A DNA stretch of 47,369 bases, taken from the NCBI GenBank assembly GCA_030595185.1, contig JAUVDT010000006.1:1-47369 (forward strand). Direction: 5' to 3'. The notes under the pieces are model-generated. The model was not told the DNA's origin. It was given only the letters and a program-made list of their open reading frames with translations, and did not search any database. The position numbers were made by a program, and so were the translations under genes. Source of the DNA: Gammaproteobacteria bacterium (lineage in GTDB: Bacteria; Pseudomonadota; Gammaproteobacteria; SZUA-229). Positions 1-47,369 of the stretch are shown here, one piece after another (position 1 is the first letter of the stretch; every line of letters starts with the position of its first letter).

Positions 1-260
1 GTAATTCATAATAATGCAGGTAATTAGGCTGTTACAAAGAATAATTTGTGCGCTATCGCGCTCTTAATTTACGTGTCTCCTACACACGTAAGTACGGTAC
101 TTTTTCAGCTGTAGGAAAAAGTGCCTCGCCCGCCGGTGCGAATACCGGCAATGTGTCTACAAAGCAACAAACTTACACCTTGTAAAAATATAACTCTATA
201 AACAAGTCACTCGCTGTCGACCGACAGCCGACGCCTTTAACTTTGATTCCAAAGAAAAAC
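1..260. other. Gene-free stretch with a run of stem-loops
   Basis: No coding frame is convincing here. At least five inverted repeats follow one another: GCGC/GCGC (50-53/58-61), TTACGTGT/ACACGTAA (69-76/84-91), an 11-bp stem with one G-U pair (96-106/115-125), GCCGGT/ACCGGC (132-137/144-149) and GCTGTCG/CGACAGC (213-219/222-228). The last two could act as the 3' structure of ftsY transcripts, but none is followed by a clear T-run on the minus strand. It may be a dispersed intergenic repeat or a structured RNA; the sequence alone does not decide. Confidence 0.5.
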
Positions 261-1241
261 TCAATCCGGCTCATAATCCAACAACGCATTTACAAACTCT
301 TCCGCATTGAATTCACGTAAATCATCAATGCCTTCACCGACACCAATATAACGAATCGGTAGGCCAAGTTTTTGCGAGATAGCCAGCAAAATACCACCTT
401 TAGCTGTGCCATCGAGTTTGGTGACTGTAAGCCCTGTAATCGTCATCGCCTTGTGGAATTGTTCTGCCTGAATCAAACCATTTTGGCCAAAACCTGCATC
501 CATTACTAACATGACTTCATGTGGAGCGGTGTCATCCAACTTACCCATCACGCGGCGAATTTTAATTAGCTCTTCCATTAAGTGGCTTTGCGTGTGCAAA
601 CGGCCAGCGGTGTCGGCAATCACAATATCAATACCTTTAGCTTGTGCGGACTGCACGGCATCAAAAATGACCGATGCAGAGTCAGCACCAGTGCCTTGAG
701 CGATGACGGGTACATCGTTGCGCTCACCCCAGGTTTTGAGTTGTTCGACGGCTGCGGCGCGGAAGGTGTCGCCAGCCGCTAGCATGACGGATTTGCCTTC
801 ATTTTGGAATCGCTTGGCCAGTTTACCAATAGTGGTGGTTTTGCCGGCACCATTAATACCCACTACCAGAATAACAAACGGCTGTTTGCTTTCGGTTTGC
901 AGTGGTTGTTCTGCTGGTTTTAGCATTTCAATCATGTCTTCAGACAGGCACTGTAATAGTGTATCGGCATCATTGAGTTCTTTACGTGACACACGTTTAC
1001 TTAAATCGTCGATGATTTTCTGAGTCACATCGATACCGACATCGGCTGTAATTAAGCGTGTTTCCAGTTCTTCGATAATATTGTCATCTATCGATTTAGA
1101 ACCAAGCAGAACATCGGCTAAACCATCTGTAAAACCGCGGCGTGATTTTTTAATCGACTCGCGTAAGGGCTTGTTGTCCTGTGATGGTGGTGTGACAGTT
1201 GAATCGTCAGTCTTTTTTTTGCGTTTTAGAAAACCAAACAT
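261..1241 (-). CDS. ftsY: Signal recognition particle receptor FtsY
   Basis: Membrane-associated SRP receptor GTPase that receives ribosome-nascent chain-SRP complexes and hands them to the Sec translocon. The 326-residue protein has a short basic, polar N-terminal region (about 1-40), then the helical N domain and the GTPase G domain. Visible motifs are the P-loop GINGAGKT (128-135), DTFRAAA (158-164), DTAGR (210-214) and TKLD (274-277). The acidic A domain of E. coli FtsY is largely missing, as in many shorter FtsY proteins. In enterobacteria ftsE and ftsX follow ftsY; here the 260 bp downstream inside the window contain no ftsE. It is transcribed divergently from the M16 peptidase genes. 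Confidence 0.97.
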   Translation of the reverse strand: MFGFLKRKKKTDDSTVTPPSQDNKPLRESIKKSRRGFTDGLADVLLGSKSIDDNIIEELETRLITADVGIDVTQKIIDDLSKRVSRKELNDADTLLQCLSEDMIEMLKPAEQPLQTESKQPFVILVVGINGAGKTTTIGKLAKRFQNEGKSVMLAAGDTFRAAAVEQLKTWGERNDVPVIAQGTGADSASVIFDAVQSAQAKGIDIVIADTAGRLHTQSHLMEELIKIRRVMGKLDDTAPHEVMLVMDAGFGQNGLIQAEQFHKAMTITGLTVTKLDGTAKGGILLAISQKLGLPIRYIGVGEGIDDLREFNAEEFVNALLDYEPD

Positions 1242-1453
1242 GAAAGTGAAGCCTAGCTGGGGTTTTATAATGTATTTGAAAGCAGTATTTGTACTGATTC
1301 CACTGTTCTGTGGCCGTATTCTAACATCGCCAGTGAATGCTGGTAATGTCTAATTTTGCCTATTCATCTAAATGTTGTTGTGGCTTGAATGTCGATCAAA
1401 GGTTAAATCAATGAAGATAAGCAGCATTTGGTTCTTTGCTCACAAAAATTCTA

Positions 1454-1459
1454 TATAAT
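1454..1459 (+). promoter_or_regulatory. Possible -10 box for the M16-rsmD-coaD operon
   Basis: A perfect TATAAT lies 80 bp before the first M16 peptidase start, in the 298-bp gap between divergent ftsY and the peptidase gene. No good -35 is visible at 16-18 bp spacing, so this is only a candidate. The rest of the gap shows no other gene. Confidence 0.35.
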
Positions 1460-1539
1460 CTCTGTATTATTCATCTGAACTAGCCGGATTGTTGCCGGTC
1501 TATAAGTTACATTTTTAAGTCTTTTTTTGGGGTCTATAT

Positions 1540-2976
1540 ATGAATTTAACTGGGCGTTTGACAGTAATTCTTGCTGGCGTGGTTTTAATCGCTGGCGCAT
1601 CTTATATTTATTGGGTTAACAGTGTGCCAGCACCTGCTGTCATGCTCTCATCTACCGATTCGGTTAAAGTCTATCAACTCGCAAATGGCATGAAGGTGTT
1701 AGTGCAGGAAGATGACCGCTCGAGCGTGGTGGTCTCTCAAGTTTGGTACAAAGTGGGTGCCAGTTATGAGCCGAAAGGTAAAACAGGCATGTCGCATGTG
1801 TTAGAGCACATGATGTTTAAAGGTACGCCGGATTACCCATCGGGCAAGTTCTCAGAAATTATTGCGGTGAATGGAGGCAGAGAAAATGCCTTTACTAGCA
1901 AAGACTACACGGCTTATTTTCAGCGTATCTCAAGCGACCGTCTTGAATTGTGTTTAGAACTAGAAGCCGATCGCATGAAAAACCTGGTACTGGATGAAGC
2001 TGAGTTTAAAAAAGAAGTTGAAGTCGTAAAAGAAGAGCGTCGCCTACGCACTGAGGACAAGCCCACATCGTTAACCTATGAACGTTTTAATGCCTTGGCA
2101 TTTAAAACGGGGGCGTATCATCACCCTGTGATTGGTTGGATGGAAGATTTGGATAACATGACCGTTACCGATATGCGTGACTGGTATGAAAAGTGGTACA
2201 CACCTAATAATGCAACATTGATAGTGAGTGGTGATGTACAGGCTGAACAAGTTGTTCTATTAGCAAATAAGTATTTTGGCACAATCGAACCGCAAGCCGT
2301 ACCTAAACTACAAAACAAAACAGAAGTACTGCAAACAGCTAGTCGCTACCTGGAAGTGGCTTTACCTGCGCAAGTACCTTATTTAATTATGGGTTACAAA
2401 GTACCAAGCCTAACGCAAGCAAACACTGCTGAGTTAGATGCAGATGTGTATGCATTGGAAGTGTTAGCGGGTTTGTTAGACGGTGGTAACAGTGCGCGTT
2501 TAACAAAAAATCTGGTACGTGGTCGTGAAATTGCAAGCAGTGCCAGTGCTGGTTACAACCCATACGATCGATTAAATACAGTTTTCTTATTGAGTGGTTT
2601 ACCTTCTGCAAAAAGTAATATCGCCGAATTGAAAACGGCTTTGTTAAATGAACTTGAAAAACTAAAACTTGAGTTACCAGCACAAGTGGAACTGGATCGT
2701 GTTAAAGCACAAGTTATTGCAGCAAATGTTTATGAAAAAGATTCTCTTTTTTATCAGGCAATGCAATTAGGGATTTTAGAAACAACCGGTTTAGGTTGGG
2801 AAAAGAAAGATGAGTACTTAGAAAAAATTAGTGCCATTACTCCCGAGCAAGTACAAGCTGTTGCCATTAAATATTTTACCGAAGAGACTTTAACTGTGAC
2901 TGAATTAAAACCATTGCCAATGGACGCTATGAAACGTAAAGCTTCACGTAGTGCTGGAGGTCGTCATGGGAGTTAA
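1540..2976 (+). CDS. M16 family zinc metallopeptidase, catalytic member
   Basis: Processing-peptidase-like protease of the pitrilysin (M16) family, 478 residues. A hydrophobic N-terminal segment (about 8-27) suggests a signal anchor and a periplasmic location. The inverted zinc motif HxxEH is intact in SHVLEHMMFKG (about residues 86-96), and the downstream ELEADRMKNL supplies the usual third zinc-ligand glutamate. Two M16 modules follow, the second more divergent. The next gene encodes an M16 homologue that lacks the zinc motif and overlaps this one by 11 bp, so the two probably form a heterodimer like mitochondrial processing peptidase or other bacterial M16B pairs. The substrate is unknown. 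This active-plus-inactive arrangement next to rsmD is common in gammaproteobacteria. Confidence 0.92.
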   Translation: MNLTGRLTVILAGVVLIAGASYIYWVNSVPAPAVMLSSTDSVKVYQLANGMKVLVQEDDRSSVVVSQVWYKVGASYEPKGKTGMSHVLEHMMFKGTPDYPSGKFSEIIAVNGGRENAFTSKDYTAYFQRISSDRLELCLELEADRMKNLVLDEAEFKKEVEVVKEERRLRTEDKPTSLTYERFNALAFKTGAYHHPVIGWMEDLDNMTVTDMRDWYEKWYTPNNATLIVSGDVQAEQVVLLANKYFGTIEPQAVPKLQNKTEVLQTASRYLEVALPAQVPYLIMGYKVPSLTQANTAELDADVYALEVLAGLLDGGNSARLTKNLVRGREIASSASAGYNPYDRLNTVFLLSGLPSAKSNIAELKTALLNELEKLKLELPAQVELDRVKAQVIAANVYEKDSLFYQAMQLGILETTGLGWEKKDEYLEKISAITPEQVQAVAIKYFTEETLTVTELKPLPMDAMKRKASRSAGGRHGS

Positions 2977-4300
2977 ATCATTCATTGCTTTTGTTTTACT
3001 TTCTTTGTCTTTACAAAGCCTTAATGTCAATGCGTCACCTAGAATTCTGCAATGGCATACGGAGAAAGGTACGCCTGTTTATTTTGTAGAATCTAATCAG
3101 TTACCAATTGTTGACGTACGTATTATTTTTGATGCGGGTAGTGCACGTGATAAAGGTCAAGCTGGTTTAGCGGTGTTAACTAATGCCTTACTGGCTGAAG
3201 GTGCAGCAGATAAAACAGCGCAGCAAATAGCGGAACAATTTGAAGACGTGGGGGCGCAATTTAGTAACGGTGCCTTACGTGATATGGCCTGGTTAAGTTT
3301 GCGTAGTTTACGAGGTGATCAGTACTTACAGCCTGCTTTAACCATGTTGAAAGGTGTTTTAAGTAAACCTGTTTTTTCTGAAGAAAGTTTTCAAAGAGAA
3401 TTAGCCAATTTAAAAATAGCCAGGCAGTCTGTTAAACAATCACCTTCAGCGGTAGGTTCGGAAACCTTTTATAAAAAATTATATGGAAATCATCCCTATG
3501 CATCACCCGTGAATGGCGATGATGAAAGTCTGGCTGCAATGCAACGTAAGCAGGTGATTGATTTTTATGATCGTCACTATGTCAGCAGCAATGCTGTTAT
3601 CGCGATTGTTGGTAAGTTAAGCCGTGCTCAAGCTGAAAATTTAGCCAATGATTTGGTTGCTGAATTAGATAAAGGCATTAAGTTGCCAGCCATTCCTGCT
3701 GTAAAGCTTTTGCAGAAAGCAGAAACCATTAGCGTTACCTTTCCATCAAAACAAAGCCATATATTGATGGGGCAAACAGGGGTTAAACGTGGCGACAAAG
3801 ATTACTTTGCGCTGTATGTCGCTAACCATCCTTTTGGTGGTAGTGGTTTTACATCGCGTTTAGTTGATGAGATTAGAGAAAAACGTGGGTTGGCTTATAG
3901 TGTCTATAGTTATTTCTCACCAAGTCGAGAATTAGGTCCATTTATGATGGGCATGCAAACTAAAAATGAGCAGGCTGAACAAGCCATTGGTTTATTAAAA
4001 ACTGAGCTAAAAAAATATTGGTTAGATGGCCCTGGTGAGGATGAACTGGAATCGAGTGTTAAAAATATTACGGGTGGCTTTCCACTGAGAATTGATAGTA
4101 ATAAAAAAGTAGTCGAGTATTTGGCGATGATTGGCTTCTATCATATGCCACTGGATTATTTGCATAATTTTAATCGTCGCATTGAATCGGTAACTTTGGA
4201 ACAGATTCAGTCAGCATTACAAAGAAGACTGGATCCTGAAAAAATGATTACCGTTGTTGTGGGTGGCGAAACAAAAGCTAAACAGAGCAAAGCAAATTAA
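2966..4300 (+). CDS. M16 family peptidase-like protein, non-catalytic partner
   Basis: 444-residue partner of the preceding M16 peptidase. A longer frame opens at GTG 2951, but GGAGG at 2956-2960 sits five bases before ATG 2966, so 2966 is the likely start. Residues 1-24 form a typical Sec signal peptide ending near NVNAS. The region aligned with HxxEH reads GLAVLTNALLAEGA, with no zinc-binding His or Glu, so catalysis is not expected. The C-terminal half keeps the Arg/Tyr motif region (EIREKRGLAYSVYSYFS), which in M16 enzymes helps bind substrate. The inferred role is the regulatory or substrate-binding subunit of a periplasmic heterodimer. Confidence 0.9.
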   Translation: MGVKSFIAFVLLSLSLQSLNVNASPRILQWHTEKGTPVYFVESNQLPIVDVRIIFDAGSARDKGQAGLAVLTNALLAEGAADKTAQQIAEQFEDVGAQFSNGALRDMAWLSLRSLRGDQYLQPALTMLKGVLSKPVFSEESFQRELANLKIARQSVKQSPSAVGSETFYKKLYGNHPYASPVNGDDESLAAMQRKQVIDFYDRHYVSSNAVIAIVGKLSRAQAENLANDLVAELDKGIKLPAIPAVKLLQKAETISVTFPSKQSHILMGQTGVKRGDKDYFALYVANHPFGGSGFTSRLVDEIREKRGLAYSVYSYFSPSRELGPFMMGMQTKNEQAEQAIGLLKTELKKYWLDGPGEDELESSVKNITGGFPLRIDSNKKVVEYLAMIGFYHMPLDYLHNFNRRIESVTLEQIQSALQRRLDPEKMITVVVGGETKAKQSKAN

Positions 4301-4328
4301 TAGGCAGAGTAAAACTAACTCTCGATCG

Positions 4329-4907
4329 ATGAAAGTGGATGGTCAGCGTAAACTAGAGTTGGGTAAGCTGCGAATTATTGGCGGATCCTGGCGTAGTCGT
4401 ATATTGCCAGTACTCGATGCAGATGGTTTACGACCAACAACTGACAGAGTGCGCGAAACTTTATTTAACTGGCTGCAAACCGATATACCAGGTAGTCGAT
4501 GTTTAGATTTATTTGCAGGCAGTGGTGCTTTAGGTTTAGAAGCGGCTTCACGTGGTGCAAAAGAAGTGATGATGGTTGAAAAATCATCCGAGGCTTTTAA
4601 AATTTTGCAGCAAAATATTGAAAAGCTAGCCGCGTCACAGGTAAGCTTGTTAAAACAAGATGCATTGCTTTATCTTAAATCGTTGAGTTCTGCTGTTGAA
4701 CCTTTAGCAGTTGATATTCTTTTTTTAGACCCGCCATATCAAGCAGACTTACTGCAATCTATTCTTGATTTATTGGTATTATCGGCAGGGACGAAAGTTT
4801 ATTTGGAATGTAAAAAAGGGCATGATGTTAAAATTCCTTCAAACTGGCTCTTATTAAAAGATAAAGTAGCTGGTCAAGTTCATTACCGTTTGTATGAGAT
4901 AGAATAA
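4329..4907 (+). CDS. rsmD: 16S rRNA (guanine966-N2)-methyltransferase RsmD
   Basis: SAM-dependent methyltransferase that modifies G966 of 16S rRNA during 30S assembly. The frame is open from 4254, inside the peptidase gene, but the first sensible start is ATG 4329, giving 192 residues, close to E. coli RsmD (198). Family signatures are present: LRIIGGSWRSR near the N-terminus, RPTTDRVRETLFNWL, SAM-binding motif I DLFAGSGALGLEAASRGA, and the catalytic DPPY of N2-guanine/N6-adenine methyltransferases. It is followed 3 bp later by coaD, a very common pairing in gammaproteobacteria. The Shine-Dalgarno is weak, so translation may depend partly on the upstream gene. Confidence 0.95.
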   Translation: MKVDGQRKLELGKLRIIGGSWRSRILPVLDADGLRPTTDRVRETLFNWLQTDIPGSRCLDLFAGSGALGLEAASRGAKEVMMVEKSSEAFKILQQNIEKLAASQVSLLKQDALLYLKSLSSAVEPLAVDILFLDPPYQADLLQSILDLLVLSAGTKVYLECKKGHDVKIPSNWLLLKDKVAGQVHYRLYEIE

Positions 4908-5687
<780 letters not shown>

Positions 5688-5693
5688 AGAACG

Positions 5694-5720
5694 AAAAAAG
5701 GCCTGTAAGGGCCTTTTTTT
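5694..5720 (+). terminator. Rho-independent terminator after the ferredoxin gene
   Basis: A 10-bp stem AAAAAAGGCC/GGCCTTTTTT (5694-5703/5710-5719) with a 6-base loop runs straight into a T-tract. The A-rich 5' arm means it could work in both directions, but only the plus strand has an upstream gene. Confidence 0.93.
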
Positions 5721-5792
5721 ATGTATGCTGTTTATCCAATACAAGGATAGTAGGGAACGATTTTGGCCGTAATGGTCAAACAGAGTTAAGAT

Positions 5793-5813
5793 AGCGTTTC
5801 TAAAACAAACGCT
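5793..5813. promoter_or_regulatory. Inverted repeat upstream of ggt
   Basis: AGCGTTT and AAACGCT (5793-5799 and 5807-5813) form a perfect 7-bp inverted repeat with a 7-base spacer, 31 bp before the ggt start. It could be an operator or a 5'-UTR hairpin. No regulator is identified. Confidence 0.35.
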
Positions 5814-5844
5814 TTAATTAACAAATAGTTAATGGCTTATATGT

Positions 5845-7530
5845 ATGATAAAAAATAAAGTTCTGCAGATCTTACAATCAATTAATTTTCTAGTTCTATT
5901 TTTAATGGCAACCTCAGCACAAAGTGCGAGTCTTAGCCAGGCCGGTGTTGCAACGGCACATCCTTTGGCAACAGAAATCGGCGAAAGAATTTTAAAAAAT
6001 GGTGGCAACGCCATTGATGCTGCAGTGGCAATTTCAGCTGCATTGGCAGTCGTGGAGCCTTATGGTTCAGGCATCGGTGGTGGTGGCTTCTGGCTGATCC
6101 ATACAGCCGTGGATGGCAAAGATGTCATGATTGATGGACGTGAACGAGCGCCTTATGCTGCGCATCGTGATATGTATTTAGATAAAGATGGCAATGTTGA
6201 TCACAAAAAATCAATGGATGGTGCATTAGCAGCAGGCATACCTGGTGTACCGGCGGCATTGCAATACATGGCTGAAGCGCATGGTTTACTGGATTTAAGT
6301 ACCAGTTTGGAACCAGCGATTCATTTAGCGCGAGATGGGTTTAAAGTCGATGCCTATTTTGCCAAAATGCTTAAATTTCGTTTAGCCGCTATTAGAGAAT
6401 CAAAAGAATCAGCGAGAATATTTTTAAAAAATAATGATGTGCCAGAAATTGGGTATGTGATTAAACAAGATGATTTAGCCAATACCTTAGAGTCAATTGC
6501 CAACAAAGGCATGGATGGTTTTTATCAGGGTGAAGTTGCAACCAAATTAATTAATGGTGTTAAAGAAGCGGGTGGTGTTTGGAGTTATAAAGATTTAATT
6601 GAATATCAAGTTGTACCGAGGCAACCGGTTGTAAGTCAATATAAAGGTATGAAAGTAACATCAGCGGCATTGCCTTCTTCAGGCGGTATCGTAATGGCAG
6701 AAGTTTTTAATATGCTGTCGTCAAAAAAAATAAAAGATAAAACCAGTACAGAACAAATTCATTTAATTATTGAAGCGATGCGCCGTGCGTATCGAGACAG
6801 AGCCGAGTATCTGGGTGATAGTGATTATATAAAAGTGCCGGTTAAAAAATTAATTAGTCAGGCTTATGCGGATAAGTTATCAGAAACAATCGATATGTCT
6901 GATGCAACTTCTAGTGACTCACTTAAGTCGGTAGCTTTTGAAAGTGGTGGTAATAATACAACCCACTTTTCAGTCATTGATAGGCGCGGAAACCGTGTTT
7001 CTGCAACTTTGTCGGTAAATTATCCTTTTGGTTCTGGCTATATTGTGCCGGGAACAGGTGTTTTATTAAATGATGAAATGGATGATTTTTCTGCGAAACC
7101 CGGTGTGCCAAATGCTTATGGTTTGGTGGGAGCTGAAGCTAATGCCATTGCGCCGGGGAAACGTATGTTATCCAGTATGTCTCCTACCTTTTTAGAAACG
7201 GAAGATCGCATTGCTGTAATTGGTACGCCCGGAGGTAGTCGAATTATTAGCATGGTTATTTTGGCTGCTTTGGAATTTTATAAAGGTGGCGATGCTGCAT
7301 CAATGGTTAATTTACCGCGTATTCACCATCAATATTTACCCGATAAAATCTTTTATGAAAAAGATGCACTGACTGAAAAAAATATAGAACAGTTAGAGTT
7401 AATGGGGCATCAGTTAAGTGAAGGTAGTGGCTGGGGTAACATGCATGTCGTTATCTGGAATAAAAAGAAAAAAACTATCGATGCAGCATCAGATAAACGT
7501 GGTATTGGTAAAGCGGTCGTCATTAAGTAA
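5845..7530 (+). CDS. ggt: Gamma-glutamyltranspeptidase
   Basis: Periplasmic enzyme that hydrolyses or transfers the gamma-glutamyl group of glutathione and related compounds. It is an N-terminal nucleophile hydrolase made as a proenzyme. The 561 residues start with a Sec signal peptide (about 1-28, cleavage near AQSAS). R99 in IDGRERAP matches the substrate-carboxylate-binding arginine region. The autoprocessing site is N371-T372 in NNTTHFSV; T372 would become the nucleophile of the small subunit, matching T391 of E. coli. GSGIGGGGFW, LPSSGG and the C-terminal GTPGGSRI loop are conserved. No partner genes are adjacent, and the Shine-Dalgarno is poor. Confidence 0.95.
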   Translation: MIKNKVLQILQSINFLVLFLMATSAQSASLSQAGVATAHPLATEIGERILKNGGNAIDAAVAISAALAVVEPYGSGIGGGGFWLIHTAVDGKDVMIDGRERAPYAAHRDMYLDKDGNVDHKKSMDGALAAGIPGVPAALQYMAEAHGLLDLSTSLEPAIHLARDGFKVDAYFAKMLKFRLAAIRESKESARIFLKNNDVPEIGYVIKQDDLANTLESIANKGMDGFYQGEVATKLINGVKEAGGVWSYKDLIEYQVVPRQPVVSQYKGMKVTSAALPSSGGIVMAEVFNMLSSKKIKDKTSTEQIHLIIEAMRRAYRDRAEYLGDSDYIKVPVKKLISQAYADKLSETIDMSDATSSDSLKSVAFESGGNNTTHFSVIDRRGNRVSATLSVNYPFGSGYIVPGTGVLLNDEMDDFSAKPGVPNAYGLVGAEANAIAPGKRMLSSMSPTFLETEDRIAVIGTPGGSRIISMVILAALEFYKGGDAASMVNLPRIHHQYLPDKIFYEKDALTEKNIEQLELMGHQLSEGSGWGNMHVVIWNKKKKTIDAASDKRGIGKAVVIK

Positions 7531-7574
7531 TAGATTGATATAACTCGTTTCGATTAGATATAGATAACTTTCAA

Positions 7575-7823
7575 TGTCTCAACTAGTACAGCGCTGTTGT
7601 AAGCATTTAAAGTCAAAACCCACCACAGAGGCGCGGAGTCGCAGAGGAAAGAAAAAACACTTAAGGGTATTTTTTGTTCTAGAATAGAACATTTCTATAT
7701 ACAGTTTTCCGATATTAGATAGTAATAATATATAAAAGGTTTTCTCCGTGTCTCCGCGCCTCTGTGGTGGGTTTTGACTTTGACTGTGGTTTCTTTAAGG
7801 CCGCTTCAGGGTGTTTCGAGACA
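7575..7823. mobile_element. MITE-like element, copy 1 (about 249 bp)
   Basis: The ends are TGTCTC (7575-7580) and GAGACA (7818-7823). Inside, 28-bp perfect inverted repeats occur at 7611-7638 and 7752-7779, containing the dyad CCCACCACAGAGGCGCGGAG and its complement, around a 113-bp AT-rich centre. There is no ORF, so mobility would need a transposase in trans. A second copy in reverse orientation lies at 15106-15425 and shares the termini, the ACTAGTACAG and CGGCCGCTTCAGG-like subterminal boxes and the block TATATAAAAGGTTTTCTCCG. No clear target-site duplication is visible. It fills most of the 346-bp gap between ggt and the next gene. The class is inferred from structure and copy comparison. 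Confidence 0.75.
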
Positions 7824-7876
7824 AAGTTTTTGCTAGGGTGTTAGTAATTAAAACTTAATCGCCGAGTGCTATATGC

Positions 7877-10369
7877 TCAGTGGTTATGTTTTATAAGCCA
7901 GATGACAAATTGATCGATGCTGATTGGTTTTGAAATATAATAGCCTTGAATAATGTCGCAGTTAAGCGTTTTTAATTCTAATAGTGTTTCTTTGTTTTCT
8001 ACACCTTCTGCAATAATTTTGTAGCCGAGGTTATGTGCTAATTCGATTGTCGATTTAACTATGATTGCAACGCTTTCATTATCCAACATATCAAAAATAA
8101 ATGACTTGTCTATTTTTAGTTCATGCACAGGTAATAATTTAAGATAGCTTAAAGATGAAAACCCAGTGCCATAATCATCAATTGATAAAATAATACCCAT
8201 TTCATTTAATTCATTTAAAACATTTCTTGCTCTAATAGGATCGTTCATCATAGTGGTTTCGGTAATTTCAAGAGTTAATCTGTTAGACGGCATCTGATGA
8301 TACGATAAAAGTTTTTTAATTGTTGAGGGAAGGTCAGGGTCTTGTAAATTCCATGTCGATAAGTTGATGGATAAATTTATTCCTTTCTCAAATAGATAGC
8401 GCATGAATTCTTCGATTGCAGTATTTAAAACCCAAATCGTTAATTGTTGAATAACGCCTGTTTTCTCGGCAAGGCTTATTACCTCTTCTGCAGAAATGAA
8501 GCCTTGTGTAGGGTGGTGCCAGCGTAATAAAGCTTCTACTTGAATAACTTTGTCTGTTAATAAGTCTATTTGTGGTTGGTAATGGATACTGAGTTCGGTT
8601 TTATTTTCTACTGCATGGTGTAAGTCGTTAACCAGAGAAAGTTTATCAGGTGTATTTTTATCTTGAGATGCTAAATATAAAAGAGCTCCCTGATTATTGT
8701 ATTTTGCACCATACATTGCGGTGTCGGCATGTCGTATCAATGTGTAGTTATCTGTTCCATTGTCGGGGTACATTGAAATACCGATACTAACACCAACAAA
8801 AATATTATTATGTTCCAGTTTGAAAACTCTACTAAGTGTTTCAATTATTTTTTTAGAAAATTCTAATGCCTCATTTGCCGATGTTTGAGGAGCAATGATA
8901 GCAAATTCATCACCTCCTAAACGGGCGACAGTATCAGATGATCGTATGGAATCTTGTAAGCGAACAGATGCTTCTTTTAAAAGTTGATCTCCAATGTGAT
9001 GGCCTAATGTATCATTAACATCTTTAAAACGATCCAGGTCTAATAAGAGTACCGCAAGTTTTTCTTTTGAACGGTGCATCATATTAATGGCTTGAGTCAA
9101 TCTATCATTAAAAAGGATGCGGTTTGGTAGATTGGTCAGTGCATCGTGCATTGCTTGATGTTCAAGCGCTACTTGACGTTGGTGTATTTGAGTTTGCATT
9201 GTATTGAATGCAGAAGTTAATGCATTTATTTCTTTGCTACTATTATCTTCGATATGAGAATAATAGGGTCCGATCTTCATAGTTAAAGATTGTGTGATAC
9301 GGTAAATTGGTTGTAATACTAATTTTTCTACCATTAAATATGCAAAAAATACAAAAGAAATAGCAAGTAAAGTGAGTAGCCATAGTTCAGATATTATTTT
9401 ATTAGCTGCATCTGATAAATTCTTAATTTGTTTTTGTGACCAGTTGAGTGAAGAGTTTTCAAGGTTTTCCATTGAAAGGTTTATGCTTTCTTGTAATGGT
9501 ATTATTTCTTTTTGTAAAAAGATAATATCATTTCTCCACGCATTATTATTTCTTAGCTTTTGCATGTTCTTCCATTGCTTTTCCCATTCTTTAGACGAGT
9601 CTTTCATGATTTGAATATAGGCTTCGACATGGAGCTCTAACTCATCATTGGTTTTTAGTTTATCCAGTCTTTTTAGTGAGTTATCAATTTTAATCTGGAG
9701 TTTGTCAATGGTATCTTCTTGTGGTGTTCTTTTTGTATTATTAAGCCCTGCAAATCTTATAATAACGGCTCTGAAATTAAGTGTTTTGTTTTGCCATAGG
9801 CTTCTTAATTCATGAAGTTGGTGATAAGTTTTATCGTATGGAATATCTTCAATATGGTATCCATAAATACTCGATTCAACCGATGATATGAAGTTCTTAT
9901 TTGGAGTTAATAGTTTACTACTAATAAACGGCAGGGCAGGGTATACCCATGATGAATCCTTACGTTTTTCAGTCAGGATTTGAGTTTTTTTCTTTAGCTC
10001 ACTAAAGAAAAAATACAGATCATTTATAGGCTGTTCTAGTGTTGTTGTTTCAGACCTTAATTTTAACTGCAATTCTGTGATGAGTTGCAGTGCCTTATTC
10101 ATGTTCTCGTCAATAATGACTTCATGAGATATATCAGGGTTAATTAGCATGGCATTAATTGTCATGCTAATTAATGATGATGTGTGGTGTAATCTCTGCG
10201 CTGTGGCAGTAACTGATTTATTGAGTTCTAGTGCTGTCAGGTTGCTACTAGTAATGCTGTTGGTATACCAGCTGGCAATGCCTGCTCCCGCTATTAATAG
10301 GGTGATAACGAGCGAAGCCAGTGTTATATAGCGTTTTCGTAGACTAGGGAGCTTCCTGTTCTTAGTCAT
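7877..10369 (-). CDS. Membrane GGDEF-EAL cyclic-di-GMP turnover protein
   Basis: 830-residue inner-membrane sensor with both c-di-GMP-making and -degrading domains. A TM segment at about 16-38 and a second at about 330-350 bound a mostly helical periplasmic sensor region of some 290 residues. A HAMP-like linker follows, then GGDEF (about 410-570), then EAL (about 580-825). The diguanylate cyclase active site is intact (ARLGGDEFAII), as is the inhibitory I-site RSSD five residues upstream. The EAL domain keeps EALLRW, EITETTMM, IDDYGTGFSS, KIDKSF, AEGVE and QGYYISKP, so it is probably active too. The net direction of activity and the ligand are unknown. It is divergent from murI. Confidence 0.93.
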   Translation of the reverse strand: MTKNRKLPSLRKRYITLASLVITLLIAGAGIASWYTNSITSSNLTALELNKSVTATAQRLHHTSSLISMTINAMLINPDISHEVIIDENMNKALQLITELQLKLRSETTTLEQPINDLYFFFSELKKKTQILTEKRKDSSWVYPALPFISSKLLTPNKNFISSVESSIYGYHIEDIPYDKTYHQLHELRSLWQNKTLNFRAVIIRFAGLNNTKRTPQEDTIDKLQIKIDNSLKRLDKLKTNDELELHVEAYIQIMKDSSKEWEKQWKNMQKLRNNNAWRNDIIFLQKEIIPLQESINLSMENLENSSLNWSQKQIKNLSDAANKIISELWLLTLLAISFVFFAYLMVEKLVLQPIYRITQSLTMKIGPYYSHIEDNSSKEINALTSAFNTMQTQIHQRQVALEHQAMHDALTNLPNRILFNDRLTQAINMMHRSKEKLAVLLLDLDRFKDVNDTLGHHIGDQLLKEASVRLQDSIRSSDTVARLGGDEFAIIAPQTSANEALEFSKKIIETLSRVFKLEHNNIFVGVSIGISMYPDNGTDNYTLIRHADTAMYGAKYNNQGALLYLASQDKNTPDKLSLVNDLHHAVENKTELSIHYQPQIDLLTDKVIQVEALLRWHHPTQGFISAEEVISLAEKTGVIQQLTIWVLNTAIEEFMRYLFEKGINLSINLSTWNLQDPDLPSTIKKLLSYHQMPSNRLTLEITETTMMNDPIRARNVLNELNEMGIILSIDDYGTGFSSLSYLKLLPVHELKIDKSFIFDMLDNESVAIIVKSTIELAHNLGYKIIAEGVENKETLLELKTLNCDIIQGYYISKPISIDQFVIWLIKHNH

Positions 10370-10544
10370 AATTTAAGTGCTGTAGATGCTTAAAAATGAT
10401 ACTAATTACTCCAAAATAATATAATCAATGACACTTTGTATTATAGATTAGATTATAAAAGATGTAGCGATGATTTAAATATTTTATAATTGTATTTGAA
10501 AGTATAAGTTCATGAAACTAGTGACTAATTTGGAGTTTTTTTAG

Positions 10545-11327
10545 ATGGCAATAGGGGTGTTTGATTCTGGTTTAGGTGGTTTAAGTATTCTAAGGCATTT
10601 AAAAAAACAGCTTACTCATGAGTCGTTTATCTATGTGGCGGATAGTGCGAATGCTCCTTATGGTGATAAATCGGAACTGTTTATTCAACAGCGTTGTTTA
10701 TCTATTGCAGATTTTTTATCTTGCCATCACATTACAGCCCTTGTTGTTGCTTGTAATACAGCGACGGCTGCAGCAGTCGAGCTTATAAGGAATAGGTTAG
10801 ATATTCCTGTTGTGGCTATTGAGCCGGCATTAAAGCCTGCTAGTATAATGACAAAGTCAGGAAAAATAGGTGTATTGGCAACAGCTTCTACGTTACAAAG
10901 TACTCAGTATCAAAGCTTATTAGATAAATATACGACGGATATTGTTTGTTTTGAACAAGCGGCTCATGGTTTAGTTGAAAAAGTGGAAGCAGGTCAGTTG
11001 AATCATGCTGCTACAGAAGAATTATTACGTCAGTATTTGAACCCTATGATGAACGAAGGTGTTGATTGTATTGTTCTTGGTTGCACACATTATCCGTTTC
11101 TTTTACCAGTAATTAGAAATATAGTGGGTAATGATATTGAAATTATTGATACAGGTGTTGCAGTTGCAGAGCAATTAAATAGTGTAATTAGTGAAGATAC
11201 ATCATTCTGTTCAGCAGCTAATGAAGCTCAAGATAAATATTTTAGTTCAGCAAATAAAGAGCATGCAAAAGAGATGATTAATATGCTCTTAGGTTTGAAT
11301 GTTGAAGTGGAATCGTTGCCAATTTAA
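10545..11327 (+). CDS. murI: Glutamate racemase MurI
   Basis: Cytoplasmic cofactor-independent racemase that makes D-glutamate for peptidoglycan. At 260 residues it has the usual length. The two catalytic cysteines are C70 (VVACNTATAA) and C180 (LGCTHYPF). The substrate-binding motifs GVFDSGLGGLS and ADSANAPYGDKS are present. GGAG lies about ten bases before the ATG. It sits between two c-di-GMP genes, divergent from one and convergent with the other, so it is probably transcribed alone. Confidence 0.97.
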   Translation: MAIGVFDSGLGGLSILRHLKKQLTHESFIYVADSANAPYGDKSELFIQQRCLSIADFLSCHHITALVVACNTATAAAVELIRNRLDIPVVAIEPALKPASIMTKSGKIGVLATASTLQSTQYQSLLDKYTTDIVCFEQAAHGLVEKVEAGQLNHAATEELLRQYLNPMMNEGVDCIVLGCTHYPFLLPVIRNIVGNDIEIIDTGVAVAEQLNSVISEDTSFCSAANEAQDKYFSSANKEHAKEMINMLLGLNVEVESLPI

Positions 11328-11381
11328 TCTTTTATTTGATCAAAGTTTCCTGTTGAAGGCTAGCGTGGAAGTATTGAAAAG

Positions 11382-12908
11382 TTAGTAGCTCGATATATTG
11401 TCTCGACCTGTTTCTTTGACTTTGTACAAGGCTTTATCAGCCGCTTTTAATAATTCAGTAATATTATCAAAATCATGGCCATCTAAATGAGATGCGAGAC
11501 CAATTGATACAGTGGGTCTTTTTTCTAATTCGTTCATTTTGCCAAAATCATTGGTTCTCATCTGTTTTAATATTCGGCTTAACATATTTTTTGCTACTTC
11601 ATTAGTTGAACCAGGCAGTAATAAAACGAACTCATCACCACCGTAACGTGAAAAAATATCAGTTTGTCTAATGTGCTGGTTAATAAATTCAGCAATGTCT
11701 TTAAGTACCTGGTCACCTATTAAATGGCCATGAATGTCATTTACGTGTTTGAAGTTATCAATGTCAATAAAAGCGAGTGAGAGAGGCCAGCGATTCAAAT
11801 TGGCATTTTCAAACTCTTCTTCTAATACTCGATCAAAATATTTTCGATTGTAAATACCCGTGAGGTCATCGTGAAGCGTCTCATGTTCGAGGTCTTTTGC
11901 TTTTTCTGTTAATGCATCAAGTTGACGGCGGTCTTGTTCGGATTGTTTTATCACTTGCAAGTTTCTTTCTAATAAAAGTTCTCTTGCTTCATCTAGAACA
12001 CGATCTCGGGATGAGGAATCAGATATCGTGATATCGAAGAGGTTTGATATATCAGGTATCATATTATTGATATCTTTGAGAAATTCACTAAACTCTTCAT
12101 CGTTAATATTTAGTGTTTCTTTAATATCGTTCAGATTACACTTTAAAGACTCTGTTTGGTCATCGCTTAACCAAATATCAGCAATACTTCCTGATAAATT
12201 TATACATTGTTGAAATTGCGTTGTTTCAGACGGTAATGACTCATCATTACAATTCATGTGGCTTTTGGATACCGCCATATACAGTTTTTCAGGTAGATGC
12301 CAGGTTTGTAATAACCATGCACCAATTTGAGCATGGTCCGTTTCAATGGCCTCACATTCAAAACTAACTCTTGATGCGTGGTCTAACGAGTCGATCTCCG
12401 ATGACGTATAAAAATTAGGGTCATTACATTCCAACGCAAGAATACCAATATCTTGCAATAAGCCAGTTAAAAACAGGTCTTCAAGGTTTGAAAGACCTAA
12501 TTTAAAGCCCATGTGTCGAGCAATCGTGGCAGAAAGTAAAGAGCGCCTCCAATAGTTTTTATGATCTTCAGATTTCTCTTGTCCATCTTTTAGTGATCTA
12601 ACCAGTGTGAAGCTAAGAGCAATGGTTAAAGAGGCGTTAAGGCCTAGTAAAGTTAATGCTTCGCGTAAATTATGAATAGTGCGGCGCAGCGAGTACAGTG
12701 GTGAATTAGCTATTTTTAATAGCTTTAATGAAAGCGCAGGGTCAGTGCGTATAATTTCAGAGACTTCAGCTAAACCAATGTCGGGATCTTTACTGGCATC
12801 AATTACTTGCAGCACAATAGCCGGCAGACTAGGCAAACTAGAGCAGTTGGCTATTGAATGTTTTAATTCAGTGGGTAAATTAATGGAAAGAGGCTTGCCT
12901 GTCATCAA
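11382..12908 (-). CDS. HDOD-GGDEF signalling protein
   Basis: 508-residue cytoplasmic protein without transmembrane segments. The N-terminal HDOD domain (about 20-220; SLPSLPAIVLQVIDASKDPD, IIRTDPALSLKLLKIANSPLYS) is a catalytically dead relative of HD phosphohydrolases used as a signalling module. A central linker of about 120 residues ends in a probable coiled coil. The C-terminal GGDEF domain (about 345-508) has SRYGGDEFVLLLPGS and an intact I-site RQTD, so it is a likely active, feedback-inhibited diguanylate cyclase. It is convergent with murI, with a 54-bp gap in which no clear terminator is seen. Confidence 0.92.
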   Translation of the reverse strand: MMTGKPLSINLPTELKHSIANCSSLPSLPAIVLQVIDASKDPDIGLAEVSEIIRTDPALSLKLLKIANSPLYSLRRTIHNLREALTLLGLNASLTIALSFTLVRSLKDGQEKSEDHKNYWRRSLLSATIARHMGFKLGLSNLEDLFLTGLLQDIGILALECNDPNFYTSSEIDSLDHASRVSFECEAIETDHAQIGAWLLQTWHLPEKLYMAVSKSHMNCNDESLPSETTQFQQCINLSGSIADIWLSDDQTESLKCNLNDIKETLNINDEEFSEFLKDINNMIPDISNLFDITISDSSSRDRVLDEARELLLERNLQVIKQSEQDRRQLDALTEKAKDLEHETLHDDLTGIYNRKYFDRVLEEEFENANLNRWPLSLAFIDIDNFKHVNDIHGHLIGDQVLKDIAEFINQHIRQTDIFSRYGGDEFVLLLPGSTNEVAKNMLSRILKQMRTNDFGKMNELEKRPTVSIGLASHLDGHDFDNITELLKAADKALYKVKETGRDNISSY

Positions 12909-13006
12909 TGATCCAAACTATTAATATAAAGGGTTAAGGTTTGTTGAATTATAGGCAATAAAACGGCTGTCTGGTGATATATTTTATATTTAACCAGTAT
13001 GTAGAG

Positions 13007-13094
13007 TAATTTGATGACTTATCTCCATAATTTGATACTTATCAAGCCGTTAAATACTTTGAATGTGCTATAAATTAGCTAACAATAATTTGAT
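13007..13094. repeat. Three direct TAATTTGAT repeats upstream of the ybeL-like gene
   Basis: The nonamer TAATTTGAT occurs at 13007-13015, 13028-13036 and 13086-13094. The first two are 21 bp apart, two helical turns, which would suit a regulator binding one DNA face. In AT-rich DNA this may be chance. Confidence 0.3.
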
Positions 13095-13119
13095 ATTCGC
13101 CCCTTAAGAGGTAGTTACG

Positions 13120-13635
13120 ATGAGCCCAAAAGATATGAGTCACAAACTTGAAGTTGCCTATGAGCATATGCTTGAAGTAGCCAAAGAATTTGTTATGAAC
13201 ACCCGTGAGCACGGTGGTCCTATTATCAAAGAGGCTTTGAAAGAAGCTAGAGAGAAAGCATCTGATATTTCGGAGCTAACGACGGAAGAAATAGATAAAT
13301 TATCTACTTATATAGAAAAAGATCTGACAGAAGCAGCTGGTTTTATGCAACAGCAAGAAAGAGAGCTAGCTGACTGGTTAAAGCTGGATGTTTTATTAAT
13401 TGAGAAATATCTACTCGAGAAGTTTTCATCGCTAGCAGATCAAACCCGCATTGAGTTGGAACAGTGGTCAATTGATGCCGATGAAAATGGTGAATGGAGA
13501 ACAGGTGAAATTGTTAGCATGGGGGTCTTACGTTGTAAGTCTTGTGGCGAAGAATTGCACTTTGAAAAACCAGGGCATATACCGCCTTGCCCTAAATGTC
13601 ATGCGACAGCATTTAAACGCATACATAATGCGTAA
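13120..13635 (+). CDS. YbeL-like zinc-ribbon protein (DUF1451)
   Basis: 171-residue cytoplasmic protein of the DUF1451 family, function unknown. A long, charged helical N-terminal region (about 1-125) resembles E. coli YbeL, including the stretch around LADQTRIELEQW. A C-terminal zinc ribbon has two CxxC pairs: CKSCGEELHF and CPKCHATAFKR. The middle stretch WRTGEIVSMGVLRC is characteristic of the family. AGAGGT just before the ATG is a good ribosome binding site. The gene stands alone, followed by the leader-like region of the EamA transporter. Confidence 0.85.
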   Translation: MSPKDMSHKLEVAYEHMLEVAKEFVMNTREHGGPIIKEALKEAREKASDISELTTEEIDKLSTYIEKDLTEAAGFMQQQERELADWLKLDVLLIEKYLLEKFSSLADQTRIELEQWSIDADENGEWRTGEIVSMGVLRCKSCGEELHFEKPGHIPPCPKCHATAFKRIHNA

Positions 13636-13685
13636 TGACATTTTTAATACTTGCTTTTAAAAAAGTGGGGTGTTATTAATACCTC

Positions 13686-13778
13686 ATGAATATTTCTAAA
13701 TTATCTTTGTCGAAACAAGTGAAATTATGGCTGGTAAGTCTATGGTGGCTAAAACCTTGTTGCGGCAGAATAAAATAA
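13686..13778 (+). CDS. Possible Trp-containing leader peptide (30 aa)
   Basis: A short frame from ATG 13686 encodes 30 residues with three tryptophan codons: W15, then adjacent W20-W21 in LWLVSLWWLKPCCGRIK. It ends 26 bp before a strong terminator and 115 bp before the EamA transporter gene. The RNA could fold in three exclusive ways like an amino-acid attenuator (see the terminator entry). A possible promoter, TTGCTT-17 bp-TATTAA (13651-13679), would start transcription almost at the ATG; no Shine-Dalgarno is seen, so it could be leaderless. Chance cannot be excluded for so short a frame. Confidence 0.4.
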   Translation: MNISKLSLSKQVKLWLVSLWWLKPCCGRIK

Positions 13779-13804
13779 TTTAAAAAAATCAATATCATTA
13801 TTTT

Positions 13805-13834
13805 AAACAGGCCGCAAATCAGCGGCCTGTTTTA
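13805..13834 (+). terminator. Terminator or attenuator upstream of the EamA gene
   Basis: An 11-bp stem AAACAGGCCGC/GCGGCCTGTTT (13805-13815/13822-13832) with a 6-base loop ends in T residues. An alternative pairing exists: TTGCGGC at 13760-13766, in the last codons of the short ORF, is complementary to GCCGCAA at 13811-13817 in the 5' arm. CGAAACAAG (13711-13719) can in turn pair with CTTGTTGCG (13756-13764) with one mismatch. This gives the 1:2, 2:3, 3:4 layout of transcription attenuators. Otherwise it is simply the terminator of the upstream gene. Confidence 0.8.
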
Positions 13835-13893
13835 TTTCCTTTAAAGAAAAATAAACTAGTCAGATTTGCGGCTCTAAAATACAAGGAGTTGTA

Positions 13894-14823
13894 ATGGCGT
13901 TCATGACACAAAATTATTTACATGATAAGCGAGTATTGTTTGCATTTATGCTGACATTGTTAGGCGCTATTATGTTTTCTGCAAAAGGATTATTTATAAA
14001 GTTTGCTTATCAATATAATGTCGATACGGTCACTCTATTAGTGATACGTATGGGTATTTCAGTACCGGTATATTTGATGATTGGTTTTTATAGTGAACGA
14101 TTTCATCAACAGAGAATTAGTAAACAACAGCTATTATCGATAGCTTCTTTAGGCTGCATTGGTTATTACCTTGCCAGCTATCTTGATATGCAAGGTTTGC
14201 ATTATATTTCTGTTAGCTTAGAGCGGGCTGTCCTTTATATATATCCAACGTTTGTATTATTGTTGTCAGCACTTGTTTTTAAGCAACGAATAACGAGTAG
14301 GGATGTATGGACGATATTAATAGCCTATACCGGTCTTGTTCTTATTTTTATTGAAGGCATTGAGCATGGTACTAATGAAATATATTTAGGTGGAATATTA
14401 GTTGCTTTTAGTGCGCTAGCATTTGCTATTTTTATGGTGGGTAGTGATAAACACATAAAAATGGTTGGCTCAATTCGTTTTACGGCGTATGCCATGTCAG
14501 CCGCAGGAGGCTCTGTCTTTTTACATTATTTATTAAGTGATCGAGTTACTGTCTTTACTCAGCATCAACAAGTGTATTTCTGGGGCGGTATTTTAGCTGT
14601 TTTATCAACCATCATACCCAGTTTTTTAATGGCGTACGGTATGAAGGTATTAGGAGCTAAAAAAGTGTCGTTAATCGGTGTTGTTGGGCCTGTCTCGACG
14701 ATGTTACTTGGTGTCGCCTTTTTAGGAGATACCTTGAGTGTCATACAGAGTCTCGGGATTGCTATTGTTATATTTGCGGTAACGTCCATTGTTATTTTCA
14801 ATAAGGTAGATAAAGATAAATAA
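13894..14823 (+). CDS. EamA/DMT family transporter
   Basis: Inner-membrane drug/metabolite-superfamily permease of 309 residues with about ten hydrophobic segments in two EamA repeats (about 16-150 and 165-305). The second repeat shows the usual pattern SFLMAYGMKVLGAKKVSLIGVVGPVSTMLLG. Relatives export amino acids, nucleotides or other small metabolites; the substrate here cannot be read from sequence. AAGGAG with good spacing precedes the ATG. If the upstream Trp-rich leader is real, an aromatic amino acid is a candidate, as for the DMT member YddG, but attenuation would raise expression when Trp is scarce, which fits uptake better than export. Confidence 0.87.
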   Translation: MAFMTQNYLHDKRVLFAFMLTLLGAIMFSAKGLFIKFAYQYNVDTVTLLVIRMGISVPVYLMIGFYSERFHQQRISKQQLLSIASLGCIGYYLASYLDMQGLHYISVSLERAVLYIYPTFVLLLSALVFKQRITSRDVWTILIAYTGLVLIFIEGIEHGTNEIYLGGILVAFSALAFAIFMVGSDKHIKMVGSIRFTAYAMSAAGGSVFLHYLLSDRVTVFTQHQQVYFWGGILAVLSTIIPSFLMAYGMKVLGAKKVSLIGVVGPVSTMLLGVAFLGDTLSVIQSLGIAIVIFAVTSIVIFNKVDKDK

Positions 14824-14918
14824 TGAGAAAAGTTATTTGTCTTAATTATAATGTGCGGCCTTTTGGTACATACGTATCAAAATAATATTTGTTAAATAGT
14901 TAATCGTAGGAGATTTAC

Positions 14919-15022
14919 ATGGCGAAGTTTGTCCAGCTGGTTGGACTGACGGTGATAAAGGTATGACTGCAATGCCAGAAGGCGTAGCTGAGTACCTAAC
15001 AGAAGAAGTTGATAAACTATAA
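14919..15022 (+). pseudogene. Remnant of a 2-Cys peroxiredoxin (AhpC/Prx) gene
   Basis: Read from 14921, the sequence gives 33 residues beginning GEVCPAGWTDGDKGM and ending EYLTEEVDKL before TAA 15020-15022. That is the C-terminal end of typical 2-Cys peroxiredoxins, including the resolving-Cys motif EVCPAGW. A ribosome binding site (TAGGAG, 14907-14912) and an ATG (14919) sit directly in front but in another frame, which stops after 15 codons. TATAAT at 14847-14852 may be the old -10 box. The picture is a deletion that removed nearly the whole coding sequence and joined the start region to the last codons out of frame. Confidence 0.8.
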
Positions 15023-15044
15023 GCTAGTTTGCTTTATTTGTTAT

Positions 15045-15079
15045 AAAAAGCTTGTTCGTTAATTCGGGCAGGCTTTTTT
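15045..15079 (+). terminator. Terminator left behind the peroxiredoxin remnant
   Basis: AAAAAGCTTG (15045-15054) pairs with CAGGCTTTTT (15069-15078) through one G-U pair, 10 bp in all, followed by T residues. It lies 22 bp after the remnant's stop codon and is presumably the original gene's terminator. Confidence 0.8.
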
Positions 15080-15105
15080 ATTGCCTGGAATTAAATAATA
15101 ATAAA

Positions 15106-15425
15106 TGTCTCAAATCATCCTGAAGCGGCCATTAAAAACCAAGGTCAAAAAATTTCACCGCAGACGACTGCATGGATGCAGAAGGTAGAGTAACGCAGGA
15201 GCAGTTACCGAGGCGCAGAGGGCGCAGAGGAAAAACAAAGAAAAATATAACGGTAGTCTTTATTCTGAAACAGCCTATGCACATTACTTTCCCTAAATAA
15301 GTTATAGATATATAAAAGGTTTTCTCCGCGCCCTCTGCGTACCCAAAGCACTTCGCGGGGCAGGCCCTCTCCGTGGTGGGTTTTATCTTTTGATGTTTGT
15401 GGCCGCTCTGTACTAGTACCAGACA
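15106..15425. mobile_element. MITE-like element, copy 2 (about 320 bp), with inserts
   Basis: Inverted relative to copy 1 (7575-7823): its left part (TGTCTC, then CCTGAAGCGGCC) matches the right end of copy 1, and its right part (CTGTACTAGTACCAGACA) matches the left end. Shared internal blocks are TATATAAAAGGTTTTCTCCG and GTGGTGGGTTTT. It is longer because of two extra pieces: about 50 bp at 15161-15210 and about 34 bp near 15337-15370. Both arms are therefore disrupted. No ORF is present. Together with the peroxiredoxin remnant it fills the 628-bp gap between the EamA and MerB genes. Confidence 0.72.
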
Positions 15426-15451
15426 AAAATTGAGTCTGTTGAATGAACATA

Positions 15452-16075
15452 TTACTTGTTGAATACGTCGTTAATGATATTTTTTCCTAAATTAAACCCG
15501 GTGTTCAGGTCCAATAAAAAACCACCTTCGTGATCTTTTTTCCACTCTAAACCTGCTTGCTCAGACTCAACAAAAAAAACATACTGACAAAAGCTTTGTG
15601 TCACATTCGCTTTTAGCTGTTCTAGTGTTGGTTTTAGAAATGTGATCATCGCGTCTGCTGGTCTAGCTTGTTCGATTTTATCTTTGGATATTGTTAGTGT
15701 TATTTCATGGTCTGTTACTGGACAAGTAGTATGAGCCGTAATTGTTTGCTGAAAAATTATGGGCATAAAGAGTAAATCCCATGCGCACCATGTGTATAAG
15801 GTTTGATGATTTAATTCAAAGCTATGTCTTGTCTTAGTAGTACTTAGTCCCCAAAAACCATCGATGTTGTTACTTTCGTCAAAACTAACGCCTGTCCAAC
15901 TTTTAAAGATGGCATTGGTTTGTTCAATAGTTAACTTAATTTCTTTAGCAAAATCTTGTACTGATATCGCTTCACCATTGGACAATAATTGATAGAGTTG
16001 TTTGGCTTGTTGTTGTCCTGTGTTATTAAGTTTAGGGAAGGCCTGACTAAATAATTGTTGGAGTTCGATGGTCAA
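15452..16075 (-). CDS. merB: Organomercurial lyase (MerB) homologue
   Basis: 207-residue homologue of alkylmercury lyase, which protonolyses carbon-mercury bonds. An N-terminal winged-helix-like region (about 20-75) precedes the catalytic core. The catalytic residues of MerB are all present: C97 and D100 in YTWCAWDLLF, and C163 in SFCQYVFF, with the structural C118 in AHTTC. Spacing agrees with C96, D99, C117 and C159 of the R388 enzyme; the extra cysteine after C159 in that protein is Q here. There is no merA, merT, merP or merR nearby, so its role may be stand-alone detoxification or something else. The start follows the SDR-like gene by 55 bp. Confidence 0.85.
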   Translation of the reverse strand: MTIELQQLFSQAFPKLNNTGQQQAKQLYQLLSNGEAISVQDFAKEIKLTIEQTNAIFKSWTGVSFDESNNIDGFWGLSTTKTRHSFELNHQTLYTWCAWDLLFMPIIFQQTITAHTTCPVTDHEITLTISKDKIEQARPADAMITFLKPTLEQLKANVTQSFCQYVFFVESEQAGLEWKKDHEGGFLLDLNTGFNLGKNIINDVFNK

Positions 16076-16130
16076 TGTATTAATCCATATTAAAATTGGG
16101 AGCTTAGTTATTATAAACCCCCAATTAGAA

Positions 16131-17135
16131 TTAATTGATCTGTTTTGTCATTTTCATTGCGGGTCCATTGTCTTTTATGAGTAAGTTAACCTCATTTCGT
16201 ACAGCAGTGGTCCAGTGATGGTCGGCTTTATAGCCTAAGTATTTCAATGCGCGTGAGTTGTTAGCATGTGTATCTTCCAGTAAATGAATAATACTACGCG
16301 TTACTAAAGGCTCCCATGGAACAAAAGGATTAACTAATTCCATTAAGGCCGCAAATGGGTATGCGATAAAAAAGGGTACGCTGAAATGTGGTGTTGGATA
16401 AGCGTATTCATTATGTATAAATTCAATAACTTCTCGTGCTGATGGCGTCTCAGGGCCAATAATATTAAATGCATCATAATTTTTTAATTCAGGTGCTAAG
16501 CAGGCCAATGTAAATGCTTTACCAATATCGCGGCCATCTATAATTGGCATAGCTGTTTTACCAGAATTTACCCAGGGCACTAAATGTGTTTTTAAACGGG
16601 GTAATAAAATGGGCAGTAAACCTAAACTGTAACGCTCACCTGCAAATAGTCCCAGACGTAAATTAATCATTTGGCAACCTTCTTCTGATCGTTGCCGAAT
16701 TATATTTTCAATTTCGATAACGCTTGATAGATGTGGCCAGAACCTTTTTTTTATCCCTTGGCTAAATGCATCGATTGATTTCTCAGGTGCTGCTGACGTT
16801 GTGCTGCAAAATATAAACCTTTTAATGCCTTTTTTTATGGCTCGGTCGATGAGGTATTGAGTTGGTTTTAAATAAAGGTCTTTAGACTGTTCTTCATGTC
16901 CGAATAGAGAGCTCCATGCTGCGGCATGACAGATGATATCGATACCCGATAATAATTTGTCGACATAATCTCGATCTCGTAAATCGCCTTCACGAATTTC
17001 TCCTTTAAATTCAGAAATTAATTTATTTTTATTGCGACATGCGGCGATGACATTTATCGAATCATTTTTCATCATGTTTTCTAAAATATGGCTGCCCACG
17101 AAACCATTAGCGCCAGTAATTAATATATTTAGCAT
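16131..17135 (-). CDS. NAD-dependent epimerase/dehydratase-like extended SDR protein
   Basis: 334-residue extended short-chain dehydrogenase-like protein. The Rossmann dinucleotide motif TGANGFVG is intact at residues 7-14, and GDLRDRDYVD and CHAAAW follow in the expected places. The catalytic YxxxK is not evident: the segment where it should lie reads HLSSVIEIENI, so Tyr aligns with His and Lys with Val. It may bind NAD(P) and substrate without classical catalysis, or act differently. It lies downstream of the acyltransferase gene (156-bp gap) and upstream of merB. A specific substrate cannot be named; relatives act on nucleotide sugars or 3-beta-hydroxysteroids. Confidence 0.75.
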   Translation of the reverse strand: MLNILITGANGFVGSHILENMMKNDSINVIAACRNKNKLISEFKGEIREGDLRDRDYVDKLLSGIDIICHAAAWSSLFGHEEQSKDLYLKPTQYLIDRAIKKGIKRFIFCSTTSAAPEKSIDAFSQGIKKRFWPHLSSVIEIENIIRQRSEEGCQMINLRLGLFAGERYSLGLLPILLPRLKTHLVPWVNSGKTAMPIIDGRDIGKAFTLACLAPELKNYDAFNIIGPETPSAREVIEFIHNEYAYPTPHFSVPFFIAYPFAALMELVNPFVPWEPLVTRSIIHLLEDTHANNSRALKYLGYKADHHWTTAVRNEVNLLIKDNGPAMKMTKQIN

Positions 17136-17291
17136 TTCAATTCCTTATAAGTCAGACGACTGTCTTAGTTTTAGATAAAAGAAGAAATAAGTCAATTTAT
17201 TTCATACAGAAATGCTGGTTTTATAAGAAAAGCTTTATATTACAGTTGGTTAGAATTATGTGGTGTTATGTTGAAGAGACGAGGAAAAGGC

Positions 17292-18176
17292 TCAATAAAA
17301 CCTTTTTTCATCATTTGGTCGGTGTTTGAAGCGTTTATACGTCCACTGGTATTGCTCTGGGCAATCTCGAATGACTGCTTCAATGTCTTTGTTTATGATA
17401 TCAACTGAGTGTTGTATATCTGTTTCGGCATCATTTTGTGTTGCTGGTTGGAATACAAGAGTGAAGCCTTTACCTTCAGGTAATCGTTTAGTGTAGGCAT
17501 AAATAATTTCACTATCAGACTTCGCTGCCAATTTTGACATTAAGGTTGCTGAATAAGCAGGGTAATTAAAAAAGTTAGAGAATATTCCATTTTTTAATTG
17601 AGGTGGCGGTTGCTGGTCTGGCAATATCACAATGACTTCACCGTTCTTTAATGCTTTAGAAACCGCTCTTATACCGCGTGTATCTGTCGGTACTAAGATT
17701 GCACCAGTACGTTGTCGAGATTCTTTAATAATATTATCTAACGAACGCATATGCGGTGGTTTGTATAAAGAAGTAACAGGGTAGTGTCTAGCAGCGTATA
17801 GGTTTACGAGTTCCCATGAGCCAATATGAGGCATGGCAAGCAGAATACCTTTGTGGTTTGCAATCGCATTTTTCAGATGCTCTTCGCCTTCAACGCTCTT
17901 AATCATATTAAGCACACGTTCACTATTAGCTAGCCACATAATACCCATTTCAGAAAGTGTTTTTCCACTTTCATTAAGTGTGCGACGTAATAGTATTTTT
18001 TGTTCTTGAACGTTTAGTTCAGGTAAACAAATTTCAATGTTCTTTTTTGCGATTTGTTTACTTTTATTTGGGATTGTATTTAACAACCAACCAAACATAT
18101 AACCAATGCGATGCACTAATGGCAACGACATCATGGAAGTTAGACGAAATAGTATTTTTAAAAAGCGACTAAGCAT
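17292..18176 (-). CDS. LpxL/HtrB-family lipid A biosynthesis acyltransferase
   Basis: 294-residue inner-membrane acyltransferase of the lysophospholipid/lipid A late acyltransferase family, which adds secondary acyl chains to Kdo-lipid IVA from acyl-ACP. The HX4E catalytic dyad is H117-E122 in PHIGSWELVN. Further conserved parts are SLYKPP, the ESRQRTGA stretch and the block ILPDQQPP. A hydrophobic N-terminal segment anchors it. Whether it is LpxL-, LpxM- or LpxP-like cannot be told. It follows ycgL by 30 bp and is probably part of the hemL-ycgL transcript. The Shine-Dalgarno is weak. Confidence 0.9.
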   Translation of the reverse strand: MLSRFLKILFRLTSMMSLPLVHRIGYMFGWLLNTIPNKSKQIAKKNIEICLPELNVQEQKILLRRTLNESGKTLSEMGIMWLANSERVLNMIKSVEGEEHLKNAIANHKGILLAMPHIGSWELVNLYAARHYPVTSLYKPPHMRSLDNIIKESRQRTGAILVPTDTRGIRAVSKALKNGEVIVILPDQQPPPQLKNGIFSNFFNYPAYSATLMSKLAAKSDSEIIYAYTKRLPEGKGFTLVFQPATQNDAETDIQHSVDIINKDIEAVIRDCPEQYQWTYKRFKHRPNDEKRFY

Positions 18177-18206
18177 TGTTTAAAGTTATATCACTGAAAA
18201 AGAAAG

Positions 18207-18497
18207 TTACTTGGCTGAATTACTTGAGCTGTCTTTAGCAATCTCAGCCAAAACTTCTTCGATTGATTTTTCACTAGGCAGTTGTAAATGAAAACCATGC
18301 TCTTCGAGGTTGCTGATAACCGTTTTAGCATCTTCCTTTGCTAGTTTTTTTTCTGGCGTAATATCAATTTCCAGAGTGAACTCAGTTTCACCTAATGATT
18401 TCATAATGTGTTTAGGGATCACTGAGAAATCATCCTGATCTTTCAGAAATACATACATGTCGTTTTTTGCAGCGCAGCGGTAAATATAGCAGTTCAT
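18207..18497 (-). CDS. ycgL: YcgL domain-containing protein
   Basis: Small 96-residue cytoplasmic protein of the YcgL family, whose function is unsettled. Family hallmarks are the opening CYIYRCAAKNDMYVFL, then DDFSVIPKHIMKSLG and the late HGFHLQLP motif. It has an extra C-terminal tail of about 20 residues rich in Ser and Ala. AGGA lies eight bases before the ATG. It begins 19 bp after hemL, so cotranscription is likely. In enterobacteria ycgL neighbours other genes, so the pairing with hemL gives no strong functional hint. Confidence 0.9.
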   Translation of the reverse strand: MNCYIYRCAAKNDMYVFLKDQDDFSVIPKHIMKSLGETEFTLEIDITPEKKLAKEDAKTVISNLEEHGFHLQLPSEKSIEEVLAEIAKDSSSNSAK

Positions 18498-18516
18498 GGT
18501 TTTATCCTACTTCGAT

Positions 18517-19794
18517 CTAGTTATTTAATGTACTGAAAACTTTTTCAGCGGCATCAATTGTTTTTTGTAAATCTTCAGTTGTATGCGCTGATGATACAAA
18601 ACCCGTTTCATAAGCAGAAGGTGCAAGGTAAATACCTTCATCCAACATGCCGTGGTAAAACTTTTTGAAACGTTCTACATCGCATTGTGTGGCTTGTTGA
18701 AAATCAGTGACGCTCTCTGCCTCTGTAAAGAATAAACCGAACATACCGCCAATAGCATTGCTGGTCATTGCTATACCGGCTGCTTTTGCTTTTTCTAAAA
18801 TACCATCAACAAGGAAGTTTACTTTTTTGTTTAGATCGTCATAAAAACCATCTTTAGAAATGAGTTCTAATGTTTTTAAACCAGCTGCCATTGCAACCGG
18901 GTTACCTGATAAGGTGCCCGCCTGGTAAACCGGGCCTAATGGTGCAATGTGTTCCATGATTTCACGTTTACCACCAAAAGCACCTACTGGCATACCGCCA
19001 CCAATGATTTTACCTAATGTGGTTAAGTCGGGCTTGATGCCGTAGTAAGCTTGAACACCGCCAAGTGCAACGCGGAAGCCTGTCATTACTTCATCAAAAA
19101 TTAATACCGTGCCGTACTCATCACACACTTCGCGTAAGCCTTCAAGGAAACCAGGAACTGGAGGGATGCAGTTCATATTACCGGCAACCGGTTCAACAAT
19201 AATGCAGGCAATTTTGTCGCCGTATTGTTTGAAGCAATCGCGAACCATGTCGATGTTGTTGTAATCTAAGGTCAGTGTTTGTTCAGCTAATGCAGCGGGT
19301 ACGCCAGGTGATGTTGGTACGCCTAATGTTAAAGCGCCAGAACCTGCTTTTACTAATAATGAATCTGAATGACCGTGGTAACAGCCTTCGAACTTAACAA
19401 TGGTATCGCGACCGGTAAAACCACGGGCTAAACGTATCGCACTCATGGTAGCTTCTGTGCCTGAACTGACCATGCGCACTAAATCCATAGATGGTACTAA
19501 CTCACAGACTTTATCAGCCATCTGAGTTTCTATTTCAGTCGGTGCACCAAAACTAAGGCCGTTATCAACGGCTGCTTTAACTGCTTTAATCACTTCTGGG
19601 TGTGTGTGACCCAAAATCATAGGGCCCCATGAGCCGACGTAATCAATATATTGCTTGTCTTCGTTATCGATAATGTAAGCGCCTGTCGCACGTTTAATGA
19701 AAACAGGGTCACCACCAACACCATTAAATGCGCGAACTGGTGAATTAACGCCACCAGGAATGTGTTGTTGTGCTTGATCGAAGACTTTTGACAT
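18517..19794 (-). CDS. hemL: Glutamate-1-semialdehyde 2,1-aminomutase HemL
   Basis: PLP-dependent enzyme that converts glutamate-1-semialdehyde to 5-aminolevulinate, the first committed tetrapyrrole precursor in the C5 pathway. The length of 425 residues is standard. The PLP lysine is K262 in [18 protein letters not shown]. The opening [34 protein letters not shown] and [10 protein letters not shown] are all diagnostic. It leads a leftward run with ycgL and the acyltransferase. In Pseudomonas, thiD-thiE-hemL are contiguous; here thiDE lie 12.4 kb away on the same strand, separated by the opposite-strand CrbSR/acs block. Confidence 0.98.
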
Positions 19795-19993
19795 GGATTT
19801 TGCCCTTACTGGATTAACAAATATTGGATATATAGCGCGAAACTTAGCGAAACGAGATTTTACAGGATTTTTTGGGATGAAGCATTAAAACAGTGGTTAC
19901 AAAGCAATAAAATGTCTTTTTTTTGATACCAATATGACAGCTGCAAATGCGGTGTGTAATATGTGGGTTCGGGGCTTGTGAGATGGTGTTGAG

Positions 19994-22900
19994 GTGATTG
20001 ATAGTAGTGTTGTAATTTTTTGTACGGCTTTGTATCTGGCGGTTCTGTTTTATATTGCTTATAGAGGAGATAAGCAGGCACACAGTGTTTCTCGTCTTCA
20101 GCCTGCAATTTATACCTTGTCATTAACGGTATATTGTACCTCGTGGACTTTTTATGGTGCGGTTGGTAATGCTGCTGAGTCGGGTCTAAGCTATTTTACA
20201 ATTTATCTAGGGCCTATTCTGGTATTTGTTTTTTTCTTCCCTTTTTTGAAGAAAATCATAGCAACGGCTAAACGACATAAAATCACTTCGATTGCTGATT
20301 TTATAGCAACACGATATGGTAAAAGTAATGGTTTATCTGCATTGATTACGCTCATTGCTTTTGTTGGTACGATGCCGTACATCGCGCTGCAGATTAAAGC
20401 TATTTCAAACTCATATGATACGTTAATTGGTACTACGATTAATGTCAGCATGTCGCCATTTAGCGATACTGCATTAGCTTTAGCTATTATCTTGGCTATC
20501 TTTTCTATTTTGTTTGGTGCGCGAACGATTGATGCGTCACAGCATCATAAAGGGCTTATTTACGCGATAAGTTTTGAGTCAGTAATAAAAATTATTTCAT
20601 TTTGTGCAGTTGCTTTCTTGGCCTATGATGTCATTGAAGCCGTTTCATTGAAAAGCAAAACAGAGTTAACAACGCAGCAGATATTATTTGCACCTTTTAG
20701 TTCAATTCAGTTTTCAACCGCTCTTGTGACAAAAACATTCTTGGCAGCCGGTGCCATATTTTTATTACCCAGACAGTTTCATGTATTAGCTGTTGAAGCA
20801 CGTGGTGGTGAAAACGTATCTCGATGGGGCTTTCCGTTATACCTTATTTTATTCAGCCTTGCGGTTATACCAATTGCCGCAGCGGGTTTGTTATTAACAG
20901 AGGGTAAGGAAAACGCAGATTTGTTTGTGCTTTTAATACCGATGTTAGAGGAGCATAAGTTTTTATCTATACTCAGTTATCTAGGCGGCTTTTCTGCAGC
21001 AACAGGTATGGTAATTGTTGCCACGATTGCACTAAGTACGATGGTGTCTAATGATCTGATTTTTCCTTTATTAGTTCGATTTTATAGAGGTAATACCAAG
21101 CAGGAATTCCATACTATTTTATTAATTGTCAGGCGTATGACAATCTTTGCGTTAGTTCTGTTAGCGTACGGTTATTTTTATGTTGGTGGCGCAGACAAAT
21201 CTTTGCATAGTATTGGCTTGATTTCATTTGCGGCAGCGATTCAGTTTCTTCCTGCACTCTTAGGTTCTATTTATTGGTATAAAGGACATAGAAATGGTGC
21301 CTTTATTGGACTGTTATCAGGCTTCATTGTTTGGATTTATTGTCTTTTACTTCCATCGTTATCTAATTCGTCATGGATGCCGGTATTTTTTGTTGAACTG
21401 TTGGTAGACCAACAGTCGTTCTTCAATCCATACCAGTTATTTGGCATTGAATTTGATGATGCATTAACCCACGGTGTTTTTTGGAGTTTATTTTTTAATA
21501 CCTCTGCTTTTATTTATTTTTCAATTAAAGCAACACCAAGTTTGGTAGATAGGTTACAAGCAAATTCTTATATTTATCAAAATAAAGAAATAGCAATTAG
21601 TGGCGAACAATATAAATTTAAAGTTGCTGATTTATTTGATCTTTGTGTTCGGTTTACGGGTGAAGGGCGTACCCGTGAATATTTCTCAGAACATGATTAT
21701 GATATTAATGCAATTTATTCTCAGGATGCTGATCACTTTTTTAAAGAACTTTCAGAACGTTTGTTAGCAAGTAGTATTGGTTCTGCAACAGCAGAGCATT
21801 TGATTCGATCCGCGGCCATGCCGGAAGAGGTAGCGCAAAATAATCTATATGGTTTTATTGATCAAACAGAGCAAGCGATTGAATTTAATCGAGAACTACT
21901 GCATGTGACTTTAGATCATATCGGCCAAGCTGTGAGTGTGGTGGATAGTGACCTACGTTTAATGATATGGAACAGACAGTATATTGAGTTTTTTAATTTC
22001 GATGAAGGATTCATCCGAGCAGGCAAGCCCATTGAAGAAGTGATTCGATTTAATGTGAGTCATGGTTGTGGTCCTGATTTATCGGAAGAGTTAGAGAAAA
22101 AGATAGAAAAACGATTAAATTATTTGCGTAATGGTGGTGAGTATACCTTTGTACGTCAGTGGCAGAATGGTCGAATTATTCAAACAGAAGGTGCGCGTAT
22201 GCCTGATGGTGGGTACATCACAACTTATACGGATATCACGCCTTTGAAGCAGGCAGAAAATAGGCTGGCTGCAATCAATGAAACGCTTGAAGCAAAAGTG
22301 ATTGAGCGTACGGAAATGCTATCAACAGTTAATCAACAACTTGAGGATGTGATTAATAGTAAAACACATTTTCTAGCGGCGGCGAGTCATGATTTGGTTC
22401 AGCCAATTAGTGCATCAAAACTTTATATGGGGGCGTTGTTAGAAGACTTGTCGGGTGACCTTGATAAACAGAATTTAGCGGGTAATGCGTTGAGTGCATT
22501 AACCACGGCAGAGACTTTGATTAAGTCTTTGTTGCATCTTTCAAAATTAGATTCAGGTGTACTTAAACCGGATATATCTCGTTTTTCATTAAATGATATT
22601 TTTAATGAAATAGAAAATGAGTTTTCGGTTATTGCAAATCGTAAAGGACTTAAATTAAAGATTATATCGGCGGCTGGAAAAGCTACTGAAAGCGATCGTT
22701 CATTATTATTAAGTATATTGCAAAACTTAGTTGCCAATGCCATTCGTTATACGTCTCAAGGCAGTATTTTGGTGCTTTGTCGTCGTGGGTCTGAAAAACA
22801 ATGGCGTATAGAAGTTAGAGATTCTGGCGATGGTATATTGCCAGAGAATCAAGAGAAAATTTTTCATCCGTTTGAAAAACTGAATAATAGTAATGAAGGT

Positions 22901-23449
22901 GTGGGTTTAGGTTTAGCTATTTGTCGACAGGCTTCTATTTTATTAGGTCATAAGATAAGCATGCGCTCTCATCTGAATAAAGGCAGTGTCTTCAGTGTGT
23001 CAGTGCCTGGCGTTAATAATGATTCTATTACTCAACAAATAGTCCAGTCGATTTCTATTAATACGATGACTTCAAAAAGGTGGTTAGAAGATATAAGAAT
23101 ACTTTGTGTTGACGACGACGTAAGTATTCTTAAAGCAAGTAAAAGTCTTTTAGAAAGGTGGGGTGCGGAAATTAGTTGTGTGAGTTCAGTTGAGAAATTT
23201 TATGAACTGCTTGCAGAAGATGATAGCTTTCATGTGGTATTAATGGATTATCAATTAGGGAGTGATGAAAATGGCTTAGATTTATTAAAACATTGCCAAC
23301 AAGTGTTTGCTGATAAATTCACTGGTATATTAGTGACGGCAGAACAAGATGCTTCTTTGGCGGAAGCAGCAAAGGCCGGTGGATTTTTGTTTTTAGAAAA
23401 ACCCGTAGAACCAGCAAAATTGCGCTCACTGATACAAACATGTTTTTAG
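19994..23449 (+). CDS. crbS: CrbS-type symporter/histidine kinase/receiver hybrid
   Basis: 1151-residue membrane sensor kinase. Residues about 1-500 form a sodium:solute symporter-like domain with about 12-13 TM segments; a short STAC-type linker follows (about 530-610), then PAS (about 635-755), HisKA with phosphorylatable H799 (ASHDLVQPI), HATPase (NAIRYTSQG, DSGDGI, GVGLGL) and a C-terminal receiver with D1085 (LMDYQLG) and the conserved Lys in EKP. This architecture is that of CrbS/MxtR and CbrA relatives, where the transporter part is thought to sense or carry carboxylates or amino acids. The start is GTG; an in-frame stop at 19979 rules out a longer protein. It is convergent with the LuxR-type regulator. 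Confidence 0.9.
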   Translation: MIDSSVVIFCTALYLAVLFYIAYRGDKQAHSVSRLQPAIYTLSLTVYCTSWTFYGAVGNAAESGLSYFTIYLGPILVFVFFFPFLKKIIATAKRHKITSIADFIATRYGKSNGLSALITLIAFVGTMPYIALQIKAISNSYDTLIGTTINVSMSPFSDTALALAIILAIFSILFGARTIDASQHHKGLIYAISFESVIKIISFCAVAFLAYDVIEAVSLKSKTELTTQQILFAPFSSIQFSTALVTKTFLAAGAIFLLPRQFHVLAVEARGGENVSRWGFPLYLILFSLAVIPIAAAGLLLTEGKENADLFVLLIPMLEEHKFLSILSYLGGFSAATGMVIVATIALSTMVSNDLIFPLLVRFYRGNTKQEFHTILLIVRRMTIFALVLLAYGYFYVGGADKSLHSIGLISFAAAIQFLPALLGSIYWYKGHRNGAFIGLLSGFIVWIYCLLLPSLSNSSWMPVFFVELLVDQQSFFNPYQLFGIEFDDALTHGVFWSLFFNTSAFIYFSIKATPSLVDRLQANSYIYQNKEIAISGEQYKFKVADLFDLCVRFTGEGRTREYFSEHDYDINAIYSQDADHFFKELSERLLASSIGSATAEHLIRSAAMPEEVAQNNLYGFIDQTEQAIEFNRELLHVTLDHIGQAVSVVDSDLRLMIWNRQYIEFFNFDEGFIRAGKPIEEVIRFNVSHGCGPDLSEELEKKIEKRLNYLRNGGEYTFVRQWQNGRIIQTEGARMPDGGYITTYTDITPLKQAENRLAAINETLEAKVIERTEMLSTVNQQLEDVINSKTHFLAAASHDLVQPISASKLYMGALLEDLSGDLDKQNLAGNALSALTTAETLIKSLLHLSKLDSGVLKPDISRFSLNDIFNEIENEFSVIANRKGLKLKIISAAGKATESDRSLLLSILQNLVANAIRYTSQGSILVLCRRGSEKQWRIEVRDSGDGILPENQEKIFHPFEKLNNSNEGVGLGLAICRQASILLGHKISMRSHLNKGSVFSVSVPGVNNDSITQQIVQSISINTMTSKRWLEDIRILCVDDDVSILKASKSLLERWGAEISCVSSVEKFYELLAEDDSFHVVLMDYQLGSDENGLDLLKHCQQVFADKFTGILVTAEQDASLAEAAKAGGFLFLEKPVEPAKLRSLIQTCF

Positions 23450-23477
23450 TTTTTTTAGAATAAATTTTAGTTATGAA

Positions 23478-24107
23478 TTAGTCAGCTAAAAATCCTGGTA
23501 AGTCTAATTGCTTTGCAACAATAACAGCTTGTGTACGATTATTAACACGCAACTTACGAAAAATAACCGTCAGATGAGCTTTTATTGTTGCTTCGGTAAT
23601 ATTCATCAAGTCCGCCATTTCTTTACTGGGTTTACCTTCTCTCAGTAGTGTTAATACTTTTAGTTGAGTCGTTGTGAGCTCATTAAAAGCAATAGCGCTT
23701 ACATTGTCTTCACTAACTTGTGGGAACCATAAGTCGCCTTCTAGTATTTGAGCGATCGCTTGAATCATTTCTGGCATTTCTAAGCTTTTGGGTATGAAGC
23801 CACTGGCCCCGTATTGTTTGGCATTTTGTACTATTTTTTGCTCGTCATAAGCTGAAACAATGACAACAGGTAATGCAGGGAATTGCTTCTTAAGGACTAG
23901 TAAGCTATCAATGCCTTGTATGTCTGGGAGCTTAAGGTCTAGTAATACGAGGCTAGGTAGTGACTTTAACGATTCGAGTAAGTTTAATAATGATTTAAAG
24001 TCTTCCACTTCGGAAACAGTAGTCTCTCCTTCGAGTCGCTGTAGTAAATGATTAATTGCGGAGCGAAATAAAGGGTGGTCATCAGCCACTATGATGTGTG
24101 TGCTCAT
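23478..24107 (-). CDS. crbR: CrbR-type LuxR/NarL-family response regulator
   Basis: 209-residue DNA-binding response regulator. The receiver domain (1-120) has the acidic pocket ADDH (8-11), the phosphoacceptor D57 (LLDLKLPD) and the conserved Lys in IPKS. The C-terminal LuxR-type helix-turn-helix (about 145-205) reads LTTTQLKVLTLLREGKPSKEM and ITEATIKAHLTVIFRKLRV. Pairing with a CrbS-type kinase and with acs downstream points to CrbR (ErdR in Pseudomonas), the activator of acs in Vibrio and Pseudomonas. Here kinase and regulator genes face each other. The regulator is divergent from the ABC transporter operon, with a palindrome in the shared 162-bp gap. Confidence 0.88.
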   Translation of the reverse strand: MSTHIIVADDHPLFRSAINHLLQRLEGETTVSEVEDFKSLLNLLESLKSLPSLVLLDLKLPDIQGIDSLLVLKKQFPALPVVIVSAYDEQKIVQNAKQYGASGFIPKSLEMPEMIQAIAQILEGDLWFPQVSEDNVSAIAFNELTTTQLKVLTLLREGKPSKEMADLMNITEATIKAHLTVIFRKLRVNNRTQAVIVAKQLDLPGFLAD

Positions 24108-24160
24108 ATTTCTTTTCTAAAAAGCGATTTATATCGGTATTCGACAGTATATTACAAAAT

Positions 24161-24178
24161 ATTAGACTAAAGTCTAAT
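24161..24178. promoter_or_regulatory. Palindrome between crbR-like gene and ABC operon
   Basis: ATTAGACTAAAGTCTAAT has 8-bp arms around a 2-base centre. It lies 54 bp before the crbR-like start and 92 bp before the binding-protein start, well placed for an operator of both. A close relative lies before acs (30281-30298) and another at 41706-41721. It is proposed as the CrbR site by inference. Confidence 0.55.
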
Positions 24179-24269
24179 TGTTGCTTTGATGTGCCTAGAG
24201 ATATAGTTCCATAGCTATTTTTTAAATGATAAAAATAATGACAAAAAATCCCATTGGAGACCTAATGTA

Positions 24270-25610
24270 ATGACTGATAAAAATGAATTTGATACGCTTT
24301 CTCGTCGTGGTTTTTTAAAAGCATCCGTTGCTGCAGCTGCCGTTGGAGCTGCACCGATGTTTTTTATGAACAATGCGAATGCTTATACCAATGCACCTAA
24401 GGGTGGTACGTTTACGCTAGGTTTTAACGTGCCACAAACCGGTGCTTATGCAGATGAAGGTGCTGATGAGTTACGAGCGTTCAAATTAGCGGTCAAGCAT
24501 ATAAATGGTGAGGGTGATGGTGGCATGATGAACACCATGAAGCCTATCGTCTTAAAGGGTAACGGTGTTTTAGGTAAAAAAGCTGTTTTCGTAACAGGTG
24601 ATACACAAACTAAATCGGATGCTGCGCGAGCATCAGCTAAACGCATGATAGAAAAAGATGGTGCGTTAATGATTTCAGGTGGTTCTTCATCTGGTGTTGC
24701 TATTGCAGTACAGGGATTATGCCAGGAAGCGGGTGTTATCTTTATGGCAGGTTTAACACACTCAAACGATACGACGGGTAAAGATAAACGTCGTTATGGC
24801 TTCCGTCATTTCTTCAATGCGAAAATGACAGGTTCTGCATTAGGTCCTGTATTAAAAGAAGAAATGGGTACAGATCGAGTGGCATACCACTTAACGTCTG
24901 ACTACACATGGGGCTGGACGCAAGAAGAATCAATTAAAGAGACAACAGAAGGCTTAGGCTGGAAAACTAAAGCAACAGTGAGAACACCTGTTGGTGCTGG
25001 CGATTTCTCTCAATACATTACACCTATTCTAAACTCCGGTGCCGATACGCTGATCTTAAACCACTACGGTAAAGACATGGTTAACTCATTAACTCAATCA
25101 GTACAGTTTGGGTTAAGAGATAAAATGGTTAACGGCAAACAGTTTGAAATCATCGTGCCTTTGTATTCTCGTCTAATGGCGCAGGGTGCAGGCGATAACC
25201 TTAAAGGTATTTTAGGTACAACGAACTGGAACTGGGCATTAAAAGATGCAGGTTCTAAAGCATTTGTTAAATCGTTTGGTGCTGAGTATGGTTTCCCACC
25301 ATCACAGGCTGCGCATACTTGTTATGTACAAACGTTACTGTATGCAAATGCATGTGAAATGGCTGGTACCTTTGATCCTTCACAAGTTATTCGTTCACTT
25401 GAAGGCTTTAAATTTGACGGTATGGGTAATGGTGAAACAGAATACCGTGCAGAAGATCATCAGTGCTTGAAAGATGTATTGGTGGTACGAGGAAATCAGA
25501 ACCCATCGAATCAATTTGACTTACTTGAAATCGTTAAAGAAGTGCCACGCTCACAAGTTGAGTATGACCCTGCTATCTTTGGTGGAAAATTAGGGCCTTA
25601 CAAAGTATAG
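24270..25610 (+). CDS. Tat-exported ABC transporter substrate-binding protein (Liv/Urt type)
   Basis: 446-residue periplasmic binding protein of the branched-chain amino acid/urea/amide class (peripla_BP_6). The N-terminus carries a twin-arginine signal, SRRGFLKAS, and a hydrophobic stretch ending near NANA, so it is likely exported folded. The mature part opens with FTLGFNVPQTGAYADEG, the usual first ligand-binding loop. It heads a five-gene operon with the order SBP, permease, permease, ATPase, ATPase as in livKHMGF and urtABCDE. A strong terminator separates it from the first permease gene, which would make it more abundant. The position between CrbSR and acs suggests acetate or another small carboxylate as ligand; urea or amides remain possible. 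Confidence 0.87.
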   Translation: MTDKNEFDTLSRRGFLKASVAAAAVGAAPMFFMNNANAYTNAPKGGTFTLGFNVPQTGAYADEGADELRAFKLAVKHINGEGDGGMMNTMKPIVLKGNGVLGKKAVFVTGDTQTKSDAARASAKRMIEKDGALMISGGSSSGVAIAVQGLCQEAGVIFMAGLTHSNDTTGKDKRRYGFRHFFNAKMTGSALGPVLKEEMGTDRVAYHLTSDYTWGWTQEESIKETTEGLGWKTKATVRTPVGAGDFSQYITPILNSGADTLILNHYGKDMVNSLTQSVQFGLRDKMVNGKQFEIIVPLYSRLMAQGAGDNLKGILGTTNWNWALKDAGSKAFVKSFGAEYGFPPSQAAHTCYVQTLLYANACEMAGTFDPSQVIRSLEGFKFDGMGNGETEYRAEDHQCLKDVLVVRGNQNPSNQFDLLEIVKEVPRSQVEYDPAIFGGKLGPYKV

Positions 25611-25624
25611 GTTTTACAATAAAT

Positions 25625-25661
25625 AAAGCCATACCAAACTTTTTTGGTATGGCTTTTTTTT
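25625..25661 (+). terminator. Intra-operon terminator after the binding protein
   Basis: A perfect 14-bp stem AAAGCCATACCAAA/TTTGGTATGGCTTT (25625-25638/25643-25656) with a 4-base loop and T-tract lies in the 76-bp gap before the first permease gene. Partial readthrough would give high binding protein and lower membrane components. Confidence 0.93.
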
Positions 25662-25686
25662 ATGACATTTTAGAAGATAAAAAATT

Positions 25687-26703
25687 ATGGATGCATTGCT
25701 GATTCAATTACTTAATGGCCTGGATAAAGGTGGTGCTTATGCATTAATTGCATTAGGCCTGACATTAACTTTTGGTACATTAGGTGTTGTTAATTTCGCG
25801 CACGGTGCTTTATTTATGCTGGGTGCCTTCTGCTCGGTATTATTTAAACAAGTACTGACTATTTCAAAAAAAGTAAAAGATGAAAGCATTACTTTCTTTG
25901 ATGCATATAAAGAGCAGCCTTACCTGGAAATTTGGTGGGGTGATACCGGAGCAATGATTATCGATTATGCGGTTCCCATTTCTATCATAATGGTTATACC
26001 CGTTATGTTGTTAATTGGAGTGGCATTAGAGCGTGGCTTAATAAAGCATTTTTACAAACGAACGCATGCGGAACAAATATTAGTCACATTTGGGTTAGCA
26101 ATTGTCTTGCAAGAAGTAATCAAGATGTTTTTTGGTGCGAACCCTATCCCAATGCCAGCACCTGATATTGTTTCGGGCAGTGCAGCAATAGGTGCCGCAT
26201 TAGGGTTGAGTGATAACCTGGTTTATCCATGGTGGCGACTTATTTATTTAGTTTTTGCAGGGGTCATTATTTTTTCAGTTTTTGCCTTTTTAAGATACAC
26301 AACCTTTGGCATGGTGGTAAGAGCCGGTATGGCCGACCGAGAAACGGTGGGCTTATTGGGCATAAACATACAAAAAAGATTTACGATTGTATTTGGTTTA
26401 GCTACGGTGGTTGCTGGCATAGCAGGCGCAATGTATACACCAATATTACCGCCTGATTATCATATGGGAATGGACTTTTTAGTGCTGTCCTTTGTGGTTG
26501 TGGTTGTTGGTGGTATGGGGTCATTAGAAGGCGCGGTTGCAGCAGGGTTTTTATTAGGAATGTTGCAGTCTTTTGCATCATTGAACGAAGTGAAAGCTAT
26601 ATTTCCGGGTATCGATCAAATTATTATTTACCTGGTGGCAGTGGTGATTCTTTTAGTCCGGCCTCGAGGGTTGATGGGGCGTGAAGGGGTGATGGAAGAA
26701 TGA
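25687..26703 (+). CDS. ABC transporter permease, LivH/UrtB type
   Basis: 338-residue inner-membrane permease with eight or so hydrophobic segments. The family opening [33 protein letters not shown] is recognisable (quoted in parts: [19 protein letters not shown]). The coupling-loop region [16 protein letters not shown] and the end [13 protein letters not shown] are also characteristic. An insertion of about 40 polar residues occurs after the second segment (residues 55-95). It overlaps the second permease by 4 bp (ATGA), indicating translational coupling. Confidence 0.93.
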
Positions 26704-27866
26704 TGATCAAATCCATATTAGAAAAATTTTCACTAGAAAAAAACTCATCAGTAATGCTGGTCTTTGCAGCGGTGGTATTAAGTGCTCCTATTTGGTTGAC
26801 ACCGTTTGGTGCTAACTACCCAGACTTGCTACAAAAATTCGCAATCTTTGGGATTTTTGCAATCGGTTTTAATATCTTATTTGGGTTAACGGGGTATCTT
26901 TCATTTGGACATGCTGTTTTCTTAGGTGTTGGTTCATACACTGCTGTTTGGGTATTTAAATTGTTTACCATGAATGTGTTACCTGCGGTCATGCTGAGTG
27001 TTGCTATTGCCGCCGTTTTTGCATTGTTAATTGGCTATATAAGTTTACGTCGATCAGGTATTTATTTTTCGATATTAACCTTAGCACTGGCTCAAATGTC
27101 TTATAACTTGGCATATTCAGTATTAACGCCGATCACCAGTGGTGAAACAGGTTTGCAATTGTCTAGTGAAGATCCGAGATATATCGATAGTTTATTAGGT
27201 GCAGGTGTGCAAGAGGGTTTGCCGGCAACAAACTTTTTTGGTATGTCGATGAGCGGATATTCAGGATTTTACTTTTGTGCTATCTTCCTTATTTTGGCTT
27301 TTTATATTTCGCTTAAAATATTTAGATCACCCTACGGTTTAAAATTAATAGCGATTAAATCAAATCAAAAGCGCATGCTTTATACCGGTTTTAATACCCG
27401 TCCTTATTTGTTATCTGCATTTGTTATTTCAGGCATGTTTGCTGGATTAGCAGGTGGCTTGATGGCAGCAACAGATCCATTAGCAGGTGCCGAACGTATG
27501 CAATGGACCGCTTCTGGTGAGGTTGTGTTAATGACTATTTTAGGCGGTTCAGGTACATTGATTGGGCCGCTATTAGGTGTTGGCGTTATTAAGTATTTTG
27601 AAAATATTTTCTCTGCACTAAATGAAACCTCATTACGTGAGATATTTAACTTCTTACCTGATGTTGTCGCTGATTTTCTGGTGAGCATAACGCATGTGTT
27701 TGTAGGTGAAGGTTGGCATTTAACCTTAGGTATATTGTTTATGTTGGTGGTGATATTTTTACCCGGTGGCATTATGCAAGGTGTTGGTATTTTTACGCGT
27801 TATTACAAAAAGAAAATGACTGAGTTAAAGTCTGAGCGGTCAGTAGAAAAAGGAAAATCTCAATGA
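26700..27866 (+). CDS. ABC transporter permease, LivM/UrtC type
   Basis: 388-residue second membrane subunit of the same importer, with about nine to ten hydrophobic segments. [21 protein letters not shown] and the coupling loop [22 protein letters not shown] are typical; [19 protein letters not shown] near the C-terminal half matches the family's conserved block. It overlaps the preceding permease and the following ATPase gene by 4 bp each. The start could be either of two adjacent ATG codons; the first gives the ATGA overlap. Confidence 0.93.
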
Positions 27867-28624
27867 GTATAGTCCTTGAAATTAAAGGTGTTAATAAAAC
27901 ATTTGGCGGCTTAAAAGCTTTAACTGACGTTAATTTAAAAATAGAAGAAGGTAAAACGCATGCCATTATTGGTCCAAATGGCGCGGGTAAGTCAACACTG
28001 CTTAATTGCTGTATCGGTAAATTAATTCCTGATAGTGGTTCGGTGACCTTTAATGGTCAAGATATGATAGGTAAGCAACCGTATGAAATAAATCATGCCG
28101 GTATGGTGCGCGTTTTTCAAACACCAGAAATCTTTCCTGAGTTGAGCTTGTTAGAGAATGTCGTTATTCCTGCTCTTGCTAAGCGTGATGGCATATTTAA
28201 ATTTAATCCTTTCAAAATGTTATCAAATGAAACTGAAATACATGACCAGGCGATGCGAGCATTGGCCGATGTAGGGTTGGATAAATTTCATCAGAAAAAT
28301 GCGGGTAGTATTTCACGCGGCGATAAACGGCGTTTAGAATTGGCTATGGGCTTGATTCAAAATCCAACTTTACTATTGCTTGATGAACCAACAGCAGGTA
28401 TGGCGAGACACGATACAAATCAAACCATTGACCTGTTGAAAAAAATTAAAGACCGTGGCATGACTAAAATCATTATTGAACATGATATGCATGTTGTTTT
28501 TAGTTTGGCAGACCACATCAGTGTATTAGCGCAAGGCTGTATTATTGCGAGTGGTACACCCGATGAAATAAGAAATAATCCCAAAGTGAAAGAAGCGTAT
28601 TTGGGAGAAACTGAAGATGAATAG
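27863..28624 (+). CDS. ABC transporter ATP-binding protein, LivG/UrtD type
   Basis: 253-residue cytoplasmic ATPase subunit. Walker A is GPNGAGKST, Walker [12 protein letters not shown], and the H-loop lies in IIEHDMHVV. The signature motif reads [11 protein letters not shown] rather than LSGGQ-like, a known drift in this LivG/UrtD subfamily. The family marker [16 protein letters not shown] is present. It overlaps the next ATPase gene by 8 bp. Confidence 0.93.
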
Positions 28625-29381
28625 TAAAAAAGCGATGACTGATAAAGTACAACCTGTTACTAACAAAGGATCTTCTCCGGCGTATTTTTCTTGCTGGGAT
28701 GTAAAATCATACTATGATGAAAGTTACATCGTACAAGGTGTTAGCTTTGATGTAAGAGAAGGTGAAATATTGGCTTTGTTAGGACGCAATGGTGCTGGTA
28801 AAACAACACTGCTACGTTCTATTGCGAGAATGGATTCACCGCAAGTTATGCATGGTGAAATTTGGTTGGATCATAAACCATTGCACAGCATGAAATCACA
28901 TGATGCCGCTATGAATGGTGTTGCCTTAGTGCCAGAGGATCGCCGGATTATTGCCGGTTTAACAGTAGAAGAAAACTTACAGTTAGCACAAATAGCCCCG
29001 CCCATCGGTTGGTCGATTGAACGTCTTTACGAACACTTCCCACGTTTAGCTGAACGTCGTAATCAAATGGGTACAACGCTATCGGGTGGTGAACAACAAA
29101 TGCTTGCGGTTGCAAGAGCATTGGCTAGAGATATTAAACTTTTATTATTAGATGAACCGTATGAAGGTTTGGCGCCTGTTATTGTGCAAGAGATAGCGAG
29201 TATTGTTGATAGTATTAAAAAACAAGGTATCACTACTATTATTGTTGAGCAAAATGCAGTTGCCGCATTACGTTTAGCAGATCGAGCCATTATTTTAGAT
29301 ATGGGAAATATAGTGTTCGATGGCACTGCTGACGAAGTGCTGGCCAACGAAGAATTGCGTCATGAATATTTAGCAATTTAG
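28617..29381 (+). CDS. ABC transporter ATP-binding protein, LivF/UrtE type
   Basis: 254-residue second ATPase subunit. Walker A GRNGAGKTT, signature LSGGEQQMLAVARAL and Walker B LLLLDEPYEGLAP are intact; the H-loop position holds Gln-Asn (VEQNAV), normal for LivF. Compared with most LivF proteins it has an N-terminal extension of about 20 residues, so a later start (ATG for M7) is possible. It closes the transporter operon; the GFA gene follows within 40 bp and may be cotranscribed. Confidence 0.92.
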   Translation: MNSKKAMTDKVQPVTNKGSSPAYFSCWDVKSYYDESYIVQGVSFDVREGEILALLGRNGAGKTTLLRSIARMDSPQVMHGEIWLDHKPLHSMKSHDAAMNGVALVPEDRRIIAGLTVEENLQLAQIAPPIGWSIERLYEHFPRLAERRNQMGTTLSGGEQQMLAVARALARDIKLLLLDEPYEGLAPVIVQEIASIVDSIKKQGITTIIVEQNAVAALRLADRAIILDMGNIVFDGTADEVLANEELRHEYLAI

Positions 29382-29415
29382 TTTTTATTTGTATTTTGAT
29401 AGTAGGTTTGATGTT

Positions 29416-29829
29416 ATGAATGATTGTAAAAAAGGTAGTTGTTTGTGTGGCGAGGTGACGTATCAATATACTGGATCAGGTAAAGTTTTTCAGTACTGTC
29501 ATTGTTCTCGTTGCCGAAAAGTAACAGGCTCTGCACATGCGTCTAATATTATTGTCGACCCTGAACAATTCGAATGGATAACGGGCGAAAAAAATGTAAA
29601 CCGTTATGAAGTGGAAGATGCGAAATATTTTGCTACTTCTTTTTGTAAGAAGTGTGGTTCATCTTTACCTTGGTTAACAAAAAATGGAAAAGCAATGGTA
29701 GTTCCAGCAGGAACCTTAGATGATGATCCATTAGAAAAGCCTGTGCATAATATTTATTGTTTAGATAAAGCCCCTTGGTATGAAGAGGCTTCATCATTAA
29801 AAAAATATGATGCGTTACCAGTAAAATAA
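29416..29829 (+). CDS. GFA (CENP-V/GFA domain) family zinc protein
   Basis: 137-residue protein of the glutathione-dependent formaldehyde-activating enzyme family. The zinc ligands are visible as GSCLCGEV, CHCSRCRK and CKKCGSSLP. The frame can be extended to TTG 29389, but ATG 29416, with AGG about nine bases upstream, places the start right before the first Cys motif as in relatives. Despite the family name most GFA proteins have no proven activity with formaldehyde. It sits between the ABC operon and acs, followed by a dead paralogue. Confidence 0.85.
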   Translation: MNDCKKGSCLCGEVTYQYTGSGKVFQYCHCSRCRKVTGSAHASNIIVDPEQFEWITGEKNVNRYEVEDAKYFATSFCKKCGSSLPWLTKNGKAMVVPAGTLDDDPLEKPVHNIYCLDKAPWYEEASSLKKYDALPVK

Positions 29830-29831
29830 AA

Positions 29832-30217
29832 GTGAAAAATTATCATGGCGGCTGTCATTGCGGAACAGTTCGGTTTTCGGTAGAAACTGAGATTAAAAAA
29901 GTCGTTCGCTGTAATTGTTCTATCGGCTCTAAAAAAGGTGTGTTACATCATCAGGTGAGTGCTAAGTAATTTCATATTGATAAAGGGCGGATAGCTTAGT
30001 CTTGTATCGGTTTGATAGTAAAGAAGCAAAGCACTTTTTCTGTAAAACATGCGGTGTTCATTCTTTTTGTAATCCGCGTTCTGCACCAGAAAAAATTAGC
30101 ATAAACATTCGTTGTTTAGATGATTTCGGCATAGAGAATGAAAGCTTTGAAATAATAGACTTTGATGGCCTACATTGGAGTCATGCTGTTAAAGAATTAA
30201 GGCAACAGCTAAAGTGA
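29832..30217 (+). pseudogene. Disrupted second GFA-family gene
   Basis: From GTG 29832 the frame reads VKNYHGGCHCGTVRFSVETE, a GFA start, and continues to RCNCSIGSKKGVLHHQVSAK before TAA. The C-terminal half resumes in another frame from 30002 (LYRFDSKEAKHFFCKTCGVH to the TGA at 30217). So at least one stop and one frameshift separate the halves. The third Cys of the CxCSxC zinc motif has become Gly, a further sign of decay. The 71-residue downstream frame alone lacks half of the zinc site. Confidence 0.82.
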
Positions 30218-30280
30218 GATAAATAATGCATTTATTATTTAAAAAGTAGTCAATGAAGTTATATTTTCTTTTTTCGAAAA

Positions 30281-30298
30281 ATTAAACTAAAGTTTTAA
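30281..30298. promoter_or_regulatory. Palindrome-like site immediately upstream of acs
   Basis: ATTAAACTAAAGTTTTAA closely resembles the palindrome at 24161-24178 (14 of 18 bases identical). It ends ten bases before the acs ATG and touches the Shine-Dalgarno AAGG (30297-30300). That is close for a classical activator site; it could instead repress, act on RNA, or be AT-rich coincidence. Confidence 0.4.
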
Positions 30299-30307
30299 GG
30301 TAAATGT

Positions 30308-32251
30308 ATGTCCACTGAAAGTCTCTATCCTGTCCCTCAAAAGTTTTCTAAAAAAGCACATATAGATGAAACGTTATATGACGCAATGTATCAACAATCT
30401 ATTGATGATCCTGAGTCGTTTTGGTCAGAGCAAGCCAAAAAAGAACTGACGTGGTTTAAAGATTGGGACACGACATTGGACTGGAGTTTTGATCAGCAAG
30501 ACTTGCACATAAATTGGTTCAAGGGTGGCAAACTGAATGTTTCTTATAATTGTCTGGATCGACATTTAGAAACCTTAGGTGATCAGACTGCTATTCTTTG
30601 GGAAGGCGATAACCCTGAAGAAGATAAAAATGTATCTTATAAAGAACTGCATGAATATGTTTGTAAATTTTCAAATGTATTGAAATCACGCGGTGTTAAA
30701 AAAGGCGACAGAGTTTCGATCTATATGCCAATGATTCCTGAAGCAGCAGTGGCTATGTTGGCTTGTACGCGAATTGGAGCCGTACATTCAATTGTCTTTA
30801 GTGCTTTTTCTCCTGCGGCATTGCGTGATCGTATTTTAGATTCAGACTGTCAGGTTGTAATAACAGCCGATCAATCGGCTCGTGGCGGTAAGTTATTAGC
30901 GTTGAAAAGTAATGCCGATCTGGCCATTAATGAGTGCCCTAATGTGCACACTAATATCGTCGTTAAACGTGGTGGCGAAGCCATTGAATGGAATGACGAT
31001 AAAGATGTTTGGTACCATGAAGCAATGGCCGATGCATCGGCAGAATGTGAAGCCGAACAGATGGATGCCGAAGACCCATTATTTATTCTTTATACATCGG
31101 GTTCAACAGGTAAACCTAAAGGCGTGTTGCACACTACCGGTGGGTATTTACTGCAAGCGGCAATGACGCACAAATATATTTTTGATTATCAGCAAGGTGA
31201 AGTGTATTGGTGTACTGCTGATATCGGCTGGATTACTGGTCATACTTACCTAGTCTATGGACCACTTTGTAATGGTGCGACCAGTTTAATGTTTGAGGGT
31301 GTACCTACTTACCCGGACGCATCTCGTTTTTGGAAAGTCATCGATAAACATCAGGTCTCTAGTTTTTATACAGCCCCTACGGCTATTCGTGCATTAATGG
31401 CGGCGGGCGATAAGTTTACCGAGGATTCATCACGTAGTAGTTTACGAGTATTAGGTACGGTGGGTGAACCCATTAACCCCGAAGCCTGGAACTGGTATAA
31501 CAAAGTGATTGGTCATAATAATTGTCCTATTGTTGATACCTGGTGGCAAACAGAAACGGGCGCTCATATGCTTGCGCCATTGCCGGGTGCAATAGCATTA
31601 AAACCGGGCTCTGCAACCAAGCCATTTTTTGGTATCCAGCCTGTTTTATTAGATGATGAAGGTCGTGAAATAAAAGGCAACCCTGCCGCTGGTAATCTCG
31701 CCATGAAATACCCGTGGCCATCTCAACTGCGTAGTCTTTATGGGGATCATGAACGTTACTATGATACTTACTATTCTATGTTCAAAGGTTATTATTTTTC
31801 TGGTGATGGCGCTAAGCGTGATGAGGATGGCTACTATTGGATTACGGGACGAGTAGATGATGTTTTAAATGTTTCGGGTCATCGATTAGGTACCGCTGAA
31901 ATCGAGTCGGCTTTAGTCTTACATGAAAAAGTAGCAGAAGCGGCCATTGTCGGTTTTCCGCATGAAATCACAGGGCAAGGTATTTACGCTTATGTCACGT
32001 TAATGCATGGTGAGAAAGGCACGGATGATTTGAAAGCTGAGCTAGTTGCATTGGTTAGAAAACAAATTGGGCCTATTGCAAAAGTTAATATTATTCAATG
32101 GGCTCCGGGTTTGCCTAAAACACGTTCAGGAAAAATCATGCGTAGAATTTTGCGAAAAATTGCTGCCAATGAAATCGATGAACTAGGTGATATATCTACC
32201 TTAGCTGATCCTAGTGTAGTTGATGATTTGATTAAAAATAGAGCGTATTAA
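30308..32251 (+). CDS. acs: Acetyl-CoA synthetase Acs
   Basis: AMP-forming acetate-CoA ligase that activates acetate through acetyl-AMP. The length of 647 residues is close to E. coli Acs (652). The phosphate-binding loop [10 protein letters not shown], the acetate-pocket region [37 protein letters not shown] and the acetylation-controlled lysine K609 in RSGKIMRR are all present. Acs is the known target of CrbS/CrbR, whose genes lie 6-10 kb upstream. No acetate permease actP or yjcH is seen in the window. Its stop codon overlaps the thiE stop on the other strand by 3-4 bp. Confidence 0.97.
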
Positions 32252-32871
32252 GAAAATAGCTTAGTTAATCTTTGGCTGGCGGTCACGATATCTTGATTAG
32301 AAAATATATCGCTAATAACTGCCAGCATATCAGCGCCTTTATCGATTAATGGTTTAGCATTGTCAGCTGTAATGCCACCTATGCAGCACACAGGTATTGT
32401 TAGCTGGACTTTTGCTTGTTCAATGAGTGAGAGTGTCGCATCTGTCGCGTTGGGTTTAATAGATGAACTAAAAAATGCGCCAAATGCGACATAATCTGCA
32501 CCGGCATGTTCAGCATCAATCGCATTTTGAAGTTGGTTGTAACAAGTGATACCTATTATTTTGTTATGACCCAGCTGCTCGCGTGCGGTCGTCATAGCGA
32601 GGTCATCTTTGCCCAGATGCACGCCATCGGCATTAGTGGCGATGGCTAGTTCAATGTCATCATTAACAATAAAAAGAGCCCGGTATTGATTACATAATTG
32701 GCGAATTGCTTTTGCCTGTTTCAAACGCTTTTCTGAATTCTCTGATTTATCTCGATATTGAATGATGCGAGTACCACCTTGCAAACATTGTTCAATAGCC
32801 AGTTCAAAGTTATCTGCCATTAGCGTGGCATCAGTGATCGCGTAAAGCCCGCGTAGTTTGGAATCAGTCAT
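32248..32871 (-). CDS. thiE: Thiamine phosphate synthase ThiE
   Basis: Joins HMP-pyrophosphate and thiazole phosphate to make thiamine monophosphate. The frame opens at 32991, inside thiD, but ATG 32871 ([14 protein letters not shown]) gives 207 residues, the family length, and an 8-bp overlap with thiD. Conserved parts are [21 protein letters not shown], the [10 protein letters not shown] phosphate region and CCIGGI. Expression is probably coupled to thiD. No TPP riboswitch is recognisable upstream of the pair. Confidence 0.95.
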
Positions 32872-33688
32872 TTTGATTTCGTTGAAATAGTCGATCAGGT
32901 AGCCATTGACCTTGTCCGGGGGCGTGAGCGTGTTGCAAGCTGTCAAAGGTGTAATCCAGACCCTGTTGAATGGCACTATTTGTGTCTTCACCCTTTGCTA
33001 AAAAGGCTGCAATGCTGCTTGCTAATGTGCAACCTGAACCGTGATATTCATGTGGAAGGCGTTCGTTTCTAAATGACTGTAAGGTATCGTGAACATGGTA
33101 TAACTTATGTTCGATGACGTTTAGATCGGCATGTGTACCGGTTACTAAAACGTGTTCACTGCCTAAATGTAATAAAAAACTAGCCGCTACATCAATCTCA
33201 GTATTGTCTGGCTCAGCGATGCTCGCAAGTTTTATTACCTCAGGAATATTAGGCGTAATAAGGTGACAATAAGGCATTAAATAAGTATTGATGGCATTGA
33301 TTAATTTGTCACTGGATAAACTGGTACCCGCACCAGAAGCCAATACTGGGTCTAAAACCACGGGTATTTCTTTGTGTTGTTTAATAATGTGATGAATAGC
33401 TTTTACCACATCTACATCGGCTGTCATGCCAATTTTAATCACATCGACAGTCATATCTTTTAGTAATACTTCAGCTTGTTTTTGTAGCTTGTCGGCATTA
33501 ACAGCCTGAAAGCTCAAAACATGGCTGGTATTTTGGCACGTTAAAGCCGTCACAATAGTGGCAGCATGTACGCCTTGGGCGGTGATCGCTTCAATATCTG
33601 CCTGAATACCCGCACCACCACTAGGGTCATGTCCAGAAAAACACAATACAACTGGTTTTCTTTTTGAATGGTTTTTAATATAGGTCAT
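32864..33688 (-). CDS. thiD: Hydroxymethylpyrimidine (phosphate) kinase ThiD
   Basis: Phosphorylates HMP and HMP-phosphate in thiamine synthesis or salvage. 274 residues of the ribokinase fold. Typical stretches are SGHDPSGGAGIQADI near the N-terminus, ALTCQNT, PVLASGAG and the anion-hole motif GSGCTLASSIAAFL. It overlaps thiE by 8 bp. There is no good Shine-Dalgarno before the ATG. It is divergent from the rubredoxin gene, the gene often found beside this cluster in Pseudomonas-like genomes. Confidence 0.95.
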   Translation of the reverse strand: MTYIKNHSKRKPVVLCFSGHDPSGGAGIQADIEAITAQGVHAATIVTALTCQNTSHVLSFQAVNADKLQKQAEVLLKDMTVDVIKIGMTADVDVVKAIHHIIKQHKEIPVVLDPVLASGAGTSLSSDKLINAINTYLMPYCHLITPNIPEVIKLASIAEPDNTEIDVAASFLLHLGSEHVLVTGTHADLNVIEHKLYHVHDTLQSFRNERLPHEYHGSGCTLASSIAAFLAKGEDTNSAIQQGLDYTFDSLQHAHAPGQGQWLPDRLFQRNQND

Positions 33689-33799
33689 TATTTTTTATTT
33701 AATAAAACTCAATTGGGTTAAGCGCTAGGGTTTGGCACTATAAATAGGTAGAATGTGCAAACTTTCAATTTATCTAATAAGTATATTATAGGCAGCTTT

Positions 33800-33970
33800 A
33801 TGGAATACAAAACTTATATGTGTGTTATCTGTGGTTACATGTACGATGAAGAAGCAGGTGACCAGGAGCACGGTATCGCACCAGGCACTAAATGGGAAGA
33901 CGTTCCAATGAACTGGACATGCCCAGAATGTGATGCAAAAAAAGACGATTTCGAAATGGTTGAAGTATAA
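33800..33970 (+). CDS. Rubredoxin
   Basis: 56-residue Fe(Cys)4 electron carrier. The iron ligands are in CVICGYMYDEEAGD and CPECDAKKDDFE. GIAPGTKWEDVP and the aromatic core are typical. The frame is open from 33755, but ATG 33800 (MEYKTYMCVIC) matches the normal rubredoxin start. It is divergent from thiD across a 111-bp gap. Partners could be an alkane hydroxylase or an oxygen-stress reductase elsewhere. Confidence 0.95.
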   Translation: MEYKTYMCVICGYMYDEEAGDQEHGIAPGTKWEDVPMNWTCPECDAKKDDFEMVEV

Positions 33971-34026
33971 ATCAGCTATTTTATAGATAGCTCACGGAAG
34001 AGTTATCTGCCATTTGTTATAACCCT

Positions 34027-34101
34027 TTATTCTGCTCTACGAACACAATTCCTTCCATCAGCTTTCGCTTGATAAAGTGCTTTACTTGAATCTTTAATAA
34101 A
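34027..34101 (-). pseudogene. C-terminal scrap of a GGDEF-domain gene
   Basis: On the minus strand 24 codons read FIKDSSKALYQAKADGRN and continue CVRRAE to a stop, the unmistakable last helix and strand of GGDEF domains (compare DKALYQAKxxGRN). A TAG precedes it in frame and the rest of the domain is absent. It sits in the 171-bp gap between rubredoxin and the aldolase gene. Confidence 0.75.
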
Positions 34102-34141
34102 CTATCTACTATGAATAAATAGGGAAAATTTTAGCCCAAAT

Positions 34142-34708
34142 TTACTGATGCGTGCCAGCTTGTTGAGCGATGAAAGTGGTTTTTGCGGATAGCTCCAATG
34201 AACAGGTCCATTTGTAAGCTAAGTTTAAACTTTCAGCGGCTGCATACACGCCGTGTTTACAAACAATAGCGGCTTTGTTTGTTTTTAATGCCTCAGAAAT
34301 CGCTTCAGGTGCTGCACTAATAATTTCATCATTGGGCAATGAAATGACGGGGACACTTCCAAAATAGTATCCGCCTTCAAAGTCTGCTGGTATAAAATCT
34401 TTGCCATTCATTGTTAATGCAACTGCATGAACACAGTGGCTATGCAGAACAGCATTTAATTTTGAGTTCTTCTCATAAGTCGCTAAGTGTAAAGCAGTAT
34501 CCAGAGATGCGCCTGCAGTAGGTGGCATACCCATTTTGCATTCGATTAATTCATCGACTTTTAAAGTATCTGCGCATGCTCCGGTCGGTGTAATCCAAAC
34601 AGTGTCATTTATTCTTATCGATGCATTGCCGCTGTGTGAATCATTGATGCCATATTGGCGTAACCACTGGTAGTATTGAATCAATTCTTTTTTTAATGAT
34701 AATGACAT
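34142..34708 (-). CDS. Class II aldolase/adducin family protein
   Basis: 188-residue zinc-dependent aldolase-fold protein. Zinc ligands are likely H89 and H91 (VLHSHCVHA) and H152 (VCKHGVYAAAE). The phosphate-binding motif GNASIR and WITPTG are present. The residue aligned with the catalytic Glu of L-fuculose-1-phosphate aldolase is Asp (D70 in ASLDTALH), so activity may differ. Family members include FucA, ribulose-phosphate epimerase AraD and MtnB; the substrate cannot be assigned. Its start lies 11 bp from the probable MATE start on the other strand. Confidence 0.85.
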   Translation of the reverse strand: MSLSLKKELIQYYQWLRQYGINDSHSGNASIRINDTVWITPTGACADTLKVDELIECKMGMPPTAGASLDTALHLATYEKNSKLNAVLHSHCVHAVALTMNGKDFIPADFEGGYYFGSVPVISLPNDEIISAAPEAISEALKTNKAAIVCKHGVYAAAESLNLAYKWTCSLELSAKTTFIAQQAGTHQ

Positions 34709-34719
34709 TGCAAGGCTTC

Positions 34720-36090
34720 ATGGGAAATTCTAAAGCACCTACTTTACCTCAAGATCAAATAAATCACACGCAACTCAATAAACGTATTTGGTCTTTATCG
34801 GGCCCAATGATGTTATCCAATATTTCATTGCCGTTATTGGGTCTTGTTGATACCGCGGTGATGGGACATTTAGACAGTGCTGTATACCTTGCGGCAGTTT
34901 CCGTTGGCGCCATGATTTTGCATTTTATCTTCTGGGGTTTTGGTTTTTTGCGCATGTCGACAGTGGGGTTGGCAGCGCAAGCATATGGTGAAAATAACGG
35001 GTATGAACTAAGGCAGTTATTAACTCGAGCAGGAATCCTGGCTTTAACTATTTCATTATTATTAATTGCATCGCAGTACTATTTGATTGAATGGGCATTG
35101 CTGTTAGTGCAACCCAGTACTGCTGTGGCAGAACTCACTCAGGAATATTTTTATATTCGTATTTGGTCTGCACCGGCTACTTTATTAACCTATGTGTTAT
35201 TGGGCTGGTTCTTAGGTATACAAAAAGCACGTTTGGTTTTGTATGTCATGGTCTTTGTTAATGTATTGAATATTGCATTAGATCTTTTGTTTGTTGTCGG
35301 TTTTGGTTTAACCGTAACAGGCGTAGCTTTTGCATCGTTGATATCTGAATACGCAGGTTTGATTTTGGCAATGTTCTTAATCTACAAAGAAACAATGCAT
35401 TTAAAAGGCAAGGGTAGCTGGTTTAGTGATTTGGAATGGGGCTCTTTTCGTCGTTTACTGAGTTTGAATTTTGATATTTTTATCAGGACGATTACTTTAT
35501 TGTTTGTGTTTGCCTTTTTTACGACACAAAGTGCGCGTGCTGGTGATGTGGTGATGGCGGCTAATGCTGTATTGCTGCAGTTTTTAACCTTTATGGCGTA
35601 TGTATTAGATGCTTATGCACATGCCGCCGAAGCGATGGTAGGTGAGGCATTAGGCCATAAAAATAAACAACGATTAATTCAGACTGTTAATGCCTGTATG
35701 AAATGGTCGTTAGGGTCTGCGCTTATTTTTATGCTGTTTTATTTAGTGGCAGGGGAATACCTCTTAGCGTTGTTAACAGATATTGAAGAGGTGAAAATAT
35801 TCGGTGAGCAATATTTGTATTGGTTAGCAGTAATGCCACTGATCGCTGTTTGGGGTTATTTGTTTGATGGTGTATTTGTTGGTGCAACGTGGTCGAGAGA
35901 GATGAGAAATGTGATGCTCATATCGGTGTTTCTGGTTTATTTGCCTGTATGGGCTATATCACAGTCATTACAGAACCATGGTTTATGGTTAGCAATGATG
36001 TTGTTTCTTGCAGCACGTGGCGGACTAATGGCATGGCATTATCAAAAAAAATTGATTAGTATAAAGTTTGATACGGACGGGAGAATGTAA
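34720..36090 (+). CDS. MATE family efflux transporter (DinF-like)
   Basis: Inner-membrane multidrug/toxin extrusion antiporter of 456 residues with about 12 hydrophobic segments. The opening MMLSNISLPLLGLVDTAVMGHL and AAVSVGAMILHFIFWGFGFLRM match the DinF branch. The frame is open from ATG 34696, which would overlap the aldolase gene head to head; ATG 34720 has AAGG (34712-34715) four bases upstream and is preferred. It overlaps the next small gene by 1 bp (TAATG). The substrate is unknown. Confidence 0.9.
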   Translation: MGNSKAPTLPQDQINHTQLNKRIWSLSGPMMLSNISLPLLGLVDTAVMGHLDSAVYLAAVSVGAMILHFIFWGFGFLRMSTVGLAAQAYGENNGYELRQLLTRAGILALTISLLLIASQYYLIEWALLLVQPSTAVAELTQEYFYIRIWSAPATLLTYVLLGWFLGIQKARLVLYVMVFVNVLNIALDLLFVVGFGLTVTGVAFASLISEYAGLILAMFLIYKETMHLKGKGSWFSDLEWGSFRRLLSLNFDIFIRTITLLFVFAFFTTQSARAGDVVMAANAVLLQFLTFMAYVLDAYAHAAEAMVGEALGHKNKQRLIQTVNACMKWSLGSALIFMLFYLVAGEYLLALLTDIEEVKIFGEQYLYWLAVMPLIAVWGYLFDGVFVGATWSREMRNVMLISVFLVYLPVWAISQSLQNHGLWLAMMLFLAARGGLMAWHYQKKLISIKFDTDGRM

Positions 36091-36269
36091 TGAAAGAAAA
36101 TGTAGGTTCAATGGATCAATATATACGTTATGCAGCAGGTCTAGCTATATTGAGTGCGGGTGTTGCCTATGAAAGTATGTGGGGTTTATTGGGTATTATG
36201 CCAATAATGACCGCGTTATTAGCCTGGTGTCCACCTTATGCTTTATTAGGTCTGATGACTAAAAAGTAG
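36090..36269 (+). CDS. Small DUF2892-type membrane protein
   Basis: 59 residues: MKENVGSMDQYIRYAAG, two hydrophobic segments (about 13-27 and 31-54), and GLMTKK at the end. The pattern NVGxxDxxIRyaaGl and the WCPPYALLG stretch identify the DUF2892 family, also found as the membrane part of YgaP-like rhodaneses. GGGAG lies seven bases before the ATG, and the start overlaps the MATE stop codon, so the two are coupled. Function is unknown. A terminator follows. Confidence 0.85.
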   Translation: MKENVGSMDQYIRYAAGLAILSAGVAYESMWGLLGIMPIMTALLAWCPPYALLGLMTKK

Positions 36270-36284
36270 GCTGGCTAAAATGAA

Positions 36285-36315
36285 AAGGCCCTTGAGAATG
36301 ATCAAGGGCTTTATT
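36285..36315 (+). terminator. Terminator after MATE-DUF2892
   Basis: An 11-bp stem (36285-36295/36302-36312, core GCCCTTGA/TCAAGGGC, one G-U pair) with loop GAATGA is followed by a T-rich stretch. The pentapeptide gene is convergent 20 bp further, so it may serve both sides. Confidence 0.85.
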
Positions 36316-36335
36316 TAATCTATATGTATTTTATT

Positions 36336-36680
36336 TTAATAATAGCGCATGCGAGTACCGTGATTTAGCGATAAAGATATTTCTTCTGCGCGTAATGCGG
36401 TAGGGAAAAGGGCACCAGAAATTTGTGCGTCATGAATGCTAGTTCCTTCCATTTTACTGAGTGAAAAGTCGACGCCGCGTAAATCACAGCTACGGAAATA
36501 GCTGCCACTAAAATCAATGCCATCAGCATTGATACCTGTCAATTTAAGGTTTCTGAAATCGGCACAGACAAAATCGCATGTTTCACCAACCTCTTTTCGT
36601 TTATTGAATTCTTCAATATTTTCATCGCGTAATAAACGGTACATCTCATTGTCTTTAAATTCAGGTGCATTTTGTGCCAT
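36336..36680 (-). CDS. Pentapeptide repeat protein
   Basis: 114-residue protein of unknown function. A helical N-terminal part (MYRLLRDENIEEFNKRKE) precedes about ten pentapeptide units from residue 43: ADFRN, LKLTG, INADG, IDFSG, SYFRS, CDLRG, VDFSL and so on, which would fold as a short right-handed beta helix. The end HGTRMRYY is a recognisable family tail. A longer frame reaches 36734, but AAGGAGG eight bases before ATG 36680 fixes the start. It is divergent from the 2-hydroxyacid dehydrogenase gene (38 bp). Confidence 0.85.
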   Translation of the reverse strand: MAQNAPEFKDNEMYRLLRDENIEEFNKRKEVGETCDFVCADFRNLKLTGINADGIDFSGSYFRSCDLRGVDFSLSKMEGTSIHDAQISGALFPTALRAEEISLSLNHGTRMRYY

Positions 36681-36718
36681 AGTATTATCCTCCTTTTTAT
36701 AAATATAGTTGAAAAAAT

Positions 36719-37690
36719 ATGACCTTGCAAGCATCCACTAAAGCAATATGCCTGGATATTAAAGCAACGGATATAAACGACTTGTGTCTGGATTCTTTAA
36801 ATCAATTAGATATTGATTGGCAATTCCAGGATAAAACAAATGCAACTGAAGTGGCGGCGTTGATTAAAGGGAAGGCAGTGGTTGTTACCAATAAAGTAGT
36901 TTTGGATCGACAGTTGATTGAAAATGCCAGCGATTTAAAACTGATTTGCATATCAGCGACAGGAACCAATAATGTCGATTTACAGGCAGCCAGAGAAAAG
37001 GGCATCGATGTATGTAATGTAACGGCATACGCAACATCTTCTGTGGTTCAATATGTCTTTACTGTTTTACTGACTTTAATGAGTCGATTGCCAGAGCATC
37101 AGCAAGCAGTCGTGAATGGGGAGTGGTCGAAAAGCGAAGCCTTTTGTTTGCTTGATTATCCCTTTCATGAGTTGGCCGGTAAAACACTCGGTATTGTTGG
37201 CTATGGTGAGTTGGGCCAGGCAGTTGCAAACATTGCTAAGTCATTCGGTATGACTGTTTTGTTAGCATCAAGAAACGATGCCGATACTCGAGATAATCGT
37301 ATACCGCTTAATGACCTGCTTGCTCTTGTTGATGTACTGAGTTTGCATTGCCCATTAACTCAAGAAACTAAGAATTTAATCTCTCTTGAACAAATAATGC
37401 GCTTGCCCAAAGGTGCCATTCTAATTAATAGTGCACGTGGTGGTGTTGTGGATGAAAAGGCTTTGCTTAGCGCAATTCAAAATGGTCATTTAGGGGGTGC
37501 AGCAACGGATGTGTTAACAACTGAGCCGCCACCAAAAGAGCATTTATTATTACAAAACAAATACCCTAACTTAATTGTGACACCTCATATTGCATGGGCA
37601 AGTATTGAGTCGCGTCAGCGCTTAATTGATCAGGTGGCATTTAATATATCGGAATACTTTTTAGGAAGACCACGCAATATTGTTAATTAA
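36719..37690 (+). CDS. D-2-hydroxyacid dehydrogenase, glycerate dehydrogenase-like
   Basis: 323-residue NAD(P)-dependent dehydrogenase. The dinucleotide motif is GIVGYGELGQAVA; the catalytic Arg lies in NSARGGVVDE, the Glu in the following helix region and the His in VTPHIAWAS. The sequence resembles HprA-type hydroxypyruvate reductase/glycerate dehydrogenase (VTAYATSSVVQYVF, WSKSEAFC), an enzyme of the serine cycle and glycerate metabolism. No serine-cycle partners are present here, so the role is inferred from similarity alone. Confidence 0.88.
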   Translation: MTLQASTKAICLDIKATDINDLCLDSLNQLDIDWQFQDKTNATEVAALIKGKAVVVTNKVVLDRQLIENASDLKLICISATGTNNVDLQAAREKGIDVCNVTAYATSSVVQYVFTVLLTLMSRLPEHQQAVVNGEWSKSEAFCLLDYPFHELAGKTLGIVGYGELGQAVANIAKSFGMTVLLASRNDADTRDNRIPLNDLLALVDVLSLHCPLTQETKNLISLEQIMRLPKGAILINSARGGVVDEKALLSAIQNGHLGGAATDVLTTEPPPKEHLLLQNKYPNLIVTPHIAWASIESRQRLIDQVAFNISEYFLGRPRNIVN

Positions 37691-38106
37691 TCACCTGTCA
37701 CGGTAATAATTAAATTTCTTTGATGCGGGTGTGTTCTGTGTTCCCAGCAATAAACACCTTGCCAAACACCTAAACCGGCATTGCCATTAACAACGGGTAT
37801 GGTCAGTGCTGTTTGCGTGAGTACAGTGCGGATATGTGCTGGCATATCATCCGGCCCTTCGTCCTGATGCAAATATCTGGAGTCACCATCCGGCGCTATT
37901 CGTTCCATAAAACATTCTAAATCGTGTCTAACATCAGGGTCTGCATTTTCGCTAATAATTAATGAAGCACTGGTATGTTTGATAAACACGTTACAAAGCC
38001 CTGTTTTAATTTGGCTATTATGAATGACTTTTTCTATCTCACGAGTAATGTTGTAAGTACCACGGCCAAGCGTATTGATGGTGTGTGTTTCTTGATGTGT
38101 CGTCAT
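37687..38106 (-). CDS. yjbQ: YjbQ family protein (UPF0047)
   Basis: 139-residue secondary thiamine-phosphate synthase-type protein; E. coli YjbQ has weak thiamine phosphate synthase activity, but the real function is unsettled. Conserved pieces are CNVFIKHTSASLIISEN, DVRHDLECFM, GPDDMPAHIRT and the end QGVYCWEHR followed by VTGD. It begins 1 bp after znuA and is probably cotranscribed with it. It overlaps the dehydrogenase stop by 4 bp on the other strand. Confidence 0.93.
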   Translation of the reverse strand: MTTHQETHTINTLGRGTYNITREIEKVIHNSQIKTGLCNVFIKHTSASLIISENADPDVRHDLECFMERIAPDGDSRYLHQDEGPDDMPAHIRTVLTQTALTIPVVNGNAGLGVWQGVYCWEHRTHPHQRNLIITVTGD

Positions 38107-38107
38107 T

Positions 38108-39067
38108 TTAATTCTCAGGTAGTTGTTGGCATTGGTGGTAACCCTCTAACAGAGAATTTATTAGTTTAAAATACAGTTCGGAATCCGGCTTAAACGATTG
38201 CGCTAAAGGGTCGATATGTATCTGAGGGATATTGTGAACAAGGTTACGTGCGACAGAAGGTAAACTTTGTGTATTGTAAATAATGCAATTTATTTTATTT
38301 TTTGTAATGAGTTTATTAACCAGGATTAAGTGTTTGATGCCTGGTGCGTGTTCTTCATCGTTACTGATTGCAATTAATGGTGAAATGTTGATTTGTTTTT
38401 CAAAATATTGGAATGCGTCGTGATAAACCAGGTATTTAAAACTGGCATTATTAAATGCTTTTGTAAGGCTTGTTTTTTGTTTAAGCAAACGAGTGCGAAG
38501 TTTATTTAAATTGGTGTTATATAGCGCTTTTCTTTTTGGATCAGCTATAGCCAGAGTACTTGTCATTTTTGACGCTAAGACTAAAGCGTTATCTATTGAT
38601 AACCAAATGTGAGGATCAATGCTTGCATGATGGTGACTGTCATTGTGATCTGTCGATTTAGCGCTGGAACGGGGCTTTAATAGCGTCAAACCTTTACTGT
38701 CTATCAGTTCAATCACCTGTACCTTTTTAGGCAGGCTATTTAATACACGAGGCATAAAGCCTTCTAACTGTTCACCTATCCAAAACACAATATCGGCATG
38801 TGCCAAAGTACTGCGCTGAGAAGGACGTAAACTATAATGATGTGCTGATTGTGTCTGATCTAATAATAAAATCGGTTTGCCTGATCCTTGCATAATAAAA
38901 CTGAGCAAAGAATGAATTGGCCGAATGGTGGCCACGACTTTCAACTGATTTCCATTTGTTTTTGTATGGGCTTGTTTAATCAGAGAGTTAGACGGCTTCT
39001 CATCTGCTGCTTGCACAGTAGAGAAGGTGAAAAAAGTTAACAATAAAAGACAGCAACGTAATATCAT
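38108..39067 (-). CDS. znuA: Zinc ABC transporter substrate-binding protein ZnuA
   Basis: 319-residue periplasmic zinc-binding protein. A Sec signal peptide (1-21, ending VQAADE) is followed by the metal-site regions IRPIHSLL, QSAHHYSLRPSQ and YHDAFQYFEKQ. The flexible His-rich loop typical of ZnuA is present but short: STDHNDSHHHASIDPHIW. It delivers zinc to ZnuB. It is divergent from znuCB across a 37-bp gap that must hold both promoters; a Zur site is expected there, but no good palindrome was found. Confidence 0.94.
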   Translation of the reverse strand: MILRCCLLLLTFFTFSTVQAADEKPSNSLIKQAHTKTNGNQLKVVATIRPIHSLLSFIMQGSGKPILLLDQTQSAHHYSLRPSQRSTLAHADIVFWIGEQLEGFMPRVLNSLPKKVQVIELIDSKGLTLLKPRSSAKSTDHNDSHHHASIDPHIWLSIDNALVLASKMTSTLAIADPKRKALYNTNLNKLRTRLLKQKTSLTKAFNNASFKYLVYHDAFQYFEKQINISPLIAISNDEEHAPGIKHLILVNKLITKNKINCIIYNTQSLPSVARNLVHNIPQIHIDPLAQSFKPDSELYFKLINSLLEGYHQCQQLPEN

Positions 39068-39104
39068 AGGCGCATGATAATTTATTCGTTAGCAGAATGA
39101 AATA

Positions 39105-39920
39105 ATGACCGAACAGTTAATTTCAGTAGAAAAGGCAAAACTGTCGTTTTCAGGCCGGCTTGTGTTGCAAGATGTTGATCTCGTCGTCAATCGCGGTGAA
39201 ATTGTAACCATTATCGGGCCTAACGGTGCGGGTAAAAGTTGCCTGGTTAAAGGCTTGCTGGGTTTAATCGATTTTGACCACGGTACAGTCAATAAAATAA
39301 ACAATTTGAAAATAGCTTACGTACCTCAAAAATTGCATATTGATGAGACGATGCCACTCAGTGTTGCTCGTTTTTTGAAAATGGTGCCAGCGGTGAGTAC
39401 TGCAAATGTGCACGAAGTTTTGCAGGAAGTGAAATTACAAAACCTTGAACAGTCGGCGATACAAGATTTATCGGGTGGCGAATTACAGCGATTGTTATTA
39501 GCCCGGGTTATTCTGCAAAGCCCCGATCTAGTGGTGTTAGATGAACCGGCACAAGGTGTTGATGTGATCGGTCAGCAAGAGCTATATCAGCTCATTGCCT
39601 CGATTCGAGATCGCTATAACTGCGGTATCTTAATGGTTTCACATGATTTGCACCTGGTGATGGAAGCGACCGATCGCGTACTTTGTTTAAACCGGCATAT
39701 CTGTTGTACCGGTCACCCGGATGCGATCAGCAAACACCCTGAATATTTACGATTGTTTGGCGATGCGATGGATGGTTTTGCGGTGTATACGCATCACCAT
39801 GACCATGAGCACGACAGTCATGGCAATGTCGTGCCATTGGGTAGTGGTTGCCAACATTGGGATGACGCAGCGGGTTGTCGCCAGGAATCATGCACGAACC
39901 CGGAGCATGATCATGGATGA
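39105..39920 (+). CDS. znuC: Zinc ABC transporter ATP-binding protein ZnuC
   Basis: 271-residue ATPase of the zinc importer. Walker A is GPNGAGKS, signature LSGGELQRLLLAR, Walker B LVVLDEPAQGVD, H-loop MVSHDLH. The ZnuC marker LNRHICCTGHP is present. After the usual HHHDHEHDSHG it has an extra tail with three more Cys and several His residues (CQHWDDAAGCRQESC, then EHDHG), longer than in E. coli, possibly a metal-sensing or storage tail. It overlaps znuB by 8 bp. Confidence 0.94.
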   Translation: MTEQLISVEKAKLSFSGRLVLQDVDLVVNRGEIVTIIGPNGAGKSCLVKGLLGLIDFDHGTVNKINNLKIAYVPQKLHIDETMPLSVARFLKMVPAVSTANVHEVLQEVKLQNLEQSAIQDLSGGELQRLLLARVILQSPDLVVLDEPAQGVDVIGQQELYQLIASIRDRYNCGILMVSHDLHLVMEATDRVLCLNRHICCTGHPDAISKHPEYLRLFGDAMDGFAVYTHHHDHEHDSHGNVVPLGSGCQHWDDAAGCRQESCTNPEHDHG

Positions 39921-40701
39921 TTTTGTCTACAGAGCATTATTTGCCGGTTTGGCTGTGGCGCTACTTACCGGGCCATTAGGCTGTTTGGTTGTGTGGCGGA
40001 GAATGGCATATTTTGGTGATACTCTGGCGCATTCAGCATTGCTCGGTGTGGCATTGTCGATGCTATGGAGCATTAATCCTGTTTTTGGTGTGGCTTTATT
40101 AGGTTTGGTGATTGCTATCAGCTTAGTTTGGCTGCAACGCAATCAAGACTTAGCCAGCGATACATTACTAGGTATTCTCGCACACACCTCCCTAGGCTTA
40201 GGTTTGGTTGTGATCGCAATTTTACAGTCTCGCGGTATGCGAATTGACCTTAATGCGTATTTATTCGGTGATATATTAGCGGTTAGTCAAAATGAGTTGT
40301 GGCTTATTTTTGCAAGTGCCGGCATTTTATTGCCCATTATTGCGTGGCTGTGGCGACCCATGATCGCGATCTCAGTGCATGAAGACCTTGCGCGAGTTGA
40401 AGGGGTTGCGGTTGTAAAAACTCGACTGGTGTTTATGTTGTTAATGGCGGTTGTCGTGGCTGTGGCAATGAAAATTACTGGTATTTTATTAATCACCGCT
40501 TTATTAATTATTCCGCCGGCAGCAGCGAGAAGGTTTGCATCCTCGCCAGAACAGATGGCTATCATCGCGATTGTACTGGGTATGCTGGCGGTAATGATGG
40601 GCTTGTTTTCATCACTGCAGTGGGATACGCCAACTGGCCCGAGTATGGTTGTGGCAGCGGCTGGCTTGTTTTTTGTGTCTCGACTTAAACGAAAGAGTTA
40701 A
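39913..40701 (+). CDS. znuB: Zinc ABC transporter permease ZnuB
   Basis: 262-residue inner-membrane permease with about seven to eight TM segments. The start MDDFVYRALFAGLAVALLTGPLG at ATG 39913 is preceded by GGAG seven bases upstream and matches ZnuB; longer in-frame readings from 39721 only shadow znuC. WRRMAYFGDTLAHSALLGVAL and RVEGV-type coupling region (DLARVEGVAVVKTR) are typical. LIIPPAAARRFA near the C-terminus completes the family pattern. Confidence 0.94.
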   Translation: MDDFVYRALFAGLAVALLTGPLGCLVVWRRMAYFGDTLAHSALLGVALSMLWSINPVFGVALLGLVIAISLVWLQRNQDLASDTLLGILAHTSLGLGLVVIAILQSRGMRIDLNAYLFGDILAVSQNELWLIFASAGILLPIIAWLWRPMIAISVHEDLARVEGVAVVKTRLVFMLLMAVVVAVAMKITGILLITALLIIPPAAARRFASSPEQMAIIAIVLGMLAVMMGLFSSLQWDTPTGPSMVVAAAGLFFVSRLKRKS

Positions 40702-40750
40702 CTGTAAAGTTTTATCCGGTAAATCTCATTAAACTCTTAGGGTAATTGAT

Positions 40751-41113
40751 TTGAAAAAAGTAGTCATTCTTGGAGCCAGTCCTAAAGCCAGTCGCTTTGC
40801 TTATAAAGCACTCGTTAAGCTGAAGAAAAAGGGACATGAAGTATTGCCTGTGCATCCAAAAGCTGAAGAAATAGAAGGCATGAAAGTCTTTTCGTCATTA
40901 GCGGATATTAATTGTGATATCGATACCGTCACTTTATATGTTGGGCCGGAGCGCATGATAAAGTTGGTGCAAGATGTGTGTGCATTAAAGCCACGTAGAG
41001 TTATTTTTAATCCCGGTACTGAGTCTGACGACATTCAGCAACAGTTTGAACAAACAGGTATTGAATGTGTGCGTGACTGTACATTGATCATGCTCGATGA
41101 AAACCGATTCTAA
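40751..41113 (+). CDS. CoA-binding domain protein
   Basis: 120-residue Rossmann-fold protein of the CoA_binding_2 family (YccU-like). Visible are the opening VVILGASPKASRFAYKA, the PVHPKAEEIEG segment, and FNPGTES. The start is TTG, with TAGGG eight bases upstream; no in-frame ATG or GTG exists nearby. Function is unknown. greB follows 13 bp later, so they probably share a transcript. Confidence 0.85.
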   Translation: MKKVVILGASPKASRFAYKALVKLKKKGHEVLPVHPKAEEIEGMKVFSSLADINCDIDTVTLYVGPERMIKLVQDVCALKPRRVIFNPGTESDDIQQQFEQTGIECVRDCTLIMLDENRF

Positions 41114-41126
41114 AGCGAAAAAATAA

Positions 41127-41633
41127 ATGGGACGTTATCGAGCACCACAAAAACCTGGTTCTAAATACATTACAGCAGAAGGTCATCAGCACCTGGCAAC
41201 AGAGCTGGATCACTTATGGTTTGAATTAAGGCCTGAAGTAACACGCGCTGTCAGTACTGCAGCGGCAGAAGGCGATCGTTCAGAAAATGCAGAGTACATC
41301 TATCGCAAAAAACAATTACGTCAAATTGATAGTCGAGTACGTTTTTTACGAAAAAGATTAGAAAATATGAAGGTTGTAACAACTATTCCAGATAACCAGG
41401 AAAAAGTTTTTTTTGGTGCATGGGTCACGGTTGAAGATGAAGCCGGTGAAGAACAAACATATCGAATTGTAGGCCCTGATGAATTTGATATGGATGAAGT
41501 TTATATCAGTATGGACTCTCCGGTTGCAAAAGCGTTATTGGGGAAAAGTCTGGACGATGAAGTGAATCTCATTTTACCGGGCGGTAAAAAAACAATATTC
41601 ATTATTGATATGAAATATAAAACTATGGAATAA
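41127..41633 (+). CDS. greB: Transcription elongation factor GreB
   Basis: 168-residue factor that stimulates transcript cleavage by backtracked RNA polymerase. The N-terminal coiled coil holds the two acidic tip residues in AAAEGDRSENAEYIYRKK, and the RQIDSRVRFLRKRLE stretch is GreB-like. The C-terminal FKBP-like domain includes RIVGPDEFDMDEVYISMDSPVAKALLG in pieces typical of GreB rather than GreA (no further cysteine or insertion). An imperfect hairpin follows the stop. Confidence 0.95.
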   Translation: MGRYRAPQKPGSKYITAEGHQHLATELDHLWFELRPEVTRAVSTAAAEGDRSENAEYIYRKKQLRQIDSRVRFLRKRLENMKVVTTIPDNQEKVFFGAWVTVEDEAGEEQTYRIVGPDEFDMDEVYISMDSPVAKALLGKSLDDEVNLILPGGKKTIFIIDMKYKTME

Positions 41634-41638
41634 AGACT

Positions 41639-41680
41639 ACCCGCAAGATAGCCTGTGACGGCGTGCATCATGCGGGTTTG
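41639..41680 (+). terminator. Possible weak terminator after greB
   Basis: ACCCGCA (41639-41645) and TGCGGGT (41671-41677) form a perfect 7-bp stem around a 25-base loop, followed by only two T residues. It begins six bases after the greB stop. Confidence 0.4.
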
Positions 41681-42073
41681 GATGAGCTGATTGAGCCCTT
41701 ATATGTTAGACCTAAGTCTATAGTCGACACCTGATTTATCTGGAATTCTCCTCTTAAGATAAACTCGTTTTTATTTACCGAGCTTCTGTTTATAAATCGT
41801 GTTGGGAACATAAAATAATGCTTTCCAACTGGTGTAATATAAATTTATATGCAAACCGTTAAACAAACAAATTAAAGTTTTTAATACCTCTGATTAATTG
41901 ATATTAAAAACTAATCGATTCCTTCCACAAAGTAATAAGTATGCCGCCTAAGCTATTGTTTGCTGTGTTTTATTTACCAAAAATCACTCTCATCATAAGA
42001 AAAATTCATGACCGTATGATTTAAAAAATATATTTTGTTTTGATGTATATCAACATACCTATAGCAGTATTTT
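41681..42073. other. Long intergenic gap before nitronate monooxygenase
   Basis: This is most of the 476-bp gap between greB and the next gene. It is AT-rich without a convincing frame. It holds a palindrome-like site TTAGAC-CTAA-GTCTAT at 41706-41721, similar to the one before the ABC operon, and an inverted repeat GTTGGGA/TTCCAAC (about 41801-41830, one G-U pair). On the minus strand around 41925-41960 a few codons resemble a GGDEF C-terminus, too weakly to call. Confidence 0.4.
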
Positions 42074-42098
42074 CTAATAATGTAGTACGTATTATTAG
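42074..42098. promoter_or_regulatory. Inverted repeat just upstream of the nitronate monooxygenase start
   Basis: CTAATAAT (42074-42081) and ATTATTAG (42091-42098) are perfect 8-bp arms with a 9-base spacer, directly before the Shine-Dalgarno AGGATAGG. It could be a repressor operator or a 5'-UTR hairpin affecting translation. Confidence 0.45.
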
Positions 42099-42109
42099 CA
42101 GGATAGGTC

Positions 42110-43258
42110 ATGATGATTAAAACAGATTTTCCATTATTAACAATTAGAGGAAAAACACTATTACCAATCTTTCAAGGAGGAATGGGGGTTGGTGTATCGG
42201 CTCATAAATTGGCGGGTACTGTGGCAAAAGAAGGCGGTATAGGCACTATCGCAAGTATCGATTTGCGGATACATCATCCCGATTTACTGGAACTCAGTAA
42301 TAAATCCCGTAATGCTGAAGTTATAGATGAATGTAATTTAATTGCATTAGATCGTGAAATTAAAGCAGCAAGAAAAATAGCGCCGGATGGTTTTATTGCG
42401 ATTAATACGATGAAAGCAGTAGCTTCGCATAAGCTATTAGTGCAACAGGCGTGTAAAAGTGGCGCGGATGCTATTGTAATGGGAGCTGGTTTGCCACTTG
42501 ACCTGCCAGAAATGACAGCTGGTTATGATATTGCCTTAATACCTATTCTTGCTGATGTTAGGGGCGTAAAAGTACTGCTTAAACGCTGGATGAGAAAAGG
42601 CGTTAAACCCGATGCGATTATTTTAGAACACCCGAAATATGCCGGTGGCCATTTAGGGGCCACAAAGCCTGAAGAAATAGGGCATGAGCGGTATGATTTT
42701 TCCACTTTATTGTCTGAAGTGAATAAATTATTTGATGATTTAGGCATTGAACGCATTCCGTTAATTGCTGCCGGTGGCATTAATTCTCATGAAGAGATAG
42801 AAGAATTATTTAAACTGGGTGCTAGTGGTGTGCAGTTAGGTACGGCATTTGCTGTTACCGAAGAAGGTGATGCCGATGACACATTTAAACATACATTAAT
42901 AGATGCAAAGCCAGACGATATTGTTACTTTTTTAAGTACAGCGGGTTTACCTGCACGAGCGATTAAAACACCGTGGTTAATGAAGTATTTGAAGCGAGAG
43001 GAAAAACTAAGGGAAAAAGCGACTCCTGAACGGGCTAAGTGTGCTGGTTGGGCAGAATGTTTATCTCATTGTGGCTTTCGTGATGGGAACCCTTCTGCTG
43101 GGCAGTTTTGTATTTTGAAACAACTGGAGTTTGCTGTGCAAGGAAACTATGAAAAAGGTTTGTTTTTTCGAGGTTCAGAACCAATGATCTTTTCTGACAA
43201 AATACACCCTGTACATGATGTGATGCAATATTTGTTAACAGGAGAGTTAGCAGCATAA
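42110..43258 (+). CDS. Nitronate monooxygenase family flavoprotein
   Basis: 382-residue FMN-dependent TIM-barrel protein of the 2-nitropropane dioxygenase family, expected to oxidise alkyl nitronates. Family features are PIFQGGMGVGVSAHKLA, GGHLGATKPEE, LIAAGGINSHEEIEELFKLGA and GVQLGTAFAVTEE. The C-terminal part has four cysteines in KCAGWAECLSHCGFRDGN and QFC, resembling a metal or Fe-S site and not needed in classical NMOs, so it may belong to a separate subgroup. ATG 42110 and ATG 42113 are both possible starts. It is convergent with the antiporter gene. Confidence 0.85.
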   Translation: MMIKTDFPLLTIRGKTLLPIFQGGMGVGVSAHKLAGTVAKEGGIGTIASIDLRIHHPDLLELSNKSRNAEVIDECNLIALDREIKAARKIAPDGFIAINTMKAVASHKLLVQQACKSGADAIVMGAGLPLDLPEMTAGYDIALIPILADVRGVKVLLKRWMRKGVKPDAIILEHPKYAGGHLGATKPEEIGHERYDFSTLLSEVNKLFDDLGIERIPLIAAGGINSHEEIEELFKLGASGVQLGTAFAVTEEGDADDTFKHTLIDAKPDDIVTFLSTAGLPARAIKTPWLMKYLKREEKLREKATPERAKCAGWAECLSHCGFRDGNPSAGQFCILKQLEFAVQGNYEKGLFFRGSEPMIFSDKIHPVHDVMQYLLTGELAA

Positions 43259-43268
43259 GTCGAAATTA

Positions 43269-44435
43269 TTAGTCCTGATTTAACCGGCTATTATTTGAAA
43301 TAGGTGTTGGGTACTTTAATACTACCCAATAAGTAGAGAATATAAACGATGAAATGGTTGCGACCTGAATAAGCATCGCGCCTTCCTGTGTTAATAAACC
43401 CATCGAAAGTGCCGAGAAAGCAACTAGTAATGAAAATTCACTGGACTGAGATAATCGTGCCGCTAGTTCTCTAGACGCTTCTAGTGGCTCACCAAACCAG
43501 CTGAAGGCCTGACGAAAAACTAAGGCTTTAAAGGGTACGATTAAAGCACCGAATAGAATTGCGGCGAATAAAAGCTTTAAATTCATATCTAAGTTTAGTT
43601 GAGCGCCAACAGCAAAGAAAAATAAAATGAGAAAAAATTCTCGTAGTGGTTTCAAGTGCTCTGCAATGACCTGAGCAATTATGCAAGAAGCAATAGAAAG
43701 GCCTGCAACAAAAGCGCCTAGTTCGTAGGACAGTCCCATAAGGTGTGCGCATTCAGCCCAAAGTAGACACCAGGCTAAAGTAGCAAGAAAAGTATACTCC
43801 TGCACCATATCAAATTTTTGTAGTAAAGGCGTCATGATGTATTTGACGCCCATTAAGGCGAGTAGCCAAATGATACTGAATTTTCCAATTAAAAAAGCAA
43901 ATGTTATTAATGTGCTTTCACCTTTTTCACCAGTAATGAAAAGAATAATAAGAATCGCAAGAATGTCCTGAATCAGTAGAACACTGGTCATGATCTCGCC
44001 TTTGCGTTTATGGTGTAGTGTTGTTGTAGGAATTAACTTAAGGCTAATAACGGTGCTAGAAAACATCATTGCAACAGCAAAAACAAGTACATTGTTTATA
44101 TCAAAACTTAGCATTAAAGCAAATACTGCAGCGCTTAAAGCAAAAACCAGCGATGTACCTATTGTTAATGGTGAGGTCTTTTTAAAAAGATGCATTAACT
44201 TACTGGGCTGAAGATTAAGTCCAATTAAAAAAAGCAGCAGAATAATACCAAAATGAGAAAATTGCTCGATTTGCTCGGTGTCTTTAATGAGACCGTATCC
44301 ACTGGGCCCAATTGCAATACCTGCTGCGATATAAGCGATGATGATAGGCTGTTTAGCGTAGAGGAATAATGTACCTAAGACGGCGGCACCAATGATGATA
44401 GCGCTAAGTTGAAAAATGATATTATCAATAACCAT
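43269..44435 (-). CDS. CPA2 family cation:proton antiporter (Kef-type membrane domain)
   Basis: 388-residue inner-membrane protein with about 12 hydrophobic segments. IAYIAAGIAIGPSG, ILLLFLIGLNL, FSSTVISLKLI and LLIQDILAI (with the ion-site QD) are typical of the KefB/KefC group. GAFVAGLSIAS and FFAVGAQLN continue the family pattern. The C-terminal RCK/TrkA-N regulatory domain of Kef proteins is missing; the protein ends soon after the last TM segment. The transported cation (K+ or Na+) cannot be told. Confidence 0.88.
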   Translation of the reverse strand: MVIDNIIFQLSAIIIGAAVLGTLFLYAKQPIIIAYIAAGIAIGPSGYGLIKDTEQIEQFSHFGIILLLFLIGLNLQPSKLMHLFKKTSPLTIGTSLVFALSAAVFALMLSFDINNVLVFAVAMMFSSTVISLKLIPTTTLHHKRKGEIMTSVLLIQDILAILIILFITGEKGESTLITFAFLIGKFSIIWLLALMGVKYIMTPLLQKFDMVQEYTFLATLAWCLLWAECAHLMGLSYELGAFVAGLSIASCIIAQVIAEHLKPLREFFLILFFFAVGAQLNLDMNLKLLFAAILFGALIVPFKALVFRQAFSWFGEPLEASRELAARLSQSSEFSLLVAFSALSMGLLTQEGAMLIQVATISSFIFSTYWVVLKYPTPISNNSRLNQD

Positions 44436-44534
44436 TTATTACCCATTGAATTCAAATTGAATTATTTTTAATACTAACGGAGTTTGGATAAGAAAGGGAA
44501 GTGTTTTTATTTTATGCATAAAGATGTGGGTAAA

Positions 44535-44570
44535 TCACAGGAGAATGCATATATCTGTCTTTTCCTGTGA
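44535..44570 (-). terminator. Inverted repeat downstream of the sulfurtransferase gene
   Basis: TCACAGGA (44535-44542) and TCCTGTGA (44563-44570) are perfect 8-bp arms with a 20-base loop in the gap between the sulfurtransferase and antiporter genes, both leftward. There is no T-run, so termination is uncertain and an operator is equally possible. Confidence 0.35.
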
Positions 44571-44587
44571 CTGGTTTTAAAAATTAT

Positions 44588-45472
44588 TTAACATTTAGTG
44601 CAGCCTTTTACTAAAGGCACTTTTTTGTTCTGTGAATATTCTGCCATAGAACCATCATATAACTTTACATTTTCGAAGCCCATGCTGCGTAGAGTGAGAT
44701 AGGTTTGCGATGCCCGATGTCCCGATCGGCAATAAGTGATAATGCTTTGTTTTTTATTACTGAAATCGATGTGGTTTTGCTGTTTTCTTATTTGAGCTTC
44801 GTTTTTTATAATAAATGCCTTTTCAAAGTCGATATTATCTTGCCAGTTCCAAAGAGCAGCTTTAGGAATATGTCCCGTACGTGGAAATTTAGGGTGACCT
44901 ATATATTCATCTTTAGAACGTGCATCAATTAGCAGGCTGTTGGTTGTTTTAATTATATTAATGTCTACAAGGTTATCTCGTTTTGAAGAGCCATTACTTG
45001 TATAGCGGGTTGGTAACCGTTTGGTGTTTTTGTTGTTAACTCTGCGGTTTTCGTTAATCCATTTAACTAAACCACCATTAAGCACAGAAACACGTTTGTG
45101 GCCAACTTGTTCCAGTTGCCAGAATAAACGACCTGCATTGAATCCACCCATATCATCGTAAATGATAATGTAGCTATTATTGCTTAAACCATATTTTGAT
45201 AAAATTTGCATGAAATAGTTATTAGGTATTTGCATTGAAACTTTATCGTGTTTACGTTTATAGACAATCTCGCTGTAATCGATGTGGATGGAGCCTGGTA
45301 TATGAAAACGTAAGTGCTGTGTATGGTCGCTGGTATCAATAACAACTACGTCTTTATTGTTAATGTTTTTGGCTAACCAATCTGTTTCAACGAGTACAGG
45401 TGACGCTATTGTCTGGACAGGCATTAGTTGAGTAGTGATAAACAACGTTACAAGTACTAATATTCTTTTCAT
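44588..45472 (-). CDS. Periplasmic tandem-rhodanese sulfurtransferase
   Basis: 294-residue thiosulfate/mercaptopyruvate sulfurtransferase-like protein, moving sulfane sulfur to a thiol acceptor. A Sec signal peptide (about 1-24, TIAS cleavage region) predicts a periplasmic place. An inactive N-terminal rhodanese domain (DTSDHTQHLRFHIPGSIHID) is followed by the catalytic one with Cys in ITYCRSGHRASQ, intermediate between thiosulfate and mercaptopyruvate types. The protein ends in a CxxC motif (GCTKC), unusual for the family. AGGA precedes the ATG at good distance. No sulfur-oxidation genes are next to it. Confidence 0.9.
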   Translation of the reverse strand: MKRILVLVTLFITTQLMPVQTIASPVLVETDWLAKNINNKDVVVIDTSDHTQHLRFHIPGSIHIDYSEIVYKRKHDKVSMQIPNNYFMQILSKYGLSNNSYIIIYDDMGGFNAGRLFWQLEQVGHKRVSVLNGGLVKWINENRRVNNKNTKRLPTRYTSNGSSKRDNLVDINIIKTTNSLLIDARSKDEYIGHPKFPRTGHIPKAALWNWQDNIDFEKAFIIKNEAQIRKQQNHIDFSNKKQSIITYCRSGHRASQTYLTLRSMGFENVKLYDGSMAEYSQNKKVPLVKGCTKC

Positions 45473-45738
45473 TTAAAATTCCTGTGTGTTAGGTCGTATC
45501 TATTGTTAAGCATTTGTTATTCTATATTAAGAATAGATCAAGAGATTACTCTATTGATATGAATTATTGTATGTATTTAAAGTAGGATTGTTAATTTAAG
45601 GACGCTTTGTGGACTATACTTGCTATTATAAATTATCGTCCTAGCAATATTAATATTTACTTATGTATTAATGTATCGGTGCATTAAAACGGAACCGATA
45701 TACCAATAATAACTAATTCTAAATTTAATGGATTTGTA

Positions 45739-46653
45739 ATGATTCGATACTTCGCTCTTATTTTTCTTGCCCTATTCTCAACTTTGATAGAAGCCTCTAG
45801 CTTAACAAAACATGTAATCGCATTTGCACAGGATAATATGGCAAATGATTTTAGAAAAGCTCAGGTATTTGAAGTGCGTGACGAAATTGCGAAACATAGC
45901 CATATATCATTTATCTATTCTGATGGAAAGGGCAAGACATCATTGATGATTCGTCAAATAGAGGGATTTATTAAACAGAAAGTTGACTTGATAATACTCG
46001 GTACGAATGATGAAAAAGCAGTAGTTCCTATTATATCGAAAGCATATAAAGCTGGAATAGCGATTATTCTTCTGGACCGAGGGATTCTTAGCGATGAATA
46101 TACCAGTTATATAAAATATGATAATAGGCGGGTTGGAAGGATTGCAGGAAAGTTTCTAGCTAAAAAGATTAATGGTAAAGGAAGTGTTCTTCTGCTTGAA
46201 GGTGTACCTAACGCTGATGTAACGAAACTAAGGACATTAGGTTTTTTTGATGAAATAGATAAATATAAAAATATTCATGTAATTAGACGGGTTGGTAACT
46301 TTTTAAGGAGAGATGCAATTAGAGAAATGGAAAAAATAATTAAAAAAGGAATACATATAGATGCCATATTTGCAGAAAGTGACAGTATGTTGAGTGGTGT
46401 CAGATTGGTATTTGACCGGTATAAGATAAAGCCCACATCGGTTGCTATGGTAGGAGTGGATTTTATCAGCGAAGCGCAACACGCAATTCGTAATGACAGG
46501 CAGCTAGCAACTGTAACTTATCCCTTGGGAGGAATAAAGGCTGTTGAGGTAGCACTACAAATCTTCAATGGCATACCCGTTCCAAAGCAGGTCTTGATAT
46601 CTAGTGAGTTAGTTACTAAAAAGAATGTAAATAAAGTAATTCCAATTTTCTAA
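45739..46653 (+). CDS. Periplasmic sugar-type substrate-binding protein
   Basis: 304-residue binding protein of the ribose/LuxP/TorT class (peripla_BP_4). Residues 1-19 are a Sec signal peptide (LALFSTLIEASS). The ligand-fold pattern is clear: VIAFAQDNMANDFRKAQ, LIILGTNDEKAVVPIISKAYKAG, IILLDRG, GRIAGKFLAKKING and MVGVDFISEAQHAI. No ABC permease or ATPase adjoins it. Instead a membrane sensor begins 53 bp downstream, which suggests that it presents a ligand to that sensor. The 266-bp upstream gap is AT-rich and shows nothing else. Confidence 0.87.
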   Translation: MIRYFALIFLALFSTLIEASSLTKHVIAFAQDNMANDFRKAQVFEVRDEIAKHSHISFIYSDGKGKTSLMIRQIEGFIKQKVDLIILGTNDEKAVVPIISKAYKAGIAIILLDRGILSDEYTSYIKYDNRRVGRIAGKFLAKKINGKGSVLLLEGVPNADVTKLRTLGFFDEIDKYKNIHVIRRVGNFLRRDAIREMEKIIKKGIHIDAIFAESDSMLSGVRLVFDRYKIKPTSVAMVGVDFISEAQHAIRNDRQLATVTYPLGGIKAVEVALQIFNGIPVPKQVLISSELVTKKNVNKVIPIF

Positions 46654-46706
46654 AAAAACATAAGTATGGATGTTTGTTGTGAACAGTAATAATTTTTCTT
46701 GTAAAT

Positions 46707-47369
46707 ATGACAGTTAGTGTTTTTCAAAGTCAGCTGAGTCTTAAAACAAAATTATCAATGATAGTGGCGATAGCTGTTATGTTGGTGGTTACAGCGCTTG
46801 GGTTTTATTTTGATGGTTTTATTAGAAATGGTTCGTTAGAAAATGCCCATAACCGGATAGTGCATGGTTATCAGCGTCTGGCATATAAAATAAAAAATAT
46901 AGAAGATGGTCTTAAAAGTGGTATTGATTTTATTCAATCCGATGAGAGGATGATAGCGTCGATTGAGCTTGTTAATAATTATCAAGATAAAAACAATTAC
47001 GATTCTTTTCTTCTTGATGAAGAAAAGAAATTTATTGTTAACCAGTTATTGGAGAGAGTGAAATTCTCATTTAATAATAATGTTTCTATTTATGATAAAA
47101 ATGATGAGCTAGTAGCTTACGTATCAAGAAAGGGAAGTAATTACGAGCTTAATTATGTTTCGTATGAAAAGTCTGAAATTGTTCTGTTTAATAAAAGTGA
47201 ATTAGAACAAGAGTACAGTGTTGATGATGATCTAGAAAGTTCGGGTATTGTATTTCAGCATATTCATTTGTATCGTCCAGAGCAAATCAGGGGTACAAGT
47301 TTTATAACCTATCACCACGTAGATGAGATGATTACTATCACATCACATCGAATGATTATAGATGAAGGT
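46707..47369 (+). CDS. Membrane sensor protein, N-terminal part (runs off the window)
   Basis: 221 codons are visible and still open at the window end. The start reads MTVSVFQSQLSLKTKLSMIV; a TM segment spans about 16-38, followed by a large extracytoplasmic region with helices first (AHNRIVHGYQRLAYKIKNIE) and an alpha/beta part later (NVSIYDKNDELVAYVSRKG), like a Cache- or CHASE-type sensor. The output domain (kinase or GGDEF) lies beyond the window. Its place next to an orphan periplasmic binding protein suggests a LuxPQ- or TorTS-like pair. Confidence 0.7.
   Translation, partial: MTVSVFQSQLSLKTKLSMIVAIAVMLVVTALGFYFDGFIRNGSLENAHNRIVHGYQRLAYKIKNIEDGLKSGIDFIQSDERMIASIELVNNYQDKNNYDSFLLDEEKKFIVNQLLERVKFSFNNNVSIYDKNDELVAYVSRKGSNYELNYVSYEKSEIVLFNKSELEQEYSVDDDLESSGIVFQHIHLYRPEQIRGTSFITYHHVDEMITITSHRMIIDEG

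Follow-up and report, generated by a model that had tools for sequence, protein, structure and literature searches.

The window, that is, the whole stretch of 47,369 nucleotides of gammaproteobacterial DNA analysed here (contig JAUVDT010000006.1), carries a gene for a 309-aa transporter of the EamA/DMT family. Its product matches PF00892 (E 3.6e-29; 102 bits against a gathering cut-off of 28.2), in agreement with the family assignment made in an earlier sequence-only reading of this DNA. The same protein reaches 38.1 bits against the YddG equivalog model NF050091, below the cut-off of 300, and its relatives reach 35-44 bits; a PDB sequence search with the EamA protein returned no match. Between this gene and a DUF1451 gene on the same strand lies a leader region with the following features:

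13120-13635, + strand: DUF1451 gene, upstream of the leader
13651-13679, + strand: putative promoter, TTGCTT (13651-13656), 17 nt, TATTAA (13674-13679); a weak match
13686-13778, + strand: leader-peptide ORF of 30 codons, MNISKLSLSKQVKLWLVSLWWLKPCCGRIK and stop; read directly, leaderless-looking, with counterparts in homologues
13728-13730, 13743-13745 and 13746-13748, + strand: putative regulatory Trp codons, read directly
13776-13778, + strand: stop codon of the leader ORF
13706-13719, + strand: segment 1, partner of segment 2 when no ribosome obstructs it (computed fold)
13756-13769, + strand: segment 2 (core of the 2:3 pairing, 13760-13766), about 16 nt 3' of the Trp codon at 13743
13805-13820, + strand: segment 3, the 5' arm and loop of the terminator, which can pair with segments 2, 4 and 5
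13805-13832, + strand: 3:4 intrinsic terminator, AAACAGGCCGC-AAATCA-GCGGCCTGTTT and then TATTTCCTTT (fold energy, shuffles)
13862-13874, + strand: segment 5, partner of segment 3 (p 0.005; covaries in betaproteobacterial leaders)
13866-13894, + strand: possible 5:6 hairpin hiding the Shine-Dalgarno sequence AGGAG at 13884-13888 (computed fold)
13894-14823, + strand: EamA/DMT-family transporter gene, the regulated gene in the proposed model

Direct reading confirmed the 30-codon frame, with Trp codons at 13728, 13743 and 13746 exactly where they had been placed, and also bore out the remark that this frame lacks a clear ribosome-binding site. The apparent leaderlessness of the ORF would account for this: in nearly all loci the ATG comes 6-10 nt after a sigma-70 -10 element, which is weak in the window. 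In the window, the promoter matches the consensus at only 7 of 12 positions, and the -10 element ends 6 nt before the leader ATG. Among 57 leaders curated from EamA homologues, a promoter matching at 9 or more of 12 positions, with the -10 element ending 5-10 nt before the ATG, was found in 42, compared with 1.1% of shuffled sequences; the common form is sigma-70, TTGACA-N16-19-TATAGT-like. Since the -10 element is so near the leader ATG, the transcript should begin at this ATG or within a few bases of it, and the ORF is probably translated in a leaderless manner.

The leader stretch was predicted to fold more stably than 200 of 200 shuffled sequences (z -3.7). The strong terminator proposed earlier holds up well, with arms at 13805-13815 and 13822-13832 that gave -20.1 kcal/mol (z -6.6 versus shuffles). 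A pairing around the Trp codons, previously drawn between 13711-13719 and 13756-13764, falls within the computed 1:2 pairing of 13706-13719 with 13756-13769. The alternative 2:3 pairing joins TTGCGGC at 13760-13766 to GCCGCAA at 13811-13817, the same 7 bp as noted before, with a duplex energy of -13.1 versus -8.7 in shuffles (p 0.04). Segment 5, which had been mentioned as a source of further pairing, forms ten Watson-Crick pairs with segment 3 (GATTTGCGGC at 13863-13872 with GCCGCAAATC at 13811-13820), at -19.6 versus -7.3 in shuffles (p 0.005, the floor of the test), and proved to be a conserved part of the switch. The 5:6 hairpin in the window was calculated at -12.8 kcal/mol (z -2.2) and was not significant in the composition-controlled test (p 0.36).

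Homologues of the EamA protein were gathered by an alignment-based genome scan plus searches across the class and the phylum. The leader comparison covers homologues at 34-42% identity to the window protein, same-genus genomes holding 3' stubs only, and many of these homologues are preceded, between about -230 and -75 from the start codon, by an ORF 16-45 codons long, with Trp usually in the context (K/R)-L-W-L. When a fixed motif at a fixed position was counted and the expectation was taken from dinucleotide shuffles, the strict motif occurred in all 21 loci of f207, a family in another class of the phylum, neither gamma- nor betaproteobacterial (0.69 expected; a search of this family returns a nearly identical set of loci). 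It occurred in 21 of the 43 loci that the genome collection supplied from beta- and gammaproteobacteria and other groups outside Bacteroidota (1.66 expected) and in 14 of 29 other members of the window's class (0.86 expected). Bacteroidota homologues showed no enrichment, with 2 of 32 against 1.54 expected. Some motif matches, for example L005, L039 and L096, look like chance ORFs, consistent with the expected background, and four loci scored as misses (L022, L043, L062 and L070) do have a leader with one Trp that is not followed by Leu. The sequence-only reading had named retention of the terminator with loss of the short ORF and its Trp codons as the outcome that would speak against attenuation. 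The opposite was found: the ORF, Trp and the pairings are conserved, and it is the terminator that varies by lineage.

Several individual leaders deserve description on their own account. The f207 leader L148 has three consecutive Trp codons (ERWWWQ), closer to the textbook trpL, most of its relatives having one or two. Within Bacteroidota, L042 was considered as an attenuator on the strength of V-W-L-R plus a terminator; its sister L059 is without such an ORF, and the L042 ORF was therefore regarded as probably due to chance. L042 was kept among the 57 curated leaders, as 1 of 16 gamma-group rows, with neither pairing significant in it. In L058, from a Bacteroidales MAG, the interval between -153 and -25 relative to the EamA start contains a short single-Trp ORF (MLHSSALIWNKTVDCSGGTCMYT) followed by a strong terminator close to EamA, possibly an independent Bacteroidota attenuator.

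All 57 curated leaders have a Trp codon. Selection required one, and its presence alone is therefore not independent evidence; the independent evidence is spacing, position, promoter and covariation. Covarying stems were sought in the related leaders, as had been suggested, and were found for two of the pairings. In the f207 alignment, 2:3 is paired in 92% with five of eight pairs changed on both sides, versus at most 60% paired in slid controls, and RNAalifold recovered this helix unprompted. In the betaproteobacterial alignment, 3:5 is paired in 96% with four of eight pairs changed on both sides, versus at most 47% in slid controls. The 3:5 pairing also beat shuffles in 21 of 21 f207 leaders, 12 of 17 betaproteobacterial, 3 of 3 Methylobacter-type and 10 of 16 gammaproteobacterial leaders, the window included.

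The effect of ribosome position was examined by folding transcripts that end with segment 3 and so lack segment 4, with the ribosome placed either at the last Trp codon or at the stop. It had been proposed that a ribosome stalled at the Trp pair frees 13760-13766 and that one at the stop codon covers it; the computed 2:3 probability in the window was 0.99 in the former state and 0.01 in the latter, a difference that averaged 0.38 in shuffled segments (p 0.024). Over the 57 leaders the mean probability was 0.88 at the last Trp codon and 0.34 at the stop, giving a contrast of 0.54 versus 0.30 in shuffled sequences (p 5.5e-6); in L003 and L025, it is the first Trp codon, not the last, at which a stall is effective. 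At equilibrium, the window terminator has a probability of 0.95 in every ribosome state and beats 2:3, and hence any such switch must act kinetically, during transcription; because the terminator always wins at equilibrium, the calculation is informative solely for the RNA that ends before segment 4. When ribosome masks were applied, the accessibility of the ribosome-binding site at equilibrium changed in no consistent direction.

The spacing of these elements gives a further view of what the leader may sense. Of the 18 leaders whose 2:3 pairing was significant, 17 have a Trp codon 13-18 nt before the start of segment 2; in the window, this interval is 13 nt for the codon at 13746 and 16 nt for that at 13743. 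The distance from the stop to segment 2 in the same leaders runs from -38 to +5, with the stop two codons past the last Trp and segment 2 outside the ORF in some leaders and with the ORF running through segment 2 in others. Since the Trp-to-segment-2 distance is near constant and the stop distance is variable, the fixed point is the Trp codon and not the stop; a ribosome paused with its A site on this codon would reach almost to segment 2. Sequence and comparison document the leader ORF with its Trp codon, the distance from that codon to segment 2, and the three pairings 2:3, 3:4 and 3:5. We consider it probable that the leader is a ribosome-mediated Trp attenuator that controls the EamA transporter and turns it on at low Trp-tRNA.

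The regularities of the peptide itself could also be read in another way, in which an L-W-L nascent peptide of the TnaC kind stalls the ribosome on free Trp or another ligand and induces an exporter when the ligand is in excess. The first Trp codon is followed by Leu in 50 of the 57 curated leaders with several different Leu codons in use, and in-frame pN/pS summed over 14 pairs of leaders is 0.63, a modest, coding-like value below 1, so that the peptide sequence may matter; moreover, 31 of the 57 leaders have a single Trp codon only, and YddG, a known aromatic exporter, belongs to the same superfamily (PMC13170310). Arrest of this kind needs a fixed distance from Trp to stop, however, and the distances observed span 2 to about 13 codons, depending on the leader, the constant distance being that from the Trp codon to an RNA segment. 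The L-W-L codons also take part in the RNA pairings, which can explain part of their conservation. We therefore regard an arrest peptide as unlikely.

Less likely still, in our estimation, is that 13805-13832 is a plain terminator of the DUF1451 gene next to a chance ORF, with the EamA promoter downstream of it. The terminator does sit between this same-strand gene (13120-13635) and EamA, and terminators of upstream genes were found just before Bacteroidota homologues. Against this, EamA homologues with the leader sit behind quite different upstream genes and nevertheless keep the ORF, the Trp codon, the promoter and the 2:3 and 3:5 pairings, and the gap between the terminator and the start of EamA is just 61 nt, part of which is occupied by segment 5. 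Since leaderless ORFs are able to react to the overall translational state of the cell, the leader might instead report that translation is inhibited in general or initiates slowly, with no specificity for Trp. PMC12121999 describes an E. coli uORF that responds to drugs targeting the ribosome. Against this reading, a Trp codon stands at a set distance from segment 2, and the betaproteobacterial leaders inspected by eye at this position all had Trp (which was also the search criterion), so that general sensing is very improbable here.

The output of the putative attenuator appears to differ between lineages. The 3:4 pairing is an intrinsic terminator with a U-tract in the window, L003 and L025, and the tails of 3:4 in gammaproteobacterial and f207 leaders contain 45-51% T, compared with 26-31% in the leaders. 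In six scorable betaproteobacterial 3:4 hairpins, the tails contain 22% T and are not U-rich, and segment 5 masks the Shine-Dalgarno sequence beyond what shuffled segment 5 does in the betaproteobacterial group only. A general 5:6 masking hairpin was accordingly rejected, as significance was confined to this group. Output in betaproteobacteria appears to be translational, and the simplest reading of these sequences would be transcriptional attenuation in the window and translational control in betaproteobacteria, with one sensor.

For Trp attenuation, the following sequence of events is proposed. Transcription would start at or near the leader ATG, and the peptide ORF would be translated from the leaderless 5' end. 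With charged tRNA-Trp available, the ribosome would reach the stop at 13776-13778 and cover or close segment 2; with segment 2 blocked, the 3:4 terminator would form and the transporter would not be made. When charged tRNA-Trp is short, the ribosome is expected to halt with its A site on one of the Trp codons at 13743/13746 or on that at 13728, and segment 2, lying beyond the front edge of the ribosome, would capture segment 3 before segment 4 is made, so that no termination occurs. Segment 5 would later displace segment 2 from segment 3, probably keeping the ribosome-binding site of the transporter accessible. For the betaproteobacterial relatives, whose 3:4 lacks a U-tract, the ribosome-binding site is the probable point of action of the switch. 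The transporter may serve Trp uptake; its weak similarity to YddG, an exporter, would, if it means anything, sit uneasily with induction when Trp is short.

Attenuators of related design are well known. The trp operon attenuator (trpL, RF00513) has in common with the leader in the window a short Trp ORF, mutually exclusive 1:2, 2:3 and 3:4 pairings and termination as output, but here the target is an EamA transporter rather than biosynthesis, the ORF is leaderless-looking, there are usually one or two Trp codons in L-W-L, and there is an extra conserved segment 5. An Rfam search of the window and about 30 loci gave nothing at gathering score and chance-level matches at E <= 1; RF00513 (Trp_leader) had no gathering-score match in the window and none at E <= 1 in L001. 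In Sinorhizobium meliloti, the trpL/rnTrpL RNA starts with the leader ATG (PMC7298713), and the leader ORF thus lies at the 5' end of the transcript as we infer for the EamA leader, although the rhizobial system controls trpE(G), has consecutive Trp codons and belongs to another organism group. Leader-peptide attenuators whose output is sequestration of the ribosome-binding site have been described as a class (PMC9413887), into which the betaproteobacterial EamA leaders fit; what differs is that the EamA-leader architecture appears to be shared by terminator lineages and a lineage that masks the ribosome-binding site. Attenuators and T-boxes on amino acid transporters such as hisXYZ and trpX are reported from Gram-positive bacteria (PMC9413887, PMC9382623), in which uncharged tRNA or codon-specific stalling likewise controls a transporter, but through a T-box or His codons, in Firmicutes, and on ABC rather than DMT transporters. 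YddG resembles the EamA protein in its DMT/EamA superfamily and a weak profile match, and differs in being an aromatic amino acid exporter, whose direction is opposite to what the regulation suggests. Since leader-peptide attenuators and T-boxes on transporters, as well as the class that masks the ribosome-binding site, are known, the EamA leader is not a new kind of device. A Trp leader before an EamA/DMT gene was not found in the open-access full-text literature, a scope that leaves out most subscription journals, including earlier surveys of proteobacterial attenuators.

The history of the locus in its own lineage is less regular. Neighbourhoods of the EamA homologues contain no conserved partner gene and no trp genes; no close EamA homologue was found in the window's genus or most of its family, and single-protein scans of genome and viral contigs gave no EamA relative. 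In three same-genus genomes (L156-L158), short EamA 3' remnants lie behind DUF1451, as identified by a BLAST match in L156 and by eye in L157 and L158, and these stubs indicate that the gene was once present there and has since been lost. A peroxiredoxin-like ORF follows the stub in L156 and L158; in the window (14785-14824, 14918-15083), EamA is intact and the peroxiredoxin-like gene is reduced to a 3' remnant, a reciprocal loss. In the tree, the window protein lies on a long branch beside leader-less Bacteroidota homologues with weak support (0.69), outside the main leader-bearing clade. From the common anatomy, the window leader is likely to share descent with the other leaders; given this long-branch, weakly supported position, common descent is not proven.

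Two further observations were made near the locus and elsewhere in the same genome. At locus L154 of the window's own genome, a small ORF (MKLLTLQQGHFSFNERW and stop) with a single Trp as its last codon lies at about 1310-1365 before trpE; it looks leaderless, with TATAAA 6 nt before the ATG, and is possibly a related minimal Trp leader. An inverted intergenic element with arms of the GAGGCGCAGAG/CTCTGCG type occurs both downstream of EamA in the window (15185-15375) and upstream of trpE in L154 (about 1200-1290), and looks like a dispersed REP/MITE-like repeat.

A broader proposal, which we put forward tentatively and hold to be somewhat doubtful, is that these leaders constitute an undescribed RNA family in at least three classes of Proteobacteria, in which a leaderless Trp leader is combined with segment 5, and segment 3 would serve as antiterminator, terminator arm and releaser of the ribosome-binding site; the stand-alone EamA protein may then be an unrecognised importer of Trp or a Trp precursor. 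Many DMT/EamA transporters are without known cargo, and a codon-specific leader would tie the members of an entire clade to tryptophan on sequence evidence only, and so open their cargo to direct test. A switch that looks shared seems to have moved its output from termination to translation across lineages, and these leaders would be a widespread instance of leaderless leader peptides outside the rhizobial trpL.
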